This document shows positions 1-64,000 of a stretch of 64,000 nucleotides of DNA, one piece after another; position 1 is the first letter of the stretch, and each line of letters begins with the position of its first letter. This stretch comes from Methanofollis formosanus (GTDB taxonomy: Archaea; Halobacteriota; Methanomicrobia; Methanomicrobiales; Methanofollaceae). The stretch is taken from assembly GCF_019633745.1 (NCBI RefSeq), contig NZ_CP037968.1, positions 1,308,789-1,372,788 of the forward strand, given 5' to 3'. Both the position numbers and the translations under genes were made by a program. Under the pieces are notes generated by a model. The model did not search any database. It saw nothing but the letters and a program-made list of their open reading frames with translations, and was not told the DNA's origin.

Positions 1-2
1 TC

Positions 3-122
3 CACATCGGGAGATCGTTTACCGCCATCTACCTCATCCACACCGATACCGGTGAACCCTTCGTCGAGATCACCCACCTGATGACCATCGAACAGGCGCA
101 CAAACGATACGGGAGATTGTAA
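3..122 (+). CDS. C-terminal fragment of an unrecognised protein
   Basis: An open frame runs in from the left edge and stops at TAA 120-122, giving 39 residues that end in AHKRYGRL. The fragment reads like a compact alpha/beta domain with an alternating hydrophobic strand (FTAIYLI). The family cannot be named from so little. The gene begins outside the window, so start, length and operon context are unknown. It is followed by a repeat-filled gap and is convergent with the ribonucleotide reductase gene. Confidence 0.5.
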   Translation, partial: HIGRSFTAIYLIHTDTGEPFVEITHLMTIEQAHKRYGRL

Positions 123-393
123 AGAGGTTTCGGGATCTGAGGATTCGGTTCCACGACTTTGTGAAATATTCTTGATGACGGGCTCTGCGGGGGGCTGGCC
201 TCCCCCGGCGGGAGGATGAGGGAAGGTGTGATGATCAGCCGTGCCGCCCCTCAATTGTCGACTCTTCACCGCCATCTCGCACCGGGGCGTTGCCCCCCGG
301 ACCCCCACGGAACGAAGAGAGGTGGGGGCGGCGATGGATTAAGGTCTCCACCAGTTTTCCTGTCTTGAAAAAGAGCGATCAAGCGACGAGAAA

Positions 394-449
394 TGTTCAT
401 CCCATATGCTTGAGGCGTGCTCTCGCCTCATGCCCAATTTTACAAAGCC
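394..449 (+). repeat. Hairpin element copy 1
   Basis: Conserved left flank TTCATCCCATATGCT, then the 7-bp inverted repeat TGAGGCG (411-417) / CGCCTCA (424-430) around a 6-base loop, then right flank TGCCCAATTTTACAAAGCC. It lies 11 bases beyond the nrdJ stop codon, with its right flank facing the gene. Confidence 0.75.
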
Positions 450-458
450 AAAAAAAAA
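450..458 (-). terminator. T-run terminator after nrdJ
   Basis: Nine T on the minus strand, 2 bases after the stop, followed at once by the right flank of hairpin element copy 1. Confidence 0.5.
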
Positions 459-460
459 GA

Positions 461-3400
461 TCAGTTGCAACCGCTCCATCCGCAACTCTTGCAGATGCCC
501 TGGTTGCACCCCTCGCCGAAATCGAGTTCGGCCCCGCACTCGGGACAGAGGTTCTTCGTCTTGCCCGGCCCGCTGATCTCGGTGACCGTCCAGTTGTCGA
601 GGGTGGCGATCGTCTGCTTCGAGGCGGCGAGGTCGATGCACTTGCCGACGACGTCGGCACACGAGAGCCCCTCGGCCTCCGGGTTCTTGAGCGCGGCGAT
701 GCAGTTGACCTTCGCAAACTGCTTGACGAACTTCTGGTACGGCACCCCGTTCTGGAGACCGGTGGAGATGGACCGGCCGAGGGCGTTGGAGTTGGCCTCG
801 CACCCGCCGCTCCCGACCGTCCTGATGAAGACCTCCCAGGGTTTGCCGTCCAGGAGGTTGACGGTGATGTACAGCCGGCAGCACCCGGACTGGCAGAGAT
901 AGGTCTTGCCCGCGAGTTCTTTCGGCCGCGGGGCCGCCACCTTCACCTCCACCTCGACGGCAGGCGCCGGTTTCTTCTCCTTGAGGGCAAGGACCACGTC
1001 CTCGCGGCTGCCCGTCCGGTAGATGGTCATCCCCTTGAGCCCGCTCTTCCATGCCATCAGGACCGCCTCGGCGATCTCCTCGCGAGTGGCGGCGTTGGGC
1101 ATATTGATCGTCTTGGAGATGGAGGCATGGACGTGCTTCTGGAAGACCGCCTGCATCCGCACATGGTCGCGCCAGTCGATGTCGAGCGCCGTCCTGAAGA
1201 GGTGCCTGAACGATGCCGGGAGCCAGGCGACGTCGCGGACGGTGCCGGTCTCGTGGACGTGCTCGATCACCTCTTTCACCCGTGCTTCCTCCTCCTCGGC
1301 CGAGAAGCCCATCCCGCCGACGACCCGGCGGAGTTCGGCCTCGAAGATCGGGTGGAGGATCATGAACGTCTTGCCGACGGTGTTCTTGCGGGTGTAGGCG
1401 TAGGAGAAGACCGGTTCGATCCCGCTCGAACATCCGGCCAGGAGGGAGATGGTGCCGGTCGGGGCGATGGTGGTGAGCGCGGCGTTGCGCATCTCCGAGT
1501 CGCCCCAGACGCTCCCTTCGAACGCCGGGAAGGTGCCCTTCTCGCCGGCAAGCACGTGCGACTCCTCGATCGCCGTCTCGGTCACCAGGGCCATCACCTG
1601 CTCGCAGACCGCCCGGCCCTCGTCGGAGTCGTAGGGCATGCCGAGCATCAGGAGGGCGTCGTGGACGCCCATCAGCCCGAGCCCGATCTTCCGCGTCTTC
1701 CTGGTCGCCTCGCCGATCTGCGGGATCGGGAAAACGTTCTCGTCGATGACGGCGTCAAGGAACCGCACGGCCATCTTCGTCACCGTTTTCAGCCCGGCCT
1801 CGTCGATCGCTCCGTCCTTCACGTATTTCGCCAGGTTGATCGAGCCGAGGACGCAGGACTCGAAGGGGAGGAGCGGCTGTTCGCCGCAGTTGTGGGCCAC
1901 AAACCCGTTGGCGTCGAAGGCGTTCACGCCCGGCACCTGCACGTCGTAGACCGCCTCGGTACCGGCGGCGGCGACCGATGCGACGGTCGCAACATACCGT
2001 TCCCTCTTCAGGTTCCGGGCATACTTCGCGAGGAGTTCGTTCAGTCTTGCGGCCTTTGTCTCGTCCCTGAACCCGACACGCTCCCGGAAGGTGAGGAGGT
2101 TCTCGCCGCTGACGACCAGGTCGTATTGGCTCCTGACGGCGTACGACTTCAGACCGCCCCGGCCGTCAGGGAGAGGGCGATGGCCCGCCGCACGGCGGCG
2201 GTAGATCGTGCTCCTGATGCCCATACGGAGAAGCATCCGCTGGGCGGCGAGAAGGAGCGGGCGGCTGCTCTGGGAGAGCCTGACCGTGACGCCCTTCGCG
2301 GGCGTGCCCTGCACCGAGCCGTCGGCGTCGAAGAGGCCGGCAAGGAAGCCGCGGTACCCGGCCGAGGAAGCCTGCTCGATCGCCGGGGTGATGCCCTTGG
2401 CGCCGGGCGCCATCCCCATCGCCGTGGCGAGGTCGCGGACGGCCGAGAGTTTGAGCCTGAACTCGTCGCGCCCTTCCACCGGGAACCACCCGGAGAAGTC
2501 GGCGCGGTGGTCCAGCGTCCTGGCACAGGTTTCCGCATGGGCCATCACCGGGGTGGGAGCACCGGCGGCCGACCAGACCGAGAGGACGGCAGCGTCTTTC
2601 TTGAGCGTGCCGTCGCCGACGAGCATTCCGAGGAGGTAACCCTGCTCCTCGGTGAGGGCGCCGTCCCACGCGGCACATGCCCGGTGGTCGTGGAGGAGGA
2701 CGCGGTCGCCGGCGCAAAGGTCGCCGGCCCGCACCCATTCGGTCTCCATCCGGGAGCGGGTCATGGACTCGACCCGGCAGACCGGGTGGTCGGCGGTGAG
2801 GGCAAGTTGATACCCTTCGCCGGTGCAGAGGCGGAGCACCGCCTTTGCACCGGTCTGGAAGAACCCTTCGGGCCCGGAGGAGGCGGGCGTGCCGCAGACC
2901 ACGGCGTCGAACCGGCGCCCGATGAGGTCGGCGACCTGCCGCGGGCCTTCGGTGGTCATGATCCAGGTGTCGGCGGTGACGCACGGGTTCGTGGTCTCGA
3001 TGGTACCGAGGTGCGGGGCCGGGTTCGTCCGGTTGATCTCGTCGTAGAAGAGCACGCCGGGCTCGCCGTTCTTCCAGATGCCGTCGACGATCCCGTTCCA
3101 GATCTCGCCGACCGTGATCTCCTCGCCAGAGTAGGGATGGGTGATCCAGACCTTCTTGAACTGCTCAGACTCCACGAACTCCATGAACCGGTCGTTGACC
3201 ATCACCGAGATGTTGAAGTTCGAGAGTTCGCCCTCGACGTTCTTCGCATGGATGAACCGCATGATGTCGGGGTGCCAGACATTGAGGATGCCCATGTTCG
3301 CACCCCGCCGCCGGCCGCCCTGTTTGATGACGTCGGTGGCGGCGTTGAAGACTTTCATGAACGAGATGGGGCCCGAGGCCACGCCGTCGGTGGACTGGAC

Positions 3401-3742
3401 CGGGGCGCCTTCGGGACGGAGCCTGGAGAAGTTGTAGCCGGTGCCGCCACCGCTCTTGTGGATGAGCGCACCCCATTCGAGAGCATGGAAAATCTCGGGG
3501 ATGGAGTCGCCGACCGGGAGGGTGAAACAGGCCGAGAGCTGCCCGATCTCGGTGCCGGCGTTCATCAGGGTGGGAGAGTTGGGGAGAAAGGAGAGCGAGC
3601 GCATCGCCTCGAAAAATTCTTCGCGTTCGGCCTCGTCGCGGGCAAGGGCGGAGGCCACTCTCCTGCAGATGTCTTCAAAGGTTTTTTCACCCTTGCGGAG
3701 GTAACGGGCCGCAAGGATACTGTCAACTACTGAATCGGTCAT
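461..3742 (-). CDS. nrdJ: Adenosylcobalamin-dependent (class II) ribonucleotide reductase with intein
   Basis: Reduces ribonucleotides to deoxyribonucleotides using a B12-derived radical. The start is taken as the ATG at 3742 (MTDSVVDS), because the 30 upstream in-frame residues look non-coding. The precursor is 1093 residues, of which about 365 are an intein, leaving a 728-residue enzyme. The NPCGEQPL active-site motif is split by the intein. Visible family signatures are the N-terminal SPTLMNAG and SGGGTGYNFS segments, a late TSCPD-type domain (LCQSGCCRLYITVN), and a C-terminal zinc-ribbon-like tail with CxxC pairs ending in CGWSGCN. It is the last gene of a minus-strand run after nudC, from which it is separated by 90 bp. 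An oxygen-independent class II enzyme fits an anaerobic methanogen. Confidence 0.95.
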   Translation of the reverse strand: MTDSVVDSILAARYLRKGEKTFEDICRRVASALARDEAEREEFFEAMRSLSFLPNSPTLMNAGTEIGQLSACFTLPVGDSIPEIFHALEWGALIHKSGGGTGYNFSRLRPEGAPVQSTDGVASGPISFMKVFNAATDVIKQGGRRRGANMGILNVWHPDIMRFIHAKNVEGELSNFNISVMVNDRFMEFVESEQFKKVWITHPYSGEEITVGEIWNGIVDGIWKNGEPGVLFYDEINRTNPAPHLGTIETTNPCVTADTWIMTTEGPRQVADLIGRRFDAVVCGTPASSGPEGFFQTGAKAVLRLCTGEGYQLALTADHPVCRVESMTRSRMETEWVRAGDLCAGDRVLLHDHRACAAWDGALTEEQGYLLGMLVGDGTLKKDAAVLSVWSAAGAPTPVMAHAETCARTLDHRADFSGWFPVEGRDEFRLKLSAVRDLATAMGMAPGAKGITPAIEQASSAGYRGFLAGLFDADGSVQGTPAKGVTVRLSQSSRPLLLAAQRMLLRMGIRSTIYRRRAAGHRPLPDGRGGLKSYAVRSQYDLVVSGENLLTFRERVGFRDETKAARLNELLAKYARNLKRERYVATVASVAAAGTEAVYDVQVPGVNAFDANGFVAHNCGEQPLLPFESCVLGSINLAKYVKDGAIDEAGLKTVTKMAVRFLDAVIDENVFPIPQIGEATRKTRKIGLGLMGVHDALLMLGMPYDSDEGRAVCEQVMALVTETAIEESHVLAGEKGTFPAFEGSVWGDSEMRNAALTTIAPTGTISLLAGCSSGIEPVFSYAYTRKNTVGKTFMILHPIFEAELRRVVGGMGFSAEEEEARVKEVIEHVHETGTVRDVAWLPASFRHLFRTALDIDWRDHVRMQAVFQKHVHASISKTINMPNAATREEIAEAVLMAWKSGLKGMTIYRTGSREDVVLALKEKKPAPAVEVEVKVAAPRPKELAGKTYLCQSGCCRLYITVNLLDGKPWEVFIRTVGSGGCEANSNALGRSISTGLQNGVPYQKFVKQFAKVNCIAALKNPEAEGLSCADVVGKCIDLAASKQTIATLDNWTVTEISGPGKTKNLCPECGAELDFGEGCNQGICKSCGWSGCN
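1889..2983 (-). other. Intein inside nrdJ (about 365 residues, LAGLIDADG type)
   Basis: The insert begins with Cys (CVTADTW) directly after NP of the extein and ends with ...FVAHN before Cys-Gly-Glu-Gln. This gives the classic Cys1, terminal His-Asn and +1 Cys needed for splicing. Block-B-like TADHPVC is present. Two dodecapeptide-type motifs, LLGMLVGDG and FLAGLFDADG, indicate a LAGLIDADG homing endonuclease domain with both acidic residues kept. Removing it restores NP-CGEQPL, whose Cys is the thiyl-radical residue of the family. The +1 splicing nucleophile and the catalytic radical cysteine are therefore the same residue. The boundaries come from this reading and fit to the codon. Confidence 0.93.
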
Positions 3743-3832
3743 TGTGGTGCACCATAAAATACGAGTCGGAAACTGATCTCTAATCAGATCGGCGGGAGAG
3801 ATAATTATTCTCACCCGCAGATCGGCAGGCAC

Positions 3833-4651
3833 CTACTCAGAAGGATCGTCCTCCCTGAGATGACGCTGGATAAGTGCCCACGCGATGCTCATCCTGCCGG
3901 GAAGGTCGGGCAGGGCGTCGGGCGAGCACCAGCGCGCCTCCTCGACCTCCACGCCGTCGGGTCGCACCTCGCCGCCGGCGTACTCGGCGAAGAACCCGGC
4001 CATCAGGGAGTGGGGGAAAGGCCAGGGCTGGCTCCCGGCGTACCGGAGATGTGTGATGGAGACCCCGGTCTCCTCGGCGACCTCGCGGGCGGCGGCGTGT
4101 TCGAGGGTCTCGCCGGGCTCGACGAAACCGGCGATGAGGGAGAAGCGCCCCGGCGGGAAGCGGGGCGAGCGCACGAAGAGGACCTCGCGCCCGCGCCTGA
4201 CCAGGACGATCACCGCCGGGGTGAGCGTGGGGTAGACCACCCCGCCGCACCGGGGGCAGACCTTCGCCACCTCGCCCTCTTTCCAGACGGCGGGCTCGCC
4301 GCACCTCCCGCAGAAGCGCGTCGTCCCGTCGAAGTGGACCAGTTGCACGGCCCGGCCCGCGACGGCGAGGCTCTCCTCGTCCACCCGCCCGAAGAGGTCG
4401 CGCAACCGCTGCGGGGTGAGGCCGGGCGGGACGACCTCCGCCCGGAGGGCATAGAGGGGAGCGCCGTCGAGGGCGCCAAGCGGGATGGCGTTTGAGGGGT
4501 CGAGGCCGTCGGGGAGGGACCGGAGAAGCGGCGAGCCTCCGCCGTCGCAGAAGACCTCGCCGCCGCGGACGAGGACCCACCCGGACGGCGCGGCGGCCGG
4601 CGGATCGGAATGGAAGGCGAGGCGCTCTACGGCAAAGTGCGGCACGAGCAT
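3833..4651 (-). CDS. nudC: NADH pyrophosphatase-like Nudix hydrolase
   Basis: Hydrolyses NAD(H)-type pyrophosphates. The order is an N-terminal domain, a four-cysteine zinc ribbon (FCGRCGEP ... VCPRCGG), a Nudix box (GFVEPGETLEHAAAREVAEE) and the NudC-specific SQPWPFPHS motif. The length of about 272 residues is normal for NudC. Two starts are possible: ATG 4669, which overlaps the flavodoxin gene, and ATG 4651. I chose 4651 because GGTGA lies 8 bases upstream of it, while 4669 has its purine run too close. It sits between an Fe-S flavodoxin gene (4-base gap) and nrdJ, suggesting a shared redox-cofactor housekeeping transcript. In some organisms NudC enzymes also remove NAD caps from RNA; nothing here tests that. 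Confidence 0.9.
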   Translation of the reverse strand: MLVPHFAVERLAFHSDPPAAAPSGWVLVRGGEVFCDGGGSPLLRSLPDGLDPSNAIPLGALDGAPLYALRAEVVPPGLTPQRLRDLFGRVDEESLAVAGRAVQLVHFDGTTRFCGRCGEPAVWKEGEVAKVCPRCGGVVYPTLTPAVIVLVRRGREVLFVRSPRFPPGRFSLIAGFVEPGETLEHAAAREVAEETGVSITHLRYAGSQPWPFPHSLMAGFFAEYAGGEVRPDGVEVEEARWCSPDALPDLPGRMSIAWALIQRHLREDDPSE

Positions 4652-4655
4652 GCGT

Positions 4656-5237
4656 TCATTCACCGGCATGGACCTTCTTCAACAGCCAGGCCATGTTCTG
4701 GCCCAGGTTTTGCATCGTCTCCAGCCCTTCCGCGTCCTCCTCCACCTCGCCGGGGCCGAGGCCGATGCCCAGGTTCCAGTACGAGGACCCGACGGTGATC
4801 ATATTCGAGATCCCGAAGAGGTGGTTGATGGTGTCGAAGGCGTGGATCCCACCGGCGCGGCGGACGGCGACGACCGCCGCCCCGGGCTTGCGGGTGAAGA
4901 GCCCGCCGTTCGCGATGGAGACAAAACCGGCACGGTCGATGAGGGCCTTGGTCTCGGGTGAGACGTCGGCGAAGAAGGTGGGCGAGCCGATGATGATCCC
5001 GTCGGCCGCGGCCATCTTCGCGATGCACTCGTTGACGACATCGTTGTCGATGACGCACCGCCCATCCTTCTTCTCGAAACATTTCATGCATGCGGTACAG
5101 CCGTGGACGGGCTTGCCGCCGATATGCACGAGTTCAGTCTCGATACCTTCTTTCTCCAGTTCCAGCAGCACCTCCCTGAGGAGGCGGGCGGTGTTCCCGT
5201 CTTTGCGCGGGCTTCCGTTGAATGCAACGACTTTCAT
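4656..5237 (-). CDS. Flavodoxin-family (NADPH-dependent FMN reductase-like) protein with Cys motif
   Basis: A 193-residue single-domain flavoprotein. The N-terminal [15 protein letters not shown] is the FMN phosphate-binding loop of the family. [21 protein letters not shown] is the second flavin-contacting segment. Between them lies a compact cysteine cluster, [15 protein letters not shown] (Cx2Cx2Cx7C). This resembles the cluster-binding region of archaeal iron-sulfur flavoproteins (Isf), so an Fe-S centre is likely. The start is ATG 5237, with GAGAGG upstream. It lies 47 bases behind an Fe-S aldo/keto reductase gene and just before nudC. A role as an electron carrier or low-potential reductase is inferred; the substrate is unknown. 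Confidence 0.88.
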
Positions 5238-5284
5238 GACGATCGTCCTCTCGTGTATTCGGGCGATATATCGTTTTGGTCGGG

Positions 5285-6415
5285 TTACGTTTCGAAGAGC
5301 GAGACGGCCTCCTTGAGCACATCGGGGATCTCGATCCCCTGCGGGCAGAGGGAGAGGCACATCCCGCATTCGGTGCACCACGAGGCCAGACCCCCCTCGC
5401 CGAGGAGCGAGCGGTAGAAGAACGCCGCATATCTGGGATCGTCGTACAGCGAGGCGTTGTTCACCTGGGCGAAGCACTCGGGGATGTTCACGCCGCACGG
5501 GCAGGGCATGCAGTACCGGCACCCGGTGCACGGGACGGCGAGCCGCGTCCGGTAGACCTCCCGCACGGCGTCGACGACCCCATGCTCTTCGGGCGAGAGC
5601 GCACCGGGCCGGACGGCCTCGGCGGCCGCGAGGTTCTCGTCGAGTTCGTCCATCGTCCCCATCCCCGAGAGGACGGTCGTCACCTCCGGGTGGTCGAAGA
5701 CCCAGGCAAGGCCCCACCCGGCGGGGCTCCGGCGCACCGGGGCGGCGGCAAAGATTTCTTCCACCTCTTCGGGCGGTTTCTGGGCGAGGAGGCCGCCGCG
5801 CAGGGGTTCCATCACGACGACGGCGATGCCTTTCTCTGCGGCGTACCGGATCCCCTCGGTCCCGGCCTGATAGTGTTCGTCCAGGTAGTTGTACTGCACC
5901 TGGCAGAGGTCCCAGGCGTACTCGTCGACGATCCGCTTGAAGGTCGAGAAGTCGTCGTGGAACGAGAACCCGGCGTACCGGATCCTCCCGTCGGCCTTCG
6001 CCTCCTCGAGGAAGGTGTCGACCTCGAGGTCCCAGAGTTTGTTCCACCGTCGGCGGGTGAGGGCGTGGACCAGGTAGGCGTCGAGGTGGTCGGTGCCGAG
6101 ACGGCGGAGTTGTTCGTCGAGGTAGCGGTCCATGTCCTCGCGGCTCTCCACCTTCCAGGAGGGGAGTTTGGTCGCGAGGAAGGCCCGCTCCCGGTAGCCG
6201 TCCTGAAGGGCGCGGCCGACGATCCCCTCGCTCTCGCCGTCGTGGTACGGCCAGGCGGTGTCGATGTAGGTGGCCCCGGCGTCGATGGCCGCCCGGATCA
6301 GGGCGACGGCCGCCGCTTCGTCGACCCGGCCCCCTGGCGTCTTCGGCAGGCGCATGCATCCCATGCCGAGGACAGGGAGAGGTTCTGATGATGATGGCAT
6401 CTCTCGATAGAGCAT
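5285..6415 (-). CDS. Aldo/keto reductase with C-terminal ferredoxin-like Fe-S domain
   Basis: A 376-residue protein. Residues about 1-280 form an aldo/keto reductase TIM barrel ([13 protein letters not shown] near the start, [12 protein letters not shown] with the catalytic-type Asp and Tyr). The C-terminal part has two cysteine clusters, [17 protein letters not shown] and [18 protein letters not shown], typical of the Fe-S subset found in anaerobes. ATG 6415 is chosen over the in-frame ATG 6424 because GGAG lies 9 bases before it. It is first in a four-gene minus-strand run. The natural substrate is unknown; electron input from ferredoxin or the neighbouring flavodoxin rather than NADPH alone is an inference. 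Confidence 0.9.
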
Positions 6416-7234
6416 CCTATTCATCTCCGTCGGCCAGAGCCTTTTTGTTGCCGGTTGTTGGCGCGGTCAGGTCGTCATGTCCCCCCTTTCAGGTGCCGTA
6501 CCGGCGGAGGGACCGGCAAGAAGATGGAGGAAGACGTGGCGATCAAACGTGCCGCCCTCAATCGTAGAATCGTTCCTGGAATCTCGCACCGGGGGGTTGC
6601 ACCTCCCTGACCACCCCCCGACGACGATAGCCAGGGGGCGGCGAAGTGAACACGATCCCCCCCGATTCTCCTCTCTTGAAAAAGAGCGATCAAGCGGCGA
6701 GAAATTTTCATCCCGTATGCTTGAGCCGGAGGTTCATGAAAAATTACCATGAAAATGATCCAGACGATCCTCTCTTCAGGTTTTCATGAGAGTTTGAACT
6801 CGTCATATCACGTTGAAGCCGATACGCAGAGGATAGAATATTCTTCTGATGGATCGGCCGCCCCCATCGACGAGATTTCCCTGCCATCTCGCACCGGGGG
6901 GAAACCCCCCGGACCCCCCACGACGAAGATAGATGGGGGCGGCGATGGAGCGAGGTATCAACCAGTTTTCCTGTCTTGAAAAGAGAGAGAGAGCAAGTGA
7001 CAAGAAATTTTCATCCCGTATGCTTGAGCCCAGGGCTCATGCCCAATTCTACAGAGCCCAAAAAATACGTACCTGTCTTTTGTGTGATGATCGGAATACT
7101 TCCCGGAATATTTTTCATAACAACGCCGGATACGTCGTCGATATTCCGATAAACCCTTCCATTGCAGAAAATTCCCAACCTATATGTAGAGGGAGGACAA
7201 TCTCCTCTCATCGGAGAAAAGGAGGGAAGATATC
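6416..7234. repeat. Divergent intergenic gap with two composite repeat elements
   Basis: No gene is seen. Two composites lie in tandem in the same orientation: a GC-rich body at about 6480-6703 followed by a truncated hairpin element at 6704-6739, then a longer body at about 6745-7007 followed by hairpin copy 3 at 7008-7057. The second body includes a module of about 150 bases starting near ATGATCCAGACGATCCTCTC that recurs at 57361 and, inverted, near 63700. From 7060 to 7234 is unique AT-richer DNA with a TATA-like CCTATATGTAG near 7180 and GGAGGG before the next gene. Confidence 0.7.
7008..7057 (+). repeat. Hairpin element copy 3
   Basis: Full-length copy: TTTCATCCCGTATGCT, then the inverted repeat TGAGCCC/GGGCTCA (7025-7039), then TGCCCAATTCTACAGAGCC and an A-run. 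The stem bases differ from copy 1 but still pair. A shorter copy with stem TGAGCC/GGTTCA lies at 6704-6739. Confidence 0.75.
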
Positions 7235-9088
7235 ATGGGAAACGGACACGAAAAAGATAAGATCGTCTTTGCAGCGACGATGGCCTCGACCTTCGAACCC
7301 GACTCGATGACCAACGACAAACTCGAGGCGGCGACGAAAGGGCACGGCTCTCTGGTCATTCCGGTCTACGCCGCGGCGAACTCCATCGCCGAAGACCTTT
7401 TCTGTTCGATCGCCGGGCCGGAGATGAGCCTGATGGGCCGCATGACCGTCGTGGACGCCGCCGCCGGCGAACTGCCCCTGGACATGGTCATCGAGAAAGC
7501 GGTGCGGGAGGCGATGAACGCCGGCGCCGAACCCGCGAACGCCGCCCTCATCGTGGCCTCGCTCGCGTATTTCTCGGGGTCGTGCGCCAGGTCCGGCGTC
7601 CCGCTCGGCAACCGGAAACTCGGCGCCATCGCACGGATCCACGCCGGAGCGGCACGGACGAGTGCGATCGCCCTCGTCACCGGCAAGTCCACCCACCGCA
7701 TCCAGGCGTTCCCGGCCTACATGGCCATCTACGAGGCGCTGGTCGAGAAAAAACTGACAAAAGTCGACGGCTCCGTCCTCCCCCCCTTCATCTCGGGCGG
7801 GACGATCTACGGCCACTCGGCCCTCGGCGAAGACTACAACATCCCAGAACTTGCCTACAACGCCGCAAAGGTCGGCACCGAGGCGATGATGAAGAGCATG
7901 GCCGGCGCGGGCATCACGCCGCTCGCCCTCTGGCCCGCCCTCATCGGGGCGGCGGTGACGATGGAGATCGTCCACCCCGACGCCATCCTCGGCGAGGAGT
8001 TCGGGAAGTTCGGCCGCGTCGACTCGTCGTACCTCGCGGGTAAGGGTGCGCGGGACGCCGCCGGTCTGCCTGAAAAACTGCATATCAGGGGTACGCACGA
8101 GGAGTACGACACCGCCAAGGTGCTCGGCGACTTCGGTCTGATCCTCAAGGACATCGGCGGGCCGTCGGTCATCGGGTCGATGGCGCTCTCTGAAATTTTC
8201 GCCGCCTTCGAGGAAGCCGCATCCATCGGCGCCGGGTTCTCGGGCGGACCGGTGAACCCGCCCCTCGGCCACCTCGAGGGCGACTGCGTCCCGGCCCTCA
8301 GGCTGCTCATGCAGCATCACGGCGACGTCTTCGCCGTCGCCGAAGCGATCCGCGACTACAAGATGAACGCCTTCATCGACCCCGAGATGGCGCTCTGCGG
8401 CCTCAACACCATCGCCAGAAAGGCCGAGCAGGTGACCCGCGGCAAGGTCACGAAGGCCTGCATCCTTGCCTCCGAAGGCGTGCGGGACCGCGCGATCTAC
8501 CGGCGGGCCGCCCATACCTACGACATCATCAAGGAGGGGAAGACCGTCGCCGACGCCACGCACATCCTCGACGAGGAGAGACTGGCCTATGTCGAGCGGC
8601 GGGGTTCGGCGATCCTCTCGGCGTTCACCGGCCGCGAGATCGCGTTGAAGTTCACCGCAATCAAGGCACACGGTCGCCGGACCGACAAATTCACCGCACG
8701 CTACTGGGGTTTTGACTCCAATGTCTCGTACGACGTCTCCATCGACGGGAAACCGTACCATGTCGAGAACCTCAGCGGAAAAGAGGTGCCGGCCTTCGCC
8801 CTGGAAGGGAAGAACCGGGACGATCCCGACTGGCCGGTCGCCCTCTTCTGCGGCTCCATCCTGACCCAGGAACTCCAGTACATCGGCCACACCATCATCA
8901 ACATCACCGTGCCCGCGGCGGTCGCCGCCCTCATCGGGATGGAGGCGAAGGACGCCGCGAAAGGGGCCGAGGACGGGGCCTTCCTGACCCGCGCCATCCC
9001 GGGCGCCGACGAGAAGGCCTTCGAGGTGGCAAAACTCGCACAGCGGGTGTACGCAAAGATCAACGAACCCTTCCCGCCCGCAGCATGA
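7235..9088 (+). CDS. Unrecognised 617-residue protein coupled to larC
   Basis: I do not recognise this family. It is a long, soluble, alanine- and glycine-rich protein with no signal peptide or clear membrane segment. Striking segments are SGSCARSGVPLGNRKLGAIA near residue 115, YGHSALGEDYN near 190, FISGGTIYGH, NPPLGHLEGD near 345, and a C-terminal CGSILTQELQYIGHT. It contains conserved-looking Cys, His, Asp and Glu residues compatible with a metal or cofactor enzyme. The start is ATG 7235 with GGAGGG 8 bases upstream. Its stop overlaps the larC start (ATGA), so the two are co-translated. LarC inserts nickel into the pincer nucleotide, so a role linked to that cofactor is a hypothesis. It shows no LarA-like motif that I can see. 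Confidence 0.85.
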   Translation: MGNGHEKDKIVFAATMASTFEPDSMTNDKLEAATKGHGSLVIPVYAAANSIAEDLFCSIAGPEMSLMGRMTVVDAAAGELPLDMVIEKAVREAMNAGAEPANAALIVASLAYFSGSCARSGVPLGNRKLGAIARIHAGAARTSAIALVTGKSTHRIQAFPAYMAIYEALVEKKLTKVDGSVLPPFISGGTIYGHSALGEDYNIPELAYNAAKVGTEAMMKSMAGAGITPLALWPALIGAAVTMEIVHPDAILGEEFGKFGRVDSSYLAGKGARDAAGLPEKLHIRGTHEEYDTAKVLGDFGLILKDIGGPSVIGSMALSEIFAAFEEAASIGAGFSGGPVNPPLGHLEGDCVPALRLLMQHHGDVFAVAEAIRDYKMNAFIDPEMALCGLNTIARKAEQVTRGKVTKACILASEGVRDRAIYRRAAHTYDIIKEGKTVADATHILDEERLAYVERRGSAILSAFTGREIALKFTAIKAHGRRTDKFTARYWGFDSNVSYDVSIDGKPYHVENLSGKEVPAFALEGKNRDDPDWPVALFCGSILTQELQYIGHTIINITVPAAVAALIGMEAKDAAKGAEDGAFLTRAIPGADEKAFEVAKLAQRVYAKINEPFPPAA

Positions 9089-10293
9089 AGACGCTGCTCA
9101 TCGACCCCCGGGTGGGGGGGATTGCCGGCGATATGCTCGTCGCTGCGCTGGTCGACCTCACGGGTTCGACAGAACCCCTCTTCACTCTTGCCGGAGCGAT
9201 CGCCGCTCTGCCCGGATGTTCGACCTTCGATGTAAGCGTCACCGAGACCGAGAACGGGATCAGGGCGAAGAGACTCTCGATTGAGATTGCCGAGGAGAGG
9301 AGCGGGTCGGACGGCGACCTCGCGGCGGCGATGGAGGAAGTGATCGGTGCCGTCGGCCTCTCCAGCAGGGCGGCGGCGACGGCCAGGGCCGTGCTGACTG
9401 ACCTGATCGAGGCAGAGAAGAGGCTGCACCCCGCGGGGTTCTCCCGCCACACCGTTGCTTCGGCCGACACGATCTTCGACATCCTCGGGCCGCTCCTCCT
9501 GATGGAGGAGGCCGGGCTTTTGGGCTGTCCGGTATATGCGACCCCGCCGGCCCTCGGGGGCGGGACGGTCCCGACCGGCAGGGGCGAGGTCGGCGGTCCG
9601 GCGCCCGCCGCTCTTGAGATCTGCGCGATGCACCGGATCCCGATCGCGGAGAGTGCGCTTGCGATGGAACTCACCACCCCGACCGGTGCCGCCCTCCTCG
9701 CCAACCTGGCAATCGTCCGGGACCGCTTCCCGGCGATGGTCCCCACCCGCATCGGGTATGGTGCGGGCACCCGCGAGAACAACGGGCGGCCGAACCTCCT
9801 GCGGATCGTCGAGGGGGAGGTTGGGGATCTGGTGGAAGAGCGGATCGTGATCCTGGAGACCAACCTCGACGACATCACCGGGGAGACGGTCGGGTATACC
9901 TTCGAGCGACTCTTTGCGGCCGGCGCGGTGGACGTCTTCGTCACCCCGGCGATCGGGAAGAAGCAGCGGCCGGTGCAGGTGCTCTCGGTGATCACCGATC
10001 ATGCCCGGTACCCGGACCTGATCAGGATCCTGATGGACGAGACCGGTACCCTGGGAGTGCGGGTGCGGGAAGAGCCGCGGCTCGTCGCCGACCGCTCACG
10101 CGAGGCGGTGGAGGTCGCGGTGGCCGGGCAGACCTTCCGGGTGCGGGTGAAGACCTCGTGCACCGGCGGGCGGGTGGTGGCGGTCAAGCCCGAGTACGAG
10201 GACATGAAGGAGATCGCCCTCACCCTCGGCATCCCGTTCAGGCAGGTGGCCGGAGAGGTGCACCGGCAGATCCCGGCCGTCCGCAACGAATAG
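9085..10293 (+). CDS. larC: LarC-type nickel insertion protein (DUF111)
   Basis: In the characterised family, LarC inserts nickel into the pyridinium-bisthiocarboxylate mononucleotide to make the nickel-pincer nucleotide cofactor. The 402 residues show family hallmarks: N-terminal GGIAGDMLVAALVDL, the HPAGFSRHTVASADTIFDI segment with histidines, PTPTGAALL-like ELTTPTGAALL, GYGAGTRENNGRPN, and ETNLDDITGETVGY. The start ATG 9085 overlaps the stop of the 617-residue gene by 4 bases. No larB, larE or larA is nearby, so those would have to be elsewhere or the pathway is partial. A non-coding repeat region follows. Confidence 0.93.
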   Translation: MKTLLIDPRVGGIAGDMLVAALVDLTGSTEPLFTLAGAIAALPGCSTFDVSVTETENGIRAKRLSIEIAEERSGSDGDLAAAMEEVIGAVGLSSRAAATARAVLTDLIEAEKRLHPAGFSRHTVASADTIFDILGPLLLMEEAGLLGCPVYATPPALGGGTVPTGRGEVGGPAPAALEICAMHRIPIAESALAMELTTPTGAALLANLAIVRDRFPAMVPTRIGYGAGTRENNGRPNLLRIVEGEVGDLVEERIVILETNLDDITGETVGYTFERLFAAGAVDVFVTPAIGKKQRPVQVLSVITDHARYPDLIRILMDETGTLGVRVREEPRLVADRSREAVEVAVAGQTFRVRVKTSCTGGRVVAVKPEYEDMKEIALTLGIPFRQVAGEVHRQIPAVRNE

Positions 10294-10854
10294 GATGTCA
10301 TCGAGGTTCTGATGTCCAGATCGACTCTGTTGAAACCCTTTATTTTCCGGATGCGAGTTTGATGCAACTGCCTTCCCCCATCATCTCGCCGGGGGCTAGC
10401 ACCCCGGCGTAAGCGTGTGGGAAGGCGGGGTGATCAAGCGTGCCGCCCTCATCGGAGAATCGTTCCTGGAATCTCACACCGGAGGTTGCACCCCCCTGAC
10501 CCCCCACGACGAAGAGAGCCGAGGGGCGGCAATGAAGTGGTGGTCCCATATGGTGTCCTGCTCCGAAGAGGGAACAAGGATCCACGCATCAGAGACCACC
10601 AGGAATGTTCATCCCGTATGCTTGAACCCGGTATTCGTGCCGAATTCTACACAGCCGATTATGAAGAGTGTATTGCCGTCCACCGCCTATCGCGGGGGAC
10701 CGGGGGGCGGCCAGACCCCCACAGAGAGAGCAATCCGGATGACCTCAACAAAACCCGATATCCTATTTTCCTTCGACCAACCGCAGACAGAAAGGTCGAA
10801 CAGCCATAAAAAAAGACCAAACCACATAAATGCAAAGGAGTCTTACCAAAAATT
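10294..10854. repeat. Gap with composite repeat element, then lipoprotein promoter region
   Basis: No gene is seen. A GC-rich body at about 10370-10606 leads into a hairpin element copy (10607-10656). A second GC-rich stretch (CCACCGCCTATCGCGGGGGA) near 10680 resembles a broken body. Unique AT-rich DNA from about 10760 to 10854 carries a TATA-like CACATAAATG and AAGGAG before the lipoprotein gene. Confidence 0.6.
10607..10656 (+). repeat. Hairpin element copy 4
   Basis: TTCATCCCGTATGCT, the imperfect stem TGAACCC/GGTATTCG, then TGCCGAATTCTACACAGCC. It is upstream of, and parallel to, the lipoprotein gene, so this copy is not behind a gene end. Confidence 0.65.
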
Positions 10855-11520
10855 ATGAAAAGAATGATCATCGTATCACTCATCCTCTGCACCGCCCTCC
10901 TCTGTTGCGGGTGCGTGCAGAACGCCCCGGTCGAAGATGAGCACGGGGACGCCCCGCTGCCCCAGATGTTCTATGCCGGGAACGGCAACGCCTCGGAGAC
11001 GGTCCAGATGGACGCCGGGCTGTACCGTTTCGCCATGACCTTCAACGGCTCCGGGCCCTTCGTCTTCGAAGTCGGGAACCACGACGCCTACGACCTCCTC
11101 GCCCACGGCGAAGGCCCGTACGCCGGTACGCAGATCTTCGGGATCTATGAGAACGGCACCTACCGCCTGAACGTCACCGCCGAGGGTGCGTGGACCGTTG
11201 ACGTGCGGCAGATCCCGGTGGAAGCCGGACACTCCCTGCCCTTCGCCGTCAACGGGTCGGGCGACGACGTCGCCGGATGGATCGACCTGCCGCTCGGCGA
11301 GGTCACGTTCGATGTCGCCAACGACGGAAAATCGTTCTTTGCGGCCAGCCTGTACAACCAGACCGGCCACCCGGTCCTCGACCCGACCGGCACCTATCTC
11401 CAGCCGGTCCACGGCCACATGGGCGCCTATAACGGATCGGTGCCGGTGGCCATCCCGGCAAAAGGTCCGTACTATCTCGATATCGTCTCTGACGGGAACT
11501 GGAGCATCTCGGTCTCCTGA
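10855..11520 (+). CDS. Secreted lipoprotein, function unknown
   Basis: A 221-residue protein with a basic N-terminus, a hydrophobic stretch and a lipobox-like LLCCGC near residues 15-20, so it is probably exported and lipid-anchored at the extracytoplasmic face. The rest is a beta-rich, acidic domain with many Asn-Gly and potential N-glycosylation sites. It looks like two related halves (FAMTFNGSGPFVFEVGN and LPLGEVTFDVANDGKSF), which suggests two beta-sandwich repeats. No catalytic motif is visible. A T-run at 11530-11537 just after the stop is a likely terminator. Confidence 0.8.
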   Translation: MKRMIIVSLILCTALLCCGCVQNAPVEDEHGDAPLPQMFYAGNGNASETVQMDAGLYRFAMTFNGSGPFVFEVGNHDAYDLLAHGEGPYAGTQIFGIYENGTYRLNVTAEGAWTVDVRQIPVEAGHSLPFAVNGSGDDVAGWIDLPLGEVTFDVANDGKSFFAASLYNQTGHPVLDPTGTYLQPVHGHMGAYNGSVPVAIPAKGPYYLDIVSDGNWSISVS

Positions 11521-11529
11521 AATTTCCCT

Positions 11530-11537
11530 TTTTTTTC
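11530..11537 (+). terminator. T-run terminator after lipoprotein gene
   Basis: Eight T, 9 bases after the stop codon at 11520. Matches U-tract termination. Confidence 0.5.
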
Positions 11538-11845
11538 TCCGGAGAAGAGAGCCTCTTTTCATCACCTCAGCCTCCCTGTGAACTGGATCCAATCGTCCTG
11601 CTTCAGGTTTTCAGCGGGTGCGGTGGAGATCGAATGATGGGGGGAGGTGCAAGGCGTGATGATCAGACGTGCCGCCCCCATCTCTGGATCGTTCCTGGTA
11701 ATCTCGCACCGGGGGGTTTCACCCCCCGAGACCCCCCACGACGAAGATAGGGCGGGGGCGGCAATGCAACAAGCATCCCATCTCTTCTCCTCCTTCAAAG
11801 GGGGAGCACGGATCCATGCTCCTTTAGAGACAGAGAACCACGATC

Positions 11846-11899
11846 ATTTTCAATCGCGTATGCTTGAGCGTGGCGCTCATGCCCAATTCTACAAAGCCC
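11846..11899 (+). repeat. Hairpin element copy 5
   Basis: TTTTCAATCGCGTATGCT, stem TGAGCG (11865-11870) / CGCTCA (11874-11879), then TGCCCAATTCTACAAAGCCC. The stem sequence differs from copies 1 and 3 with pairing preserved. Confidence 0.75.
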
Positions 11900-11988
11900 G
11901 GAAAAAAATTCTGTGAAGGGGGCGGCAATCGAGCGGGGTAATCCTGCAGAGATCCGACCCGAAGGGCGAGCAAGACCTCTTCCCCACC

Positions 11989-12360
11989 TCACGGATACGC
12001 CTTCTTCTCCGGGATCACTCCCCGCACCCCCCCCCGCGGATCAGGGACGTCCCCGGCATAGCGGGGGATGAGATGGACGTGGAGGTGCATCACCGTCTGC
12101 CCGGCAGCGGCGCCGACATTCACCCCGATGTTATAGCCGTCAGGACGATACGCCTCCTCGATGCGGTCCCGGCACGTCGAGATAAGGGCGAGGATGGCCG
12201 TCTTCTCCTCGTCGGTCGCCTCGAAAAAGGTGGGGACATGGCGGTACGGGATGATCAGGGTGTGGCCAGGAGAGACCGGGTAGCGATCGGCCCGGGCATA
12301 GGCCAGGTCGTTGCCGGCGACGATCTCCTCGGGCACGGGGTCGCAGAAGGGACAGGGCAT
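11989..12360 (-). CDS. HIT-family nucleotide hydrolase/transferase
   Basis: A 123-residue histidine-triad protein. N-terminal CPFCDPVPEEIVA with a CxxC pair is the common HIT opening, and QTVMHLHVHLIPRY is the catalytic HxHxH motif. The expected activity is hydrolysis of AMP-linked dinucleotides or aminoacyl-AMP-type compounds. A TATA-like GTATTTATG (minus strand, 12384-12392) is centred 28 bases upstream of the ATG, which suggests a leaderless or nearly leaderless transcript. It is divergent from the histidine kinase gene. Confidence 0.92.
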   Translation of the reverse strand: MPCPFCDPVPEEIVAGNDLAYARADRYPVSPGHTLIIPYRHVPTFFEATDEEKTAILALISTCRDRIEEAYRPDGYNIGVNVGAAAGQTVMHLHVHLIPRYAGDVPDPRGGVRGVIPEKKAYP

Positions 12361-12587
12361 ATCCCAGAGGTCTCCTCTTCGAGCATAAATACGTGGGCTT
12401 CACCGATCCGACCTCCACATCCCAATCCAGGGACGTCCAGATCCCCTCTCTCCTGCGCGGCCTCCACCGTTCGGGCTCCCCCGAAAAAAATATTTAAATA
12501 CATGAATTAAAGAATAGATCAATATTTATTGTCTTCTCAACTATTACGAGCTATAAGCCTACAAATCTACGAAATTCGTGAAATCCC

Positions 12588-14606
12588 ATGATATCCCTCC
12601 TTTATATTGATGAAAATTCCGATACACTCACAGAAGCACGCCGGTACTTCGAAGAGAGCGGCACCTTCTCGGTCACCGCCGCCCCCTCGACAGCCGAAGC
12701 CCTCCGGATCCTCCACCACCATCCCTTCGACGTGATCGTCTCGGCCCCTCCGATCACAGGAACAGACGAGATCGCCCTTCTTCAGAGACTCAGAGACACG
12801 GGAGACAGAACCCCCTTCATATGCCTCACCGATGGGGACGACGACGAGAGCGTCGTCCGGGCCCTCGGCAACGGCGCCAACCTCTGCCTCTCTGCGCCCC
12901 ACACACCACGAGATCGTCAGGCCCTCTCACAAAAAATCGGGGCCTTCGTGATGGGCCGGCAGAAACGATACCCCCGTCGGAACAAGGGCTTCACGCCCCC
13001 CCCGGCCACGAGCGCCATCGGCTTCCCGGCAGGGGAGGAAGACGGGGAGAGACTCACCATAAACCGGGGCACCTCTTTCCAGATCACCGCGATGGAAGTG
13101 GCGGCGGCCACGGAGATCTCCAGGGGCCTGCCAGGGCCGCACATCCCCCGCGAGAGTGAGGAATTCTTTGCATCCCTCATCGATTCCCTGCTCGAGGGGA
13201 TCCTGATCATCGATCTCTCCGGCAGGATCATCTATGCAAACCAGGCCGCCAGAGAAATGGGAGGGAACACCACATTTGAAGAGGATGAAGGAACGATTTA
13301 CGCCTTCATCACTCCTGAATACAAAGAACCCATCACCGAGTGCATGAGAGCATGCCGGACAGAAGATCGCACCTTCTCCCTAGAATGCCCGATCACAACC
13401 AGAAAAGACGGAAAAAAAGAGATCGAAGCCCTCGGGAGTACAACCGTCTATCTGGGCAAACGAGCGATCCTGGTCTCCCTCAGAGACATCACCATGCGGA
13501 GAAACGCTGAAAAAGCTCTCAGGGAAGCAGAAAAAAATCACCGGGAACTGGTCGAGGGCCTGCCGGAGTATATCATCGTTTACTCGGACGCCCGCGGGGT
13601 GATCTTTACCAACCCGGCGGCGGAGGCGGCACTCGGCGGCGAATCGGACGACCTTGTCGGCACGCCGGTCCTCTCCTTCGTGATGCAGGAGTTCAGGGAG
13701 AGATTCAAGGAGGTCGTTGCAGACGGACATTCCAGGAAAAAATCCATTCCCCGTGAGATCATGCTCAGGACCCTGGACGGGACGCACCTGCCGGTCACGA
13801 TCAGGGCGGCGCCGATCACGTACCTGGACGAGGACGCCGTGCTCCTCGTCCTGACCGACATCACCGAACGGCTGGTCCTCGAGAAAGAACTGGAATACCA
13901 CGCCGCCGAACTCAAACGGTTCTCCGAGTCGCTTGCCAGGATCAATGACAAACTCACGATCATGGGGAACATCACCCGCCACGACATCCTCAATCAGCTC
14001 ACCGTCCTCCTCGCCCACCTCGAGATCGCCGAGGAAGAGGAGGCCAACGACCCCGCCTCCCTCCATCATCTCAGGCTGATCCACCAGGCCGCGACCAACA
14101 TCCAGGAACAGATCGAGTTCACCCGCGACTACCAGGACATCGGGATCAGGGAGCCGCAGTGGTGTCGCGTGGAACGAAACATCGCCAGACTGAGACCCCG
14201 TACCCTCACGATCCACTCCGAGATCAGGGGGGTGGAGGTCTACGCCGACCCGCTCTTTGAAAGGGTCTTCTTCAACCTCCTCGACAATGCCGAACGACAC
14301 AGCGACGGGGCCAGCAGGGTCAGGATCTCGTGCCGGGAAGAAGAGCACGGCCTGGTGATCCTGTGGGAGGACGACGGCACCGGGGTCAGGGACGAGAAGA
14401 AGGAGATGATCTTTCGGCGGGGCTACGGCAACAACACCGGCCTCGGTCTCTTCCTCTGCAGGGAGATTCTCCAGATCACCGGGATCGAGATGAGGGAGAC
14501 CGGTGAATACGGGACCGGCGCACGCTTCGAGATCCTGGTCCCAAAAGAGGGGTACCACAGGATGCAGGAGCCGGCAGGCGCCCTGCATCCGCTGACCCGC
14601 ACCTGA
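12588..14606 (+). CDS. Sensor histidine kinase: degenerate receiver, two PAS domains, HATPase
   Basis: 672 residues. 1-125 is a receiver fold, but the phospho-acceptor Asp position reads VIVSAPP (Ser52) and the conserved Lys position reads CLSAPHT, so it probably cannot be phosphorylated. 190-310 and 315-430 are PAS domains. 440-520 is the dimerisation helix region with NITRHDILNQL (His465). 545-655 is the ATPase with the N-box FNLLDNAERHSD, DDGTGV and NTGLGLFLC. No membrane segments are seen, so this is a cytoplasmic sensor. The upstream 12481-12587 region is AT-rich with TATA-like elements (TATTTAAATAC, CTATAAGCC). It ends 5 bases from the convergent aldehyde dehydrogenase gene. Confidence 0.92.
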   Translation: MISLLYIDENSDTLTEARRYFEESGTFSVTAAPSTAEALRILHHHPFDVIVSAPPITGTDEIALLQRLRDTGDRTPFICLTDGDDDESVVRALGNGANLCLSAPHTPRDRQALSQKIGAFVMGRQKRYPRRNKGFTPPPATSAIGFPAGEEDGERLTINRGTSFQITAMEVAAATEISRGLPGPHIPRESEEFFASLIDSLLEGILIIDLSGRIIYANQAAREMGGNTTFEEDEGTIYAFITPEYKEPITECMRACRTEDRTFSLECPITTRKDGKKEIEALGSTTVYLGKRAILVSLRDITMRRNAEKALREAEKNHRELVEGLPEYIIVYSDARGVIFTNPAAEAALGGESDDLVGTPVLSFVMQEFRERFKEVVADGHSRKKSIPREIMLRTLDGTHLPVTIRAAPITYLDEDAVLLVLTDITERLVLEKELEYHAAELKRFSESLARINDKLTIMGNITRHDILNQLTVLLAHLEIAEEEEANDPASLHHLRLIHQAATNIQEQIEFTRDYQDIGIREPQWCRVERNIARLRPRTLTIHSEIRGVEVYADPLFERVFFNLLDNAERHSDGASRVRISCREEEHGLVILWEDDGTGVRDEKKEMIFRRGYGNNTGLGLFLCREILQITGIEMRETGEYGTGARFEILVPKEGYHRMQEPAGALHPLTRT

Positions 14607-14611
14607 ACCCG

Positions 14612-16039
14612 TCACCCCCGACGGTTCAGGACCATCAGCCGCGGCTCGGTCATCTCCTCGATCACGTACCGCGGTCCCTCCCTGCCCATGCCCGAGGCCT
14701 TCACCCCGCCGTAGGGCATGGCGTCGGCCCTGAAGGTCGGGATGTCGTTGACGATCAGGCCGCCGACCTCGCACTCGTCAAAAGCATGAAACGCCCGGTC
14801 GAGACGGTTGGTGAAGACCCCCGCCTGGAGGCCGAAGGGAGAGTCGTTCACCATCGCAAGGGCGGCCTCGAAGTCGTCGAAGGGGGTGACGGTGATCACC
14901 GGCGCAAACATCTCGGTGGCGTTCACCCGCATCGTCTGGAGGGTGTCGGCGAGAATGGTGGGTGCAAAGAGGGTGCCGTCCCGCCCACCGCCGGCGAGGA
15001 CGGTCGCCCCGTCGAAGACCGCTTCTTTCACCTTTTCTTCGGCCGCGGCGGCGGCCTCTTCCGAGATCATCGGGCCTACATCGACCGCCGGGTCTCTCGG
15101 GTCGCCGGCCCTGAGCGCGCCGGTCCGCTCCAGGACCATCTCCAGACATTCCCTGTACACCGCACGGTGGAGAAACACCCGCTGGACCGAGATGCAGACC
15201 TGCCCGGCGCCTGAAAACCCGCCCTGCACGATCCGCTCGGCGGCATAGGTGAGGTCGGCGTCCTCGTCCACGATCACCGCGGCGTTCCCGCCGAGTTCGA
15301 GGCCGACCCGTTTTCGCCCGGCGATCTCGCGGAGGTGCCAGCCGACGGCCGGGCTGCCGGTGAAGGAGAGGTAGGCGATCCGGCCGTCCCGCACCAGCCA
15401 CTCGGCGAGGTCGGGGGTGCACGGGAGGACCGAGACAGCCTCCTCGGGGTACCCGGCCTCGACGAGGAGGTCGCCCAGCACCAGGCCGGAGAGCGGGGTC
15501 TTTGAGGAGGGTTTGAGGATCACGGCGTTCCCCGCGGCGACCGCCGGCCCGATCTTGTGGCAGGCGAGGTTGAAGGGGAAGTTGAAGGGCGTGATCGCGA
15601 GCACCGTGCCCAGGGGGACGCGGCGGAGATACCCGGTTCTCCCTCCCGTCGCCGGGGTGAGGTCGAGGGGGATCACCTCCCCGTAGATCCGCCCGGCCTC
15701 CTCGGCAGAGAGAAGGACCGTCTCGACGGCGCGCTCCACCTCGGCCCTGGCCAGGGCGGCCGTCTTCCCGGCCTCCTGCGTGATCGTCCCGGCGATCTCC
15801 TCTTTTCGGTCGTCGATCAGAGCGGCAAATCGTTTGAGCACGCGGATCCGCTCATGTGTCGGAAGCCGCCGGGTACGGCCGAAGCCGTGCTGCGCCGCAC
15901 GGACGGCGTCCTCCAGGTCGGTCGGACCGGCAAGGCAGACGGTGCCGACGAGGGAGTCGTCGTACGGAAAACGGACGTCAAGGATTTTTTCACTCCGCCG
16001 CCGCTCCCCGCCGACAAGAAAGGGTCGAGGCTCTTTCAT
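14612..16039 (-). CDS. NAD(P)-dependent aldehyde dehydrogenase
   Basis: A 475-residue member of the aldehyde dehydrogenase superfamily. Seen are ITPFNFPFNL (catalytic Asn), the LSFTGSPAVG cofactor loop, LELGGNAAVI (general-base Glu), GAGQVCISVQR (catalytic Cys) and EMFAPVI. The sequence resembles the archaeal group that includes lactaldehyde dehydrogenase (CofA, which makes lactate for coenzyme F420) and succinate-semialdehyde dehydrogenases. A CofA role is plausible in a methanogen but not proven by motif. The start is ATG 16039; no strong Shine-Dalgarno sequence is seen. Confidence 0.92.
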   Translation of the reverse strand: MKEPRPFLVGGERRRSEKILDVRFPYDDSLVGTVCLAGPTDLEDAVRAAQHGFGRTRRLPTHERIRVLKRFAALIDDRKEEIAGTITQEAGKTAALARAEVERAVETVLLSAEEAGRIYGEVIPLDLTPATGGRTGYLRRVPLGTVLAITPFNFPFNLACHKIGPAVAAGNAVILKPSSKTPLSGLVLGDLLVEAGYPEEAVSVLPCTPDLAEWLVRDGRIAYLSFTGSPAVGWHLREIAGRKRVGLELGGNAAVIVDEDADLTYAAERIVQGGFSGAGQVCISVQRVFLHRAVYRECLEMVLERTGALRAGDPRDPAVDVGPMISEEAAAAAEEKVKEAVFDGATVLAGGGRDGTLFAPTILADTLQTMRVNATEMFAPVITVTPFDDFEAALAMVNDSPFGLQAGVFTNRLDRAFHAFDECEVGGLIVNDIPTFRADAMPYGGVKASGMGREGPRYVIEEMTEPRLMVLNRRG

Positions 16040-16127
16040 GAGAGAGGATCAGTACGGACCCGGATATGGAGGTTTCGGCGGGCAGGTGAAGAGAAGAAAA
16101 GAAGGTGTGGTATCGTGCCCAGCAGAG

Positions 16128-16409
16128 TCACTGGCGGGCCAGGAGACGGCGGTACGTTGTGTCACAGACGTGGTTGCCAACGCATGACCTGTTTCGACGG
16201 TTATCCCCGGACTGGAACTGCCAGAAGGTGCCGTCGTCAGCACAGGGACAATCTGCAGCGGGACGAGTGCCCATACCCACATTCCCGCCGATGGCAGGCT
16301 GCCGGCAGCCTCGGTGCCCCCCGGCACCAGGCCATGCCCCAGCCGGCACAATAGCCACCAGGGAAATGCAGAAGAGGGCGAATGCCCGGATCCGCGTTTT
16401 CGGGTGCAT
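16128..16409 (-). CDS. Small secreted Cys-rich protein, function unknown
   Basis: 93 residues. The N-terminus MHPKTRIRAF followed by a hydrophobic core and AGAWPG is a convincing signal peptide. The mature part of about 70 residues carries five cysteines (GHRGC, ADCPC, RSC, HVC) and many Gly and Arg. A strong purine ribosome site (GGAGGAAGGAG) lies directly upstream of ATG 16409. A TATA-like run (TTTTTTATAA, about 16472-16481) lies upstream of that. It is downstream of the membrane kinase gene on the same strand. The overlapping frame of 158 residues lacks these features and is not favoured. Confidence 0.55.
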   Translation of the reverse strand: MHPKTRIRAFALFCISLVAIVPAGAWPGAGGHRGCRQPAIGGNVGMGTRPAADCPCADDGTFWQFQSGDNRRNRSCVGNHVCDTTYRRLLARQ

Positions 16410-16518
16410 GGTTCTCCTTCCTCCTGCCAGATCTCCTGCCAGGCGACTCCATGAGAGAATCTCTCCGCGAGGTTATAAAAAAAAAGATCCGCCAGGTTCA
16501 TACTCTGAACCGGGAAGT

Positions 16519-17913
<1,395 letters not shown>

Positions 17914-17929
17914 TGGACATCCCTCCATA

Positions 17930-18760
17930 TCAAGCCAGACGGTCGTCCGTCAGCCCGGAAGGCGGGAGGGTGAAGAGGAGACGGGCCCCCTGCGGACCGC
18001 GGGCCAGGTCGATGATGTCACCGTCCTCGAGGAGACGGTGTTCGTGCCGCCTGAGCGGGACGGCGTTCACCTGCGTACCGCCGGTGCTCCCGCAGTCCTC
18101 GACCTGCCAGGCGCCGCCGGCCATCGCCAGGCGGCAGTGGGGGCGGGAGACGCGGGTGACCGCGGTATAGGCCGGAGAGAGTGCGATCGCCTCGGACCCG
18201 GCAGCGGCACCGCCAGCGTCCTCCCTCCCGACGGCATACCGGCGTCCCTCGAGAGGGAAGACCGTCCCGTCGTCGGGCCCGCCGACCACCAGAAGAAGAG
18301 GCGTCCCGCCGAAGAACGTCGACGAGACCTGGTCTCGCATCTCCCTCAACCTGAGCGAGACCCCGTGCGCGTCCGCGGCGATCCCGAGGTTCCCGAAGAG
18401 GGCGAGGTTCTGGACCACCCGTTCGAGGCCGCCCGGGACCAGCGTATATTTCCAGACCGGGTGCACCCCGGTCGCCGTCTCGCCCGAGAGCCCGGCCTCT
18501 TTGGTGACCAGGCCGGCAAGAAGAAGACGGTCAAGATGCTTTCTGGTATTCTCGTAACTCGTCCCGACCGCACGGGAGATCGACCTGGCGTCCTTCGACC
18601 CCCCGGCGACCAGTTGCAGGATCCGCAGGCGGACCGGGTTGCCCAGGACGTCGAGGTAATCGGAGAGTTCCTCGAGGAAGTCGGGATCGGCGCCTGACAG
18701 AAGGGTGCGGTCGCTCTCCGTCATGAAGGAATATGGGGGGGCATGATAGATAACCCGCAT
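17930..18760 (-). CDS. Winged-helix transcription regulator fused to FHA domain
   Basis: 276 residues. 32-108 is an ArsR-like winged helix (LGNPVRLRILQLVAGG, YENTRKHLDRLLLAGLV). 155-265 is a forkhead-associated domain with RRYAVGRE, VSRPHCRL and CGSTGGTQVN, the conserved phosphothreonine-reading residues. It is predicted to be a DNA-binding protein controlled by binding a phosphoprotein. It lies directly upstream of a membrane Ser/Thr kinase gene and is probably co-transcribed with it. The start is uncertain: ATG 18760 has GGAG 10 bases upstream, while ATG 18724 would remove 12 residues with no obvious ribosome site. Confidence 0.88.
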   Translation of the reverse strand: MRVIYHAPPYSFMTESDRTLLSGADPDFLEELSDYLDVLGNPVRLRILQLVAGGSKDARSISRAVGTSYENTRKHLDRLLLAGLVTKEAGLSGETATGVHPVWKYTLVPGGLERVVQNLALFGNLGIAADAHGVSLRLREMRDQVSSTFFGGTPLLLVVGGPDDGTVFPLEGRRYAVGREDAGGAAAGSEAIALSPAYTAVTRVSRPHCRLAMAGGAWQVEDCGSTGGTQVNAVPLRRHEHRLLEDGDIIDLARGPQGARLLFTLPPSGLTDDRLA

Positions 18761-19109
18761 GGTTCTGTGACTCCGGCGGCGAGAAGGTGAGAACGCCTTC
18801 AGAGCCGGGACGTGCCCTGTTCCGGTTCTGTAGAATCAGAGATGAGTCGAGAACACGCCTCAAGCATACGGGATGAAAATTTCTCGTCGTTTGATCTCTC
18901 CATTTTAAGGCAGGAGAACGGGTGAAGACCTCAATCCATCGCCCCCCTCGCCTATCTCCGTCGTGGAGGGTCCGGGGGTGAAACCCCCGGCGCGAGAGAA
19001 CGGTGAATATTCTCAATAGGGGCGGCACGCCGGATCGGTCTGCCACCCATCGTCTATCTTCTGCGAGGGTAATGCCGCAACGATCCGGGACAACCTCTGA
19101 GAGAACTCC
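18761..19109. repeat. Gap with inverted composite repeat element
   Basis: No gene is seen. Hairpin element copy 6 lies inverted at 18822-18880 with an imperfect stem (TGAGGCG / CGACTCA). It is followed by an inverted GC-rich body at about 18881-19030 (landmark TATCTCCGTCGTGGAGG). The remainder up to 19109 is unique and shows nothing recognisable. Confidence 0.6.
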
Positions 19110-19874
19110 TCAGCCCATATTGCAGGTGCTCTTCTCCTCCTCCAGCCACCCGGCCAGCGAGCGCTGGACATATCTCGCGAGGGGGATGTTCGACCCGAAC
19201 ACTCCAATGCGTTCGGAACCCGTCCCCCCGATATGGATGAAATCTTTCTCGTCGACAAAGATGACGCACTCCATGCTGACCCCGTCGGTTATCATGTGCT
19301 GATCGTCGAGCAAACCGGCAACAATACCGCTGGCCGCATAGATCGGGAGATCGATCCCGGCATAGGCACGAGCGTCGCGGACGATGATCGCAAGATCGAT
19401 CCGCCGGTCGAGTGCCCTGAGGGCCCTGAGGTGCTGCTGCAAGAACACGGGGGTATGACAGAGGATGGTCATCCGATCCTTCGTCTTCCTGAAGAGTGAA
19501 TTGAGATGATTCTCGATCGCCCACTCGCTCTTCAGCAGGATCACCGGTTCGGGGGAACGGTGCTGAGGGAAGGAAACCGCATGGATCGCCTCGCGCGTCT
19601 CCTCCAGGGAGCGGATCGAGTCTTCTTTCAGGCGGTCGATCACCTGATCGGGGTCGAGAAGATAGAACGAGGTGGGCGTACCCTCGATCACGCCGATGAA
19701 ACCCCGGCGCACAAGGTCGTGGAGGATCTCGTAGATCCGCCCACGCGGCACCGCGCTCACCTCATGGATGTCCCGTGCGGTGGCCTTTCTGAGACCGACG
19801 AGGGCGGCATAGATCTTCGCTTCATACTCGTTGAGCCCGAGGTTGCGGAGCAGGGGGACGATCTCATCTGCCAT
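19110..19874 (-). CDS. TrmB-family transcriptional regulator
   Basis: 254 residues. An N-terminal TrmB winged helix (LLRNLGLNEYEAKIYAALVG, AVPRGRIYEILHDLVRRGFI) is followed by a C-terminal effector-like domain containing IYAASGIVAG and GVSMECVIFVDEKDFIHIGG, resembling the ligand or dimerisation half of TrmB regulators. The family usually senses sugars or redox and metabolic signals; the ligand here is unknown. The start is ATG 19874 with GAGGAG just upstream. It stands alone on its strand, so no target is suggested by context. Confidence 0.88.
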   Translation of the reverse strand: MADEIVPLLRNLGLNEYEAKIYAALVGLRKATARDIHEVSAVPRGRIYEILHDLVRRGFIGVIEGTPTSFYLLDPDQVIDRLKEDSIRSLEETREAIHAVSFPQHRSPEPVILLKSEWAIENHLNSLFRKTKDRMTILCHTPVFLQQHLRALRALDRRIDLAIIVRDARAYAGIDLPIYAASGIVAGLLDDQHMITDGVSMECVIFVDEKDFIHIGGTGSERIGVFGSNIPLARYVQRSLAGWLEEEKSTCNMG

Positions 19875-20145
19875 TGCTCCTCTGTTGGGTTGCAACAGGG
19901 GTAATGATTATCGATGAGGACGGGACCACGCGGCAGAACGGGAGGTAGGAGGTGCGGATCCAGCCAGATCCGGCCCCGATGCGCCGCCCAGAACAGGAAA
20001 CGACGGCGCGCCGACGCCACGCGGAGATCACGGAGAGACGGCGAGGCCAATTTCAACCACATTCTGCCGTTTTTTTACCTGAAACTTCACCGAGTTGCAC
20101 CAACACTATATGATAGAATTGCCGAAGGGTGTGAGGAAAGATGGC

Positions 20146-20568
20146 ATGAACCCTCCGCATATCATGGACCAGGAGCACAAAGCGATCGCACACTCACCTC
20201 GATCCACTTCTCCGGATCATGGGGATCCGGGACCTGAAGAGGCGGCCACATCACGGATCTGGGGTGAAGCCGGGTTTCTGCCTCCGCCAGTCTGCCGGGA
20301 CGCAGTGGAACTCCTTCATCTTCTCGCGATGGAGGACGAGACAGCAGAAGGGGACGGCATCGCCCTCATCATCGGAATGACCATGCAGGCCCTGAGACTC
20401 TCGAGGAGCAGGTTTCATATCACCGACCTTCACAAACTTGAGGAGATCGCTCTCGAATACGGCGTAGCGGTTGCAGGGAGAGATGCCGACGCGATCGCCC
20501 GTGACGTGACCGAGATGATCATCGCCGACTACGCCCAGACACCCAACACACCGATGGAAACACCATGA
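20146..20568 (+). CDS. Small protein resembling a helical segment of Ni-CODH, upstream of RND exporter
   Basis: 140 residues from ATG 20146, which has GAGG 9 bases upstream and a TATA-like CACTATATG about 40 bases upstream. The first 50 residues are polar and low in structure. The rest is helical. The segment HITDLHKLEEIALEYGV then AGRDADAIARDV and IADY matches from memory the pattern IxDxxKLxxIAxxxG...G...IAxxV...AD(F/Y) found after the N-terminal cysteine clusters in CooS-type carbon monoxide dehydrogenases. The cluster cysteines themselves are absent, so it cannot be a working dehydrogenase. Its stop overlaps the exporter start (ATGA), implying co-translation. The function is unknown. Confidence 0.65.
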   Translation: MNPPHIMDQEHKAIAHSPRSTSPDHGDPGPEEAATSRIWGEAGFLPPPVCRDAVELLHLLAMEDETAEGDGIALIIGMTMQALRLSRSRFHITDLHKLEEIALEYGVAVAGRDADAIARDVTEMIIADYAQTPNTPMETP

Positions 20569-22877
20569 AACGACTTTACGCCCTCCTTGCAGGGGCCATC
20601 AACACCAGGCCGTATGTCGTTCTCGGGATCGCCGCGGCGATCTTCATGTTCGCCCTCTTCGGCCTCTCGATGGTGGGCATGGAGACCGGGGACGACACGT
20701 ACATCGACAAGACCACCCCCCGAGGCGCCACGCTCGCCCATTATGTCGACACCTACGGTTCGGACGCCATCATGCTCATCTTCGAGAGCGACGACGTCAC
20801 CGACCCTGAGGTGCTCGCGTACATCGATAGTCTCGAAGACGACATCAGAAACGAGCAGTATGTCGATCAGGTCTCGGGCATACCCGACCTGATGAAACAG
20901 GCGAACGGGGGCGGCATGCCCGTCTCGAAGGGCGAGGTGAACGCCGTCCTGGCGCAGGCGCCGCCGGGCACCCTCGACCGCTACCTCCCCTCCAGGCTCA
21001 TGACCATCGTCGGCATCACCATCCAGCCCGGTGTTGCCAGCAGCGTCCAGGAGCAGGTGCTCGACAATGTCAGGACCGTCATCGAGATCTCAGAACCGCC
21101 GGCCGGGGTCGCGGTCACGGTCTCAGGAACTCCGGCGTTCTCGCAGGAGATGGGGCAGGAGATGGGACAGTCGATGGGCATGCTCATCATGGCGGCGATG
21201 CTCCTGATGGTCCTTGCCGTGACGTTCCTCTTCTCCCATGTTCGCTACCGCCTCCTCCCGGTCTTTATCGTGGGGACCGGCCTGATCCTCACCTTCGGGT
21301 TCATGGGGCTCGCGGGGATCCCGATCAGCATGACGGTCATCGGCGCCTTCCCGGTGCTCATCGGGATCGGGATCGACTATGCGATCCAGTTCCATTCACG
21401 GTTCGACGAGGAGCGGCGGCAGGCATCCATCCCCGAAGCCGTGACGGCGACGGTTACCAGGGCGGGGCCGTCGGTGCTCGTCGCCATGGTGGCGACCTCG
21501 ATCGGGTTCATCGCCATGTTCGTCTCCCCGGTCCCGATGGTCGCCGACTTCGGGGTCACCTGCACCATCGGCGTCGTCTCCTGTTATCTTGCGGCGCTGG
21601 TCGTCGTCCCGGTCTTCGGGACTCTCATGAAATACCGGCCGAAAGAGGGGACCGGGAAACTCGACGACGTGGAGGCCTGCGAACTCGATTGGGAGGGGTG
21701 CGAGGAGGAACCGACGCATGCCGCGGGGTCGCGCGGTTCGCTCATCGAGCGTTACAACCATATCCTCGGGAAGAGCGCGTACTGGATCGCGAAAAATCCG
21801 GTCCCGGTCCTGCTGATCTTCGGGCTGGTCGCCTTCACCGGGTTATACCTTGACCAGGACGTCCCGATCAATGCCGACGAGGAGACCTTTGTCCCGCAGG
21901 ACATGCCGGCCCTCCAGGACATGAAGAAGGTGACGCGGACGATGGGGTCGACGAACACGGTCCCGATCATCGTGACCGGCGACGATGTGCTCGGCATGGA
22001 TACCATCGGCTGGATCGACGAGTTCGGGGCGTACGAGTTGCGGACCAACGACAAGGTCACCGGCGTCACGAGCATCGCCACCCTGATCAGGCAGTACAAC
22101 AACGGCGTCCTCCCGACGACCGAGAGCGAGGTCAGGGTGGTGCTCGCCGGGATCCCGGAGGATATGAAGGCCCGGTACCTGAACGGCGGGATGGAGGCGG
22201 TGATGGAGTTCACCACCGTCGACATGGAACTGGACGTGGCCAGGTCGATGATCAAGAACATGGAGAAGGACGTCGAGTGGATGGAGGCGCCGCCCGGAAC
22301 GCACGCCAGGGTGACCGGCGGCACCGAGATGTTCGCCTCGCTGATGGACGACATCGCGACGTCGAAGACGATGATGGTCCTGGCGGGTTTCGTCTTCATC
22401 CTCGGGTTCCTCCTCCTGGTGTACCGGAAGGCGAACGCCGTCACGCCTCTCATCCCGATCGTCATGATCGTCGGGTGGAACGGGGCGATCATGTACTTCC
22501 TCGGCCTCGACTACACCCCGATGACCGCCACCCTCGGGTCCATGACCATCGGGGTGGCCTCGGAGTACACGATCCTGATCATGGAACGGTGCGAGGAGGA
22601 ACTTGCCAGGGGTCTCGACATCTACGAGGCGATCCAGATGAGCGTGCAGAAGATCGGGACCGCGGTCACGGTCTCGGGGATGACGACGGTCTTCGGGTTC
22701 TCGGCGCTGACGCTCTCGGCCTTCAACATCATCTCGAACTTCGGGACCGTGACGGTGATCACCGTTGGGTTCTCGCTGGTGGGAGCGATCCTGGTCATGC
22801 CGGCGGTCCTCTCCCTGATGTACCGCTTCACCCACCGCGGGGACGGAGCGGAGAATCAGGCGGCAGCGACGGCGTAG
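20565..22877 (+). CDS. RND-superfamily exporter (HAE3/MMPL type)
   Basis: 770 residues with the RND architecture: one N-terminal membrane helix, a large extracytoplasmic loop, a five-helix bundle, then the same again (about 12 helices). Family segments include GIPISMTVIGAFPVLIGIG followed by DYAIQFHSRFDEE in the first half and MTIGVASEYTILIMERCEEE in the second. It is driven by an ion gradient; archaeal HAE3 proteins are suspected to move lipids or hopanoid-like hydrophobic molecules, and the substrate is unknown here. It is coupled by a 4-base overlap to the preceding CODH-like gene. Confidence 0.93.
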   Translation: MKRLYALLAGAINTRPYVVLGIAAAIFMFALFGLSMVGMETGDDTYIDKTTPRGATLAHYVDTYGSDAIMLIFESDDVTDPEVLAYIDSLEDDIRNEQYVDQVSGIPDLMKQANGGGMPVSKGEVNAVLAQAPPGTLDRYLPSRLMTIVGITIQPGVASSVQEQVLDNVRTVIEISEPPAGVAVTVSGTPAFSQEMGQEMGQSMGMLIMAAMLLMVLAVTFLFSHVRYRLLPVFIVGTGLILTFGFMGLAGIPISMTVIGAFPVLIGIGIDYAIQFHSRFDEERRQASIPEAVTATVTRAGPSVLVAMVATSIGFIAMFVSPVPMVADFGVTCTIGVVSCYLAALVVVPVFGTLMKYRPKEGTGKLDDVEACELDWEGCEEEPTHAAGSRGSLIERYNHILGKSAYWIAKNPVPVLLIFGLVAFTGLYLDQDVPINADEETFVPQDMPALQDMKKVTRTMGSTNTVPIIVTGDDVLGMDTIGWIDEFGAYELRTNDKVTGVTSIATLIRQYNNGVLPTTESEVRVVLAGIPEDMKARYLNGGMEAVMEFTTVDMELDVARSMIKNMEKDVEWMEAPPGTHARVTGGTEMFASLMDDIATSKTMMVLAGFVFILGFLLLVYRKANAVTPLIPIVMIVGWNGAIMYFLGLDYTPMTATLGSMTIGVASEYTILIMERCEEELARGLDIYEAIQMSVQKIGTAVTVSGMTTVFGFSALTLSAFNIISNFGTVTVITVGFSLVGAILVMPAVLSLMYRFTHRGDGAENQAAATA

Positions 22878-22938
22878 AGGGGATCGGTCCCTCCGGTTTT
22901 CATCATTTTTTCGCTGCAACTCGAAGAAATTTGTTTTT

Positions 22939-22995
22939 TGGCTCTGGAGAATTCGGCATGAACCCCCGGCTCAAGCATACGGGATGAAAATTCTC
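22939..22995 (-). repeat. Hairpin element copy 7
   Basis: Read on the minus strand: TTTTCATCCCGTATGCT, stem TGAGCC/GGTTCA, then TGCCGAATTCTCCAGAGCC, then an A-run. It lies about 60 bases after the exporter stop, beyond two T-runs. Confidence 0.7.
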
Positions 22996-23089
22996 TTTAG
23001 TCTCGAGGGCGTGTGGATCCATGCTCCTTCGTCGGATCATGACCCTCCCTCGGGCCACCACCTCCTTGCCGGCCCCGCCCCATCTCCTC

Positions 23090-23640
23090 GCGAGACAGCA
23101 GGAACGATCGTGCGATAAGGGGCGGCACGGTCTGATCAGCATACCATCCCGGTATCATGACCCCGAGGATAGATCCGGGACGGGAGAGGGCCGATCATTT
23201 TTCAGCGGGATCACACTCCCTTGCCGCCCGTCGGCTATCTTCTCGCGAGACAACAGAAAAGATTCGACGATGATGGGGACGGCACATTCTGATCGGCACG
23301 CCGTCCCGCTTTCATGACCCCGAAGATAGAACCGGGCCGGGAAAGGGGCGATCATTCTTCACCAGGAACACGCGTGATGCCGTCCCCCGCCCTATCTTCT
23401 CGCGAAATACCAGAACAGATCGATGATGATGATGGGACGGCATGGTCTGATCAGTATGCCGTCCTGGTATCATGACCCCGAGGATAGAACCGGGACGGGA
23501 GAGGGCCGATCGTTTTTCAGCGGCATCACACTCCCTTGCCACCCGTCGGCTATCTTCTCGCGAGACGGCAGGAACGATCGTGCGGTAGAGGGCGGCACGG
23601 TCTGATCATCACACTCGCCCTGTCGCCCCGACCCCGAAGA
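23090..23640 (+). repeat. Tandem array A, about 157-bp units
   Basis: The landmark CATGACCCCGA(A/G)GATAGA recurs at 23156, 23313 and 23471, with a degenerate copy near 23627, a period of 157-158 bp. Each unit also has GCCGTCCC/GGGACGGC inverted repeats and a TCTCGCGAGA or TCTCGCGAAA site. It has the same orientation as array C and is inverted relative to array B. Confidence 0.85.
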
Positions 23641-24077
23641 TCAAAGTGCGATGGCCACACCGCAGATCCCCGCTCATCGACTTGCGGCAAAACACCAGAG
23701 ACGAACGCAGGCCACCGTCGTCCTCCGCCCAATTCTCATGGGAGATGGCAGGAAAGATCGTACGATAGGGAGCAGCGCGTCGGATCATCACGCCTTCCCC
23801 CTCATGAACAGGGGTATCGATGGCACGGGGGAGACAGACCGATCAGAAGGGCCATCCCACGAAATGAACGAAGAATGCGAACCTGCTCTCTTGTACCCGG
23901 GGAAAAGCCCTCGAGCAGGCGGCACCACGCTCTTCACGATATTATCTGGCAACTATGAGTGGAGAGCCCGCATGATCTGCAGAGCCGATCGGTTGTCTTC
24001 TCAGACCCCCTTTCTGAAACCCCCACCGAGAAGAAAAACGCTCCCGCTCACCGAAGAAGATCACTCGAAAACAAGAG

Positions 24078-24150
24078 GGCCGGGGCCGAGATTCGAACCC
24101 GGGTCGGGGGATCCACAGTCCCCTAGGATGACCAACTACCCCACCCCGGC
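24078..24150 (-). tRNA. tRNA-His (anticodon GTG)
   Basis: On the minus strand, a complete cloverleaf: acceptor GCCGGGG / CCCCGGC, D-arm GGTAGTTGGTCATCC, anticodon stem GGGGA/TCCCC with loop CTGTGGA (anticodon at 24114-24116), and T-loop GGTTCGAATC. The discriminator is C73, as expected for tRNA-His. The encoded base before position 1 is T, so the G-1 identity base must be added after transcription. No CCA is encoded. No intron is seen. Confidence 0.93.
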
Positions 24151-24288
24151 AAAAGGCTTCTACTATGTTACATGCCACCACAGATTAACCTATCGGCACC
24201 GGAGGGCCGCAGAACGCCGGTCTGCCCGCATCCGGCCATCATACCGGAACAGGCGCGGGGGAGGAGAGCATTAATACGGGGAGGCGCC

Positions 24289-24297
24289 TTAATATAG
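24289..24297 (+). promoter_or_regulatory. Candidate TATA box for infB
   Basis: TTAATATAG in an otherwise GC-rich stretch. If used, it implies a leader of about 125 bases before the infB start. A second AT-rich site at about 24368-24376 is an alternative. Confidence 0.35.
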
Positions 24298-24448
24298 TCA
24301 AAAACCTACCTCCCGGGAGAGGCAGGAATTTTGCGAGCGTGTGAGACGGCACCGGTTCTTCGGAGGGCAAAAAATATTCGGGTTGCCGTCCACCGACCCG
24401 CCAGAGCGAGGCGTTGCAGATCAGTGCATGAAAGGGGGCGTGGAACCA

Positions 24449-26260
24449 ATGGGCAAAAAGAAAAAAAAGGAATCACAGAAGAGCGAAGGACCCGCGATCA
24501 GGACGCCGATCGTCTGCGTCCTCGGGCACGTCGACCACGGCAAGACCTCACTCCTCGACTGGATCCGGGGATCCTCGGTGACCGCCGGCGAGGCCGGGGC
24601 GATCACCCAGCACATCGGGGCGACGGTCGTCCCTCTTGATGCCATCCAGAAGATGAGCGGTGCGTTTGAAAAACTGAAGGTCAACGTCCCCGGCCTCCTC
24701 TTCATCGACACCCCCGGCCACCACGCCTTCACGACGCTCCGCGCACGGGGCGGCGCCCTCGCCGACATGGCCATCCTGGTCGTGGACATCAACGAAGGCT
24801 TCCAGCCGCAGACCATCGAGGCCCTCGAGATTCTCAGGACATACCGCACCCCCTTCGTCGTGGCCGCCACCAAGGTCGACCGTATCCACGGATGGCGGGT
24901 CAACAAAAACGCACCCTTCAGAAAGACCTTCGAGACCCAGGGCGACCGCGTGAAGATGGACCTGGAGAACAAGACCTATGAACTGATCGGCACCCTCTCC
25001 GAGAAGGGCTTCAACTGCGAACGCTTCGACCGGGTCTCGGACTTCGCCAAGAACATCGCCATCGTCCCGGTCTCAGGGGTCACCGGCGAGGGCGTGCCCG
25101 ACCTGCTCCTCATGCTCGTCGGCCTTGCCCAGCGCTACATGACCGAGGCGCTCGAAGTCTCGGTCGACGGCCCGGGTACGGGGACGGTCCTCGAAGTGAA
25201 AGAGGAGCGCGGCCTCGGGATGACCCTTGACGTCATCCTCTACGACGGCACCCTCTCGGTCGGCGATGAGGTGGCCGTCGCCACCACGGACGGCGTGGTC
25301 AACACCAAGATCCGTTCTCTTCTCAAGCCGCGGCCGATGTCTGAGATCCTGGTCGAGGAAAAATTCGAGCGCGTCAAATCGGTCACCGCCGCATCAGGGA
25401 TCAAGGTCTCGGCACCCAGACTCGAGAACGTCGTCGCGGGATCGCCGCTGCGGGCCATCCCGGCCTCCGAGGATATCGACGCCATCAACGAGGAGGTCCG
25501 CCGCGAGGTCGAGGAGATCCACGTCGACCTCTCAGACGAAGGGATCTTCATCAAGGCCGACACCATCGGAGCCCTCGAAGCCCTGGCCAAAGAACTGCAG
25601 GGGCACGGGATCAAGATCCTGAAGGCCGAGGTCGGGCCGGTGAGCCGCCACGACCTCATCGAGGTCGAGACGATCAAAGAGCCCTTGAACGCCGTGCTCC
25701 TCGCCTTCAACACCCCCCTGCTCCCGGACGCCATCGAGATCCTCAAACAGCCGACCTGCAAGGTCTCGGTCTTCGTCGGCGACGTCATCTATCAACTCAT
25801 CGACGAGTACACCGAGTGGGTCGAGGAACAGAAACGCAAGATCGAAGCGGCACGCTTCGAACGGATCATCCTCCCGGCCAAGGTCACCATCCTCGAGGGG
25901 TGCGTCTTCAGGCAGAGCAACCCGGCCGTGGTGGGGGTCAGGGTGCTCGGCGGAAAACTGAGGAGCGGCGTGCGGTTGATGCGCAGGGACAGCAAAGCGG
26001 TCGGAACCGTCAAGACCATCCAGGTCGCGCAGGAGAACGTTCCCGAGGCTGACGCCGGCGCCGAGGTCGCGGTCGCGATCGAAGGTGCAACCGTCGGACG
26101 GCAGATCAACGAGAAAGACGATCTCTATGCATATATCCCGGAAAACCACGTGAAAGTCCTGGAAACCCAGATGATCTCCACCCTGAACCCAGGGATGCGC
26201 GAGGTGCTCGAGGAGTACACCACGATCAGGAGGAAGGACAATCCCTTCTGGGGCAAGTAG
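24449..26260 (+). CDS. infB: Translation initiation factor aIF5B
   Basis: A 603-residue GTPase that promotes ribosomal subunit joining. The start MGKKKKKESQ at 24449 is preferred over the ATG at 24428 by length and family; GGGGGCGTGG precedes it. G-motifs are GHVDHGKT (about 26-33), DTPGHHAF and ATKVD. Domain II (beta barrel), domain III and the C-terminal domain IV (FERIILPAKVTILEGCVFRQ) are all present at normal archaeal length. No intein is seen, although this gene hosts one in some archaea. rps6e follows 72 bases downstream with its own TATA-like site. Confidence 0.96.
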   Translation: MGKKKKKESQKSEGPAIRTPIVCVLGHVDHGKTSLLDWIRGSSVTAGEAGAITQHIGATVVPLDAIQKMSGAFEKLKVNVPGLLFIDTPGHHAFTTLRARGGALADMAILVVDINEGFQPQTIEALEILRTYRTPFVVAATKVDRIHGWRVNKNAPFRKTFETQGDRVKMDLENKTYELIGTLSEKGFNCERFDRVSDFAKNIAIVPVSGVTGEGVPDLLLMLVGLAQRYMTEALEVSVDGPGTGTVLEVKEERGLGMTLDVILYDGTLSVGDEVAVATTDGVVNTKIRSLLKPRPMSEILVEEKFERVKSVTAASGIKVSAPRLENVVAGSPLRAIPASEDIDAINEEVRREVEEIHVDLSDEGIFIKADTIGALEALAKELQGHGIKILKAEVGPVSRHDLIEVETIKEPLNAVLLAFNTPLLPDAIEILKQPTCKVSVFVGDVIYQLIDEYTEWVEEQKRKIEAARFERIILPAKVTILEGCVFRQSNPAVVGVRVLGGKLRSGVRLMRRDSKAVGTVKTIQVAQENVPEADAGAEVAVAIEGATVGRQINEKDDLYAYIPENHVKVLETQMISTLNPGMREVLEEYTTIRRKDNPFWGK

Positions 26261-26283
26261 TATTTAATAATGGTATCATCCAA

Positions 26284-26290
26284 TTTTATA
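26284..26290 (+). promoter_or_regulatory. Candidate TATA box for rps6e
   Basis: TTTTATA about 45 bases upstream of the rps6e ATG in the AT-rich spacer after infB. The Shine-Dalgarno AAGGAG lies between it and the start. S6e may also be read through from infB. Confidence 0.4.
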
Positions 26291-26332
26291 GACAGGTTCT
26301 GATAGTATCAGGATGAGAAGGAGTCAGAGATA

Positions 26333-26737
26333 ATGGTCGATTTCAAGGTTGTCGTTTCAGACAGGAAGGCGGGCCGCGCCTACAATATTGAGGCCAGCGG
26401 GGCTGCAGCCTCCGGATTTGTCGGGAAGAAGATCGGCGACGAGGTGGACGGCACGCCTCTCGGACTTGCGGGCTACACGCTCCAGATCTCCGGCGGCTCC
26501 GATAAGACCGGGATCGCAGCCAGAAAGGACCTGCCGGGCGCGGGCCGCAGGCGGATCCTCCTCTCGGAGGGCTTCGGGTTCCACCCTGAACTCGACGGTG
26601 AGCGGCGCAGGAAGACGATCAGAGGCAACGAGGTCACGCAGGACTTCGTCCAGATCAACACTATCGTCTCGGCATACGGTGCCCAGACTCTCGAGGAGAT
26701 CTTCGGGAAGTCTGAGGAAGAAGCAGCAGCAGAGTAA
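26333..26737 (+). CDS. rps6e: 30S ribosomal protein S6e
   Basis: A 134-residue small-subunit protein. N-terminal VDFKVVVSDRKAGRAYNIE, then FVGKKIGDEVDG, GYTLQISGGSDKTG and GRRRILLSEG are diagnostic for archaeal S6e. AGGAG lies 9 bases upstream of ATG 26333. It is placed between infB and a convergent DUF2240 gene. Confidence 0.96.
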   Translation: MVDFKVVVSDRKAGRAYNIEASGAAASGFVGKKIGDEVDGTPLGLAGYTLQISGGSDKTGIAARKDLPGAGRRRILLSEGFGFHPELDGERRRKTIRGNEVTQDFVQINTIVSAYGAQTLEEIFGKSEEEAAAE

Positions 26738-26745
26738 AAATAAAT

Positions 26746-27210
26746 CTATTTTTCTCCTGCCACTCCTTTCCGGATCGCAGGCAGGAGGTCAATCCATTCT
26801 ACACCGTAGCGCCGGGCAAGCAGGACCGCCGCGGCGCCGGCCCGGAGTTTGCCGTCGAACTCCTCGTCGGTCACCCGGTTCATCTCCGCGACCACCTCGC
26901 CGGTCTCGCGTTCCGTGGCCTGAGCGATCCGCTCGACGAGGTCGTGGCAGGGGTCCGGGGCATCGAAGACCTCGGGGCCGGGTTTGAACCCCAGCGGGAT
27001 CGCAACGGCCGAGACATCGATGAGCGGGGAGACGATGCCGTCCTCCACCTTCACCAGCCCGGCCGCCTCGGCCAGACGGACGACGGCGTTGGCCTGGTCG
27101 ACGTTCATCCATTTCCGGTCCAGGGCAAGGAAAAAGACGAACTGGCTCCGGTCCATCTCCCCTTTGTGCATCTGCTTGAAGGGGGCCGCGACCGTGACTT
27201 CGAGACTCAC
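26746..27210 (-). CDS. DUF2240-family protein
   Basis: 154 residues with the DUF2240 pattern: VTVAAPFKQMHKGEMDRSQF followed by FVFFLALDRKWMNVDQANAVV, and a small winged-helix-like segment AGLVKVEDGIV. The starting codon is GTG, overlapping the preceding gene's stop by 4 bases (GTGA), so the two are co-translated. This archaeal family is uncharacterised; the helical N-terminus could bind nucleic acid, but that is speculation. It is convergent with rps6e. Confidence 0.85.
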   Translation of the reverse strand: MSLEVTVAAPFKQMHKGEMDRSQFVFFLALDRKWMNVDQANAVVRLAEAAGLVKVEDGIVSPLIDVSAVAIPLGFKPGPEVFDAPDPCHDLVERIAQATERETGEVVAEMNRVTDEEFDGKLRAGAAAVLLARRYGVEWIDLLPAIRKGVAGEK

Positions 27211-27629
27211 TCGCAGGCACCCTTGAGACGGTCTCTCACGTCAAGCGCGTCCAGCGACCCGCCAGTCCCTTCTTTGACGACAAAGACCTCGGACTGCGGG
27301 CCGCGGTCGACGACCCTGACGAGGAAGGTGTTCTCAGAGACCGGCACCCGACCCTCGGGACGGAGGAGGGTCTCGTGGACCGAGAACCTGAAGTCCGCCG
27401 ACTCGGTCACCTCATTCGCAAGGCCGGGGAGGAGGTCGACCGGGAGGAAGCGCGTACGGTCGTCGGCGATCTCCAGAATCAGGTGGTGCTTGAAGAGGTC
27501 GCCCCCCTCCCGTCGGTTGGTATGGGTACGGTGGAGGGCGGCGATGGCCCCGATTGCCCGGGGGAACGGGACCATCAGGGAGAAATTGAGGTCAAAGCGG
27601 GTGGGGAAGCGGTAGTACACTCTGCGCAT
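27207..27629 (-). CDS. Conserved hypothetical protein coupled to DUF2240
   Basis: 140 residues, unrecognised. Begins MRRVYYRFPTRF and has a central HHLILEIADDRTRF strand pair and FLVRVVDRGPQSEVFVVKEG, reading as a small alpha/beta protein with no membrane or signal segment. The start is ATG 27629 with no clear ribosome site. The tight 4-base overlap with the DUF2240 gene suggests a shared function. Confidence 0.75.
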   Translation of the reverse strand: MRRVYYRFPTRFDLNFSLMVPFPRAIGAIAALHRTHTNRREGGDLFKHHLILEIADDRTRFLPVDLLPGLANEVTESADFRFSVHETLLRPEGRVPVSENTFLVRVVDRGPQSEVFVVKEGTGGSLDALDVRDRLKGACE

Positions 27630-27799
27630 TATAGAGGTATGTGCAGGTGGACCTGATAACTTCTGCTAATCGTTCCCGGCTTGAAGAAGGGGGGTATGAG
27701 TTTTTTGTACAACGGCCTGAGCGTCCCCCGGATCAGAACTTATATGAGCGCAGGGGGAGAGGGGGAGATGCCGCCGGGGGGCGGGGGAGTGGGTGAAGG

Positions 27800-28138
27800 G
27801 TGAAGAATAGGCAGGTCCTGGTCCACCTTACCGAGGCCGGCAAGGGAGAGACTGCGATGCGAAACGTCGAACACCTCCTCGAAGAGTTCGGGGACGATGT
27901 CGCCGCCGAAGTCGTGGCAAACGGCGACGGAGTGAAGGTGCTGCTCATCACCGGGCCGTACGGCGATGAGGTCCGGGCCCTCGCCGAAGCAGGGGTGCGC
28001 TTCGCGGTCTGTGCCCACAGTTGCAGGGCCCGGGGTTTCACGCGGGAGGACTTCCCGCGGGTCGTGACCGTCGTGCCCTCGGGGGTCGGCGAGATCGTGA
28101 GGAGAGAGGCCGAGGGGTTTGCGTACATCAGGCCGTGA
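27800..28138 (+). CDS. DsrE-family protein
   Basis: 112 residues. MRNVEHLLEEFGDDVAAEVVANGDGV followed by VRALAEAGVRFAVCAHSCRARG matches the DsrE/DsrF-like fold, with a Cys (VCAHSC) at the position often used for sulfur relay. A role in sulfur transfer is inferred from the family. The start is GTG 27800 with GGTGAAGG upstream. It is followed by array B. Confidence 0.85.
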   Translation: MKNRQVLVHLTEAGKGETAMRNVEHLLEEFGDDVAAEVVANGDGVKVLLITGPYGDEVRALAEAGVRFAVCAHSCRARGFTREDFPRVVTVVPSGVGEIVRREAEGFAYIRP

Positions 28139-28214
28139 ACGGTTGTTAAATAACTGAACTATAGGCTCCGGATGCCGGGGGGAGAGCCACTCCCCGGTCC
28201 CCCCATGCGACGGC

Positions 28215-29010
28215 GGGATGGCGTGGTGATCAAAAGATGCCGTCCCCATCATCGAATCTTTTCTGGTATTTCGCGAGAAGATAGGACGGGGGACGGCATC
28301 ACGCGTGTTCCTGGTGAAGAATGAGCGGCCCTTTCCCGTCCAGGTTCTATCTTCGGGGTCATGAAAAGGTGGCGGCGTACTGATCAGAATGTGCCGTCCC
28401 CTCATCATCGAATCTGTTCTGCCGTTTCGCGAGAAGATAGGACGGGGGACGGCATCACGCGTGTTCCTGGTGAAGAATGATCGCCCCTTTCCCGTCCAGG
28501 TTCTATCTTCGGGATCATGAAAATAGAACGGCGTCATGATCTGAATTGCCGTCCCCCAATCACAGAATCTTTTCTGGTACTTCGCGAGAAGATAGGACAG
28601 GGGACGGCATCACGCGTGTTCCTGGTGAAGAATGATCGCCCCTTTCCCGTCCAGGTTCTATCTTCGGGATCATGACAACGTGGCGGCGTACTGATCAGAA
28701 TGTGCCGTCCCCTCATCATCGATCTGGTCTGCTGTCTCGCGAGAAGATGGGGCGGGGCGGCGACAAAGATCGACCTGCTCCCGTCCTGCTCCAATCTTCG
28801 GAGTCATGAAAGTGGGACGGCAACATGATCAAACCATGCCGTCCCCACCATCGTCGATCTGTTCTGCCTTTTCGCGAGAAGATAGGACGGGGGACGGCAT
28901 CACGCATGTTCCTGGTGAAGAATGATCGCCCCTTTCTCGTCCTGCTCCAATCTTCGGGATCATGACAACGTGGCGGCGTACTGATCAGAATGTGCCGTCC
29001 CCCATCGCGA
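28215..29010 (-). repeat. Tandem array B, units of about 156 and 134 bp
   Basis: The inverted landmark (TATCTTCGGG-TCATGA) places unit boundaries at 28360, 28516, 28671, 28805 and 28961, spacings of 156, 155, 134 and 156. The short unit lacks the CACGCGTGTTCCTGGTGAAG stretch and carries AAAGATCG in its place. The array is inverted relative to arrays A and C. Confidence 0.85.
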
Positions 29011-29070
29011 GATCTTCCAGTCGCGAGGAGAGAGATCTGTCCACATCCTGAAACACTGTTCCGAACAATG

Positions 29071-29121
29071 GTTCAATCGCAGAACACTTGAGCCCGAAGC
29101 TCATGCTCAATTTTAAAAATC
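29071..29121 (+). repeat. Hairpin element copy 8
   Basis: Diverged copy: TTCAATCGCAGAACACT, stem TGAGC/GCTCA, TGCTCAATTTTAAAAATCC, then an A-run. It lies 14 bases beyond the rps8e stop codon in the same relation as copy 1 to nrdJ. Confidence 0.65.
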
Positions 29122-29134
29122 CAAAAAAAGGGGG

Positions 29135-29512
29135 TTACTCGATCAGCACGGCGTTGACCACGCCGTCCTGACCGGGGCGGCTCATGATACGGGCCCGCCC
29201 GAGTTCAGTTCTGATGATCGCACCCTTGGTGAGGAGGTTCCGGCGGACGTAGTTGATATCTGCCGGGTTCTCTTCCACATTCTGGATCGCGACTTTCTTT
29301 GTCTCACCGGACGCAGGGTTCGAGACGGACGCAAAGTTGGCACGGAGTGCCCGGACCTTTCTCTCGCCACCGTGAACCCTGACGCTGCGGTTCCTGTTCT
29401 CCCCGATGTGGGTCTCGGCCGGAGCCCGGCCGCGCTGGTACCGCCGCCTACCGACTGCCGGGTGGTTCCTCCCACCGGTGAGGCGCCGGACGGATCTACC
29501 TTGCCACTGTAT
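29135..29512 (-). CDS. rps8e: 30S ribosomal protein S8e (non-canonical start codon)
   Basis: About 125 residues. The frame reads QWQGRSVRRLTGGRN, GRRRYQRGRAPAETHIGENR and NFASVSNPASGETKK, and ends QDGVVNAVLIE, an intact archaeal S8e. Reading backwards from QWQGRS, the codons are ATA (29512), ATT (29515), GAT, GGT and then an in-frame TGA. No ATG, GTG or TTG occurs until far inside the protein. GAGGTGAT, a strong Shine-Dalgarno sequence, sits right there. Initiation must therefore be at ATA or ATT, unless the assembly has a base error. I give the ATA position because family members begin Met-x-Trp-Gln-Gly. A conventional gene finder could miss or shorten this gene. Confidence 0.92.
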   Translation of the reverse strand: MQWQGRSVRRLTGGRNHPAVGRRRYQRGRAPAETHIGENRNRSVRVHGGERKVRALRANFASVSNPASGETKKVAIQNVEENPADINYVRRNLLTKGAIIRTELGRARIMSRPGQDGVVNAVLIE

Positions 29513-29596
29513 AATATCACCTCAGGTTATCTTCTGTGAGACCAGAATCCCATAGAGAGTGCTATATATATTCAGGCTCTCTGTATTTATTTCTGA

Positions 29597-30244
29597 TCAC
29601 TTCAGAACGGCATCGAGGAGCGCTTCCATCCCTTCGCCGGTCTTCATGTTTGTCCGGAAGATCTGCATCTCGGGGTTGTACCGGCGCATGTCGGCCTCCA
29701 TGCGGTCGAGGTCGCAGCCGACCAGGGGGGCGAGGTCGACCTTGTTGATCACCCCGATGGAACAGCCCCGGAACATCATCGGGTGCTTGTTCACGACGTC
29801 GTCGCCTTCGGTCGAGGAGACGACCACGATCCGCTTCTCGGCGCCGAGGGCGAAGTCGGTGGGGCAGACCATGTTGCCCACGTTCTCGATGAAGAGGATG
29901 TCGATATCGTCGAGGGCAAGGTGCTCGATGGCGTGCTCCACCAGGTGGGCGTCCAGATGGCACTCCGTGCCGGTGTTGGCATTGACGGCCGGGATGTCGA
30001 GGGCGACGATCCGCTTGAAGTCGTCGTCGCCGTAGACGTCGCCGGCGATCGCGCCCGCATTCAGCCCACGGGCTTTGAGGAGGGGAGCGAGGCGTTCGAT
30101 GAGCGAGGTCTTGCCCGACCCGATCGCGCCGAGGAGGTCGAAGGCCCGGACTCCGTGTCCCTTGAGGTGGGCGGCATTGGCGGCGGCAAGTTTGTCGTTC
30201 GCCGCATACACATCCTTCTCGATCTGGACGTCAATGTGATGCAT
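29597..30244 (-). CDS. hypB: Hydrogenase nickel incorporation GTPase HypB
   Basis: 215 residues. Delivers nickel to [NiFe]-hydrogenase with HypA. Seen are the P-loop GAIGSGKTSL, GDVYGDDDFKR, the metal-site NTGTECHLDAHLVEHAI (Cys and His), ENVGNMVCP, and NKVDL. The N-terminus lacks a His-rich nickel store, like other archaeal HypB. ATG 30244 lies 27.5 bases from the centre of a palindromic TATA box shared with srp19. The usual partner hypA is not adjacent in this window. Confidence 0.95.
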   Translation of the reverse strand: MHHIDVQIEKDVYAANDKLAAANAAHLKGHGVRAFDLLGAIGSGKTSLIERLAPLLKARGLNAGAIAGDVYGDDDFKRIVALDIPAVNANTGTECHLDAHLVEHAIEHLALDDIDILFIENVGNMVCPTDFALGAEKRIVVVSSTEGDDVVNKHPMMFRGCSIGVINKVDLAPLVGCDLDRMEADMRRYNPEMQIFRTNMKTGEGMEALLDAVLK

Positions 30245-30266
30245 ACATTGAGTATAGAACGTGACT

Positions 30267-30276
30267 CCTATATAGG
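30267..30276. promoter_or_regulatory. Palindromic TATA box shared by hypB and srp19
   Basis: CCTATATAGG, a perfect 10-base palindrome centred at 30271.5. The first bases of the hypB (30244) and srp19 (30299) start codons are each 27.5 bases from the centre. This is the usual TATA-to-start distance in archaea, so both transcripts would be leaderless. No Shine-Dalgarno sequence precedes either start. Confidence 0.65.
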
Positions 30277-30298
30277 TTCACCATCTACCTAAACAGTC

Positions 30299-30571
30299 AT
30301 GGAACGTGTCTGCGTCCTCTATCCCTGCTATTTTCATGCCGGTCTGAGACGGGCCCAAGGGCGGCGCGTCCCGAAGGCCCTCGCGGTCAGGGACCCGAGC
30401 CTCGCCGACCTCAAGGACGCCCTCAAAAAATGCGGGTGCTCCTTCAGGACCGAGGAGAAGCACCACCCCGCCCACTGGCACAAGCGCGAGGGCCGGGTCG
30501 TCGTCGACTATGAGGGCCCCAAGAGTGCGTTGATCCTGAAGGTGGCGCGGGCCCTCGAGGTGAAGAGATGA
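30299..30571 (+). CDS. srp19: Signal recognition particle protein SRP19
   Basis: A 90-residue RNA-binding component of the archaeal SRP that prepares 7S RNA for SRP54. Family landmarks are VLYPCYFHAGLRRAQGRRVPK, DLKDALKKCGCSF and EKHHPAHWHKREGRVVVDY. The start ATG has no ribosome site and fits a leaderless message from the TATA box at 30267-30276. Its end overlaps the PHP gene start by 4 bases. Confidence 0.95.
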   Translation: MERVCVLYPCYFHAGLRRAQGRRVPKALAVRDPSLADLKDALKKCGCSFRTEEKHHPAHWHKREGRVVVDYEGPKSALILKVARALEVKR

Positions 30572-31224
30572 GCGGGCTGTACGACCTGCACACCCACACC
30601 ACGCTCAGCGACGGCGAGCTGCTGCCCATCGAACTGGTGAGACGGCTCTCGGTCCTCGGCTACGAGGTCGTCGGGATCGCCGACCATGTCGACTGCTCGA
30701 ATATCAGGACAGTCGTCGAGACGACGGCGTGCCTGAGGGAGAGCGCCGCACGCTACGGAGTGAAACTCCTCTGCGGGGTGGAGATCACCCATGTCCCGCC
30801 GGAGGAGATCGCCGGGCTCGCCGCCTTCGCGAAAGATCAGGGCGCGGACCTGGTGGTGGTCCACGGCGAGACGACCGTCGAACCGGTGGCACCGGGGACG
30901 AACCATGCCGCCTGCGTCTGCCCCGACGTCGATGTCCTGGGCCATCCGGGATTTATCACCCCCGAGGACGCACGCCTTGCCGCAGAGAACGGGATCGCCC
31001 TGGAGATCACGGCGCGGGCCGGCCATAACCGGACGAATGGGTACGTGGCGGTGACCGCCAGGGAGGCCGGGTGCATGGTGGTCGTGGACTCAGACGCCCA
31101 TGCGCCCTCCGACCTGATGAGTGCAGAGGAGAGAATGGCTGTTGCTCGCGGTGCGGGGCTAACAGAGGACGAGTGCCGGAGATCAGCATCTATAAATATT
31201 CTTTCGGATTTACTCGGGATGTAA
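30568..31224 (+). CDS. PHP-domain phosphoesterase (histidinol-phosphatase-like)
   Basis: 218 residues. PHP metal-binding motifs are YDLHTHTTLSDGELLP, GIADHVD, CGVEITHV, LVVVHGET, LGHPGFIT and a late DSDAHAPSDL. The length suits the archaeal histidinol-phosphate-phosphatase-like subgroup rather than a polymerase PHP domain. The substrate is unproven. It overlaps srp19 by 4 bases (ATGA) and ends just before the gar1-tfb promoter region. Confidence 0.9.
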   Translation: MSGLYDLHTHTTLSDGELLPIELVRRLSVLGYEVVGIADHVDCSNIRTVVETTACLRESAARYGVKLLCGVEITHVPPEEIAGLAAFAKDQGADLVVVHGETTVEPVAPGTNHAACVCPDVDVLGHPGFITPEDARLAAENGIALEITARAGHNRTNGYVAVTAREAGCMVVVDSDAHAPSDLMSAEERMAVARGAGLTEDECRRSASINILSDLLGM

Positions 31225-31270
31225 CCGACATTTATATTTTTACGATACTTTTAAATACTGTCGAAACTCA

Positions 31271-31278
31271 TTTATATA
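31271..31278 (+). promoter_or_regulatory. Candidate TATA box for gar1-tfb
   Basis: TTTATATA, about 45 bases upstream of the gar1 TTG start, in a 95-base AT-rich spacer that also contains a second candidate (CTTTTAAATACTG, about 31248-31260). It would give a leader of about 20 bases carrying GAGGT. Confidence 0.5.
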
Positions 31279-31319
31279 CATCACTCCATATCCATCGGAG
31301 TTTTGCCGAGGTTACTCTA

Positions 31320-31574
31320 TTGAAACTTTTGGGCACCGTAGTTAAAACTTGCGGCTCTCGTCTGCTGATCGTCAGATGCGACGCCGCCAGGCTCCCCCGC
31401 CTCTATGGCGACGTGTTCAGTAGGCGCCTCAGACCAATCGGGAAAGTTGTGGACATATTCGGGAACGTCGCTTCGCCCTATGCCGCGGTCTTCTGCCGGG
31501 GAGACCACAGCCAGAGCGCGGGCGAGAAACTCTATACAAAAGGTGATGGGAAATGGCAGAAATCGAGAAACTAA
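31320..31574 (+). CDS. gar1: H/ACA ribonucleoprotein protein Gar1
   Basis: 84 residues. [33 protein letters not shown] and VASPYAAVF are the Gar1 core of the H/ACA pseudouridylation complex. The start is TTG 31320, set by GAGGT 7 bases upstream and by the family N-terminus. Standard finders extend this frame far upstream into the PHP gene. The gene overlaps tfb by 22 bases. The gar1-tfb pairing is a common archaeal neighbourhood. Confidence 0.92.
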
Positions 31575-32563
31575 AGATGCTTCAGAGCGAGCGCGAGGCC
31601 CTCAAGAAGAGAGTCCGCACCCCGGTCAGAGAGAAGGAGGTCAAGAGGGAGGCAACGAGCGAGACGGTCTGCCCTGAGTGCGGCAGCCGTCAGCTGGTCC
31701 ACGACTACGAGCGGGCCGAACTGGTCTGCAAGAACTGCGGACTGGTCCTCGACGAGGAGTTCATCGACCGTGGTCCTGAGTGGCGGGCCTTCGACCACGA
31801 CCAGCGGGTGAAGCGGTCCCGTGTCGGTGCGCCGATGACCTTCACGATCCACGACAAGGGTCTCTCGACGATGATCGACTGGAGGAACCGCGACTCGTAC
31901 GGCCGGGCGATCTCCTCGAAGAACCGGGCCCAGTTGTACCGTCTGCGCAAGTGGCAGCGGCGGATCAGGGTCTCGAACGCCACCGAGCGCAACCTCGCCT
32001 TCGCACTCTCCGAACTGGACCGGATGGCCTCGGCCCTCGGTCTGCCCAGGAACGTGCGCGAGACGGCGGCGGTTATCTACCGCGATGCGGTGGACAAGAA
32101 CCTCATCAGGGGCCGGTCGATTGAAGGTGTCGCGGCGGCCGCGCTCTATGCGGCGTGCCGGCAGTGCTCGGTCCCGAGGACGCTCGACGAGATCGCCGAG
32201 GTATCCAGGGTCTCGAGGAAAGAGATCGGCCGGACGTACCGGTTCATCTCCCGCGAACTGGGGCTCAAGCTCCTGCCGACCTCGCCCATCGACTACGTGC
32301 CGCGCTTCTGCTCGGGGCTCTCCCTGAAGGGCGAGGTGCAGAGCCGTGCGGTCGAGATCCTGCGGCAGGCAGGCGAACGCGAACTGACGAGCGGCCGGGG
32401 GCCGACCGGCGTCGCGGCGGCGGCGATCTATATCTCCTCCATCCTCTCCGGGGAACGGCGCACCCAGCGTGAGGTGGCCGAGGTGGCGGGCGTCACCGAG
32501 GTGACGATCCGGAACCGGTACAAGGAACTGGCAGAGAAGTTGGATATCGAGATCATTCTCTGA
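31553..32563 (+). CDS. tfb: Transcription initiation factor B (TFB)
   Basis: 336 residues. The zinc ribbon has Cys40, Cys43, Cys59 and Cys62 ([15 protein letters not shown]). The B-reader and linker contain [13 protein letters not shown]. Two cyclin repeats include [19 protein letters not shown] and [20 protein letters not shown] with [14 protein letters not shown]. This is complete and of standard length. It starts inside the end of gar1. A T-run at 32569-32575 follows the stop. Confidence 0.97.
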
Positions 32564-32568
32564 TCTCA

Positions 32569-32575
32569 TTTTTTT
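32569..32575 (+). terminator. T-run terminator after tfb
   Basis: Seven T starting 5 bases after the tfb stop, matching the U-tract termination signal of archaeal RNA polymerase. Confidence 0.5.
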
Positions 32576-32717
32576 CTCTCCCGGCGTCGGCGCGCCCTTT
32601 GTGTCAGAGTCTCCTCCGCGGGAGGTGGGGGTGCCGGCGGCGAGGGATTCATCAGGAACAGATATAAGGGAACAGAGGCAACAGTACCTGGCAGGATCAG
32701 GCACTGATTCCATGCAC

Positions 32718-32789
32718 GGGCTCGTAGATCAGGGGTAGATCGCATCGTTCGCAACGATGAGGCCGCGGGTTCAAATCCCGCCGGGTCCA
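32718..32789 (+). tRNA. tRNA-Ala (anticodon CGC)
   Basis: A 72-base cloverleaf: acceptor GGGCTCG / CGGGTCC with a G3-T70 wobble, the tRNA-Ala identity element, D-arm GATCAGGGGTAGATC, anticodon stem CATCG/CGATG with loop TTCGCAA (anticodon 32750-32752), and T-arm GCGGGTTCAAATCCCGC. The discriminator is A. CCA is not encoded. No intron. Confidence 0.95.
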
Positions 32790-32909
32790 TTCCTTTTGAA
32801 GATTTTTCTGGAGAAGAGCGTGAGCGTTTTTTCGGGGGTGCCTCAGAACCTCCCACGCCATGAATGGACGGAGTGAAGAGAGGAATCTGTTTCTCTATGA
32901 ACGTCCGGA

Positions 32910-32962
32910 TTTTGTAGAATCAGGCATGAACCCTAGGCTCAAGCATACGCGATGAAAATTTT
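32910..32962 (-). repeat. Hairpin element copy 9
   Basis: Minus-strand reading: TTTTCATCGCGTATGCT, stem TGAGCC/GGTTCA, TGCCTGATTCTACAAAATCC. It lies about 120 bases after tRNA-Ala in gene-end orientation. Confidence 0.7.
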
Positions 32963-33241
32963 CTGAGCTGCGCTACGGTGTGTGGGTGGGATCCCAATCC
33001 TCGCGACAGAACCTTTGGAAGATCTGGTTTCATCGCCGCCCCCTGGCTATCCTCGTCGTGGGGGTCCGGGGGCAGAGCCCCCGGCGCGAGATGGCGGTGA
33101 AAGTTCTCAATAGGGGCAGCAGGCCGATCAGGTGCGAATGGACCCCTCCCAGATGAAAAGTGAGGAGGGATTTTACCCGGCATATTATCTGAGTCGATTT
33201 TTCCGTTCCATTCTGGCACACCACCACAAACTGCGACGAAA

Positions 33242-33289
33242 AAGTATGCTTGAGGTGTGCTTCCACCTCATGAACGATTCTTCACAGTC
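33242..33289 (+). repeat. Hairpin element copy 10
   Basis: AAGTATGCT, stem TGAGGTG (33251-33257) / CACCTCA (33264-33270), then TGAACGATTCTTCACAG. The stem differs from copy 1 (GGCG to GGTG) with a matching change on the other arm. It ends 7 bases from the peptidase stop codon. Confidence 0.7.
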
Positions 33290-33295
33290 TTACCC

Positions 33296-36200
33296 TTATC
33301 TTCTCCTTCCTGAGAGGAGGAATACAAGACCTGCCGCCAGGCAGGGGATGACAAGCCCAACCGGGGTCCGCTCCGGGGTTGTTGTAGGCGCCTCGGGGGA
33401 CGGTGTCCCGGCCGGGGCCTCCTCGACAACCGCCGGCGTGGCCGGAGATTCCTCTCCCTGCGGCCTCTCCGCAACGGCGATCGCGAAGTACGAGAAGCCC
33501 GGTGTCTCCGCCACATACCGTGCCTCGCCGTTCTCTTCTTTCACACACGTCGTCTCGAGGGAGGACCAGGCGCCGTCACGATACCTGAGGAGGAGGACAT
33601 CCTGCGTCCCGGCGCCCTGCGCCTCGATCCATGCGAGGGGCACGGCGAAGGAGATCAGAGCGCCGCGGAGATCGACGCCGGTGAGAGGGGAGAGCGTGAT
33701 CTCGTCGTACTCGTAAACCGCGGCTGCGGGCTGGACGATATCGGAAGGCAGGGCTTTCTTCTCGGCGACCACCTTGACACCGGCGAGGTCGGCGGCCGCG
33801 GTCAGGTCGATCGTAGAGATCGCCGACCGGCCCTTCACCTCGTACGAGACCTCATGGAGAGAGACACCCTGTTCGTCCGGCGAGGGTGCGGCGGGCGGCG
33901 GTGGGGCACTCCGGCTGCCGCCACTGCCACCGCCACCGCTGCCGCGGGGGGTGGAGGGCGAGGACGGCGCCGCGGTCACAGTCGCGGTCGGTGCGGGCGT
34001 GGGGGTCAGGGTCGGTGGAGGCGGGACAAAGACCGCATAGCGGTCGGCCGACTCGACCAGCGGGGAGGTGTCGATGACGCCCTCGACGGCATACGGCATC
34101 TCCCCGATGCCGTCGCCGTCGGTGTCGGTGCCCGCATAGTCGTCCCAGGAGTTCCCGAGGACGTGCGCGAACGAGGCGCCGTTATAGCGGTAATGGATCG
34201 GAGCGGCGCTATTCAGGGCGACCGGCGTCTTCGGGGCAAGGTTCCCGCCGGGGTTGTTTGCAAAGGTGTTCTTCCAGAGCACCGTGTCCCCCGGACTCCC
34301 GGCGGCAAGGACCGCACCCACCGTGTTGTCGGCGATGAGGGATCCGGTGACCGTCGTCGCCGTGCAGTTGAGACAGGAGAGCCCCGCGTAGTTGTCGACG
34401 GCCGTGACATTCCTGACCGCGACGCCAGCCGAGTCGGAGGCGGCGAAGCCGATATAGGTGCCCGAGAGGGTGAGTCCTTCGGCGGTGATGTTCCGGCACC
34501 CGACGAGGTACACCATGCCGGCGTCCGCCGGGACGGCCTCGTCGTGCCGCCCGGCCCAGACATAGACCGGTTTCCCGTCGACGGTGTTCGTCTCGTCTAT
34601 CCGAACCGTCCCCTCATAGCCCGGGGTCGGGGCGAACCTGAGGTTCCACCGGTTTTCGGCCATCGTGTTCTGCGAGAGCGTGCCGATCTTCACGGCGGCG
34701 AGGTTCAGACCTGACCCCCCATTCCCGATCGCCGTGCAGTCGGTCAGCGTAAAGGATGCGGAGGAGGCGACGGCGATCCCATCGGCACCGCACCCGGAGA
34801 CGGTGCACCCGAGCACGCCGGCACCGGCGGTCCCGTCGACCACGATGCCGTTCCCGCTGCATTCGGTCACCGCCAGGTCCGCGAGCGCGGCGTCCTCGCC
34901 GGTGACCAGAACTCCGTTGCGGCCGCCGGTGAGGGCGAAGCCCCTGACGGTGATCCCCGGCCCGGTGAGGGTGAGCACGTCCCCCCCGCCGGTCCCGTTG
35001 AAGACCACGTCGCCGTCCCCGACGAGCGTGAGCGGCCGGTCGACCACGACGTTCTCGTGATATGTCCCGTTTGCGACCATGACCATCCCCCCCGGCACCG
35101 CAGCGTCGACGGCCTTCTGGACGGCGGCATGGTCCTGGGGCACCCTGACGGGATCGACCGTGAAGGCCTTGATACAGAGGTTGGTGTCCGGGTAGAATTC
35201 AGTCAGGTCATACCAGGAAACCCCGTCGGAGCTCGCAAAACTCTCGCCTGGATGGGCTGTGGCCTGGTTTGAGTAACGATAGAGCGGTTTCTCGACGATG
35301 AGGGGATGGGTGTCGGTCGGAGAGGTGACCCTCAGCGACACCGAGAAGTTCCGGCCGGGAGTGAGATGCACCGCCCGGTCGAGCGGGAGAGTGTGGTAAC
35401 CCGGGAGCACCATCGTCCCGTTCGCGGCATAGACCTGACTGACCCGGTCCCCGTCGGCGAGGTGGACCCCGACCTCGTAGGCGGTGCCGGGTTCGCGGGT
35501 GTAGAAACCGACCGTGGTCAGGCTCTCCGTCCTCTCCGCCGTGAAGACGTTCATCCCATACATCGTGGTCGTCTTACCGGTGCCGATGCTGGCGGTCCAC
35601 CCGAGGGGGTCGTGCTGGTAAATATGGTCGGAGGTGTCGAGCGATTCGCCGGTGAAGAGCACGGCCGCTGCCATTCGATCGGTGCCGAGAAATTCGGTCC
35701 GCCTGAGCTGGAAACGCCCGAGACTCTTGTCATAATAGGAGATGTAAAAGTAGCCGTTGTCCCCACTCGAGGCGCCCCATGAGTTTTTGGCGATGAAGGC
35801 GCCGTCGCCCGGCGGGGTCTCGACGAAGTTTGCCGCCGGGTAGGTGTCGTTCCATCCGACGAGGAGGACCGCGTGGGCGCCGTCGTAATATGCAGTGCTG
35901 TTCTCGGATAGATAGTAGGTAGTGTATTTCGTCCCGAAGGCAGAGTAGTTCATCAGGAAACTGTCATAGAGACCACCTTCATCTTTGATCATCGCCTTGA
36001 TCAGGTCGTTGTCGAGGGGACCGGCACGCGGCGGGAGGAAGGTGACGTTCCGGAGATGGAGCACCGGATCGAGGTTGGTGGGCGAGACTGAGGATGAGGA
36101 CGGAACGTAGGGGTCGTCAGACTCGTTCACCGGCCCTGACCCCCGGGCGAGGTAAGCGGTCGCCATGAAGGGGTTGCCCCCGTAGCAAGGCCCCCAATCA

Positions 36201-36652
36201 AAGCCGTGGGTGTTTTTCATATTGTTTTCCGAGAGGTCCCACTCGCCCAACCCATCCCCGAGGAGGGTGGACTCAAGCGATCCCAGCGAGGCGAAGGCCC
36301 AGCAGGTGCCGCACTGTCCCTGGTCTTTCACCGGGGTAACGCGGCCCTCGTCGGCGAGGTTGAAGTACGGTTCAGTCGGCGGGTCGGCCGTCGCAGCGAC
36401 GGCACCCCCGGACCAGAGCGGGGTGTCGGGCGGAGGGATCAGGCCTTCCGGGCAGATGGGATAATTGTTCTCCGACGTCCGGGGTACGGGTGTCGCTGCC
36501 CTGGAATGTGCTGCCTCCTGCTCCTCCATATACCGGACAAAATCGGGGTTCAGCGGTGCGGTCTCGATCTCAAGATCCGCTGCCTGCACGCCCGCGAGAA
36601 ATGGACACAGGCAGAGGAGAAAAACTATGATCGTGAAGTGCGGATGGGACAT
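33296..36652 (-). CDS. Secreted C1A peptidase / lectin-like / NosD / PGF-pre-PGF protein, copy 1
   Basis: 1118 residues. 1-24 is a signal peptide and about 30-48 a propeptide-like motif (APLNPDFVRYMEEQEA). About 95-310 is a papain-type peptidase with Gln111, Cys117 (QCGTCWAF), His260 (GAHAVLLVGW) and Asn290 (AKNSWG), so it should be active. About 330-498 is a lectin-like beta domain. About 500-875 is a right-handed beta-helix of NosD repeats. 876-930 is a Pro/Gly/Ser linker. About 931-1062 is a PGF-pre-PGF domain. 1096-1114 is a membrane helix followed by RRR. It is a predicted cell-surface protease. GAGATGA precedes ATG 36652. Part of its 3' end is identical in DNA to copy 2. Confidence 0.93.
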   Translation of the reverse strand: MSHPHFTIIVFLLCLCPFLAGVQAADLEIETAPLNPDFVRYMEEQEAAHSRAATPVPRTSENNYPICPEGLIPPPDTPLWSGGAVAATADPPTEPYFNLADEGRVTPVKDQGQCGTCWAFASLGSLESTLLGDGLGEWDLSENNMKNTHGFDWGPCYGGNPFMATAYLARGSGPVNESDDPYVPSSSSVSPTNLDPVLHLRNVTFLPPRAGPLDNDLIKAMIKDEGGLYDSFLMNYSAFGTKYTTYYLSENSTAYYDGAHAVLLVGWNDTYPAANFVETPPGDGAFIAKNSWGASSGDNGYFYISYYDKSLGRFQLRRTEFLGTDRMAAAVLFTGESLDTSDHIYQHDPLGWTASIGTGKTTTMYGMNVFTAERTESLTTVGFYTREPGTAYEVGVHLADGDRVSQVYAANGTMVLPGYHTLPLDRAVHLTPGRNFSVSLRVTSPTDTHPLIVEKPLYRYSNQATAHPGESFASSDGVSWYDLTEFYPDTNLCIKAFTVDPVRVPQDHAAVQKAVDAAVPGGMVMVANGTYHENVVVDRPLTLVGDGDVVFNGTGGGDVLTLTGPGITVRGFALTGGRNGVLVTGEDAALADLAVTECSGNGIVVDGTAGAGVLGCTVSGCGADGIAVASSASFTLTDCTAIGNGGSGLNLAAVKIGTLSQNTMAENRWNLRFAPTPGYEGTVRIDETNTVDGKPVYVWAGRHDEAVPADAGMVYLVGCRNITAEGLTLSGTYIGFAASDSAGVAVRNVTAVDNYAGLSCLNCTATTVTGSLIADNTVGAVLAAGSPGDTVLWKNTFANNPGGNLAPKTPVALNSAAPIHYRYNGASFAHVLGNSWDDYAGTDTDGDGIGEMPYAVEGVIDTSPLVESADRYAVFVPPPPTLTPTPAPTATVTAAPSSPSTPRGSGGGGSGGSRSAPPPPAAPSPDEQGVSLHEVSYEVKGRSAISTIDLTAAADLAGVKVVAEKKALPSDIVQPAAAVYEYDEITLSPLTGVDLRGALISFAVPLAWIEAQGAGTQDVLLLRYRDGAWSSLETTCVKEENGEARYVAETPGFSYFAIAVAERPQGEESPATPAVVEEAPAGTPSPEAPTTTPERTPVGLVIPCLAAGLVFLLSGRRR

Positions 36653-37172
36653 GGATTTTCATCTCGATACGATGCATAAAATGATGGAGATATAATAATG
36701 GGTCGAGCCCCCAGATCGGAAAATGGGATATACTCGGTAGAGATTCAATTTTTTTCTGGATCGCGAAACAGAAATTTCCAGATGTCATGATACCCGAATT
36801 CGGCGATTTTCAGCCCGTACCACCTACCGGCACTGAAAAGGAGATGAAATACGCCCTCATGAGCAACCGGCAAGATGAAGCACATCATATTCCGATACCG
36901 TTCATAATGACCATCAAAAGAGATGACCGGCCGCCACAACCGCCTTGAAACCGGATTTTCACTTTGAATGTGCTGCCTGAGAGATCGACAATCTCAGACG
37001 AAGTACGAGAGAATCGTTCCAACGGCGATCAACTATATATCGATCGAGATGTATTGAGTAATCTCATAAAATATCCTTCTGTTTTCAGGACTCCGGAGAA
37101 TCGCTCCCGAAACGAAGTTCCAGGGGACGTTATGAGATCCCCCGGTATCGACGCAGCCAAAAAAAAGAGCCC
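36653..37172. other. Intergenic gap holding a degraded 5' end of a TIGR00266 gene
   Basis: No intact gene. The first 300 bases are promoter-type AT-rich DNA upstream of peptidase copy 1, resembling that of copy 2. The stretch 36966-37015 then matches the region around the start of the TIGR00266 gene at 40877-40925, with the start codon changed. From there to the stop of peptidase copy 2 nothing is recognisable. Confidence 0.6.
36966..37015 (+). pseudogene. Remnant of the 5' end of a TIGR00266-family gene
   Basis: GTGCTGCC, then ATCTCAGACGAAGTACGAGA and AATCG line up with the leader and first codons of the gene at 40908 (ATCTCAGATGAAGTACGAGA, then AATCG). The ATG is ACG here and similarity ends soon after. 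It sits at the same place relative to peptidase copy 1 as the intact gene does to copy 2. Confidence 0.65.
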
Positions 37173-40100
37173 TCACCTCCTCCTGACAAGGAGGAGGGCG
37201 GCAATACCTGCCGCCAGGCAGGGGATGATAAGCCCGACCGGGGTCGGGTGCGGGTTTGGGGGGGCATCGGAGGGCGGTGTCCCGGCCGGGGCCTCCTCGA
37301 CAACCGCCGGCGTGGCCGGAGATTCCTCTCCCTGCGGCCTCTCCGCAACGGCGATCGCGAAGTACGAGAAGCCCGGTGTCTCCGCCACATACCGTGCCTC
37401 GCCGTTCTCCTCCTTCACAAACCTCGTCTTCAGGGGAACCCAGGCGCCGTCACGATACCTGAGGAGGAGGATATCCTGCGTCCCGGCGCCCTGCGCCTCG
37501 ATCCATGCGAGGGGCACGGCAAAGGAGATCAGAGCGCCGCGGAGATCAGCGTCGGCGATATGGGAGAGCGTGATCTCGTCGTACTCGTAGACCGCGGCTG
37601 CGGGCGGGACGATGTCTGAGGGCAGGGCTTTCTTCTCGGCGGTCACCCTGACACCGGCGAGGTCGGCGGCCGCGGTCAGGTCGACCGCCGAGACGGCGGA
37701 CTGACTCTTCACCTCGTACGAGGCCTCATGGAGAGGGGCGGCCGGTTCCATCGGGAAGGGCATCGGGGGCGGGGAAGGAGCACGGTGTCCTCCGCCACCG
37801 CCTCCCCCTCCCCCGCCGCCGGCGGGTGCGGGTGCGGGCGGGACGGGTGTCGGCGTCGGGGTGGGAGTCGGGGGCGGGACTTCGCCGACCCCATAGTGAT
37901 CGGAGGGGACGACCAGCGGTGCGGTGTCGTTGAGACCCGGGACGGCATACGGTGTCTCGCCGATGCCGTCGCCGTCGGTGTCGGTGCCGGCATAATCGTC
38001 CCAGAAGTTGCCGAGTCTCTGCATGAAATAGGTTCCATTATAACGGTACGGGAGCGGGGTGGTGGAGTCCAGGGCGACCTGCCCTTCGAGGGAGAGGTGG
38101 CCGCCGGTGTTGTTTGCAAAGGTGTTCTGCCAGAGCACCGTGTCGGTCGGATCTGCGGCGGCAAGGAACGCGCCCACCGTGTTGTCGGCGATACGCGAAC
38201 CGGTGACGGTCGTCGCCGTACAGTTGAGAGATGAAAACCCCGAGTACGCGTTGCCCACAAAGGCGGAGTCGCTGATCGAGAGGGCGTCCGAACCCCGGCA
38301 GAACGCCCCGGCAAAGTTCCCGGTGGCCGTGACGTTCCTGACGGTGACGCCGGTCGAGTCGGAGACGACCAGGCCGACATAGTTGCCGGAGAGGGCGAGA
38401 TCCTCTGCCGTGATGTTCCGGCACTCGATCAGGTACACCATCCCGGCATCTCCGGGCACGGCCTCGTCGTGTCTCCCGGTCCAGACATAGACCGGTCTGC
38501 CGTCGACGGTGTTCGTCTCGTCCATCGCGATCGAACTCTCATAACCCGCGGCCGGGACGAAGCGGAGGTTCCACTGGTTCCCGGCCATCGTGTTCCGGGA
38601 GAGCGTGCCGTTCCTCACATCGTCGAAGTTCAGGCCGGCCCCGGCATTTCCGACTGCCGTGCAGTTGGTCAGCGTAAACGATGCAGAGGAGGTGACGGCG
38701 ATGCCGTTCTCACTGCAGTCGGTCACCGTCAGGTCCGCGAGCGTGACGTCATTGCCGACGACCAGGATCCCGTCGGCGCCATCGGTGAGGGTGATTCCCC
38801 GGACAGTGATATTCGACCCGGTCAGGGTGAGCACGTCCCCGCCATCTCCGTCGACGACCGGGTCGCCATTCCCGATGAGGGTGAGGGGCCGGTCGATGAC
38901 GACGTTCTCGTTGTACACGCCGCTTCCGAGAAGGATCACATCGCCCGGCGTGGCGGCAGCGACGGCCTCACGGATGGTGGCATAGTCCCCGGGCACGCTG
39001 ACGGGATCGCGCGTGAAGGCCTTGATGCAGAGGTTGGTGTCAGGGAAGAAGGCGGTCAGGTCGTCCCAGTCTCCCCCGTCGAGACTGATAAAGCTCTCGC
39101 CTGAACGGGCTGCGGCTCCACTCGAGTAGCCTGCAACCGGCATCTCGACGACGAGGGGGTGGGTGTCGGCCGGGGCGGTAACCCTGAGAGTCACCGAAAA
39201 TTCCCGGCCGGGGACGAGGGGCACCGGCGCGTCGAGCGGGAGGGTGCGGTAACCCGGGAGCGCCATCGTCCCGTTGGCGGCATACACCTGACGGGAGGTG
39301 TCCCCCTCGATGAGGGCGACCCTGACCTCATAGGCCGTGCCGGGCTCGCGGGTGAAGAAACTCACCGCCTCCAGGAATTCGTAGCGCTCCGCGGTGAAGA
39401 GGTTCTTACCGTACATCGTGGTCGAGACCCCGGTGCCGATGCTGGTGGTCCAGCCGAGGGGGTCGTACTGGTAGAGGTGGTCGTAGGAATCGGCCGGTTC
39501 GCCGGTGAAGAGCACGGCCGCCGTGGCCCGGCCGGTGCCGATATATTCGGTCGCAGGGTTCTGGAAGCGCCCGATACTCCGGTCGTAGTAGGAGATGGAG
39601 AAGTAGCCGTCGTCCCCCGACGAGGTGCCCCAGGAGTTCCTGGCGATGAAGGCGCCGTCGCCGGGCGGGGTCTCGACGAAGTTCGCCGCCGGGTAGGCGT
39701 CGTCCCACCCGACGAGGAGGACGGCGTGGCTGCCGTCGAGCTTCGCGGTGCTGTTCTCGGGCAGGTAGTAGGTGGCCGCGTTCGGTCCGAACAAGGAATA
39801 GTTCACCAGGAACCCGGCATAGAGCCCGCCCTCCTCTTTGATCGTCGTCTTGATCAGGTCGTTGTCGAGGGGACCGTCCCGCGGCGGGAGGAAGGTGACG
39901 TTCTGGACCTGCATCACCGGCGAGAGCCCCGTAGGGGACTCAGGGGACGGAACCGGGAGGAGGTAGGGATCGTCGCTCTCGTTCACCGGCCCCGACCCCC
40001 TGGTGAGGTAGGCCGTCGCCATGAAGGCGTTGCCGCCGTCGCAGGGCCCGGCGTCGAAGCCGTGGGTGTTCTTCATATTGTTTTCAGAGAGGTCCCACTC

Positions 40101-40529
40101 GCCCAGGCCGTCGTTGAGGAGCGCGGACTCAAGCGACCCGAGGGCGCCGAAGGTCCAGCAGGCCCCACATTTCCCCTGGTTCTTCACCGTGGTGACGCGG
40201 CCCTCGTCGGCAAGGTTGAAGTACGGTTCCGCGGGTGGTTCGGCCGTCGCAACGACGGAAGCGGATCCGTCAGGCCAGAGCGGGGTGCCGGGCGCAGGGA
40301 TCAGACTGTTCGGATAGACGGGATATTCGTTCTCCGACGGTTCAGGTGCGGGTGCGGCCGCAAGGAACAGAGGCACCGCGGGAGGTGCCGCCTCCTGCTC
40401 ATCCATATACCGGACAAAGTCGGGGTTCAACGGTGCGGCCTCGATATCGAGGCCCGCCGCCGCCGGCACGACGGGGAGTGCGATACACAGGCAGAGGAGA
40501 AGTATGATCGGCAGGTGCTGGTTGGTCAT
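37173..40529 (-). CDS. Secreted C1A peptidase / lectin-like / NosD / PGF-pre-PGF protein, copy 2
   Basis: 1118 residues from ATG 40529 (MTNQHLPIILLL); the frame extends upstream, but GGAG lies 9 bases before this ATG and the signal peptide begins here. It has the same order as copy 1: propeptide motif (APLNPDFVRYMDEQEA), peptidase with Gln118, Cys124 (KCGACWTF), His268 and Asn298, lectin-like domain, NosD beta-helix, a proline/glycine linker with a run of glycines, PGF-pre-PGF domain, and C-terminal helix ending LLLVRRR. A tract of 136 bases (37275-37410) is identical to 33401-33536 of copy 1, although the genes differ elsewhere, which points to gene conversion. Confidence 0.93.
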   Translation of the reverse strand: MTNQHLPIILLLCLCIALPVVPAAAGLDIEAAPLNPDFVRYMDEQEAAPPAVPLFLAAAPAPEPSENEYPVYPNSLIPAPGTPLWPDGSASVVATAEPPAEPYFNLADEGRVTTVKNQGKCGACWTFGALGSLESALLNDGLGEWDLSENNMKNTHGFDAGPCDGGNAFMATAYLTRGSGPVNESDDPYLLPVPSPESPTGLSPVMQVQNVTFLPPRDGPLDNDLIKTTIKEEGGLYAGFLVNYSLFGPNAATYYLPENSTAKLDGSHAVLLVGWDDAYPAANFVETPPGDGAFIARNSWGTSSGDDGYFSISYYDRSIGRFQNPATEYIGTGRATAAVLFTGEPADSYDHLYQYDPLGWTTSIGTGVSTTMYGKNLFTAERYEFLEAVSFFTREPGTAYEVRVALIEGDTSRQVYAANGTMALPGYRTLPLDAPVPLVPGREFSVTLRVTAPADTHPLVVEMPVAGYSSGAAARSGESFISLDGGDWDDLTAFFPDTNLCIKAFTRDPVSVPGDYATIREAVAAATPGDVILLGSGVYNENVVIDRPLTLIGNGDPVVDGDGGDVLTLTGSNITVRGITLTDGADGILVVGNDVTLADLTVTDCSENGIAVTSSASFTLTNCTAVGNAGAGLNFDDVRNGTLSRNTMAGNQWNLRFVPAAGYESSIAMDETNTVDGRPVYVWTGRHDEAVPGDAGMVYLIECRNITAEDLALSGNYVGLVVSDSTGVTVRNVTATGNFAGAFCRGSDALSISDSAFVGNAYSGFSSLNCTATTVTGSRIADNTVGAFLAAADPTDTVLWQNTFANNTGGHLSLEGQVALDSTTPLPYRYNGTYFMQRLGNFWDDYAGTDTDGDGIGETPYAVPGLNDTAPLVVPSDHYGVGEVPPPTPTPTPTPVPPAPAPAGGGGGGGGGGGHRAPSPPPMPFPMEPAAPLHEASYEVKSQSAVSAVDLTAAADLAGVRVTAEKKALPSDIVPPAAAVYEYDEITLSHIADADLRGALISFAVPLAWIEAQGAGTQDILLLRYRDGAWVPLKTRFVKEENGEARYVAETPGFSYFAIAVAERPQGEESPATPAVVEEAPAGTPPSDAPPNPHPTPVGLIIPCLAAGIAALLLVRRR

Positions 40530-40907
40530 GGTGCTCATCTCCGGCACATTCATAAAAAGGAACAAATATGGTAAAAACTCGACCGATTCGGGCGAAAAAT
40601 AAAATATACTCAATAATGATTCGATATTGGCCCGATAAAAAAACAGAAACGTCCATATATTACAATACTGAAATGAATCGATTTTCGGCCGTCACCCTCT
40701 GCCCGGACAAAGCGACGGATGAGGCCGAATCTCCGGCGTAACGGATGAGAGCCTGCATTGTATCGTACGATACAATGCATTCGGTCCGCCATAATAGATG
40801 ATAAATCCCCATAGCGACCTTAAAAAAAGAGACAAAATCCGGCGCGCCGCCCCGGCCGAAACAGAGATATCATATGGAAGTGCTGCCAGACGAATACACG
40901 ATCTCAG
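40530..40907. promoter_or_regulatory. Divergent promoter region between peptidase copy 2 and TIGR00266 gene
   Basis: 378 bases, AT-richer than its surroundings. On the minus side, a TATA-like CTTTTTATG lies about 30 bases before the peptidase start. A perfect 26-base palindrome lies at 40754-40779. No hairpin element or GC-rich body is present, unlike most gaps in the window. Confidence 0.55.
40754..40779. promoter_or_regulatory. Perfect 26-base palindrome
   Basis: Two half-sites, TGCATTGTATCGT and ACGATACAATGCA, with no spacer and no mismatch. It is located 129 bases before the TIGR00266 start and 225 before the peptidase start. It could be a dimeric repressor operator or form a cruciform; no other copy was noticed in the window. 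Confidence 0.6.
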
Positions 40908-41594
40908 ATGAAGTACGAGATAATCGGAGACAACCTCCAGATGGTCAAAATCGCCCTCTCGCACGGCGAGAAGATCAACGCCGAGGCCGGGGCCATGGTG
41001 AACATGAGCGGCAACATGCAGATGGACTCCCACCTGAAGGGCGGTCTCTTCGGCGGGATCAAAAGAATGCTCACCAGCGAGAGCCTCTTCCTGACCGAGT
41101 TCACCCCGAACGGCAGTGAAGGCTTCGTCTCGTTTGCCGGGAATGTGCCGGGCCGGATCTTCCCGGTGGACGTGGACGGAAAAGAGTTCATCGCCCAGAA
41201 AGACGCCTACCTCTGCTCTGAGGAGGGCGTGACCCTCGACGTCGCCTTCACGAAGAAGCTGCGGTCAGGGTTCTTCGGCGGCGAGGGGTTCATCCTCCAG
41301 CGCCTCCACGGGAACGGCAGGGCCTTCCTCCACTGTTGCGGCGACACCATCGAGATGGACCTTGCTCCGGGCGAGACGATCCGGGCCGAGACGGGACTTG
41401 TGGTCGGGTTCGACTCGACCGTCGACTACTCCATCGAACTGGCCGGCGGCGTGAAGACGGTCTTCTTCGGCGGCGAAGGACTCTTCCTGACCACCCTCAC
41501 CGGCCCGGGCAAGGTCGTCCTCCAGTCGATGGACATCGCCAAACTTGCCGGGTCGCTCATCCCCTACCTCCCGACCCAGACCTCGGGGGACTAA
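40908..41594 (+). CDS. TIGR00266/AIM24-family protein
   Basis: 228 residues. MKYEIIGDNLQMVKIALSHGE followed by AEAGAMVNMSGNMQMD, GGLFGGIKRMLTSESLFLTEF and PGRIFPVDVDG are typical of the TIGR00266 (AIM24) family, a trimeric beta-helical protein of unknown role. No signal peptide or membrane helix. The start is ATG 40908. A T-run at 41601-41607 and then an inverted hairpin element follow the stop. A degraded duplicate of its 5' end lies at 36966. Confidence 0.92.
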   Translation: MKYEIIGDNLQMVKIALSHGEKINAEAGAMVNMSGNMQMDSHLKGGLFGGIKRMLTSESLFLTEFTPNGSEGFVSFAGNVPGRIFPVDVDGKEFIAQKDAYLCSEEGVTLDVAFTKKLRSGFFGGEGFILQRLHGNGRAFLHCCGDTIEMDLAPGETIRAETGLVVGFDSTVDYSIELAGGVKTVFFGGEGLFLTTLTGPGKVVLQSMDIAKLAGSLIPYLPTQTSGD

Positions 41595-41600
41595 ATTACC

Positions 41601-41607
41601 TTTTTTT
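41601..41607 (+). terminator. T-run terminator after TIGR00266 gene
   Basis: Seven T, 6 bases after the stop, running straight into an inverted hairpin element. Confidence 0.5.
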
Positions 41608-41662
41608 CGGCTGTGTAGAATCGGGCATGAACCTCTGGCTCAAGCATACAGGATGAACATTC
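41608..41662 (-). repeat. Hairpin element copy 11
   Basis: Minus-strand reading: GTTCATCCTGTATGCT, stem TGAGCC/GGTTCA, TGCCCGATTCTACACAGCCG. It immediately follows the T-run after the TIGR00266 gene. Confidence 0.7.
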
Positions 41663-42268
41663 CTGGTGGTCTCTGGTGAGTGGATCCTTGTTCCCTCTTC
41701 GGAGCAGGACACCACATAGAGCGACCACTTCATTGCCGCCCCCACCCATCTTCGTCGTGGGGGGTCCGGGGGGTGAAACCCCCCGGTGCGAGATTCCAGG
41801 AACGATTCTACGATGAGGGCGGCACATCGGATCATCACGCCTTCCCAAACATCGGTGCCGGGGGCGCTGCCCCCGGACCCCGGGACGAAGACAGGGCAGG
41901 GAAGGCAGAGGCCCGATCATTCAGGAGATGCATCTGCAATCTCTGTATCAGTCCTGAAGGCGTTTGGTGGATTCAAACCATTATGGAAACCTGGAGAGAT
42001 GACGTCAGGATCATTTTCATGGTAAACCCTCACCTTTTCTGGGTGCGAGTGCGATTCAACCGCCTTCCCCCATCTTCTCGCCGGGGACTCTCTCGAAAGC
42101 CTTCGGCCCATGGCAAATCAAAGATGTGCCACGAGCCGCAGACTTTCGCTGACGACCGAAGGGAGTCGAGAAGACAAAGATAGCCGAGGGGCGGCATAAT
42201 ACTCAACTTCTATTCGCTCCTCGAACGCAAGAATGAGGGTCAAGAACTGATCCAACTCTGATATGATA

Positions 42269-42320
42269 TTTTCATCCCGTATGCTTGAACTCCGCGTTCA
42301 TGCCCGATTCTACAAAACCC
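42269..42320 (+). repeat. Hairpin element copy 12
   Basis: TTTTCATCCCGTATGCT, stem TGAAC/GTTCA, TGCCCGATTCTACAAAACCC. Its end lies 12 bases from the stop of the small membrane protein gene. The stem is a third distinct paired sequence. Confidence 0.75.
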
Positions 42321-42332
42321 ACTCGCCTTTCA

Positions 42333-42530
42333 TTACTCCCGGCCGCCTCCCCACCCCGTCCGCTCCAGGAGGGCGGTGAGGAGGAGGTCGACCGCCATGA
42401 TCACGCCCGCCGTCGCGACGAACATGACGACCGGGTCGGGCCAGAGCGATCTGATAAAACGGCTGGCAAGGATGCCGACCATCACGGCGACGAAGAGGAC
42501 AAGAATACTCCGAGTGTGCGAACGGTCCAT
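42333..42530 (-). CDS. Small two-helix membrane protein
   Basis: 65 residues: a basic start (MDRSHTRS), hydrophobic helix ILVLFVAVMVGILAS, a short RFIRSLWPDP turn, a second helix (VVMFVATAGVIMAVDLLLTAL), then a charged tail. The family is unknown. It follows the third peptidase gene on the same strand with a 39-base gap and no clear ribosome site, so it may be translated from the peptidase transcript. Confidence 0.6.
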   Translation of the reverse strand: MDRSHTRSILVLFVAVMVGILASRFIRSLWPDPVVMFVATAGVIMAVDLLLTALLERTGWGGGRE

Positions 42531-42569
42531 ATGAGAAAAGTGTGAAGGAGAGGAGGAAATATCTTCCTC

Positions 42570-45500
42570 TCACCGGCGGCGCCGGAGGGCAAGGGCGCCG
42601 CCGGCCGCGAGCACTGCCGACCACCAGGGCAGGGGACTCTGCGCCGGGGTGGTCGGTGTGGGGTTCGCGGTCGTCGTGGTGACGGCCGGGACCGGTGTTT
42701 CGGAGACGGCCGGTTTTTCCGCGGTGGCGTTCACCGGGATTGCGCCGGGCTCCGTAGACGGCACGGTCGGCACCGGTTCGATCGTCCGGCCCGCCGCCAC
42801 GGCGAAGTACGAGAACCCGGGCGACGTCGCATGGTAGACGATCGAGCCGCTCTCCTCGCGCACGATCTCGGTCGGGAGTTCAATCCACGTCCCGTCGTGA
42901 TAGCGCCAGAGGGCGACCTCCGCGGGGGAGAGGCCCTGCGCCTTCAGCCATGCCGTCGGGACGTCGAAGGTGAAGACCGCCTCCGCGATCGCATCGTCGC
43001 CGACATAGGTGAGGGTAGCGGTAAGGTACTGGTAGACCGGTTTGTCCAGGTCGTCGGGCCCGTCTGTCGCCCGGGCGACGGTCACCATGATCCCGTCGAT
43101 CCGCTTTGCAGCGGTGAGGGTGATCTCGGTCACCGCCGAACCCTCGAACTGCATCGAGGTGGTGGCGCCCGCGTTCAGGTCGCCGGCGGCACCGATCCCG
43201 CCCCAGTCATCCCTGCCGTCGTTGCGGGGGGCACCAAGCACATACCGGTCCTCCGGTTCGACCAGCGGGCAGGTGTCGTTGACGCTCGTCAGGGTAAAGA
43301 TATTCCGGGCGGCGTACGGCGTCTCGCCGACCCCGTCGCCGTCGGTGTCGGTGCCCGCATAGTCGTCCCAGTAGTTGCCGAGGGCACGGCTGTAGTAGGT
43401 GCCGTTATAGCGGTATGCAACCGGCGCCGTGGTGTTCAGGGTGACCTCCCCCATCGCGCCGAGGTGGCCCGCGCTGTTGTTGACAAAGGAGTTGCGCCAG
43501 AAGAGGGTGTCGGCCGGATCGTCGGCGACAACGATCGCACCCACGATGTTGTCGGCGATGCGCGAGCCCGTGACCTCGAGGGCCGTGCAGTTCTGCGAGA
43601 CGAAACCCGCAAACCCGTTGGCTACCATCGCCGAGGCGTCGACCGAGAGGTTGTCGACGTACCGGCAGTACGCCCCTGCATCGTTGCCGGAGGCCAGGAC
43701 ATTCCTGACCGTGATGTCGGTCGAGTTGTAGAGATACAGTCCCATAAAGTTGCCCGAGAGCGTGAGGTCCGCGGCGGTGACGTTCCGGCATCCCATCAGG
43801 TACACCATCCCGGCATCGGTGGGCACGGCCTCGTCGTGCCGGTCGTTCCAGACATAGACCGGTTTTCCGTCGACGGTGTTTGTCTCGTCGATCATGACGG
43901 TGTCTTCAGCGCCGTCGGAGGGGGCGAAGAAGAGGTTCCATCGGTTCCCGGCCATCGTGTTCTGCGAGATCCCCCCGTTCTTCACATAGTTGAGGGCAAT
44001 CCCTGCCTCGGCGTTGCCGGTGGCCGTGCAGCGTGTCACCATGAATGCGTCGGCGGACGAGAGGGCGATCCCGCTCTCGCCGTTGGCGGCGACGTTCACG
44101 CCGACGAATACCGTCCAGTTGGAACCGGAGACTTCGACGCCGTTGTCATGGTTCACCGAGACGTTGGAATTGTACACACTGAGGTCGGCGGTATCAACGG
44201 CCCACATCCCGTTGTCATCGTTCTCTGCGAGGGTGCACTGGAGCACAATGACCTCGGCGGCATCATCGGTTCTCATCCCGTTTTCATCGTTCCCGGTGAG
44301 AGTGCACCGGTACGCGATGACATTTGAGGCATCGTCGACGCTCATCCCGTTGCCGCCGTTCCCGGTGAGAGCGCACCCGAACACAAAGACATTCGAGGCA
44401 TTGTTGACCTTTATCCCGTTGTGCATGCCATCAAGGATCTCGGTGTCGGCGATGAAGGTCTTTGAAGCGCCTTCAACCTCGATCCCGTCTCCTCCGCACC
44501 CGCTGAGATGCAGGTCGACGAACGTCGTGTCGTTGCCGGCGACCTGGACGCCGTCGTCACCGCCGGTGATCGAGAATCCCCGGAGAGTGACATTGGACGC
44601 GGTGAGGCTGAGTGCGGTTGCGTCGCCTCCGTCGATGACGGCGTCGCGTGAACCGACGAGGGCGAGCGGTTTGTCGATCACGACGTTCTCGGTATAGGTG
44701 CCGTCTTCAATGAAGACCATCTGGCCGGGCAGGGCGGCGTCGACTGCCGCCTGGATGGTGGCATAGTCCGCGGGCACGCTGATGGGGTCGCGCGTGAAGG
44801 CCTTGACGCAGAGGTTGGTGTCAGGGAAGAAATCGGTCAGGTCGGCCCACTCCATCCCATCAAGGCTCACAAAACTCTCGCCCGGCTGGGCGGTGGCATT
44901 GCTCGAGTAGTCCTCGATCGGCATCTCGACGGCGAGAGGGTGGGTGTCGGACGGGGAGGCGACCCGGATGGCCACCGAGAAGTTCTGGCCCGGGACGAGG
45001 GGCATCGGGGTGTCGAGCGGGACGGTGTGGTAGCCGGGGAGTGCCATCGTCCCGTGTGCGGAGGAGGTCTGGTACGGGAGGCCTCCATCCAGGGAAGAGG
45101 CCCTGACCTCGTACGCGGTGCCGGGTTCGCGGGTGTAGAAACTGACGGCGTGCAGGACTTCGTAGTGTTCCACGGTAAAGAGGTTCGCGCCGTACATCGT
45201 GGTCGAGGTGCCGATGCTCTGGGTGGAGCCGAGAGGGTCGTACTGGTAGAGGTGGTCGTCGGTGCCGAGGGGTTCGCCGGTGAAGAGCACGGTCGCCGCG
45301 GCCCCAGCGTCGCCGATATACTCCCTCGCCGGGTTCTTGAAGCGCCCGACGCTCCGGTCATAGTAGGAGATGTAGAAGTAGCCGTCGTCCCCCACCGAGG
45401 TGCCCCAGGAGTTTTTCGCGATGAAGGCACCGTCGCCGGGCGGGGTCTCGACGAAGTTCGCGGCCGGGTAGGCGTCGTCCCATCCAACCAGGAGGACGCC

Positions 45501-46472
45501 GTGGCCGCCGTCGAGCTTTGCGGTGCTGTTCTCGGGCAGGTAGTAGGTGACCGCGTTCGGTCCGAAACAGGAGTAGTTCACCAGGAACCCGGCATAGAGC
45601 CCGCCCTCCTCTTTGATCGTCGTCTTGATCAGGTCGTTGTCGAGGGGACCGGCACGCGGCGGAAGGAAGGTGACGTTCTGCACCTGCATCACCGGCGCAA
45701 GGCCGGCGGGCGAGTCTGGAGAGGGGTTCGGGAGGAGGTAGGGGTCGTCGCTCTCGTTCACCGGCCCCGACCACCGGGAGAGGTAGGCCGTCGCCATGAA
45801 GGCGTTGCCGCCGTCGCAGGGCCCGGCGTCGAAGCCGTGGGTGTTCTTCATGTTGTTCTCAGAGAGGTCCCAGCTGCCGAACCCGTCGGTGAGGAGCGCG
45901 GACTCCAGGGAGCCAAGGGAGGCAAAGGTCCAGCAGGATCCGCACTTTCCCTGGTCCTTCACCGCAGTGACGCGGCCCTCGTCGGCGAGGTTGAAGTACG
46001 CCTCCGATGGCGGTTCGGCCGTCGCAGCGACAACACCGCCATCAGACCAGACCAGGGTGACGGGCGGGGGGACGAGTCCGGTGAGCGGGGGGAGGATACC
46101 GTCCTCGGGAGCGACCGCACAGAGGAGCACGGGGCCGTTCGCTGCTTCCTGTTCCTCCTGATAACGGACGAACGCAGGGTTCAGGGGCGCGACCTCCAGG
46201 CCAGGGACCGCACCGGGAGTCAGAGTGCTGTCTGTGCCGGGGAAGGCGGCCGGATCATCCAGGGGGAGGATGAGGGACCGATTCAGGGGTGCGGCCTCAA
46301 GTTCAGGGGCCGCATCGGCAGTCGGAGAGTCGTCTGCCCCGGGGGAAGGGGCCGGTTCATTCGGAGAAAGGAAGAAGGACTGGTCCAGGGGGGCGGCCGC
46401 ACCGGGCATGGCAAGGAGGGCAAGCCCCACACAGACGAGCACTATCAGAATATGTCGTGATGGGGTGGTCAT
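42570..46472 (-). CDS. Secreted C1A peptidase / lectin-like / NosD / PGF-pre-PGF protein, copy 3 (longest)
   Basis: 1300 residues from ATG 46472 (MTTPSRH), the position matching copy 2. After the signal peptide the propeptide region carries three APL(N/D) motifs spaced about 34 residues (near 27, 61 and 95), where copies 1 and 2 have one. The peptidase is intact, with Cys180 in KCGSCWTF and AKNSWG later. The lectin-like domain follows. The beta-helix is extended by about four 23-residue rungs (ASNVFVFGCALTGN, ASNVIAYRCTLTGN, and so on). The PGF-pre-PGF domain is more divergent than in copies 1 and 2, and the tail ends in ALRRRR. TTTATAAA at 46487-46494 (read on the minus strand) could serve as a TATA box giving a nearly leaderless message. 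Confidence 0.92.
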   Translation of the reverse strand: MTTPSRHILIVLVCVGLALLAMPGAAAPLDQSFFLSPNEPAPSPGADDSPTADAAPELEAAPLNRSLILPLDDPAAFPGTDSTLTPGAVPGLEVAPLNPAFVRYQEEQEAANGPVLLCAVAPEDGILPPLTGLVPPPVTLVWSDGGVVAATAEPPSEAYFNLADEGRVTAVKDQGKCGSCWTFASLGSLESALLTDGFGSWDLSENNMKNTHGFDAGPCDGGNAFMATAYLSRWSGPVNESDDPYLLPNPSPDSPAGLAPVMQVQNVTFLPPRAGPLDNDLIKTTIKEEGGLYAGFLVNYSCFGPNAVTYYLPENSTAKLDGGHGVLLVGWDDAYPAANFVETPPGDGAFIAKNSWGTSVGDDGYFYISYYDRSVGRFKNPAREYIGDAGAAATVLFTGEPLGTDDHLYQYDPLGSTQSIGTSTTMYGANLFTVEHYEVLHAVSFYTREPGTAYEVRASSLDGGLPYQTSSAHGTMALPGYHTVPLDTPMPLVPGQNFSVAIRVASPSDTHPLAVEMPIEDYSSNATAQPGESFVSLDGMEWADLTDFFPDTNLCVKAFTRDPISVPADYATIQAAVDAALPGQMVFIEDGTYTENVVIDKPLALVGSRDAVIDGGDATALSLTASNVTLRGFSITGGDDGVQVAGNDTTFVDLHLSGCGGDGIEVEGASKTFIADTEILDGMHNGIKVNNASNVFVFGCALTGNGGNGMSVDDASNVIAYRCTLTGNDENGMRTDDAAEVIVLQCTLAENDDNGMWAVDTADLSVYNSNVSVNHDNGVEVSGSNWTVFVGVNVAANGESGIALSSADAFMVTRCTATGNAEAGIALNYVKNGGISQNTMAGNRWNLFFAPSDGAEDTVMIDETNTVDGKPVYVWNDRHDEAVPTDAGMVYLMGCRNVTAADLTLSGNFMGLYLYNSTDITVRNVLASGNDAGAYCRYVDNLSVDASAMVANGFAGFVSQNCTALEVTGSRIADNIVGAIVVADDPADTLFWRNSFVNNSAGHLGAMGEVTLNTTAPVAYRYNGTYYSRALGNYWDDYAGTDTDGDGVGETPYAARNIFTLTSVNDTCPLVEPEDRYVLGAPRNDGRDDWGGIGAAGDLNAGATTSMQFEGSAVTEITLTAAKRIDGIMVTVARATDGPDDLDKPVYQYLTATLTYVGDDAIAEAVFTFDVPTAWLKAQGLSPAEVALWRYHDGTWIELPTEIVREESGSIVYHATSPGFSYFAVAAGRTIEPVPTVPSTEPGAIPVNATAEKPAVSETPVPAVTTTTANPTPTTPAQSPLPWWSAVLAAGGALALRRRR

Positions 46473-46655
46473 GGCTCTCATCTTCTTTATAAACGGGACA
46501 TATGGGGAAAAAAGGATATGAATTGTCCGGTTTGGAGTTTGAATAATAGATTTGTGATAAATTACAAGTTAACAGATCGTTTGAAAAAGGAAATCTCGAT
46601 ATATCAGAACAGGTGGATGCATGACGCCTCTTCCCGGGACCGGGGATCAAAAAAG

Positions 46656-46705
46656 TCCGGGTTGAATCGGGCATGATGCGGGAGCACCTCTCATGCATCC
46701 GGGGG
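46656..46705 (-). repeat. Partial hairpin element (copy 13)
   Basis: GAATCGGGCATGA on the plus strand matches the right flank of the element, followed by CACCTCTCATGCATCC where the stem and left flank would be. It is diverged and adjoins array C. Confidence 0.45.
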
Positions 46706-46734
46706 GTGCAACCCCCGAGGGGGCGGCATGGTTT

Positions 46735-48225
46735 GATCATGACGCCGTCCTGTTTTCATGACCCCGAAGATTGAACCGGACGGGAGAGAGCACACTACTT
46801 CATCGCCGTCCCCCGCCCTATCCTCTCGCGAAACGGCAGAACAGATCCAATGAAGGTGGGACGGCATGATCTGATCACGATGCCGTTTCGTTGTCATGAC
46901 CCCGAAGATAGGAGCGGACGGGAGAAGGTCGATCTTTGTTGCCGTCCCCCGTCCTATCCTCTCGCGAGACGGCAGGAAAGATCCGATGATGAGGGGACGG
47001 CATGGTTTGATCATGACGCTGTCCTGTTTTCATGACCCCCAAGATTGAACCGGACGGGAGAGAGCACACTACTTCATCGCCGTCCCCCGTCCTATCCTCT
47101 CGCGAGACGGCAGAACAGATCCGGTGAAGGTGGGACGGCGTGGTTTGATCATGACGCTATCCTGTTTTCATGACCCCGAAGATAGGAGCGGACGGGAGAA
47201 GGTCGATCTTTGTTGCCGTCCCCCGTCCTATCCTCTCGCGAGACGGCAGGAAAGATCCGATGATGAGGGGACGGCGTGATCTGATCACGACGCTGTTTCG
47301 TTGTCATGACCCCGAAGATTGAACCAAACGGGAGAGAGCACACTACTTCATCGCCGTCCCCCGCTCTATCCTCTCGCGAAACGGCAGGAAAGATCCGATG
47401 ATGAGGGGACGGCGTGATCCGATCACGACGCCTTCCCGTTAACATGACCCCGAAGATAGGAGCGGACGGGAGAAGGTCGATCTTTGTTGCCGTCCCCCGT
47501 CCTATCCTCTCGCGAGATGGCAGGAAAGATCCGATGATGAGGGGACGGCGTGATCTGATCACGACGCCGTTTCGTTGTCATGACCCCGAAGATAGGAGCA
47601 GGACGGGAGAAGGTCGATCTTTGTTGCCGTCCCCCGTCCTATCCTCTCGCGAGACGGCAGGAAAGATCCGATGATGAGGGGACGGCGTGATCTGATCACG
47701 ACGCTGTTTCGTTGTCATGACCCCGAAGATAGGAGCGGACGGGAGAAGGTCGATCTTTGTTGCCGTCCCCCGCTCTATCCTCTCGCGAGACGGCAGGAAA
47801 GATCCGATGATGAGGGGACGGCATGGTTTGATCATCATGACGCCGTCCCGTTAACATGACCCCGAAGATTGAACCGGACGGGAGAGAGCACACTACTTCA
47901 TCGCCGTCCCCCCCCCTATCCTCTCGCGAGACGGCAGAACAGATCCGGCGAAGGTGGGACGGCATGGTTTGATCATGACGCCGTTTCGTTAACATGACCC
48001 CGAAGATAGGAGCGGACGGGGAAGGGCTGATCATTCTTCAACAGGAACCACGCGTGATGCCGTCCCCCGTCCTATCCTCTCGCGAGACGGCAGAACAGAT
48101 CCGGTGAAGGTCGGACGGCATGGTTTGATCATGACGCCGTCCCGTTAACATGACCCCGAAGATAGGAGCGGACGGGAGAAGGTCGATCTTTGTTGCCGTC
48201 CCCCGATCTATCCTCTCGCACAATG
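46735..48225 (+). repeat. Tandem array C, 11 units of about 137 bp
   Basis: The landmark CATGACCCC(G/C)AAGAT begins at 46757, 46895, 47031, 47169, 47305, 47443, 47579, 47716, 47855, 47993 and 48149. Spacings are 136-139, except the last, which is 156. Units alternate between two subtypes (AGGAGCGGACGGG with GATCTTTGTTGCC, and TGAACCGGACGGG with CACACTACTTCATC). Each has GGGACGGC...GCCGTCCC and a TCTCGCGAGA palindrome. Confidence 0.9.
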
Positions 48226-48341
48226 ACAGAGAAGATTCAGTGATCGGTGCAAGATTACAGGAAAGATCCTGCGGTGGGGGCGGCACTTGAGCACTGTCCT
48301 CCGAGTGCGCTGTCGCGATTGAGAGAAGTTCTCTGAACTCT

Positions 48342-48392
48342 GTTCAATCGCGTATGCTCAAGCCAGAGGTTCATGCCGAATTCTCCACGGCC
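48342..48392 (+). repeat. Hairpin element copy 14
   Basis: GTTCAATCGCGTATGCT, then CAAGCCAGAGGTTCATG, where the stem is weakened (CAAGCC/GGTTCA), then CCGAATTCTCCACGGCC and an A-run. It ends 11 bases from the SAH hydrolase stop codon. Confidence 0.65.
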
Positions 48393-48403
48393 GAAAAAAA
48401 AGA

Positions 48404-49630
48404 TTATGTCCCGATATCCCAGGCCGAGAGATAGGTCTTCTGCTCCTCGGTCAGGGCATCGATCGCGATCCCGAGGGCGGCGAGTTTGCGCGTCGCCACC
48501 TCTTCGTCGATGGCGTTGGGGACGTCGTAGACGCCCGGCGCCAGGTCCTTCCCGTGCTCGACCATATAGAGGGCGGAGAGCGCCTGGAGCGCGAAGGAGA
48601 GGTCCATCACCTCGATCGGATGACCCATCCCCTTCGGCGTGGCGAGGTTGACCAGGCGGCCCTGGGCCAGGACATGGACCTTCTTCTCGGCCAGCACGTA
48701 GGTGTCGATGCCGTCCCGGCGCTCGACCGCGTCGGCGTGCTCCTCGAGCCATGCCACGTCGATCTCCACGTTGAAGTGGCCGGCATTGGAGAGGATCGCC
48801 CCGTCACGGAGGAGCGGGAAGTGCTGTGCAGTGACGACCGAGGTGTTCCCGGTGGTGGTGATGAAGATCTCGCCGACCTTCGCCGCCTCGTCCATCGGCA
48901 TCACGTCGAAGCCCTCCATATGGGCCTCGAGTGCCCGCCTGGGATCAACCTCGGTGACGACGACCCGCGTACCCATGCCGCGGGCCTTCCTGGCGACGCC
49001 GCGCCCGCAGTAGCCGAACCCGGCCACCACCAGCACCTTGCCGGCGATGAGGGCGTTGGTCGTGGCCATGATCGCCGTCAGCGAACTCTCGCCGGTCCCG
49101 TGGACATTGTCGAAGTGCCGCTTCATGGGGGTGTCGTTCACCGCGACCACCGGGAACTTCAGGGCACCCTCGGCCGCCATCGACCGGAGACGGTGGATCC
49201 CGGTCGTCGTCTCCTCGCACCCGCCGACGACATCCTTGAGGACGTCCTGCCGGTGGGTGTGGAGTTCGTGGATCAGGTCCATCCCGTCGTCGATGGTGAT
49301 CGAGGGGCGGGCGTCGAGGACCCGGTTGATCGCCGCGTAGTACTCGTCGTTCGAGCACGCCCGCTTCGCATAGCAGTGGACGCCCGGCACCTTGCCAAGG
49401 GCCGAGGCCACGTCGTCCTGGGTGGAGAGGGGGTTGCATCCGGTGATATACACCTCGGCCCCGCCGGCCGCCAGGGTCTCGACGAGCACCGCGGTCTTGG
49501 CCTCCACATGGAGGGCCATGCCGATGGTCACGCCGGCGAGGGGCTTCGTCTCCTCGAATTCCTTTCTGATGCTGCCGAGCACCGGCATGTACTGCCTGGC
49601 CCAGTCCATCTTCTGCTGACCTGTCTTCAT
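48404..49630 (-). CDS. ahcY: S-adenosylhomocysteinase / S-inosylhomocysteinase
   Basis: A 408-residue NAD-dependent hydrolase that removes the methylation product. Seen are [16 protein letters not shown], the substrate segment HGTGESS, the NAD-binding [35 protein letters not shown] and [16 protein letters not shown]. In methanogens a homologue was shown to prefer S-inosylhomocysteine made by a deaminase, so that substrate is possible here. The length is typical of the archaeal form without the C-terminal Tyr tail of eukaryotes. It stands alone, with array C behind it. Confidence 0.95.
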
Positions 49631-49742
49631 ATTTTCACCAGAGCCTCGTGTCCATCTCTATTACGCGGCCCAGGCCATAAAAAGTATGAAGTCGTGCTGC
49701 GGCCCCGCGTCCACAACGCTCATGCCCGGAGCGGTCAGACGT

Positions 49743-50555
<813 letters not shown>

Positions 50556-52155
50556 GGTCGAGTTCGAGCGCCGCCACCGGGTGCTCGAGGGAGAAGGCGG
50601 TGAGCACGTCGGGATAGATCTCACCAAAGACCCCTACTCTTTTTCCGTCCACCAGGACGTCGCCGCGCCGGCCGTCGATGAAGGCCGGATCTTTTGACTC
50701 GGCGAACTCGGCCGCCACGCCGCACTCGCGGCAGAGGGTCTCCATCATGGCGTAGGCCTCGGAGAAGTCGGCGCCCGGATGGATGGAGACCGCGGCGACG
50801 GTCTGCGTGGTGTGGGTCCCGCGGATCACGTCGCCGGTCGCAAAGACCCGCTGCGGGAGTTCGCGGTGGCAGTTGATCTCCAGGATCTCCATGAGGAGCG
50901 GGAGGATCTCGGTCCGCACTACGGTCTGCTCTTCTGAGATCGGTTTGGCGACCCTGAGCACCTCGGGCGAGGGCTCGCGCCGCATCTGCTCGTACAGCAC
51001 CCGCTCGCTCGTGAGGGTGAAGGGCATCACCTCCAGGTAGCCCATGCCGGTGAAGATCGAGCGGATCTCGCGCTGGAGGACGGCGATGGGATGCTCCTGG
51101 CCGGTGGTGAAGGTCGGCGGGAGGGCGGCCTCGAAGGTGTCGAAGCCGTACGCGACGGCGACGTCCTCGAAGATGTCCCAGTCGTGCATGATGTCGGCAC
51201 GGTACGCCGGGACAAGCACCCGCACCTTTCCATCTGGCAGGGCCTCGGCACCGAAGCGCATCTTACGCAGGAGCGCCGCCATTTCGTCGGCCGTGAGGTC
51301 GATCCCGAGGAGGCGGACGCACTCGGCCGCGCTCACGACCCGCTCTGCGGGGGAAAGGTCGGGGTACGGCGTGCCGTCGATCTCGACGCTCTCGATGGTC
51401 GCCCCGGTCTCGGCGAGCGCGGTGCAGATGATGTTGGCCGCCATCCGTACCGCCCGCTCGTCGGTGCCGGTGCAGTCGAGGAGGATGTTCCTGGTGCCGG
51501 TGGTGACGCGGGTCAGTTCGCCGTTGATGATCGGCGGGAAGGAGAGCACCTGATCGTTTGCGTCGACGATGAGCGGAAAGCGCTCGAACTCCTCGACCAG
51601 ACGGGCATAGTCCCGGCCCTTCGGGTGCTCGGCAAGGATCTCCTCCATCGAGAGTTCGTCCTCGAAGTCGAGCGGGACGAACCGCCGGTCCCGCGGCGAG
51701 GCGAGGTACCGGAAGGGCGGGGTGACGGTGTCCATGTCGTGGACCCCGATCGCCACCTTTCGCCGGCCGCGGCCCAGGGCCCAGTGCAGAGACTCCTGGA
51801 GAGCCATCAGGCTCTCGATCCCGGCTTCGTCAAGATTGACATTCCTGATCACGGCCGAACCGAGGTGCGGGCGGATGGAGGCGAGGGCCGGGTCGACGGA
51901 GAAGGCGATCCCCGAGGGGGTGACCTCGTACTCGGGCAGTCCTTCCTCGATCCCCAGGTATCCCCGCATCGCTCTTGCCACGCCTTCGGTCGAGTACAGG
52001 TCGACGCGGTCGGGGAAGAACTCCACATCGACGTGGTCGTCGAAGGTGCGCTCGATATCCGAGCCGATGAGGGGCATGCGTTCGAGGATGGTCTCTTTAT
52101 CGGTACCGACAAGCCGTTCCAGATATTCGTAGTTGAGGGTGATGACTGCCATGAC

Positions 52156-53589
52156 TCACTCCTGCCTCCTGATCGCCGGGCTCTCCCTGAGCCACTCGAT
52201 GTCGCTGCGGTAGAGCTGCCTGAGGTCTTTGAGGCCGAGCCGGAGCATCGCGATCCGGCTGATCCCGAGCCCCCACGCGAGGACCGGGGTCTCGATCCCC
52301 CACGGGGCGGTGACCTCCTGCCTGAAGATCCCGGCGCCGCCGAGTTCGACCCAGCCCAGGCCGTCGACCCAGACCTCGGGCTCGACCGAGGGTTCGGTGT
52401 ACGGGAAGTAGCCCGGCCTGAACCGCACCTCGTCAAAGCCCATCCTGTTGTAGAACTCCTTGAGGAACCCGAGGAGGTGCCTGAACGAGACCCCGTCGTC
52501 CATGACGATCCCTTCCAGCTGCTCGAACTCGGGCAGGTGGGTGGGGTCGATCGCCTCGCGCCGGTACACCCGGCCGAGGGCGAAGGCCTTGACCGGGGGT
52601 TTGGGGTGGGAGATGAGGTACTGGACCGAGAGCGGGGTGGTGTGGGTGCGGAGCACGCATTTCTGCGCCACTTCCTCGTCCCAGACGCCGCCCCACCCGG
52701 TCGAGGTGGTCTCGCCGCCGCAAAGGTGCATGTCGCGGACCCGTTCCCATCCTTCGGGCATCGGTTCGGTTTGGTCCAGGTAGAAGGTGTCCTGCATCTC
52801 GCGGGCCGGGTGGTCCTGGGGCTGGAAAAGGGCGTCGAAGTCCCAGAAAGCACTCTGCACGATCTCGCCCTGCATCTCCACAAAGCCCATGTCCAGGAGC
52901 ACCCGCTTCACCTCGTCGATGATCCGCTGGTACGGATGAACCTTGCCCGGGTACACGCGCTTCGGCGGGGTCTCCAGGCTGTACCGCCTGAGTTTTGCCT
53001 CGCGCCACGACCCGGTGATGATCTCTTCCCTGGAGAGCGTGCCGGTCTCCTCGACTAGGTCGAGCCCGGCCTCGACGAGGGCCCGGCCTGCGGGGGTGAT
53101 CGCGACACGGTACGAGACCGCCTCGTGCTCTTCGACGAGGTTGCGCTTGAGCAGGTCGGCGATGCCCGACATCCCGTCCTTCGGGTCGACGAGGGCGATC
53201 TCGTCCTCGCCCGCCGGGGCCTCGCCGGTCTTCTCGGCAACGCCCTTCGTGATCGCGACCCAGCCTTTCTTCCTGAGCCACCCGATCCCGATACGCGAGA
53301 GCGGGTGGGCCTGGAGGTCCTTCATCGAGATCGCGTCCGCAAAACTCTCGTAGATCTGGCGCTCAGGGAGGCCGTGCTCCCGGTACTCCTCGCCCTCGGG
53401 GGTGAGGGTGTAGGTCGTCGTGCTCAGCCGCTCGACCGCTGCAAGCCCGTGCTCGGCGCAGAGGTTGGCATACTGGACAGCCGCCTCCTCCGTCGTCTCG
53501 AGGGCCGCGGCAAGGTCGCCGGCCCCGGCCTCGCCGAGCGGGGCAAGGGCGACGAGGAGTTTCTTCTCATTCAAGGTGAGGTCAGCCAT
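52156..53589 (-). CDS. pheS: Phenylalanyl-tRNA synthetase alpha subunit
   Basis: 477 residues from ATG 53589; the frame is open upstream but only inside trpS. An N-terminal winged-helix tRNA-binding part (LTLNEKKLLVALAPLGEAG) precedes the class II core: motif 2 region FALGRVYRREAIDPTHLPEF and motif 3 region ETPVLAWGLGISRIAMLRLG, with QDHPAREMQDTFYL for substrate binding. Its start codon overlaps the trpS stop by one base (TAATG), so they are translationally coupled. Confidence 0.95.
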   Translation of the reverse strand: MADLTLNEKKLLVALAPLGEAGAGDLAAALETTEEAAVQYANLCAEHGLAAVERLSTTTYTLTPEGEEYREHGLPERQIYESFADAISMKDLQAHPLSRIGIGWLRKKGWVAITKGVAEKTGEAPAGEDEIALVDPKDGMSGIADLLKRNLVEEHEAVSYRVAITPAGRALVEAGLDLVEETGTLSREEIITGSWREAKLRRYSLETPPKRVYPGKVHPYQRIIDEVKRVLLDMGFVEMQGEIVQSAFWDFDALFQPQDHPAREMQDTFYLDQTEPMPEGWERVRDMHLCGGETTSTGWGGVWDEEVAQKCVLRTHTTPLSVQYLISHPKPPVKAFALGRVYRREAIDPTHLPEFEQLEGIVMDDGVSFRHLLGFLKEFYNRMGFDEVRFRPGYFPYTEPSVEPEVWVDGLGWVELGGAGIFRQEVTAPWGIETPVLAWGLGISRIAMLRLGLKDLRQLYRSDIEWLRESPAIRRQE

Positions 53590-54842
53590 TATCCTTCCAC
53601 CAGGTGTGCTGTTTCGTCCATCTTCTCCCTGAAGTCTTTCAGGAATTCCTTCGTCCGTGCAAGCGTCTCCTTCTTGCAGGTGCCGCACATCAGTTCGCCG
53701 TCCCGGCACCGGCGACAGATCTCGACGAGTTCCTCATCGTCGGGAGCCATATGGAAGAGGTTGAGCAGATAGACCGGACACTTCTCGGGCTCGCCGCCGA
53801 GTTTCTTCTGCTCCTCCAGAGTCGTCCGCCCGCCGGTGAGCGCCCCCATCACCTTCTTCTTGAGGTCTTTGTCGCTCTCCCAGAAGGAGATGAAACTCTC
53901 CGGGACGCTCGAGGACATCTTGCCGCCCTGCAGACCGGGCATGAAGGTGTGGTAGGTCGCGGAGGGGAGGAAGAACCCGAACCCGCCGTGCTCCATCTCG
54001 ATCCCGCGCACCCGCGCCTCGACCCCGGCAAGGTCGGCGCCCGGGATGTCCACATGGGCCTCGTACCGCTTCGAGCCCGGATACGCGGCGTGGACGGCGT
54101 CGATCGCAGCCGCGGGGGCGTTCTTGCTCCGGACGCTGACGTATCCCTCCCGCTGCTCCACGGTGAAGAGCCGGAGTTTGTAGGCGACGTCGCGCGTCAG
54201 TCTGATGTGGGGGTCCTGGTCGATCCCGACCGGCACGACCGTCGGGGCCGGACCGCCGTCGAGTTGCGGGTACAGGATGTCGCCGACCTGGGTGGCGACG
54301 CTCATCGCATGGGCAAGGGCCGTCTCCTGGCTGAAACCGTAGATCGCCGAGAGCTCGGAGAAGTTGATCTTGATGGCCGCCTCGAATGCGAGGTCTTTGA
54401 GAGCGGTGTTCTCGCTCTGGTAGTAGGTGTGCCCCTCGTACCCGAGGGCATACAGGCACGCGAGATATTCGCGCCCGTACTCCTTGCACTGCCGCCAGGA
54501 GAGCCCCCGCACCGCGTGAGCCTCACGGTCGGCGACGCCGATGTACCCGGTGCCGCCCTGGGCGACGTGCCAGGCCACCTCTTTCATCACCATCAGGTGG
54601 CCCAGGTGCGGGTGGCCCGAGGGCATGAACCCGGTCATCACGTTGAAATGTTTCTTCTCCCTGATCGCCTCTGCGATCAGCCCATAGTCCCGGTGACCGA
54701 CGACGACCCCCCTGCGCATGAAGGAGGGGACGGTCGGGAGACCGGCGGTGACGTCCTCAATCGGCTCGATGCCGAACTCGGAAAAGAGTTTCCCGACATC
54801 GATCGACTGATTGCTTGCCCATGGATTGATCCCCTGTGTCAT
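53589..54842 (-). CDS. trpS: Tryptophanyl-tRNA synthetase
   Basis: A 417-residue class I synthetase of archaeal/eukaryal type. The HIGH-like motif is in FMPSGHPHLGHLMVMK and the KMSKS-like motif is KMSSSVP. GGPAPTVVPVGIDQDPHIRL is the conserved central segment. The C-terminal CRRCRDGELMCGTCKK has four cysteines, possibly binding zinc. ATG 54842 is chosen because GTGAG lies 7 bases upstream; that ribosome site is inside the end of endA. Confidence 0.94.
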   Translation of the reverse strand: MTQGINPWASNQSIDVGKLFSEFGIEPIEDVTAGLPTVPSFMRRGVVVGHRDYGLIAEAIREKKHFNVMTGFMPSGHPHLGHLMVMKEVAWHVAQGGTGYIGVADREAHAVRGLSWRQCKEYGREYLACLYALGYEGHTYYQSENTALKDLAFEAAIKINFSELSAIYGFSQETALAHAMSVATQVGDILYPQLDGGPAPTVVPVGIDQDPHIRLTRDVAYKLRLFTVEQREGYVSVRSKNAPAAAIDAVHAAYPGSKRYEAHVDIPGADLAGVEARVRGIEMEHGGFGFFLPSATYHTFMPGLQGGKMSSSVPESFISFWESDKDLKKKVMGALTGGRTTLEEQKKLGGEPEKCPVYLLNLFHMAPDDEELVEICRRCRDGELMCGTCKKETLARTKEFLKDFREKMDETAHLVEG

Positions 54843-54850
54843 GTCGATTC

Positions 54851-55864
54851 TCACATTTTTATTCGTGCAAACTCGATATACTGGATATCGTTGTTATGTA
54901 CACTACCAAACAACATCTTCTTTTTGACACTGTGTGCCAGGCGGACCGAACGGGAGATCGCGGCCATGGTGAGGGTCGTCCCGGCCGGGAGGGCGTGGGC
55001 GAGGAGAAGCGAGTGCTTGACCCCGCCGCCGTAGACCCTGAAGTGGTGGCCGAACTTGTACCCGGTCTTGGGGGCGTAGCCGCGCCGGCGGAGGTCGGTG
55101 TACAGGACGGCCTTTTCGACGATCTCGCTGTCGGCGCCGGCGGCGACTGCCTGGTAGGCCTCGCGAGTGAGCGGAGCGCCGTTCTCGGTGAGCGTCAGCC
55201 TCTTCTCGTCCATGAGATAGAGGATCTCGGCCGGGGAGAGCATCGTCCGTTCCTGGTCGAAAGGTTTGCCGTAGCCCTCTTCCAGGAGCCAGGGGGCCGT
55301 GCCGGTCGCGACCAGGCCGGTCGGGCCGAAGGCTTCCCCGCGGGCCGTCCCCTCCCCGACAGGGTCCTCGCCCTCTGCCCCGGCAAGGTGGTCGACCTTC
55401 ACCTCATAGTAGGTGAGTTCGCCCTCGTCGTCGACGGCGGCGATGAGGTAGGTCTTTCGCATATTCCCGGCGGTCTCCACCTCGGCGGCGACACAGGCGA
55501 AGTCGACGAGGTCGCGCTCGGCGAGCACCCGCACCAGATAATATGACTGTCCCTTGCCCGGACGCTCGCCCCGCCGAAAGACCCGGAAGTCGTGCGGGCC
55601 GGTCTGCAGGGCGTAGCCCCGCTCCCGCAGATCGCGGTAGACAAGGTAGCGCCTGAAGAAGACCGGGTCCTTCGAGAGTTCCTGCAGGAGTTTCTCGAAG
55701 TCGTAGCCGGGCAGTTCTATCCGCTTGCGCACCAGGAGGTAGAGTCCTTCCTCAGGGGCGAGGCGGAGCTTCCCCTTGCCGGGCCGGCCGTAGCCCCCGC
55801 TCTCGTAGAGAGCGAGCCCGTCCTGCCCGAGCCAGAGCCAGGTACCGTCATATGTCGCCTTCAC
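54851..55864 (-). CDS. endA: tRNA-splicing endonuclease, two-domain homodimer type
   Basis: 337 residues, about twice the minimal EndA. It consists of two related halves. The C-terminal half has the catalytic triad: Tyr in HHFRVYGGG, His in VKHSLLLAH and Lys in AHSVKKKMLFG. The N-terminal half has a decayed copy (DFRVFRRGE) without the triad, as expected for the euryarchaeal alpha-2 form. It removes bulge-helix-bulge introns from tRNAs; neither tRNA in this window has one. First gene of the endA-trpS-pheS-pheT run. Confidence 0.94.
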   Translation of the reverse strand: MKATYDGTWLWLGQDGLALYESGGYGRPGKGKLRLAPEEGLYLLVRKRIELPGYDFEKLLQELSKDPVFFRRYLVYRDLRERGYALQTGPHDFRVFRRGERPGKGQSYYLVRVLAERDLVDFACVAAEVETAGNMRKTYLIAAVDDEGELTYYEVKVDHLAGAEGEDPVGEGTARGEAFGPTGLVATGTAPWLLEEGYGKPFDQERTMLSPAEILYLMDEKRLTLTENGAPLTREAYQAVAAGADSEIVEKAVLYTDLRRRGYAPKTGYKFGHHFRVYGGGVKHSLLLAHALPAGTTLTMAAISRSVRLAHSVKKKMLFGSVHNNDIQYIEFARIKM

Positions 55865-56182
55865 GTAAGGAGAGTACTGGGGGGGCAGGGGTTAAATAGG
55901 ATGGGGAATTGCCAGACCGCGGAGCGGCGTCTTTTTTCTCAGACCGGCAGGTGAATATACCGGGTAAGCGCGGCCGGGGTGGTCGGGTCTGCGAAAAACT
56001 CTCCAGGCATCTTCTCCGGGATGCCAGACCAATCCCGTGATATATTAATCTGATCATATCGCTAAAATTTCTATATTCTCCGATTCTGCGATAAATTCGA
56101 GACCTTGCCGGGCCGACGGTCATGCCGTCACACCACCACCTTTATACCCCACAGGTCAACCGCGATCCAGGGAAGATCATCC
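55865..56182. promoter_or_regulatory. Divergent promoter region of endA and metallophosphoesterase
   Basis: 318 bases without repeats. On the plus side CCTTTATACCCC near 56148-56159 is a TATA-like site about 30 bases from the phosphoesterase start. The stretch 56040-56090 is AT-rich. No further signal recognised. Confidence 0.45.
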
Positions 56183-57100
56183 ATGAACGTGAGACTACCA
56201 GACCTGAAAGCCAGATATTTCGTGGTCATCGGCCTCGTCATCTGCTCGCCCATGCTCTTCACCTACATGGCCTGGGAGGGGCAGAGCAGTTCCACCACCA
56301 CCCTCGCCCTCGAGGGGGCGCCCGAGGGCGTGATCTTCATCGCCGATCCGCACCTGAAGGAGAGCAACCTCGACCATGTCAGAGAGATGATCCAGGAGAT
56401 CAATGCGATGCACCCATCGGTCGTGCTCATCGGCGGTGACTTCGTCTATGGCGAGGAACCCGACCTCTCCCTCCAGCAGGTCTGGTGGGAGGTGGATGCC
56501 CCGGTGTATGCCGTCCTCGGCAACCACGATTATAAGTCCGGGGTGAGCACGGTCAGCGGTCTGCAGAAGGTGCTGGCCGTCTCGGAGACCGACCGGACCG
56601 TGGAGGGCTACGACATGAGCATGCTCAGGGACGAGACCACCGACACCGAGTTCGCCGATGCGCTCGAGGCCGAACTCGAGCGCGCCGGTGTCCATGTGCT
56701 GAGAAACGAGGTCGTCGAACTCTCCATCGACGGCACGCCGGTGCGGATCGTCGGTGTCGACGACGGGTGGGCCGGGATGGCCGATCCCCCCGCAGTCCCG
56801 GAGAGCGATGTCTTCACCATCTACCTCATCCACGAACCCGAGTGCCGGGCCGACTGGGACGCCGACCTCATCCTCGCGGGCCACACCCACGGCGGTCAGG
56901 TCATGATCCCGGGCGTGAAGGAGTTGAATGACGCCGGGTATTTCGAGTTCTCCGGACTGGTCCAGAAGGGAGAGACGCCGCTCTATATCAGCCGCGGGAT
57001 CGGGACCTCGAATCTGCATACCGATCTGCGGTTGAACGATCCTCCCGAGATCGTGGTGATCGCCCCGTCGCCGGAAGGGGCGGGGATGAACGTAGGGTAG
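56183..57100 (+). CDS. Membrane-anchored metallophosphoesterase
   Basis: 305 residues. An N-terminal membrane helix (YFVVIGLVICSPMLFTYMA) is followed by a calcineurin-like domain outside the membrane: FIADPHLKESN, IGGDFVYGEE, LGNHDYKSG, LIHEP and ILAGHTHGGQVMIPG, the full set of metal-binding motifs. Related proteins (YkuE/LpxH-like) hydrolyse phosphodiester or pyrophosphate bonds in lipid precursors; the substrate here is unknown. The start is ATG 56183, preceded by GGAAGATCATCC. Confidence 0.92.
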   Translation: MNVRLPDLKARYFVVIGLVICSPMLFTYMAWEGQSSSTTTLALEGAPEGVIFIADPHLKESNLDHVREMIQEINAMHPSVVLIGGDFVYGEEPDLSLQQVWWEVDAPVYAVLGNHDYKSGVSTVSGLQKVLAVSETDRTVEGYDMSMLRDETTDTEFADALEAELERAGVHVLRNEVVELSIDGTPVRIVGVDDGWAGMADPPAVPESDVFTIYLIHEPECRADWDADLILAGHTHGGQVMIPGVKELNDAGYFEFSGLVQKGETPLYISRGIGTSNLHTDLRLNDPPEIVVIAPSPEGAGMNVG

Positions 57101-57856
57101 AGATTTCTTCTGCCGGGATACGGCACTCTGCTCTTCTTGATTTCTTTTTTTCTTCGAGCCTAAGTTCGCCACCTGGCTTCTGGAGGTGCTTCAAGTCCCA
57201 TAAATATCCAGAATAGGGCTTTGTAGAATCCCTCTTGATGGTTCTCTTTGACGGGGGGCTTGCCGTCCCCCAGTGGAGGAAAGCGTTGAAAAATTCTGGA
57301 AAGATGCGCTTCGGTCCGAGAGGATGTCAAGCCTTAGAGAGTTTTGGGATATGCTCATGGAAAAATGATCCAGACGATCCTCTCTTCAGATTTGCATGAG
57401 ATTTTGAACTCACCATATCCTGTTGAAACCAATACGCAGAGGAGAGAAAATTTCTCTGATGGATCGGCCGCCCCCAATCGTCAAGATTTTCCAGCCATCT
57501 CGCGCCGGGGGGAAACCCCCCGAGACCCCCCACGACGAGGATGGCCGAGGGGCGGCATGATGCTCGACTTCGATTCGCTCCTCGGTCGCAAGGATGATGG
57601 TCAAAAATTGATCCAGTTCTGAGATGATATTTTCATCCCGTATGCTTGAGGCGTGCTTTCGCCTCATGAGCAATTCAACATGAATCCCTGGCTCAAGCAT
57701 ACGCGATGAAAATTTCCTGAGCAGCGCTTCAGGGTGCGGGCGGATCCCGATCCTCGCAACAGGGCATCTGGAAGATATGGTTTCATCGCCGCCCCCCGCC
57801 TATCGGTCGCGCGGGGAACCGGCGGGTCGAGATCTCGAAATCCCCTGCCATCGCCA
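57101..57856. repeat. Convergent gap with composite repeats and paired hairpin elements
   Basis: No gene is seen. GGCTTTGTAGAATCC at 57212-57226 is a hairpin-element end. 57350-57500 matches the module at 6750-6895. A GC-rich body spans about 57490-57560. Hairpin copy 15 (57629-57680) runs directly into an inverted partial copy (57675-57717). An inverted body continues to about 57840. Confidence 0.65.
57629..57717. repeat. Hairpin element copy 15 with an abutting inverted copy
   Basis: The plus copy has stem TGAGGCG (57647-57653) / CGCCTCA (57660-57666), the same pair as copy 1. Directly after its truncated right flank an inverted copy starts (AACATGAATCCCTGG, then CTCAAGCATACGCGATG). Together they form a head-to-head pair. 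Confidence 0.7.
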
Positions 57857-58465
57857 TCAATGCCCGGAGTTCAGGAACATCCTGACCATCTCCTCTTTCT
57901 CCACCCGTCTGAGATAGAAGTTCCCGACCGTAGCAATGATCAGCGCCCCCACCAGGTCGAAGATGAGGTCATACATCGTGTCCTCGAGGCCGTGCTGGAG
58001 TTCGGTGCCGAAGACGGTGTCGAAGGCGAACTCGTAGATCTCCCAGATCGCACCGAGGGCCATCGTGAAGATCACGATGAAGAAGATGATCATCGGCCGC
58101 GTCAGTTGCAGACCGCTGTACCGGTCGACGATGAGAACCATCGCGAACCCGAGGACCGAGATGGTGATCGAGGAGACAAAATGGGCGAACTTGTCGTAGT
58201 AGGGCGAGAAGAGGTCGTAATATGCGGAGATATGCCCGGCCACATGGAGGTACAGGGAGATGGCGATGAGGAGGTTGACCTCCCAGGGCATACAGATGTC
58301 GGTGCGTCTGCTGACGATGTACGGCACGGTGGTGACCAGGAATCCAAAAAATCCGACAATTGCCAGGAAATAGTCCCCGATAGCAACGCTGTATCCGACG
58401 TTCAGGAGGATGAGGCCCTGGACTACGTACGCAGCAACCTGACCGGGTGGCCACCGCCAGATCAT
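57857..58465 (-). CDS. YjdF/DUF2238-like membrane protein
   Basis: 202 residues from ATG 58465, which lies about 30 bases from a TATATATA site (58491-58499); the upstream extension of the frame is unlikely. It has about six membrane helices. The conserved YDKFAHFVSSITISVLGF followed by a late WEIYEFAFDTVFGTELQHG and DTMYDLIFDLVGAL resemble the DUF2238/YjdF family. The function is unknown. It partly faces, and is upstream of, the NosD-type gene on the same strand. Confidence 0.85.
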   Translation of the reverse strand: MIWRWPPGQVAAYVVQGLILLNVGYSVAIGDYFLAIVGFFGFLVTTVPYIVSRRTDICMPWEVNLLIAISLYLHVAGHISAYYDLFSPYYDKFAHFVSSITISVLGFAMVLIVDRYSGLQLTRPMIIFFIVIFTMALGAIWEIYEFAFDTVFGTELQHGLEDTMYDLIFDLVGALIIATVGNFYLRRVEKEEMVRMFLNSGH

Positions 58466-58490
58466 GGCAGTGGTGAATGGCACGCCGGGG

Positions 58491-58499
58491 ATATATATC
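58491..58499 (-). promoter_or_regulatory. TATA box for the YjdF-like gene
   Basis: ATATATATC centred about 30 bases before ATG 58465, with no ribosome site between. It fits a leaderless transcript and decides the start choice. Confidence 0.5.
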
Positions 58500-58557
58500 T
58501 GACAGTCAGGGCCATTGCATGGTTCGGCAGGTTGCAGGCCCGAAAAATAAAATGAGT

Positions 58558-60075
58558 TTAGTCCCGCCGCATCACGAGGACGACGAGAGCACATGCCGCA
58601 GCCGCCGCCAGACAGGAGAGAGGCGAAGGCTGTGGCGCGGTCGTTTCAGCGGCATCGGGTGCCGTCGTCGCGGCCGTTGTCTCTGCCTCGGTCTCAACCT
58701 CGGTCCCAACCTCAGTCTTGGTGACAGGCGTGTCCTCTGCCTCCGCCTCTGCCGAAGTCGCGACGGGCGTCGGGGTCACGGCTCCGCCCCTGGTCTCTGC
58801 GATCGCAAAGTAGGGGTAGCCGGAGGCCTGTGCACGGTAGTATGCTTTCCCGCCCTCAAGACGGAGGAGTTCGGTCGGAAGATCCTTCCACACCCCGTCG
58901 TCGTAGTACTTCAGGACGATGTCTGCTGGCTTCAGCCCCTTCGCTGCAAGCCAGTTCTCCGGGATCTCGAAGGAGACCAGGCATTCATCGAGGTTGTCGT
59001 CGACATACCTGATCACGATCTCATAGACCCCAAGGACGGCCCTGCCTTCCGGCGCGTCGGCATCCGGCGGAAGGTCGTTCGGGGTGATCGCGACGAGCGC
59101 CCCGCCGACCGGCGAGGTCACCGAGAGGTCGACGCGGGTGATCGGGAGATTGCGGAAGGTGAAATCCGCCCGACCGCCTGCAGGGATCGGGCCATGAGCA
59201 CTGACACGATCAGCCCAGTCATCACCTTCATCACTCGAAGAGACCCGGGTCGGTTCAGCGGTTGGTTCGGTGGTAGGTTCAATCGTCGGGGGGATGGTGA
59301 AGAAGAGCGGCAGCATGTCGTAGAAGACCACTCCCTCACCATTATTGTACACCTCATAGGGCTCGTCGCAGAACCCGTCGCTGTTCCCATCGGTCGCATT
59401 CGCGTACCGGCCCCAATAGTTTCCACCAATGGAAGGGCCGCCGATGATGTTGGGGCCCGAGCGGCGGGTGACATTCCAGGTGTTCGGATTGCCCCCATAA
59501 AAGAGGTCATCCTTGTTTTTCTTGAAGACATTGTTGTAGATCGTGCTGAAATTGGAAGAATAGAGGTCAAAACCGATAAAATTGTCAGCGATGGTGTTGC
59601 CCGCGACGACGATGTTCTTCGAGCGATAGAGGTACAGTCCGGATTGACGGCCCATCGCTACCCGACATCCCTCAATCGCCCCTCCATCGACATACGCATA
59701 CATGATGTCGCGATAGAAACCTGAGATCGTAATGTCCCTGAGGGTGATGTTGCTCAGAGAGGCAGCGCTGCTCCCCTCCATCCCGATCCCGTTTTCAACT
59801 TTCGAACCATTGAGCGCTTGACCGTCGATGATATACCCGCCACCGTCGAGGACGACGTCCGAGGCATTGATGATGATCGCCCAATCGGAAGAGACATTTC
59901 CGGTCAGAATGTTTCCTTTCAGGGCGTAGAGCCCGGATTCGTTGATCCAGATCGGATACTTTCCGTCAGGGACGATGTCGGTCGCCGCCGCGGGGACGGC
60001 ACAACTGCACAGCGTCGCAAGAATCAGTGCACATGCAAGCACGAGCACAGGTCCATCATACTTTTTTTTCTTCAT
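58558..60075 (-). CDS. Secreted NosD-type beta-helix protein with PGF-pre-PGF domain
   Basis: 505 residues. A lysine-rich start and signal peptide ending near CAVPAAATD. About 35-265 is a NosD/periplasmic copper-binding-type right-handed beta-helix (VVLDGGGYIIDGQ, NIVVAGNTIADN, ending in the NYWGRYANATDGNSDGFCDE carbohydrate-like loop). About 265-300 is a Pro/Thr/Glu linker, about 300-420 a PGF-pre-PGF domain, then a Thr/Glu-rich stretch and a C-terminal helix ending VMRRD. It has the same surface architecture as the three peptidases at 33-46 kb but no peptidase or lectin domain. Probably cell-surface. Confidence 0.9.
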   Translation of the reverse strand: MKKKKYDGPVLVLACALILATLCSCAVPAAATDIVPDGKYPIWINESGLYALKGNILTGNVSSDWAIIINASDVVLDGGGYIIDGQALNGSKVENGIGMEGSSAASLSNITLRDITISGFYRDIMYAYVDGGAIEGCRVAMGRQSGLYLYRSKNIVVAGNTIADNFIGFDLYSSNFSTIYNNVFKKNKDDLFYGGNPNTWNVTRRSGPNIIGGPSIGGNYWGRYANATDGNSDGFCDEPYEVYNNGEGVVFYDMLPLFFTIPPTIEPTTEPTAEPTRVSSSDEGDDWADRVSAHGPIPAGGRADFTFRNLPITRVDLSVTSPVGGALVAITPNDLPPDADAPEGRAVLGVYEIVIRYVDDNLDECLVSFEIPENWLAAKGLKPADIVLKYYDDGVWKDLPTELLRLEGGKAYYRAQASGYPYFAIAETRGGAVTPTPVATSAEAEAEDTPVTKTEVGTEVETEAETTAATTAPDAAETTAPQPSPLSCLAAAAACALVVLVMRRD

Positions 60076-60354
60076 GACTTCACCTCCTGCAGGGCGCCTG
60101 AAAGCTCAAGCAAATCGAGAGGTTCATGAGAGGAAATTCCAGGAGAATTTCACCATTCAACCCGGGATATACCCACAATGCCACAGACGACAACAGGGAA
60201 ATTACCGGATGACATATAAGAGAATAAGAGGGCGCGGATATATTCGTTCTGTGATAACTCTATGCAGATAAAAATTATCGGACCCCGAAGAAGAATATGA
60301 CACGGTCAGACCCTCAAAAAAAGGGAGGGGGGGGGGGAGGGAGCGTCTTCGGGA

Positions 60355-61482
60355 TCAGATCCAGCCGACCCCTGCGATCATCAGGGAGAAGAGGACCAGG
60401 TCATAGGTGGCGTGGGTGACGGCGCTGACCGTCGTGGACGTCCTGGCCCGCAGGACGGCAAAGACCAGGCCGGCCAGGAAGACCGAGAGGAGGCCGTCCC
60501 AGGCGTACTGGTAGGCGTGGAGGGCGGCAAAGACGAGGGCCGAGAGGAGGATCCCGAAGCGCGGCTGGAGGACGCCGCGGACCGCCACCTCTTCCCCGAC
60601 GCCGGCGACGATCGCCGCCACGACTGCCGCCACCGGGGTGAGATACGCGCTGAAGAGCGCCTCGGTGTAGGCCTCGTCGGTGACGTACCACCCGAAGTAT
60701 TCCCAGACGGCGACGATGAGATGGTCCACCACCCCGAAGACCAGGACCAGGCCGAGTCCCACCGCCACGGCGAAGGAGAAGGAACGGATGGTTGGCCTGA
60801 CCAGGCCGAGACGGTCGAGCACCTCAGGGAGGGAGCGTTTCACGAAGAGCCCCACCGCGAGGAACGCACCGCCGAGGGTCCAGACCAGCCCGTAGAGGTC
60901 GGTCTTCGCCGCTTCCGTGGGGGTGAGTGCGCCGAAGTCCATGGAAGGATCGCCGATGAGGTCGACGAGCGGCGGGTGCCCGAGGACCAGGAGGGGGACG
61001 AGGGGCAGGAGGGCGATGGCCGCAACGACGACGAAGGCCGTGGTGTGGACGAAGTTCTCGGGGTCGATCGGGATCCACTGTGCCAGAAAACGCCTCACCC
61101 GCACCGAATAGAGAATAAAACAGAGCGCAGATGCTCCGAGGGAGAGGAACAGCCCTGCCAGGAGGACCACGGCAGCCTCTACCGGCATCTCTCCGGCGCC
61201 CATGACGCCATACCAGGGGGCGACGGAGAAGAACCAGCCGACCAGCGCAAGTCCCAGGACGAAGAGCACGGTCAGGAGCGAGACGACCGGCCGCAGGCGG
61301 GGGCGGTCGAGGGCAAGGAACGCCAGCGTGGCGATCAGAAAGATGGGGGCCGCTTCGGCACCGGTGGAGAAGAAGAGCCCCAGGTCGCTCTGCGGGTCGC
61401 CGGAGAGCCCGAAGACCAGGGCGACCGCCCCGGCCACCAGGGCGAGAAGGACCAGATAGGGGTGAAATCTCTGTGTGTCCAT
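60355..61482 (-). CDS. CPBP-family intramembrane protease
   Basis: 375 residues with about nine membrane helices. The C-terminal CPBP (Abi/CAAX-protease-like) motifs are GVGEEVAVRGVLQPRFG (Glu-Glu and Arg), FAALHAYQY (His) and THATYDL (His), all required for the metal site. The substrate is unknown. The extra N-terminal hydrophobic half (residues 1-190) is longer than in minimal CPBP proteins. ATG 61482. Confidence 0.9.
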   Translation of the reverse strand: MDTQRFHPYLVLLALVAGAVALVFGLSGDPQSDLGLFFSTGAEAAPIFLIATLAFLALDRPRLRPVVSLLTVLFVLGLALVGWFFSVAPWYGVMGAGEMPVEAAVVLLAGLFLSLGASALCFILYSVRVRRFLAQWIPIDPENFVHTTAFVVVAAIALLPLVPLLVLGHPPLVDLIGDPSMDFGALTPTEAAKTDLYGLVWTLGGAFLAVGLFVKRSLPEVLDRLGLVRPTIRSFSFAVAVGLGLVLVFGVVDHLIVAVWEYFGWYVTDEAYTEALFSAYLTPVAAVVAAIVAGVGEEVAVRGVLQPRFGILLSALVFAALHAYQYAWDGLLSVFLAGLVFAVLRARTSTTVSAVTHATYDLVLFSLMIAGVGWI

Positions 61483-61539
61483 GGAATTCCCGTGCCTCTA
61501 GATCGGTGGGCATGGGGTATAGAGATGACTCAGGTTCCA

Positions 61540-61590
61540 GGTGTGTAAAATTGGGCACGAACCGGGGAGCACGCTCCACGCATACCGGAG
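61540..61590 (-). repeat. Hairpin element copy 16 (diverged)
   Basis: GTGTAAAATTGGGCACGA, then GGAGC/GCTCC pairing, then ACGCATACCGGAGG. It is in the short gap between the CPBP and endonuclease IV genes. Confidence 0.5.
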
Positions 61591-61645
61591 GCAAGAGCCC
61601 CTGGGGTGAAGATGGAGGAAGGCATGATGATCTGGTCTGCCGGAT

Positions 61646-62488
61646 TCACGCCCCGGCGAGTTCCCGCACCACCCTGATATTCCCGGCGTCATCCCGCCGG
61701 TCGTCCACCGGGGTCTCGCAGATGAGGGGGAGGCGCCGGATCGCCGTGGGGGAGAAGAAGGCGCGGAATCCCTCCTCGCCGATCGCACCCAGGCCGATGT
61801 GCTCGTGGCGGTCGAGGTGGGAACCGAGGGGGCCTTTCGAGTCGTTGCAGTGGACGACCCGCAGGCGGTCAAGCCCGATGACGTCGTCGAAGGCGTCGAG
61901 GCTCTCGCCGACGGCGTCGGTGGTGCGCAGATCGTACCCAGCGGCGAAGGCGTGGCAGGTGTCGAAGCAGACCGCAGCCCGCTCCTCTGGGAGGGCGTCC
62001 AGGATTGCCTGAATCTCCTCGAAGGTTCCGCCGAGGCTGTTCTTCGTCCCGGCGGTGTTCTCCAGGAGGAGGAGGGTTTTGCCCTCTGTCTCCTCATAGG
62101 CCCGGAGGATCCCTGCGATCAGTCTCTGTCTCCCGCCCTCGATCCCGGTCCCGAGATGGCTGCCCAGGTGCATCACGAGGTACGGGATCCCCAGGACCTC
62201 GCACCGCCCGAGTTCCGCGGTAAGGGTCGTCACCGACTTTGCATAGACCTCCTCTTTGGGCGAGGCGAGGTTCGGGAGGTAGGGCATGTGGTCGACGACC
62301 GGCCCGATCCCGGAGGCTTCGAGGGTCTCTCTGAAGGCGGAGATGTCTTCGTCGGTCAGCGGCTTGAACCGCCAGCCCCTCGGGTTCCGCGAGAAGATCT
62401 GAAAGGTCGTGCATCCCCGCTCCCCGGCGCGGCCCACCGCCGCCGCCAGGGAACCGGCGATCGAGACATGACACCCGACGCGTAGCAT
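61646..62488 (-). CDS. nfo: Endonuclease IV (AP endonuclease)
   Basis: A 280-residue TIM barrel with a trinuclear metal site for cutting at abasic sites. Motifs are VGCHVSIAGSL, MHLGSHLGTG, LLLENTAGTKNSLGGTFEEI, CFDTCHAFAAGYDL, VVHCNDSKGPLGSHLDRHEH and HIGLGAIGEEGF. Complete and normal length. ATG 62488. Flanked by repeat fragments. Confidence 0.95.
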   Translation of the reverse strand: MLRVGCHVSIAGSLAAAVGRAGERGCTTFQIFSRNPRGWRFKPLTDEDISAFRETLEASGIGPVVDHMPYLPNLASPKEEVYAKSVTTLTAELGRCEVLGIPYLVMHLGSHLGTGIEGGRQRLIAGILRAYEETEGKTLLLLENTAGTKNSLGGTFEEIQAILDALPEERAAVCFDTCHAFAAGYDLRTTDAVGESLDAFDDVIGLDRLRVVHCNDSKGPLGSHLDRHEHIGLGAIGEEGFRAFFSPTAIRRLPLICETPVDDRRDDAGNIRVVRELAGA

Positions 62489-62594
62489 GGGAGAAGGGTG
62501 GGGGAGGGGAGGAGATGAGGGTGACGATCGGGAGGGGGGAGAGGGGGCGTCTTGAGAGATGCTCTCGTCGAGATCTCCCGGCGTCGCCTTCCCG

Positions 62595-62656
62595 ACCCCA
62601 TCGCCATCCCGGGGGTCCGAGGGGCAGAGCCCCCGACACGAGCGTATGGGAAGGCC
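62595..62656. repeat. Fragment of the GC-rich repeat body
   Basis: CCATCCCGGGGGTCCGAGG and GCAGAGCCCCCGACACGAGC match the core of bodies elsewhere (for example 33059-33085). It lies in the 268-base gap between nfo and the lipoprotein gene; the rest of that gap shows nothing else. Confidence 0.5.
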
Positions 62657-62756
62657 AGAGGTGCTTCTTTACGCTACGAGGGGGTGAGGATCTTTCAACC
62701 AGAATCCATCGCTATCTTCTGTGAAGGTAAAGTTGGAGAGTTTTGGGATGACCTCG

Positions 62757-63269
62757 TTAATCATAGTCCTCTCTGAGAGCGATAGGATCGGCATGTCCCA
62801 GAACATAGGGATAGGATTTTTCCATACACGTACGATCGGTCCAACTCGAATCGTTTCTTTCCAGGCGATACCCCCACGTACCCGCTGGAGCACTGTGCGG
62901 ATACCACCCATATTCACCGGTATCATATTCGTCCCATTTGAAGATCACATCCGTTTGATACGCATCATTTTGAGAGTCATAATCCAGAATGACCTCTGCA
63001 ACGTCTGAATCCTGCTCATAAGAGATCACATCCCCGATCGCGTACGCGGGTTCCGGCAGAGGTGCGGAAGGAAGGGGGGGGGTCGTTGTATCCGGCGTAT
63101 TACCCGGTTGAATGTCGATGGAAGAAATGCTTTGATTTTCAGCACCACCATCGAGTATTTGCAGGTGTGTATCTCCTTCGCTGAGAGATGAATCAGTACA
63201 TCCAACCGTTAAAACAACTGCAATGACAGAAAAAAACAGCAGAACCAACGGATTTATTTTCATATCCAT
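62757..63269 (-). CDS. Small lipoprotein, function unknown
   Basis: 170 residues. The N-terminal MDMKINPLVLLFFSVIAVVL leads to the lipobox LTVGC, then a Ser/Thr/Pro-rich stalk and a C-terminal acidic beta-rich domain (YAIGDVISYEQDSDVAEVIL). No known motif. ATG 63269 has GAGGT 9 bases upstream; ATG 63263 is an alternative. Lower GC than its neighbours, which may mean it was acquired. Confidence 0.72.
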   Translation of the reverse strand: MDMKINPLVLLFFSVIAVVLTVGCTDSSLSEGDTHLQILDGGAENQSISSIDIQPGNTPDTTTPPLPSAPLPEPAYAIGDVISYEQDSDVAEVILDYDSQNDAYQTDVIFKWDEYDTGEYGWYPHSAPAGTWGYRLERNDSSWTDRTCMEKSYPYVLGHADPIALREDYD

Positions 63270-64000
63270 TTTTAAAAGACCTCGTTATCTTAAAAGACAC
63301 AGAATCGTGCAACGCCCTGAGAGATATGCACTTCGATCTGGAATTCGTGAAATATAGACATTGAAGACCCCCAAAGGATATTGTGTATGAAAAATGACTT
63401 CTTTTGGCTTTGTAGAATTCAGCATGAGGCGAGCGCCCCACCTCAAGCATACGCGATGAAAATATCAGATCAGATCTGGATCAGTTCTTGACCCTCATCC
63501 GTGCGTTCGAGGAGCGAATCGAAGTCGAGCATCGTGCCGCCCCCCGGCTATCTTCGTCGTGGGGGGTCCGGGGGTTTCCCCCCGGCGCGAGACAGCAGGG
63601 AAATCTCGACGACTGGGGGTGGCCGATCCATCAGAGGGATTTTCTATCCCCTTCGTATCGGCTTCAACGGAATATGGCGAGTTCAAACTCTCATGCAAAC
63701 CTGAAGAGAGGATCGTCAGGATCATTTTCATGGTAAATCATCGTGATGGTTCTCTTCGCCGGGGGGCTGGCCGCCCCCCGGTCCCCCCGCATCACGATAG
63801 GGAGGGGGACTGCATCCCCCTCTCTGTAGTCATCTCTCCGCCTTCCCGACCCTATCGCAATCCCAGGGGTCCGGGCGGCAATCGCCCCCGGCGTGAGCAT
63901 GAGGGAAGGTGATGGATGAAGGTCACAGGGGGGTTGTGGTGATGAAAAGAGGATGTTTTCTACAAAGCCCTTCTTTTTAAGATCAAGGCTTTGTAAAGAT
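63270..64000. repeat. Terminal non-coding region with inverted composite repeats
   Basis: No gene is seen. 63270-63400 is unique and AT-rich. Inverted hairpin copy 17 is at 63403-63464. An inverted GC-rich body and the 150-base shared module span about 63530-63740. A further body is at about 63750-63905. The right edge (63963-64000) holds TCTACAAAGCCC and GGCTTTGTAAA, ends of two further hairpin elements facing away from each other. Confidence 0.65.
63403..63464 (-). repeat. Hairpin element copy 17
   Basis: Minus-strand reading: TTTTCATCGCGTATGCT, stem TGAGG/CCTCA, TGCTGAATTCTACAAAGCC. Left of it lies the lipoprotein start, so it is not behind a gene end. Confidence 0.7.

Follow-up and report, generated by a model that had tools for sequence, protein, structure and literature searches.

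The window analysed here, a stretch of 64,000 nucleotides from Methanofollis formosanus, encodes a 617-residue protein (hereafter the 617 protein) whose stop codon overlaps the start codon of a larC gene. This raises the question of what a large protein does when it is encoded so close to the enzyme that inserts nickel into the nickel-pincer nucleotide (NPN). The NPN users proven so far are, to our knowledge, all members of the LarA superfamily (Lar_N, PF09861), which comprises racemases and epimerases that act on 2-hydroxyacids with the help of NPN and includes lactate racemase. LarB, LarE and LarC are dedicated to NPN (PMC11796402, PMC11770544) and suffice for its synthesis in known systems (PMC11796402). 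In about 15% of surveyed genomes larB, larC and larE are present but larA is missing, and an as yet unidentified, non-LarA NPN user with a distinct sequence and fold has been predicted (PMC11796402).

We first describe the locus. The genome (2.97 Mb, a single contig) has its closest relatives among the Methanomicrobiales. Both reading frames are present and share an ATGA, as the earlier note had described (table 1). The first has a strong Shine-Dalgarno sequence and none was seen upstream of larC, which makes translational coupling from the first gene to the second likely. To call this co-translation obligate goes too far, since the gap between the genes varies elsewhere and some homologs lack an adjacent larC. 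The downstream product is a true LarC, the NPN cyclometallase, matching Pfam Ni_insertion (PF01969, E = 1.8e-94, 317 bits) and carrying both LarC1 and LarC2 above the NCBIfam cut-offs; the 617 protein itself is not a LarC. Its sequence makes this LarC a candidate for inserting nickel into P2TMN in a CTP-dependent manner. The genome has a second larC at another place (G000:C1:1516738-1517859), and larB and larE are likewise away from the locus. A dispersed intergenic repeat is present in four copies that flank the 617-larC unit and neighbouring genes (window 6531-7065, 10422-10663 and 11651-11905). Its copies consist of blocks of 40-80 nt that are 60-83% alike, and it is possibly a mobile or transcript-processing element.

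Table 1. Features of the 617-larC unit (positions in the window).
Feature	Position	Strand	Remarks
Shine-Dalgarno of the 617-aa gene	7219..7226	+	AAGGAGGG, strong
617-aa gene	7235..9088	+	ATG start; undescribed family; candidate NPN-using non-LarA protein; no family or PDB match
ATGA stop/start overlap, 617-aa gene/larC	9085..9088	+	
larC paralog coupled to the 617-aa gene	9085..10293	+	402 aa, ATG start; Pfam and NCBIfam matches
LarC1 domain	9328..9810	+	residues 82-242 of the larC product; NCBIfam TIGR00299, 117.7 bits (cut-off 90)
LarC2 domain	9844..10209	+	residues 254-375 of the larC product; NCBIfam NF052512, 125 bits (cut-off 50)

The 617 protein belongs to a single, highly conserved family found in Methanomicrobiales, in Methanosarcina-type and other archaea, and in rhizobia. 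Full-length homologs with long invariant motifs occur in archaea and bacteria at 40-98% identity, hence the reading frame is not a chance one. Homologs were found at 25 loci of the genome collection searched, in 22 of the 61 Methanomicrobiales relatives and in 46 of the 393 genomes of the phylum, with divergent members (45-50%) in other families. They also occur in Thermoproteota, in a Desulfuromonadaceae MAG and on five rhizobial replicons (approx. 41% identity, with 95% of the length aligned); none was detected in viral contigs and phages. The label Methanosarcina-type rests on one genome (G396), which we take to be Methanosarcina acetivorans C2A. An apparent 1183-aa fusion at one locus (L081) comes from an upstream extension of the open frame, and the fusion is unsupported. 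In the literature searched, most subscription papers lying outside it, we found no report of this family.

Around 50 alignment columns are invariant across 39 members of the family, including H194, H247, H346, K151, K396, R134, R141, E199 and D200. The earlier note could not place the protein in a family, and our searches agree: it has no sequence match in Pfam, NCBIfam or the PDB, and the 39 members have no convincing Pfam match. Weak matches to DUF7065 (E = 0.21), to Fe-ADH_2 (E = 0.0096, 4 of the 39 members) and to PDB profiles (the best, at E = 0.004, being a designed repeat protein) were judged to be due to chance. The statement that LarA-type motifs are lacking is also borne out, with no Pfam match to Lar_N or another LarA family in any of the 39 members at E ≤ 0.1 and none to LarA for the window protein in NCBIfam.

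A model of the protein as a whole was built with 43 sequences, rhizobial ones left out (mf2f3dc0f7516, mean pLDDT 86.5, pTM 0.88), and replaced a poor prediction made from 11 close homologs (pLDDT 48). Most of the model is helical, and a small beta element lies near residues 469-510. Comparisons with the PDB by Foldseek and VIA-align revealed no clear fold relative and no match with E ≤ 0.001; the best Foldseek E was 0.12, and the best VIA-align match (Z 5.8) covered 63 residues of a designed protein. Among the PDB matches listed there was no LarA. These results establish neither a new fold nor the absence of a LarA one. The profile and Foldseek searches suggested in the earlier note thus gave no clear match to an unrelated enzyme family. 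Some fold matches were transporter-like, but hydropathy indicates at most one borderline segment per protein, so that a membrane protein is unlikely and the 617 protein is probably soluble.

What regularly accompanies the family is the LarC2 portion of LarC. Of the distinct homologs, a single duplicate of the window having been taken out, 61 have downstream DNA long enough to judge, and in 57 of these a gene with this domain lies directly downstream on the same strand. The partner is a full LarC in the window's clade and a stand-alone LarC2 domain matching NCBIfam NF052512 in Methanosarcina-type archaea, f14 genomes and rhizobia. The partner thus differs from LarC in being often LarC2 alone, or LarC2 with a shortened LarC1. 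At four loci (L012, L013, L028, L029) the 617 homolog is coupled to a LarC shortened to 341-359 aa, whose LarC1 part is degraded and whose LarC2 is conserved; this form is intermediate between full LarC and stand-alone LarC2. The two architectures follow the tree of the 617 protein and the LarC2 link is present in all three deep branches, although the long branch of G482 leaves the order of the basal splits uncertain. A larC that appeared split at one locus (L033) is interrupted by an assembly gap (N bases) and does not signal a frameshift.

LarC2 binds CTP, and structures of it have been solved (6bwo, 6bwq, 6bwr). In the stand-alone LarC2 of the Methanosarcina-type the DDxxGE motif is changed to DNxxCD, and nucleotide binding may consequently be altered. 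The stand-alone partner also resembles (E = 2.5e-5) MK0293 of Methanopyrus kandleri (PDB 3c19, 6iwj), an uncharacterised, stand-alone LarC2-like protein. The four homologs without an adjacent LarC2 are L026/G234, L099/G330, L094/G997 and the divergent protein of G482, a large genome from the same phylum as the MAG of L033. The latter protein (L095, G482:C243:1-3530) is a 38% paralog without the GFSGGP motif. It adjoins genes for a UroD-type methyltransferase and a corrinoid protein, as read by eye from the translation.

The operons of other hosts place the family among the genes for NPN. In Methanosarcina-type loci LarC2 comes after 617, and in many cases LarB and a full LarC come next (NCBIfam). 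In rhizobia, the order is 617-LarC2-LarC-LarE-LarB-HoxN/NixA nickel permease, as annotated in three records (Rhizobium tropici CIAT 899, CCGE531 and CCGE532). The unannotated Ciceribacter and CB3090 have reading frames in the same order as far as LarB, with families confirmed by profile. The rhizobial operons therefore hold the complete larB, larC and larE set and the Methanosarcina-type ones LarB and LarC, and larA is absent from the operons of both groups that we examined. Together with the LarC2 neighbour, these operons strongly support the link to NPN that the earlier note had drawn. In R. tropici CIAT 899 and Rhizobium CCGE531, larE has an in-frame stop near residue 135 (L084:15613-16419, L088:15544-16350); the gene is uninterrupted in CCGE532, Ciceribacter and CB3090.

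We then turned to co-occurrence across genomes. LarC, LarB and LarE are near-universal in the 61 Methanomicrobiales. No true LarA is recognisable among them, in line with the earlier remark that larC lacks an evident client in these methanogens. PF09861 matches there are pieces of approx. 45-70 residues scoring at most 24.8 bits, in reading frames of mostly 370-420 aa that are perhaps, as we infer, DUF362-like relatives of the same clan; these frames are a lead toward a further NPN user. All 22 genomes in which the 617 gene or a remnant of it is present have two or more LarC matches, as do 3 of the 39 others (Fisher test, p = 1e-13, a value that ignores kinship and the adjacency itself). In two cases (L045, G046) remnants of 617 and larC are found together, a joint decay. 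Among eleven further genomes, LarB and LarC are present in all seven with known high completeness. As the earlier note had proposed, 617 homologs frequent without larC in genomes lacking larB and larE would speak against the link; this was not observed, apart from one partial MAG without a LarB match and one Thermoproteota genome in which no LarB or LarC was found. As many as 39 of the 61 Methanomicrobiales keep larB, larC and larE with neither LarA nor the 617 gene. Hence, the 617 protein cannot be their only NPN user, and a further one probably remains in this order.

In two domains of life, the family keeps company with LarB, LarE, LarC and a nickel permease while LarA is missing, and the simplest reading of this is that the family uses NPN. 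We favour the 617 protein being itself an NPN-dependent enzyme, a candidate role to which, judging from sequence, we give a probability of roughly 0.6, over it being a partner that modifies or loads the cofactor. The latter, in which 617 and LarC2 would modify, load or store NPN, for example by making or handling a cytidylylated form or by serving as a chaperone for a further enzyme, seems rather unlikely to us. It would explain why the constant partner is half of a biosynthetic enzyme, why rhizobia have an extra LarC2 adjoining 617 on top of a complete LarC, and why the neighbourhoods of 617 share no recognisable catalytic enzyme. Yet a client served in this way should recur beside 617, and none does. 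Moreover, LarBCE alone make NPN in known systems (PMC11796402), most Methanomicrobiales with larBCE lack 617, and a protein of this size with so many invariant columns looks like an enzyme.

The link to NPN could also be secondary, the 617 protein depending on nickel or a nucleotide and LarC2 acting as a general nucleotide or metal module. The homolog in G997, where neither LarB nor LarC was found, and the G482 paralog near corrinoid-methyltransferase genes point this way, but the finding for G997 is read from a genome without a completeness figure, and G482 carries LarB and LarC elsewhere. Since archaeal and bacterial operons alike encode the NPN-specific LarB (and in rhizobia LarE) together with 617, we regard this explanation as improbable. 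Less probable by far is a LarA homolog diverged beyond recognition. The 617 protein does resemble LarA in its operon place with larB, larC and larE (here with a nickel permease), in its conserved His and Lys residues and in its proposed use of NPN. It differs in its greater length (approx. 600 aa), its constant LarC2 partner and the lack of any sequence match in 39 members; the mostly helical predicted fold without a clear PDB match also argues against homology, without being decisive. LarA uses a Lys as tether and a His as nickel ligand, and their positions cannot be matched to the invariant His and Lys of 617 without homology.

Returning to the 617 protein as an NPN-dependent enzyme, it would found a new family using the NPN made by LarB, LarE and LarC, and would take LarA's place in the operon while being unrelated to it in sequence. 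Nickel would be imported first, LarB and LarE would make the bis-thiocarboxylate pyridinium mononucleotide, and LarC would insert nickel. We infer that the LarC2 partner may then hand the cofactor to the 617 protein or stay as a permanent subunit, and that invariant His and Lys residues may hold NPN. By analogy with LarA, the reaction would probably be a hydride-transfer isomerisation or oxidoreduction. We also make, tentatively, a broader proposal: methanogens and rhizobia would share the first NPN-dependent enzyme class that is unrelated to LarA, one that has a new fold and a LarC2 subunit as second component. Such a class recalls the non-LarA NPN protein predicted in cyanobacteria with larBCE and without larA, for which a distinct sequence and fold are expected (PMC11796402); this likeness is one of description, our searches for 617 having covered genomes other than cyanobacterial ones.

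The 617 family is thus a concrete and testable candidate, in two domains of life, for the predicted non-LarA user of NPN. Among its hosts are methanogens open to genetic work (Methanosarcina) and a cultivated Rhizobium that carries the entire operon on a single plasmid. If the assignment is true, it would widen the uses of NPN in methanogens and extend both the chemistry and the biology of a cofactor that is among the newest organometallic ones.
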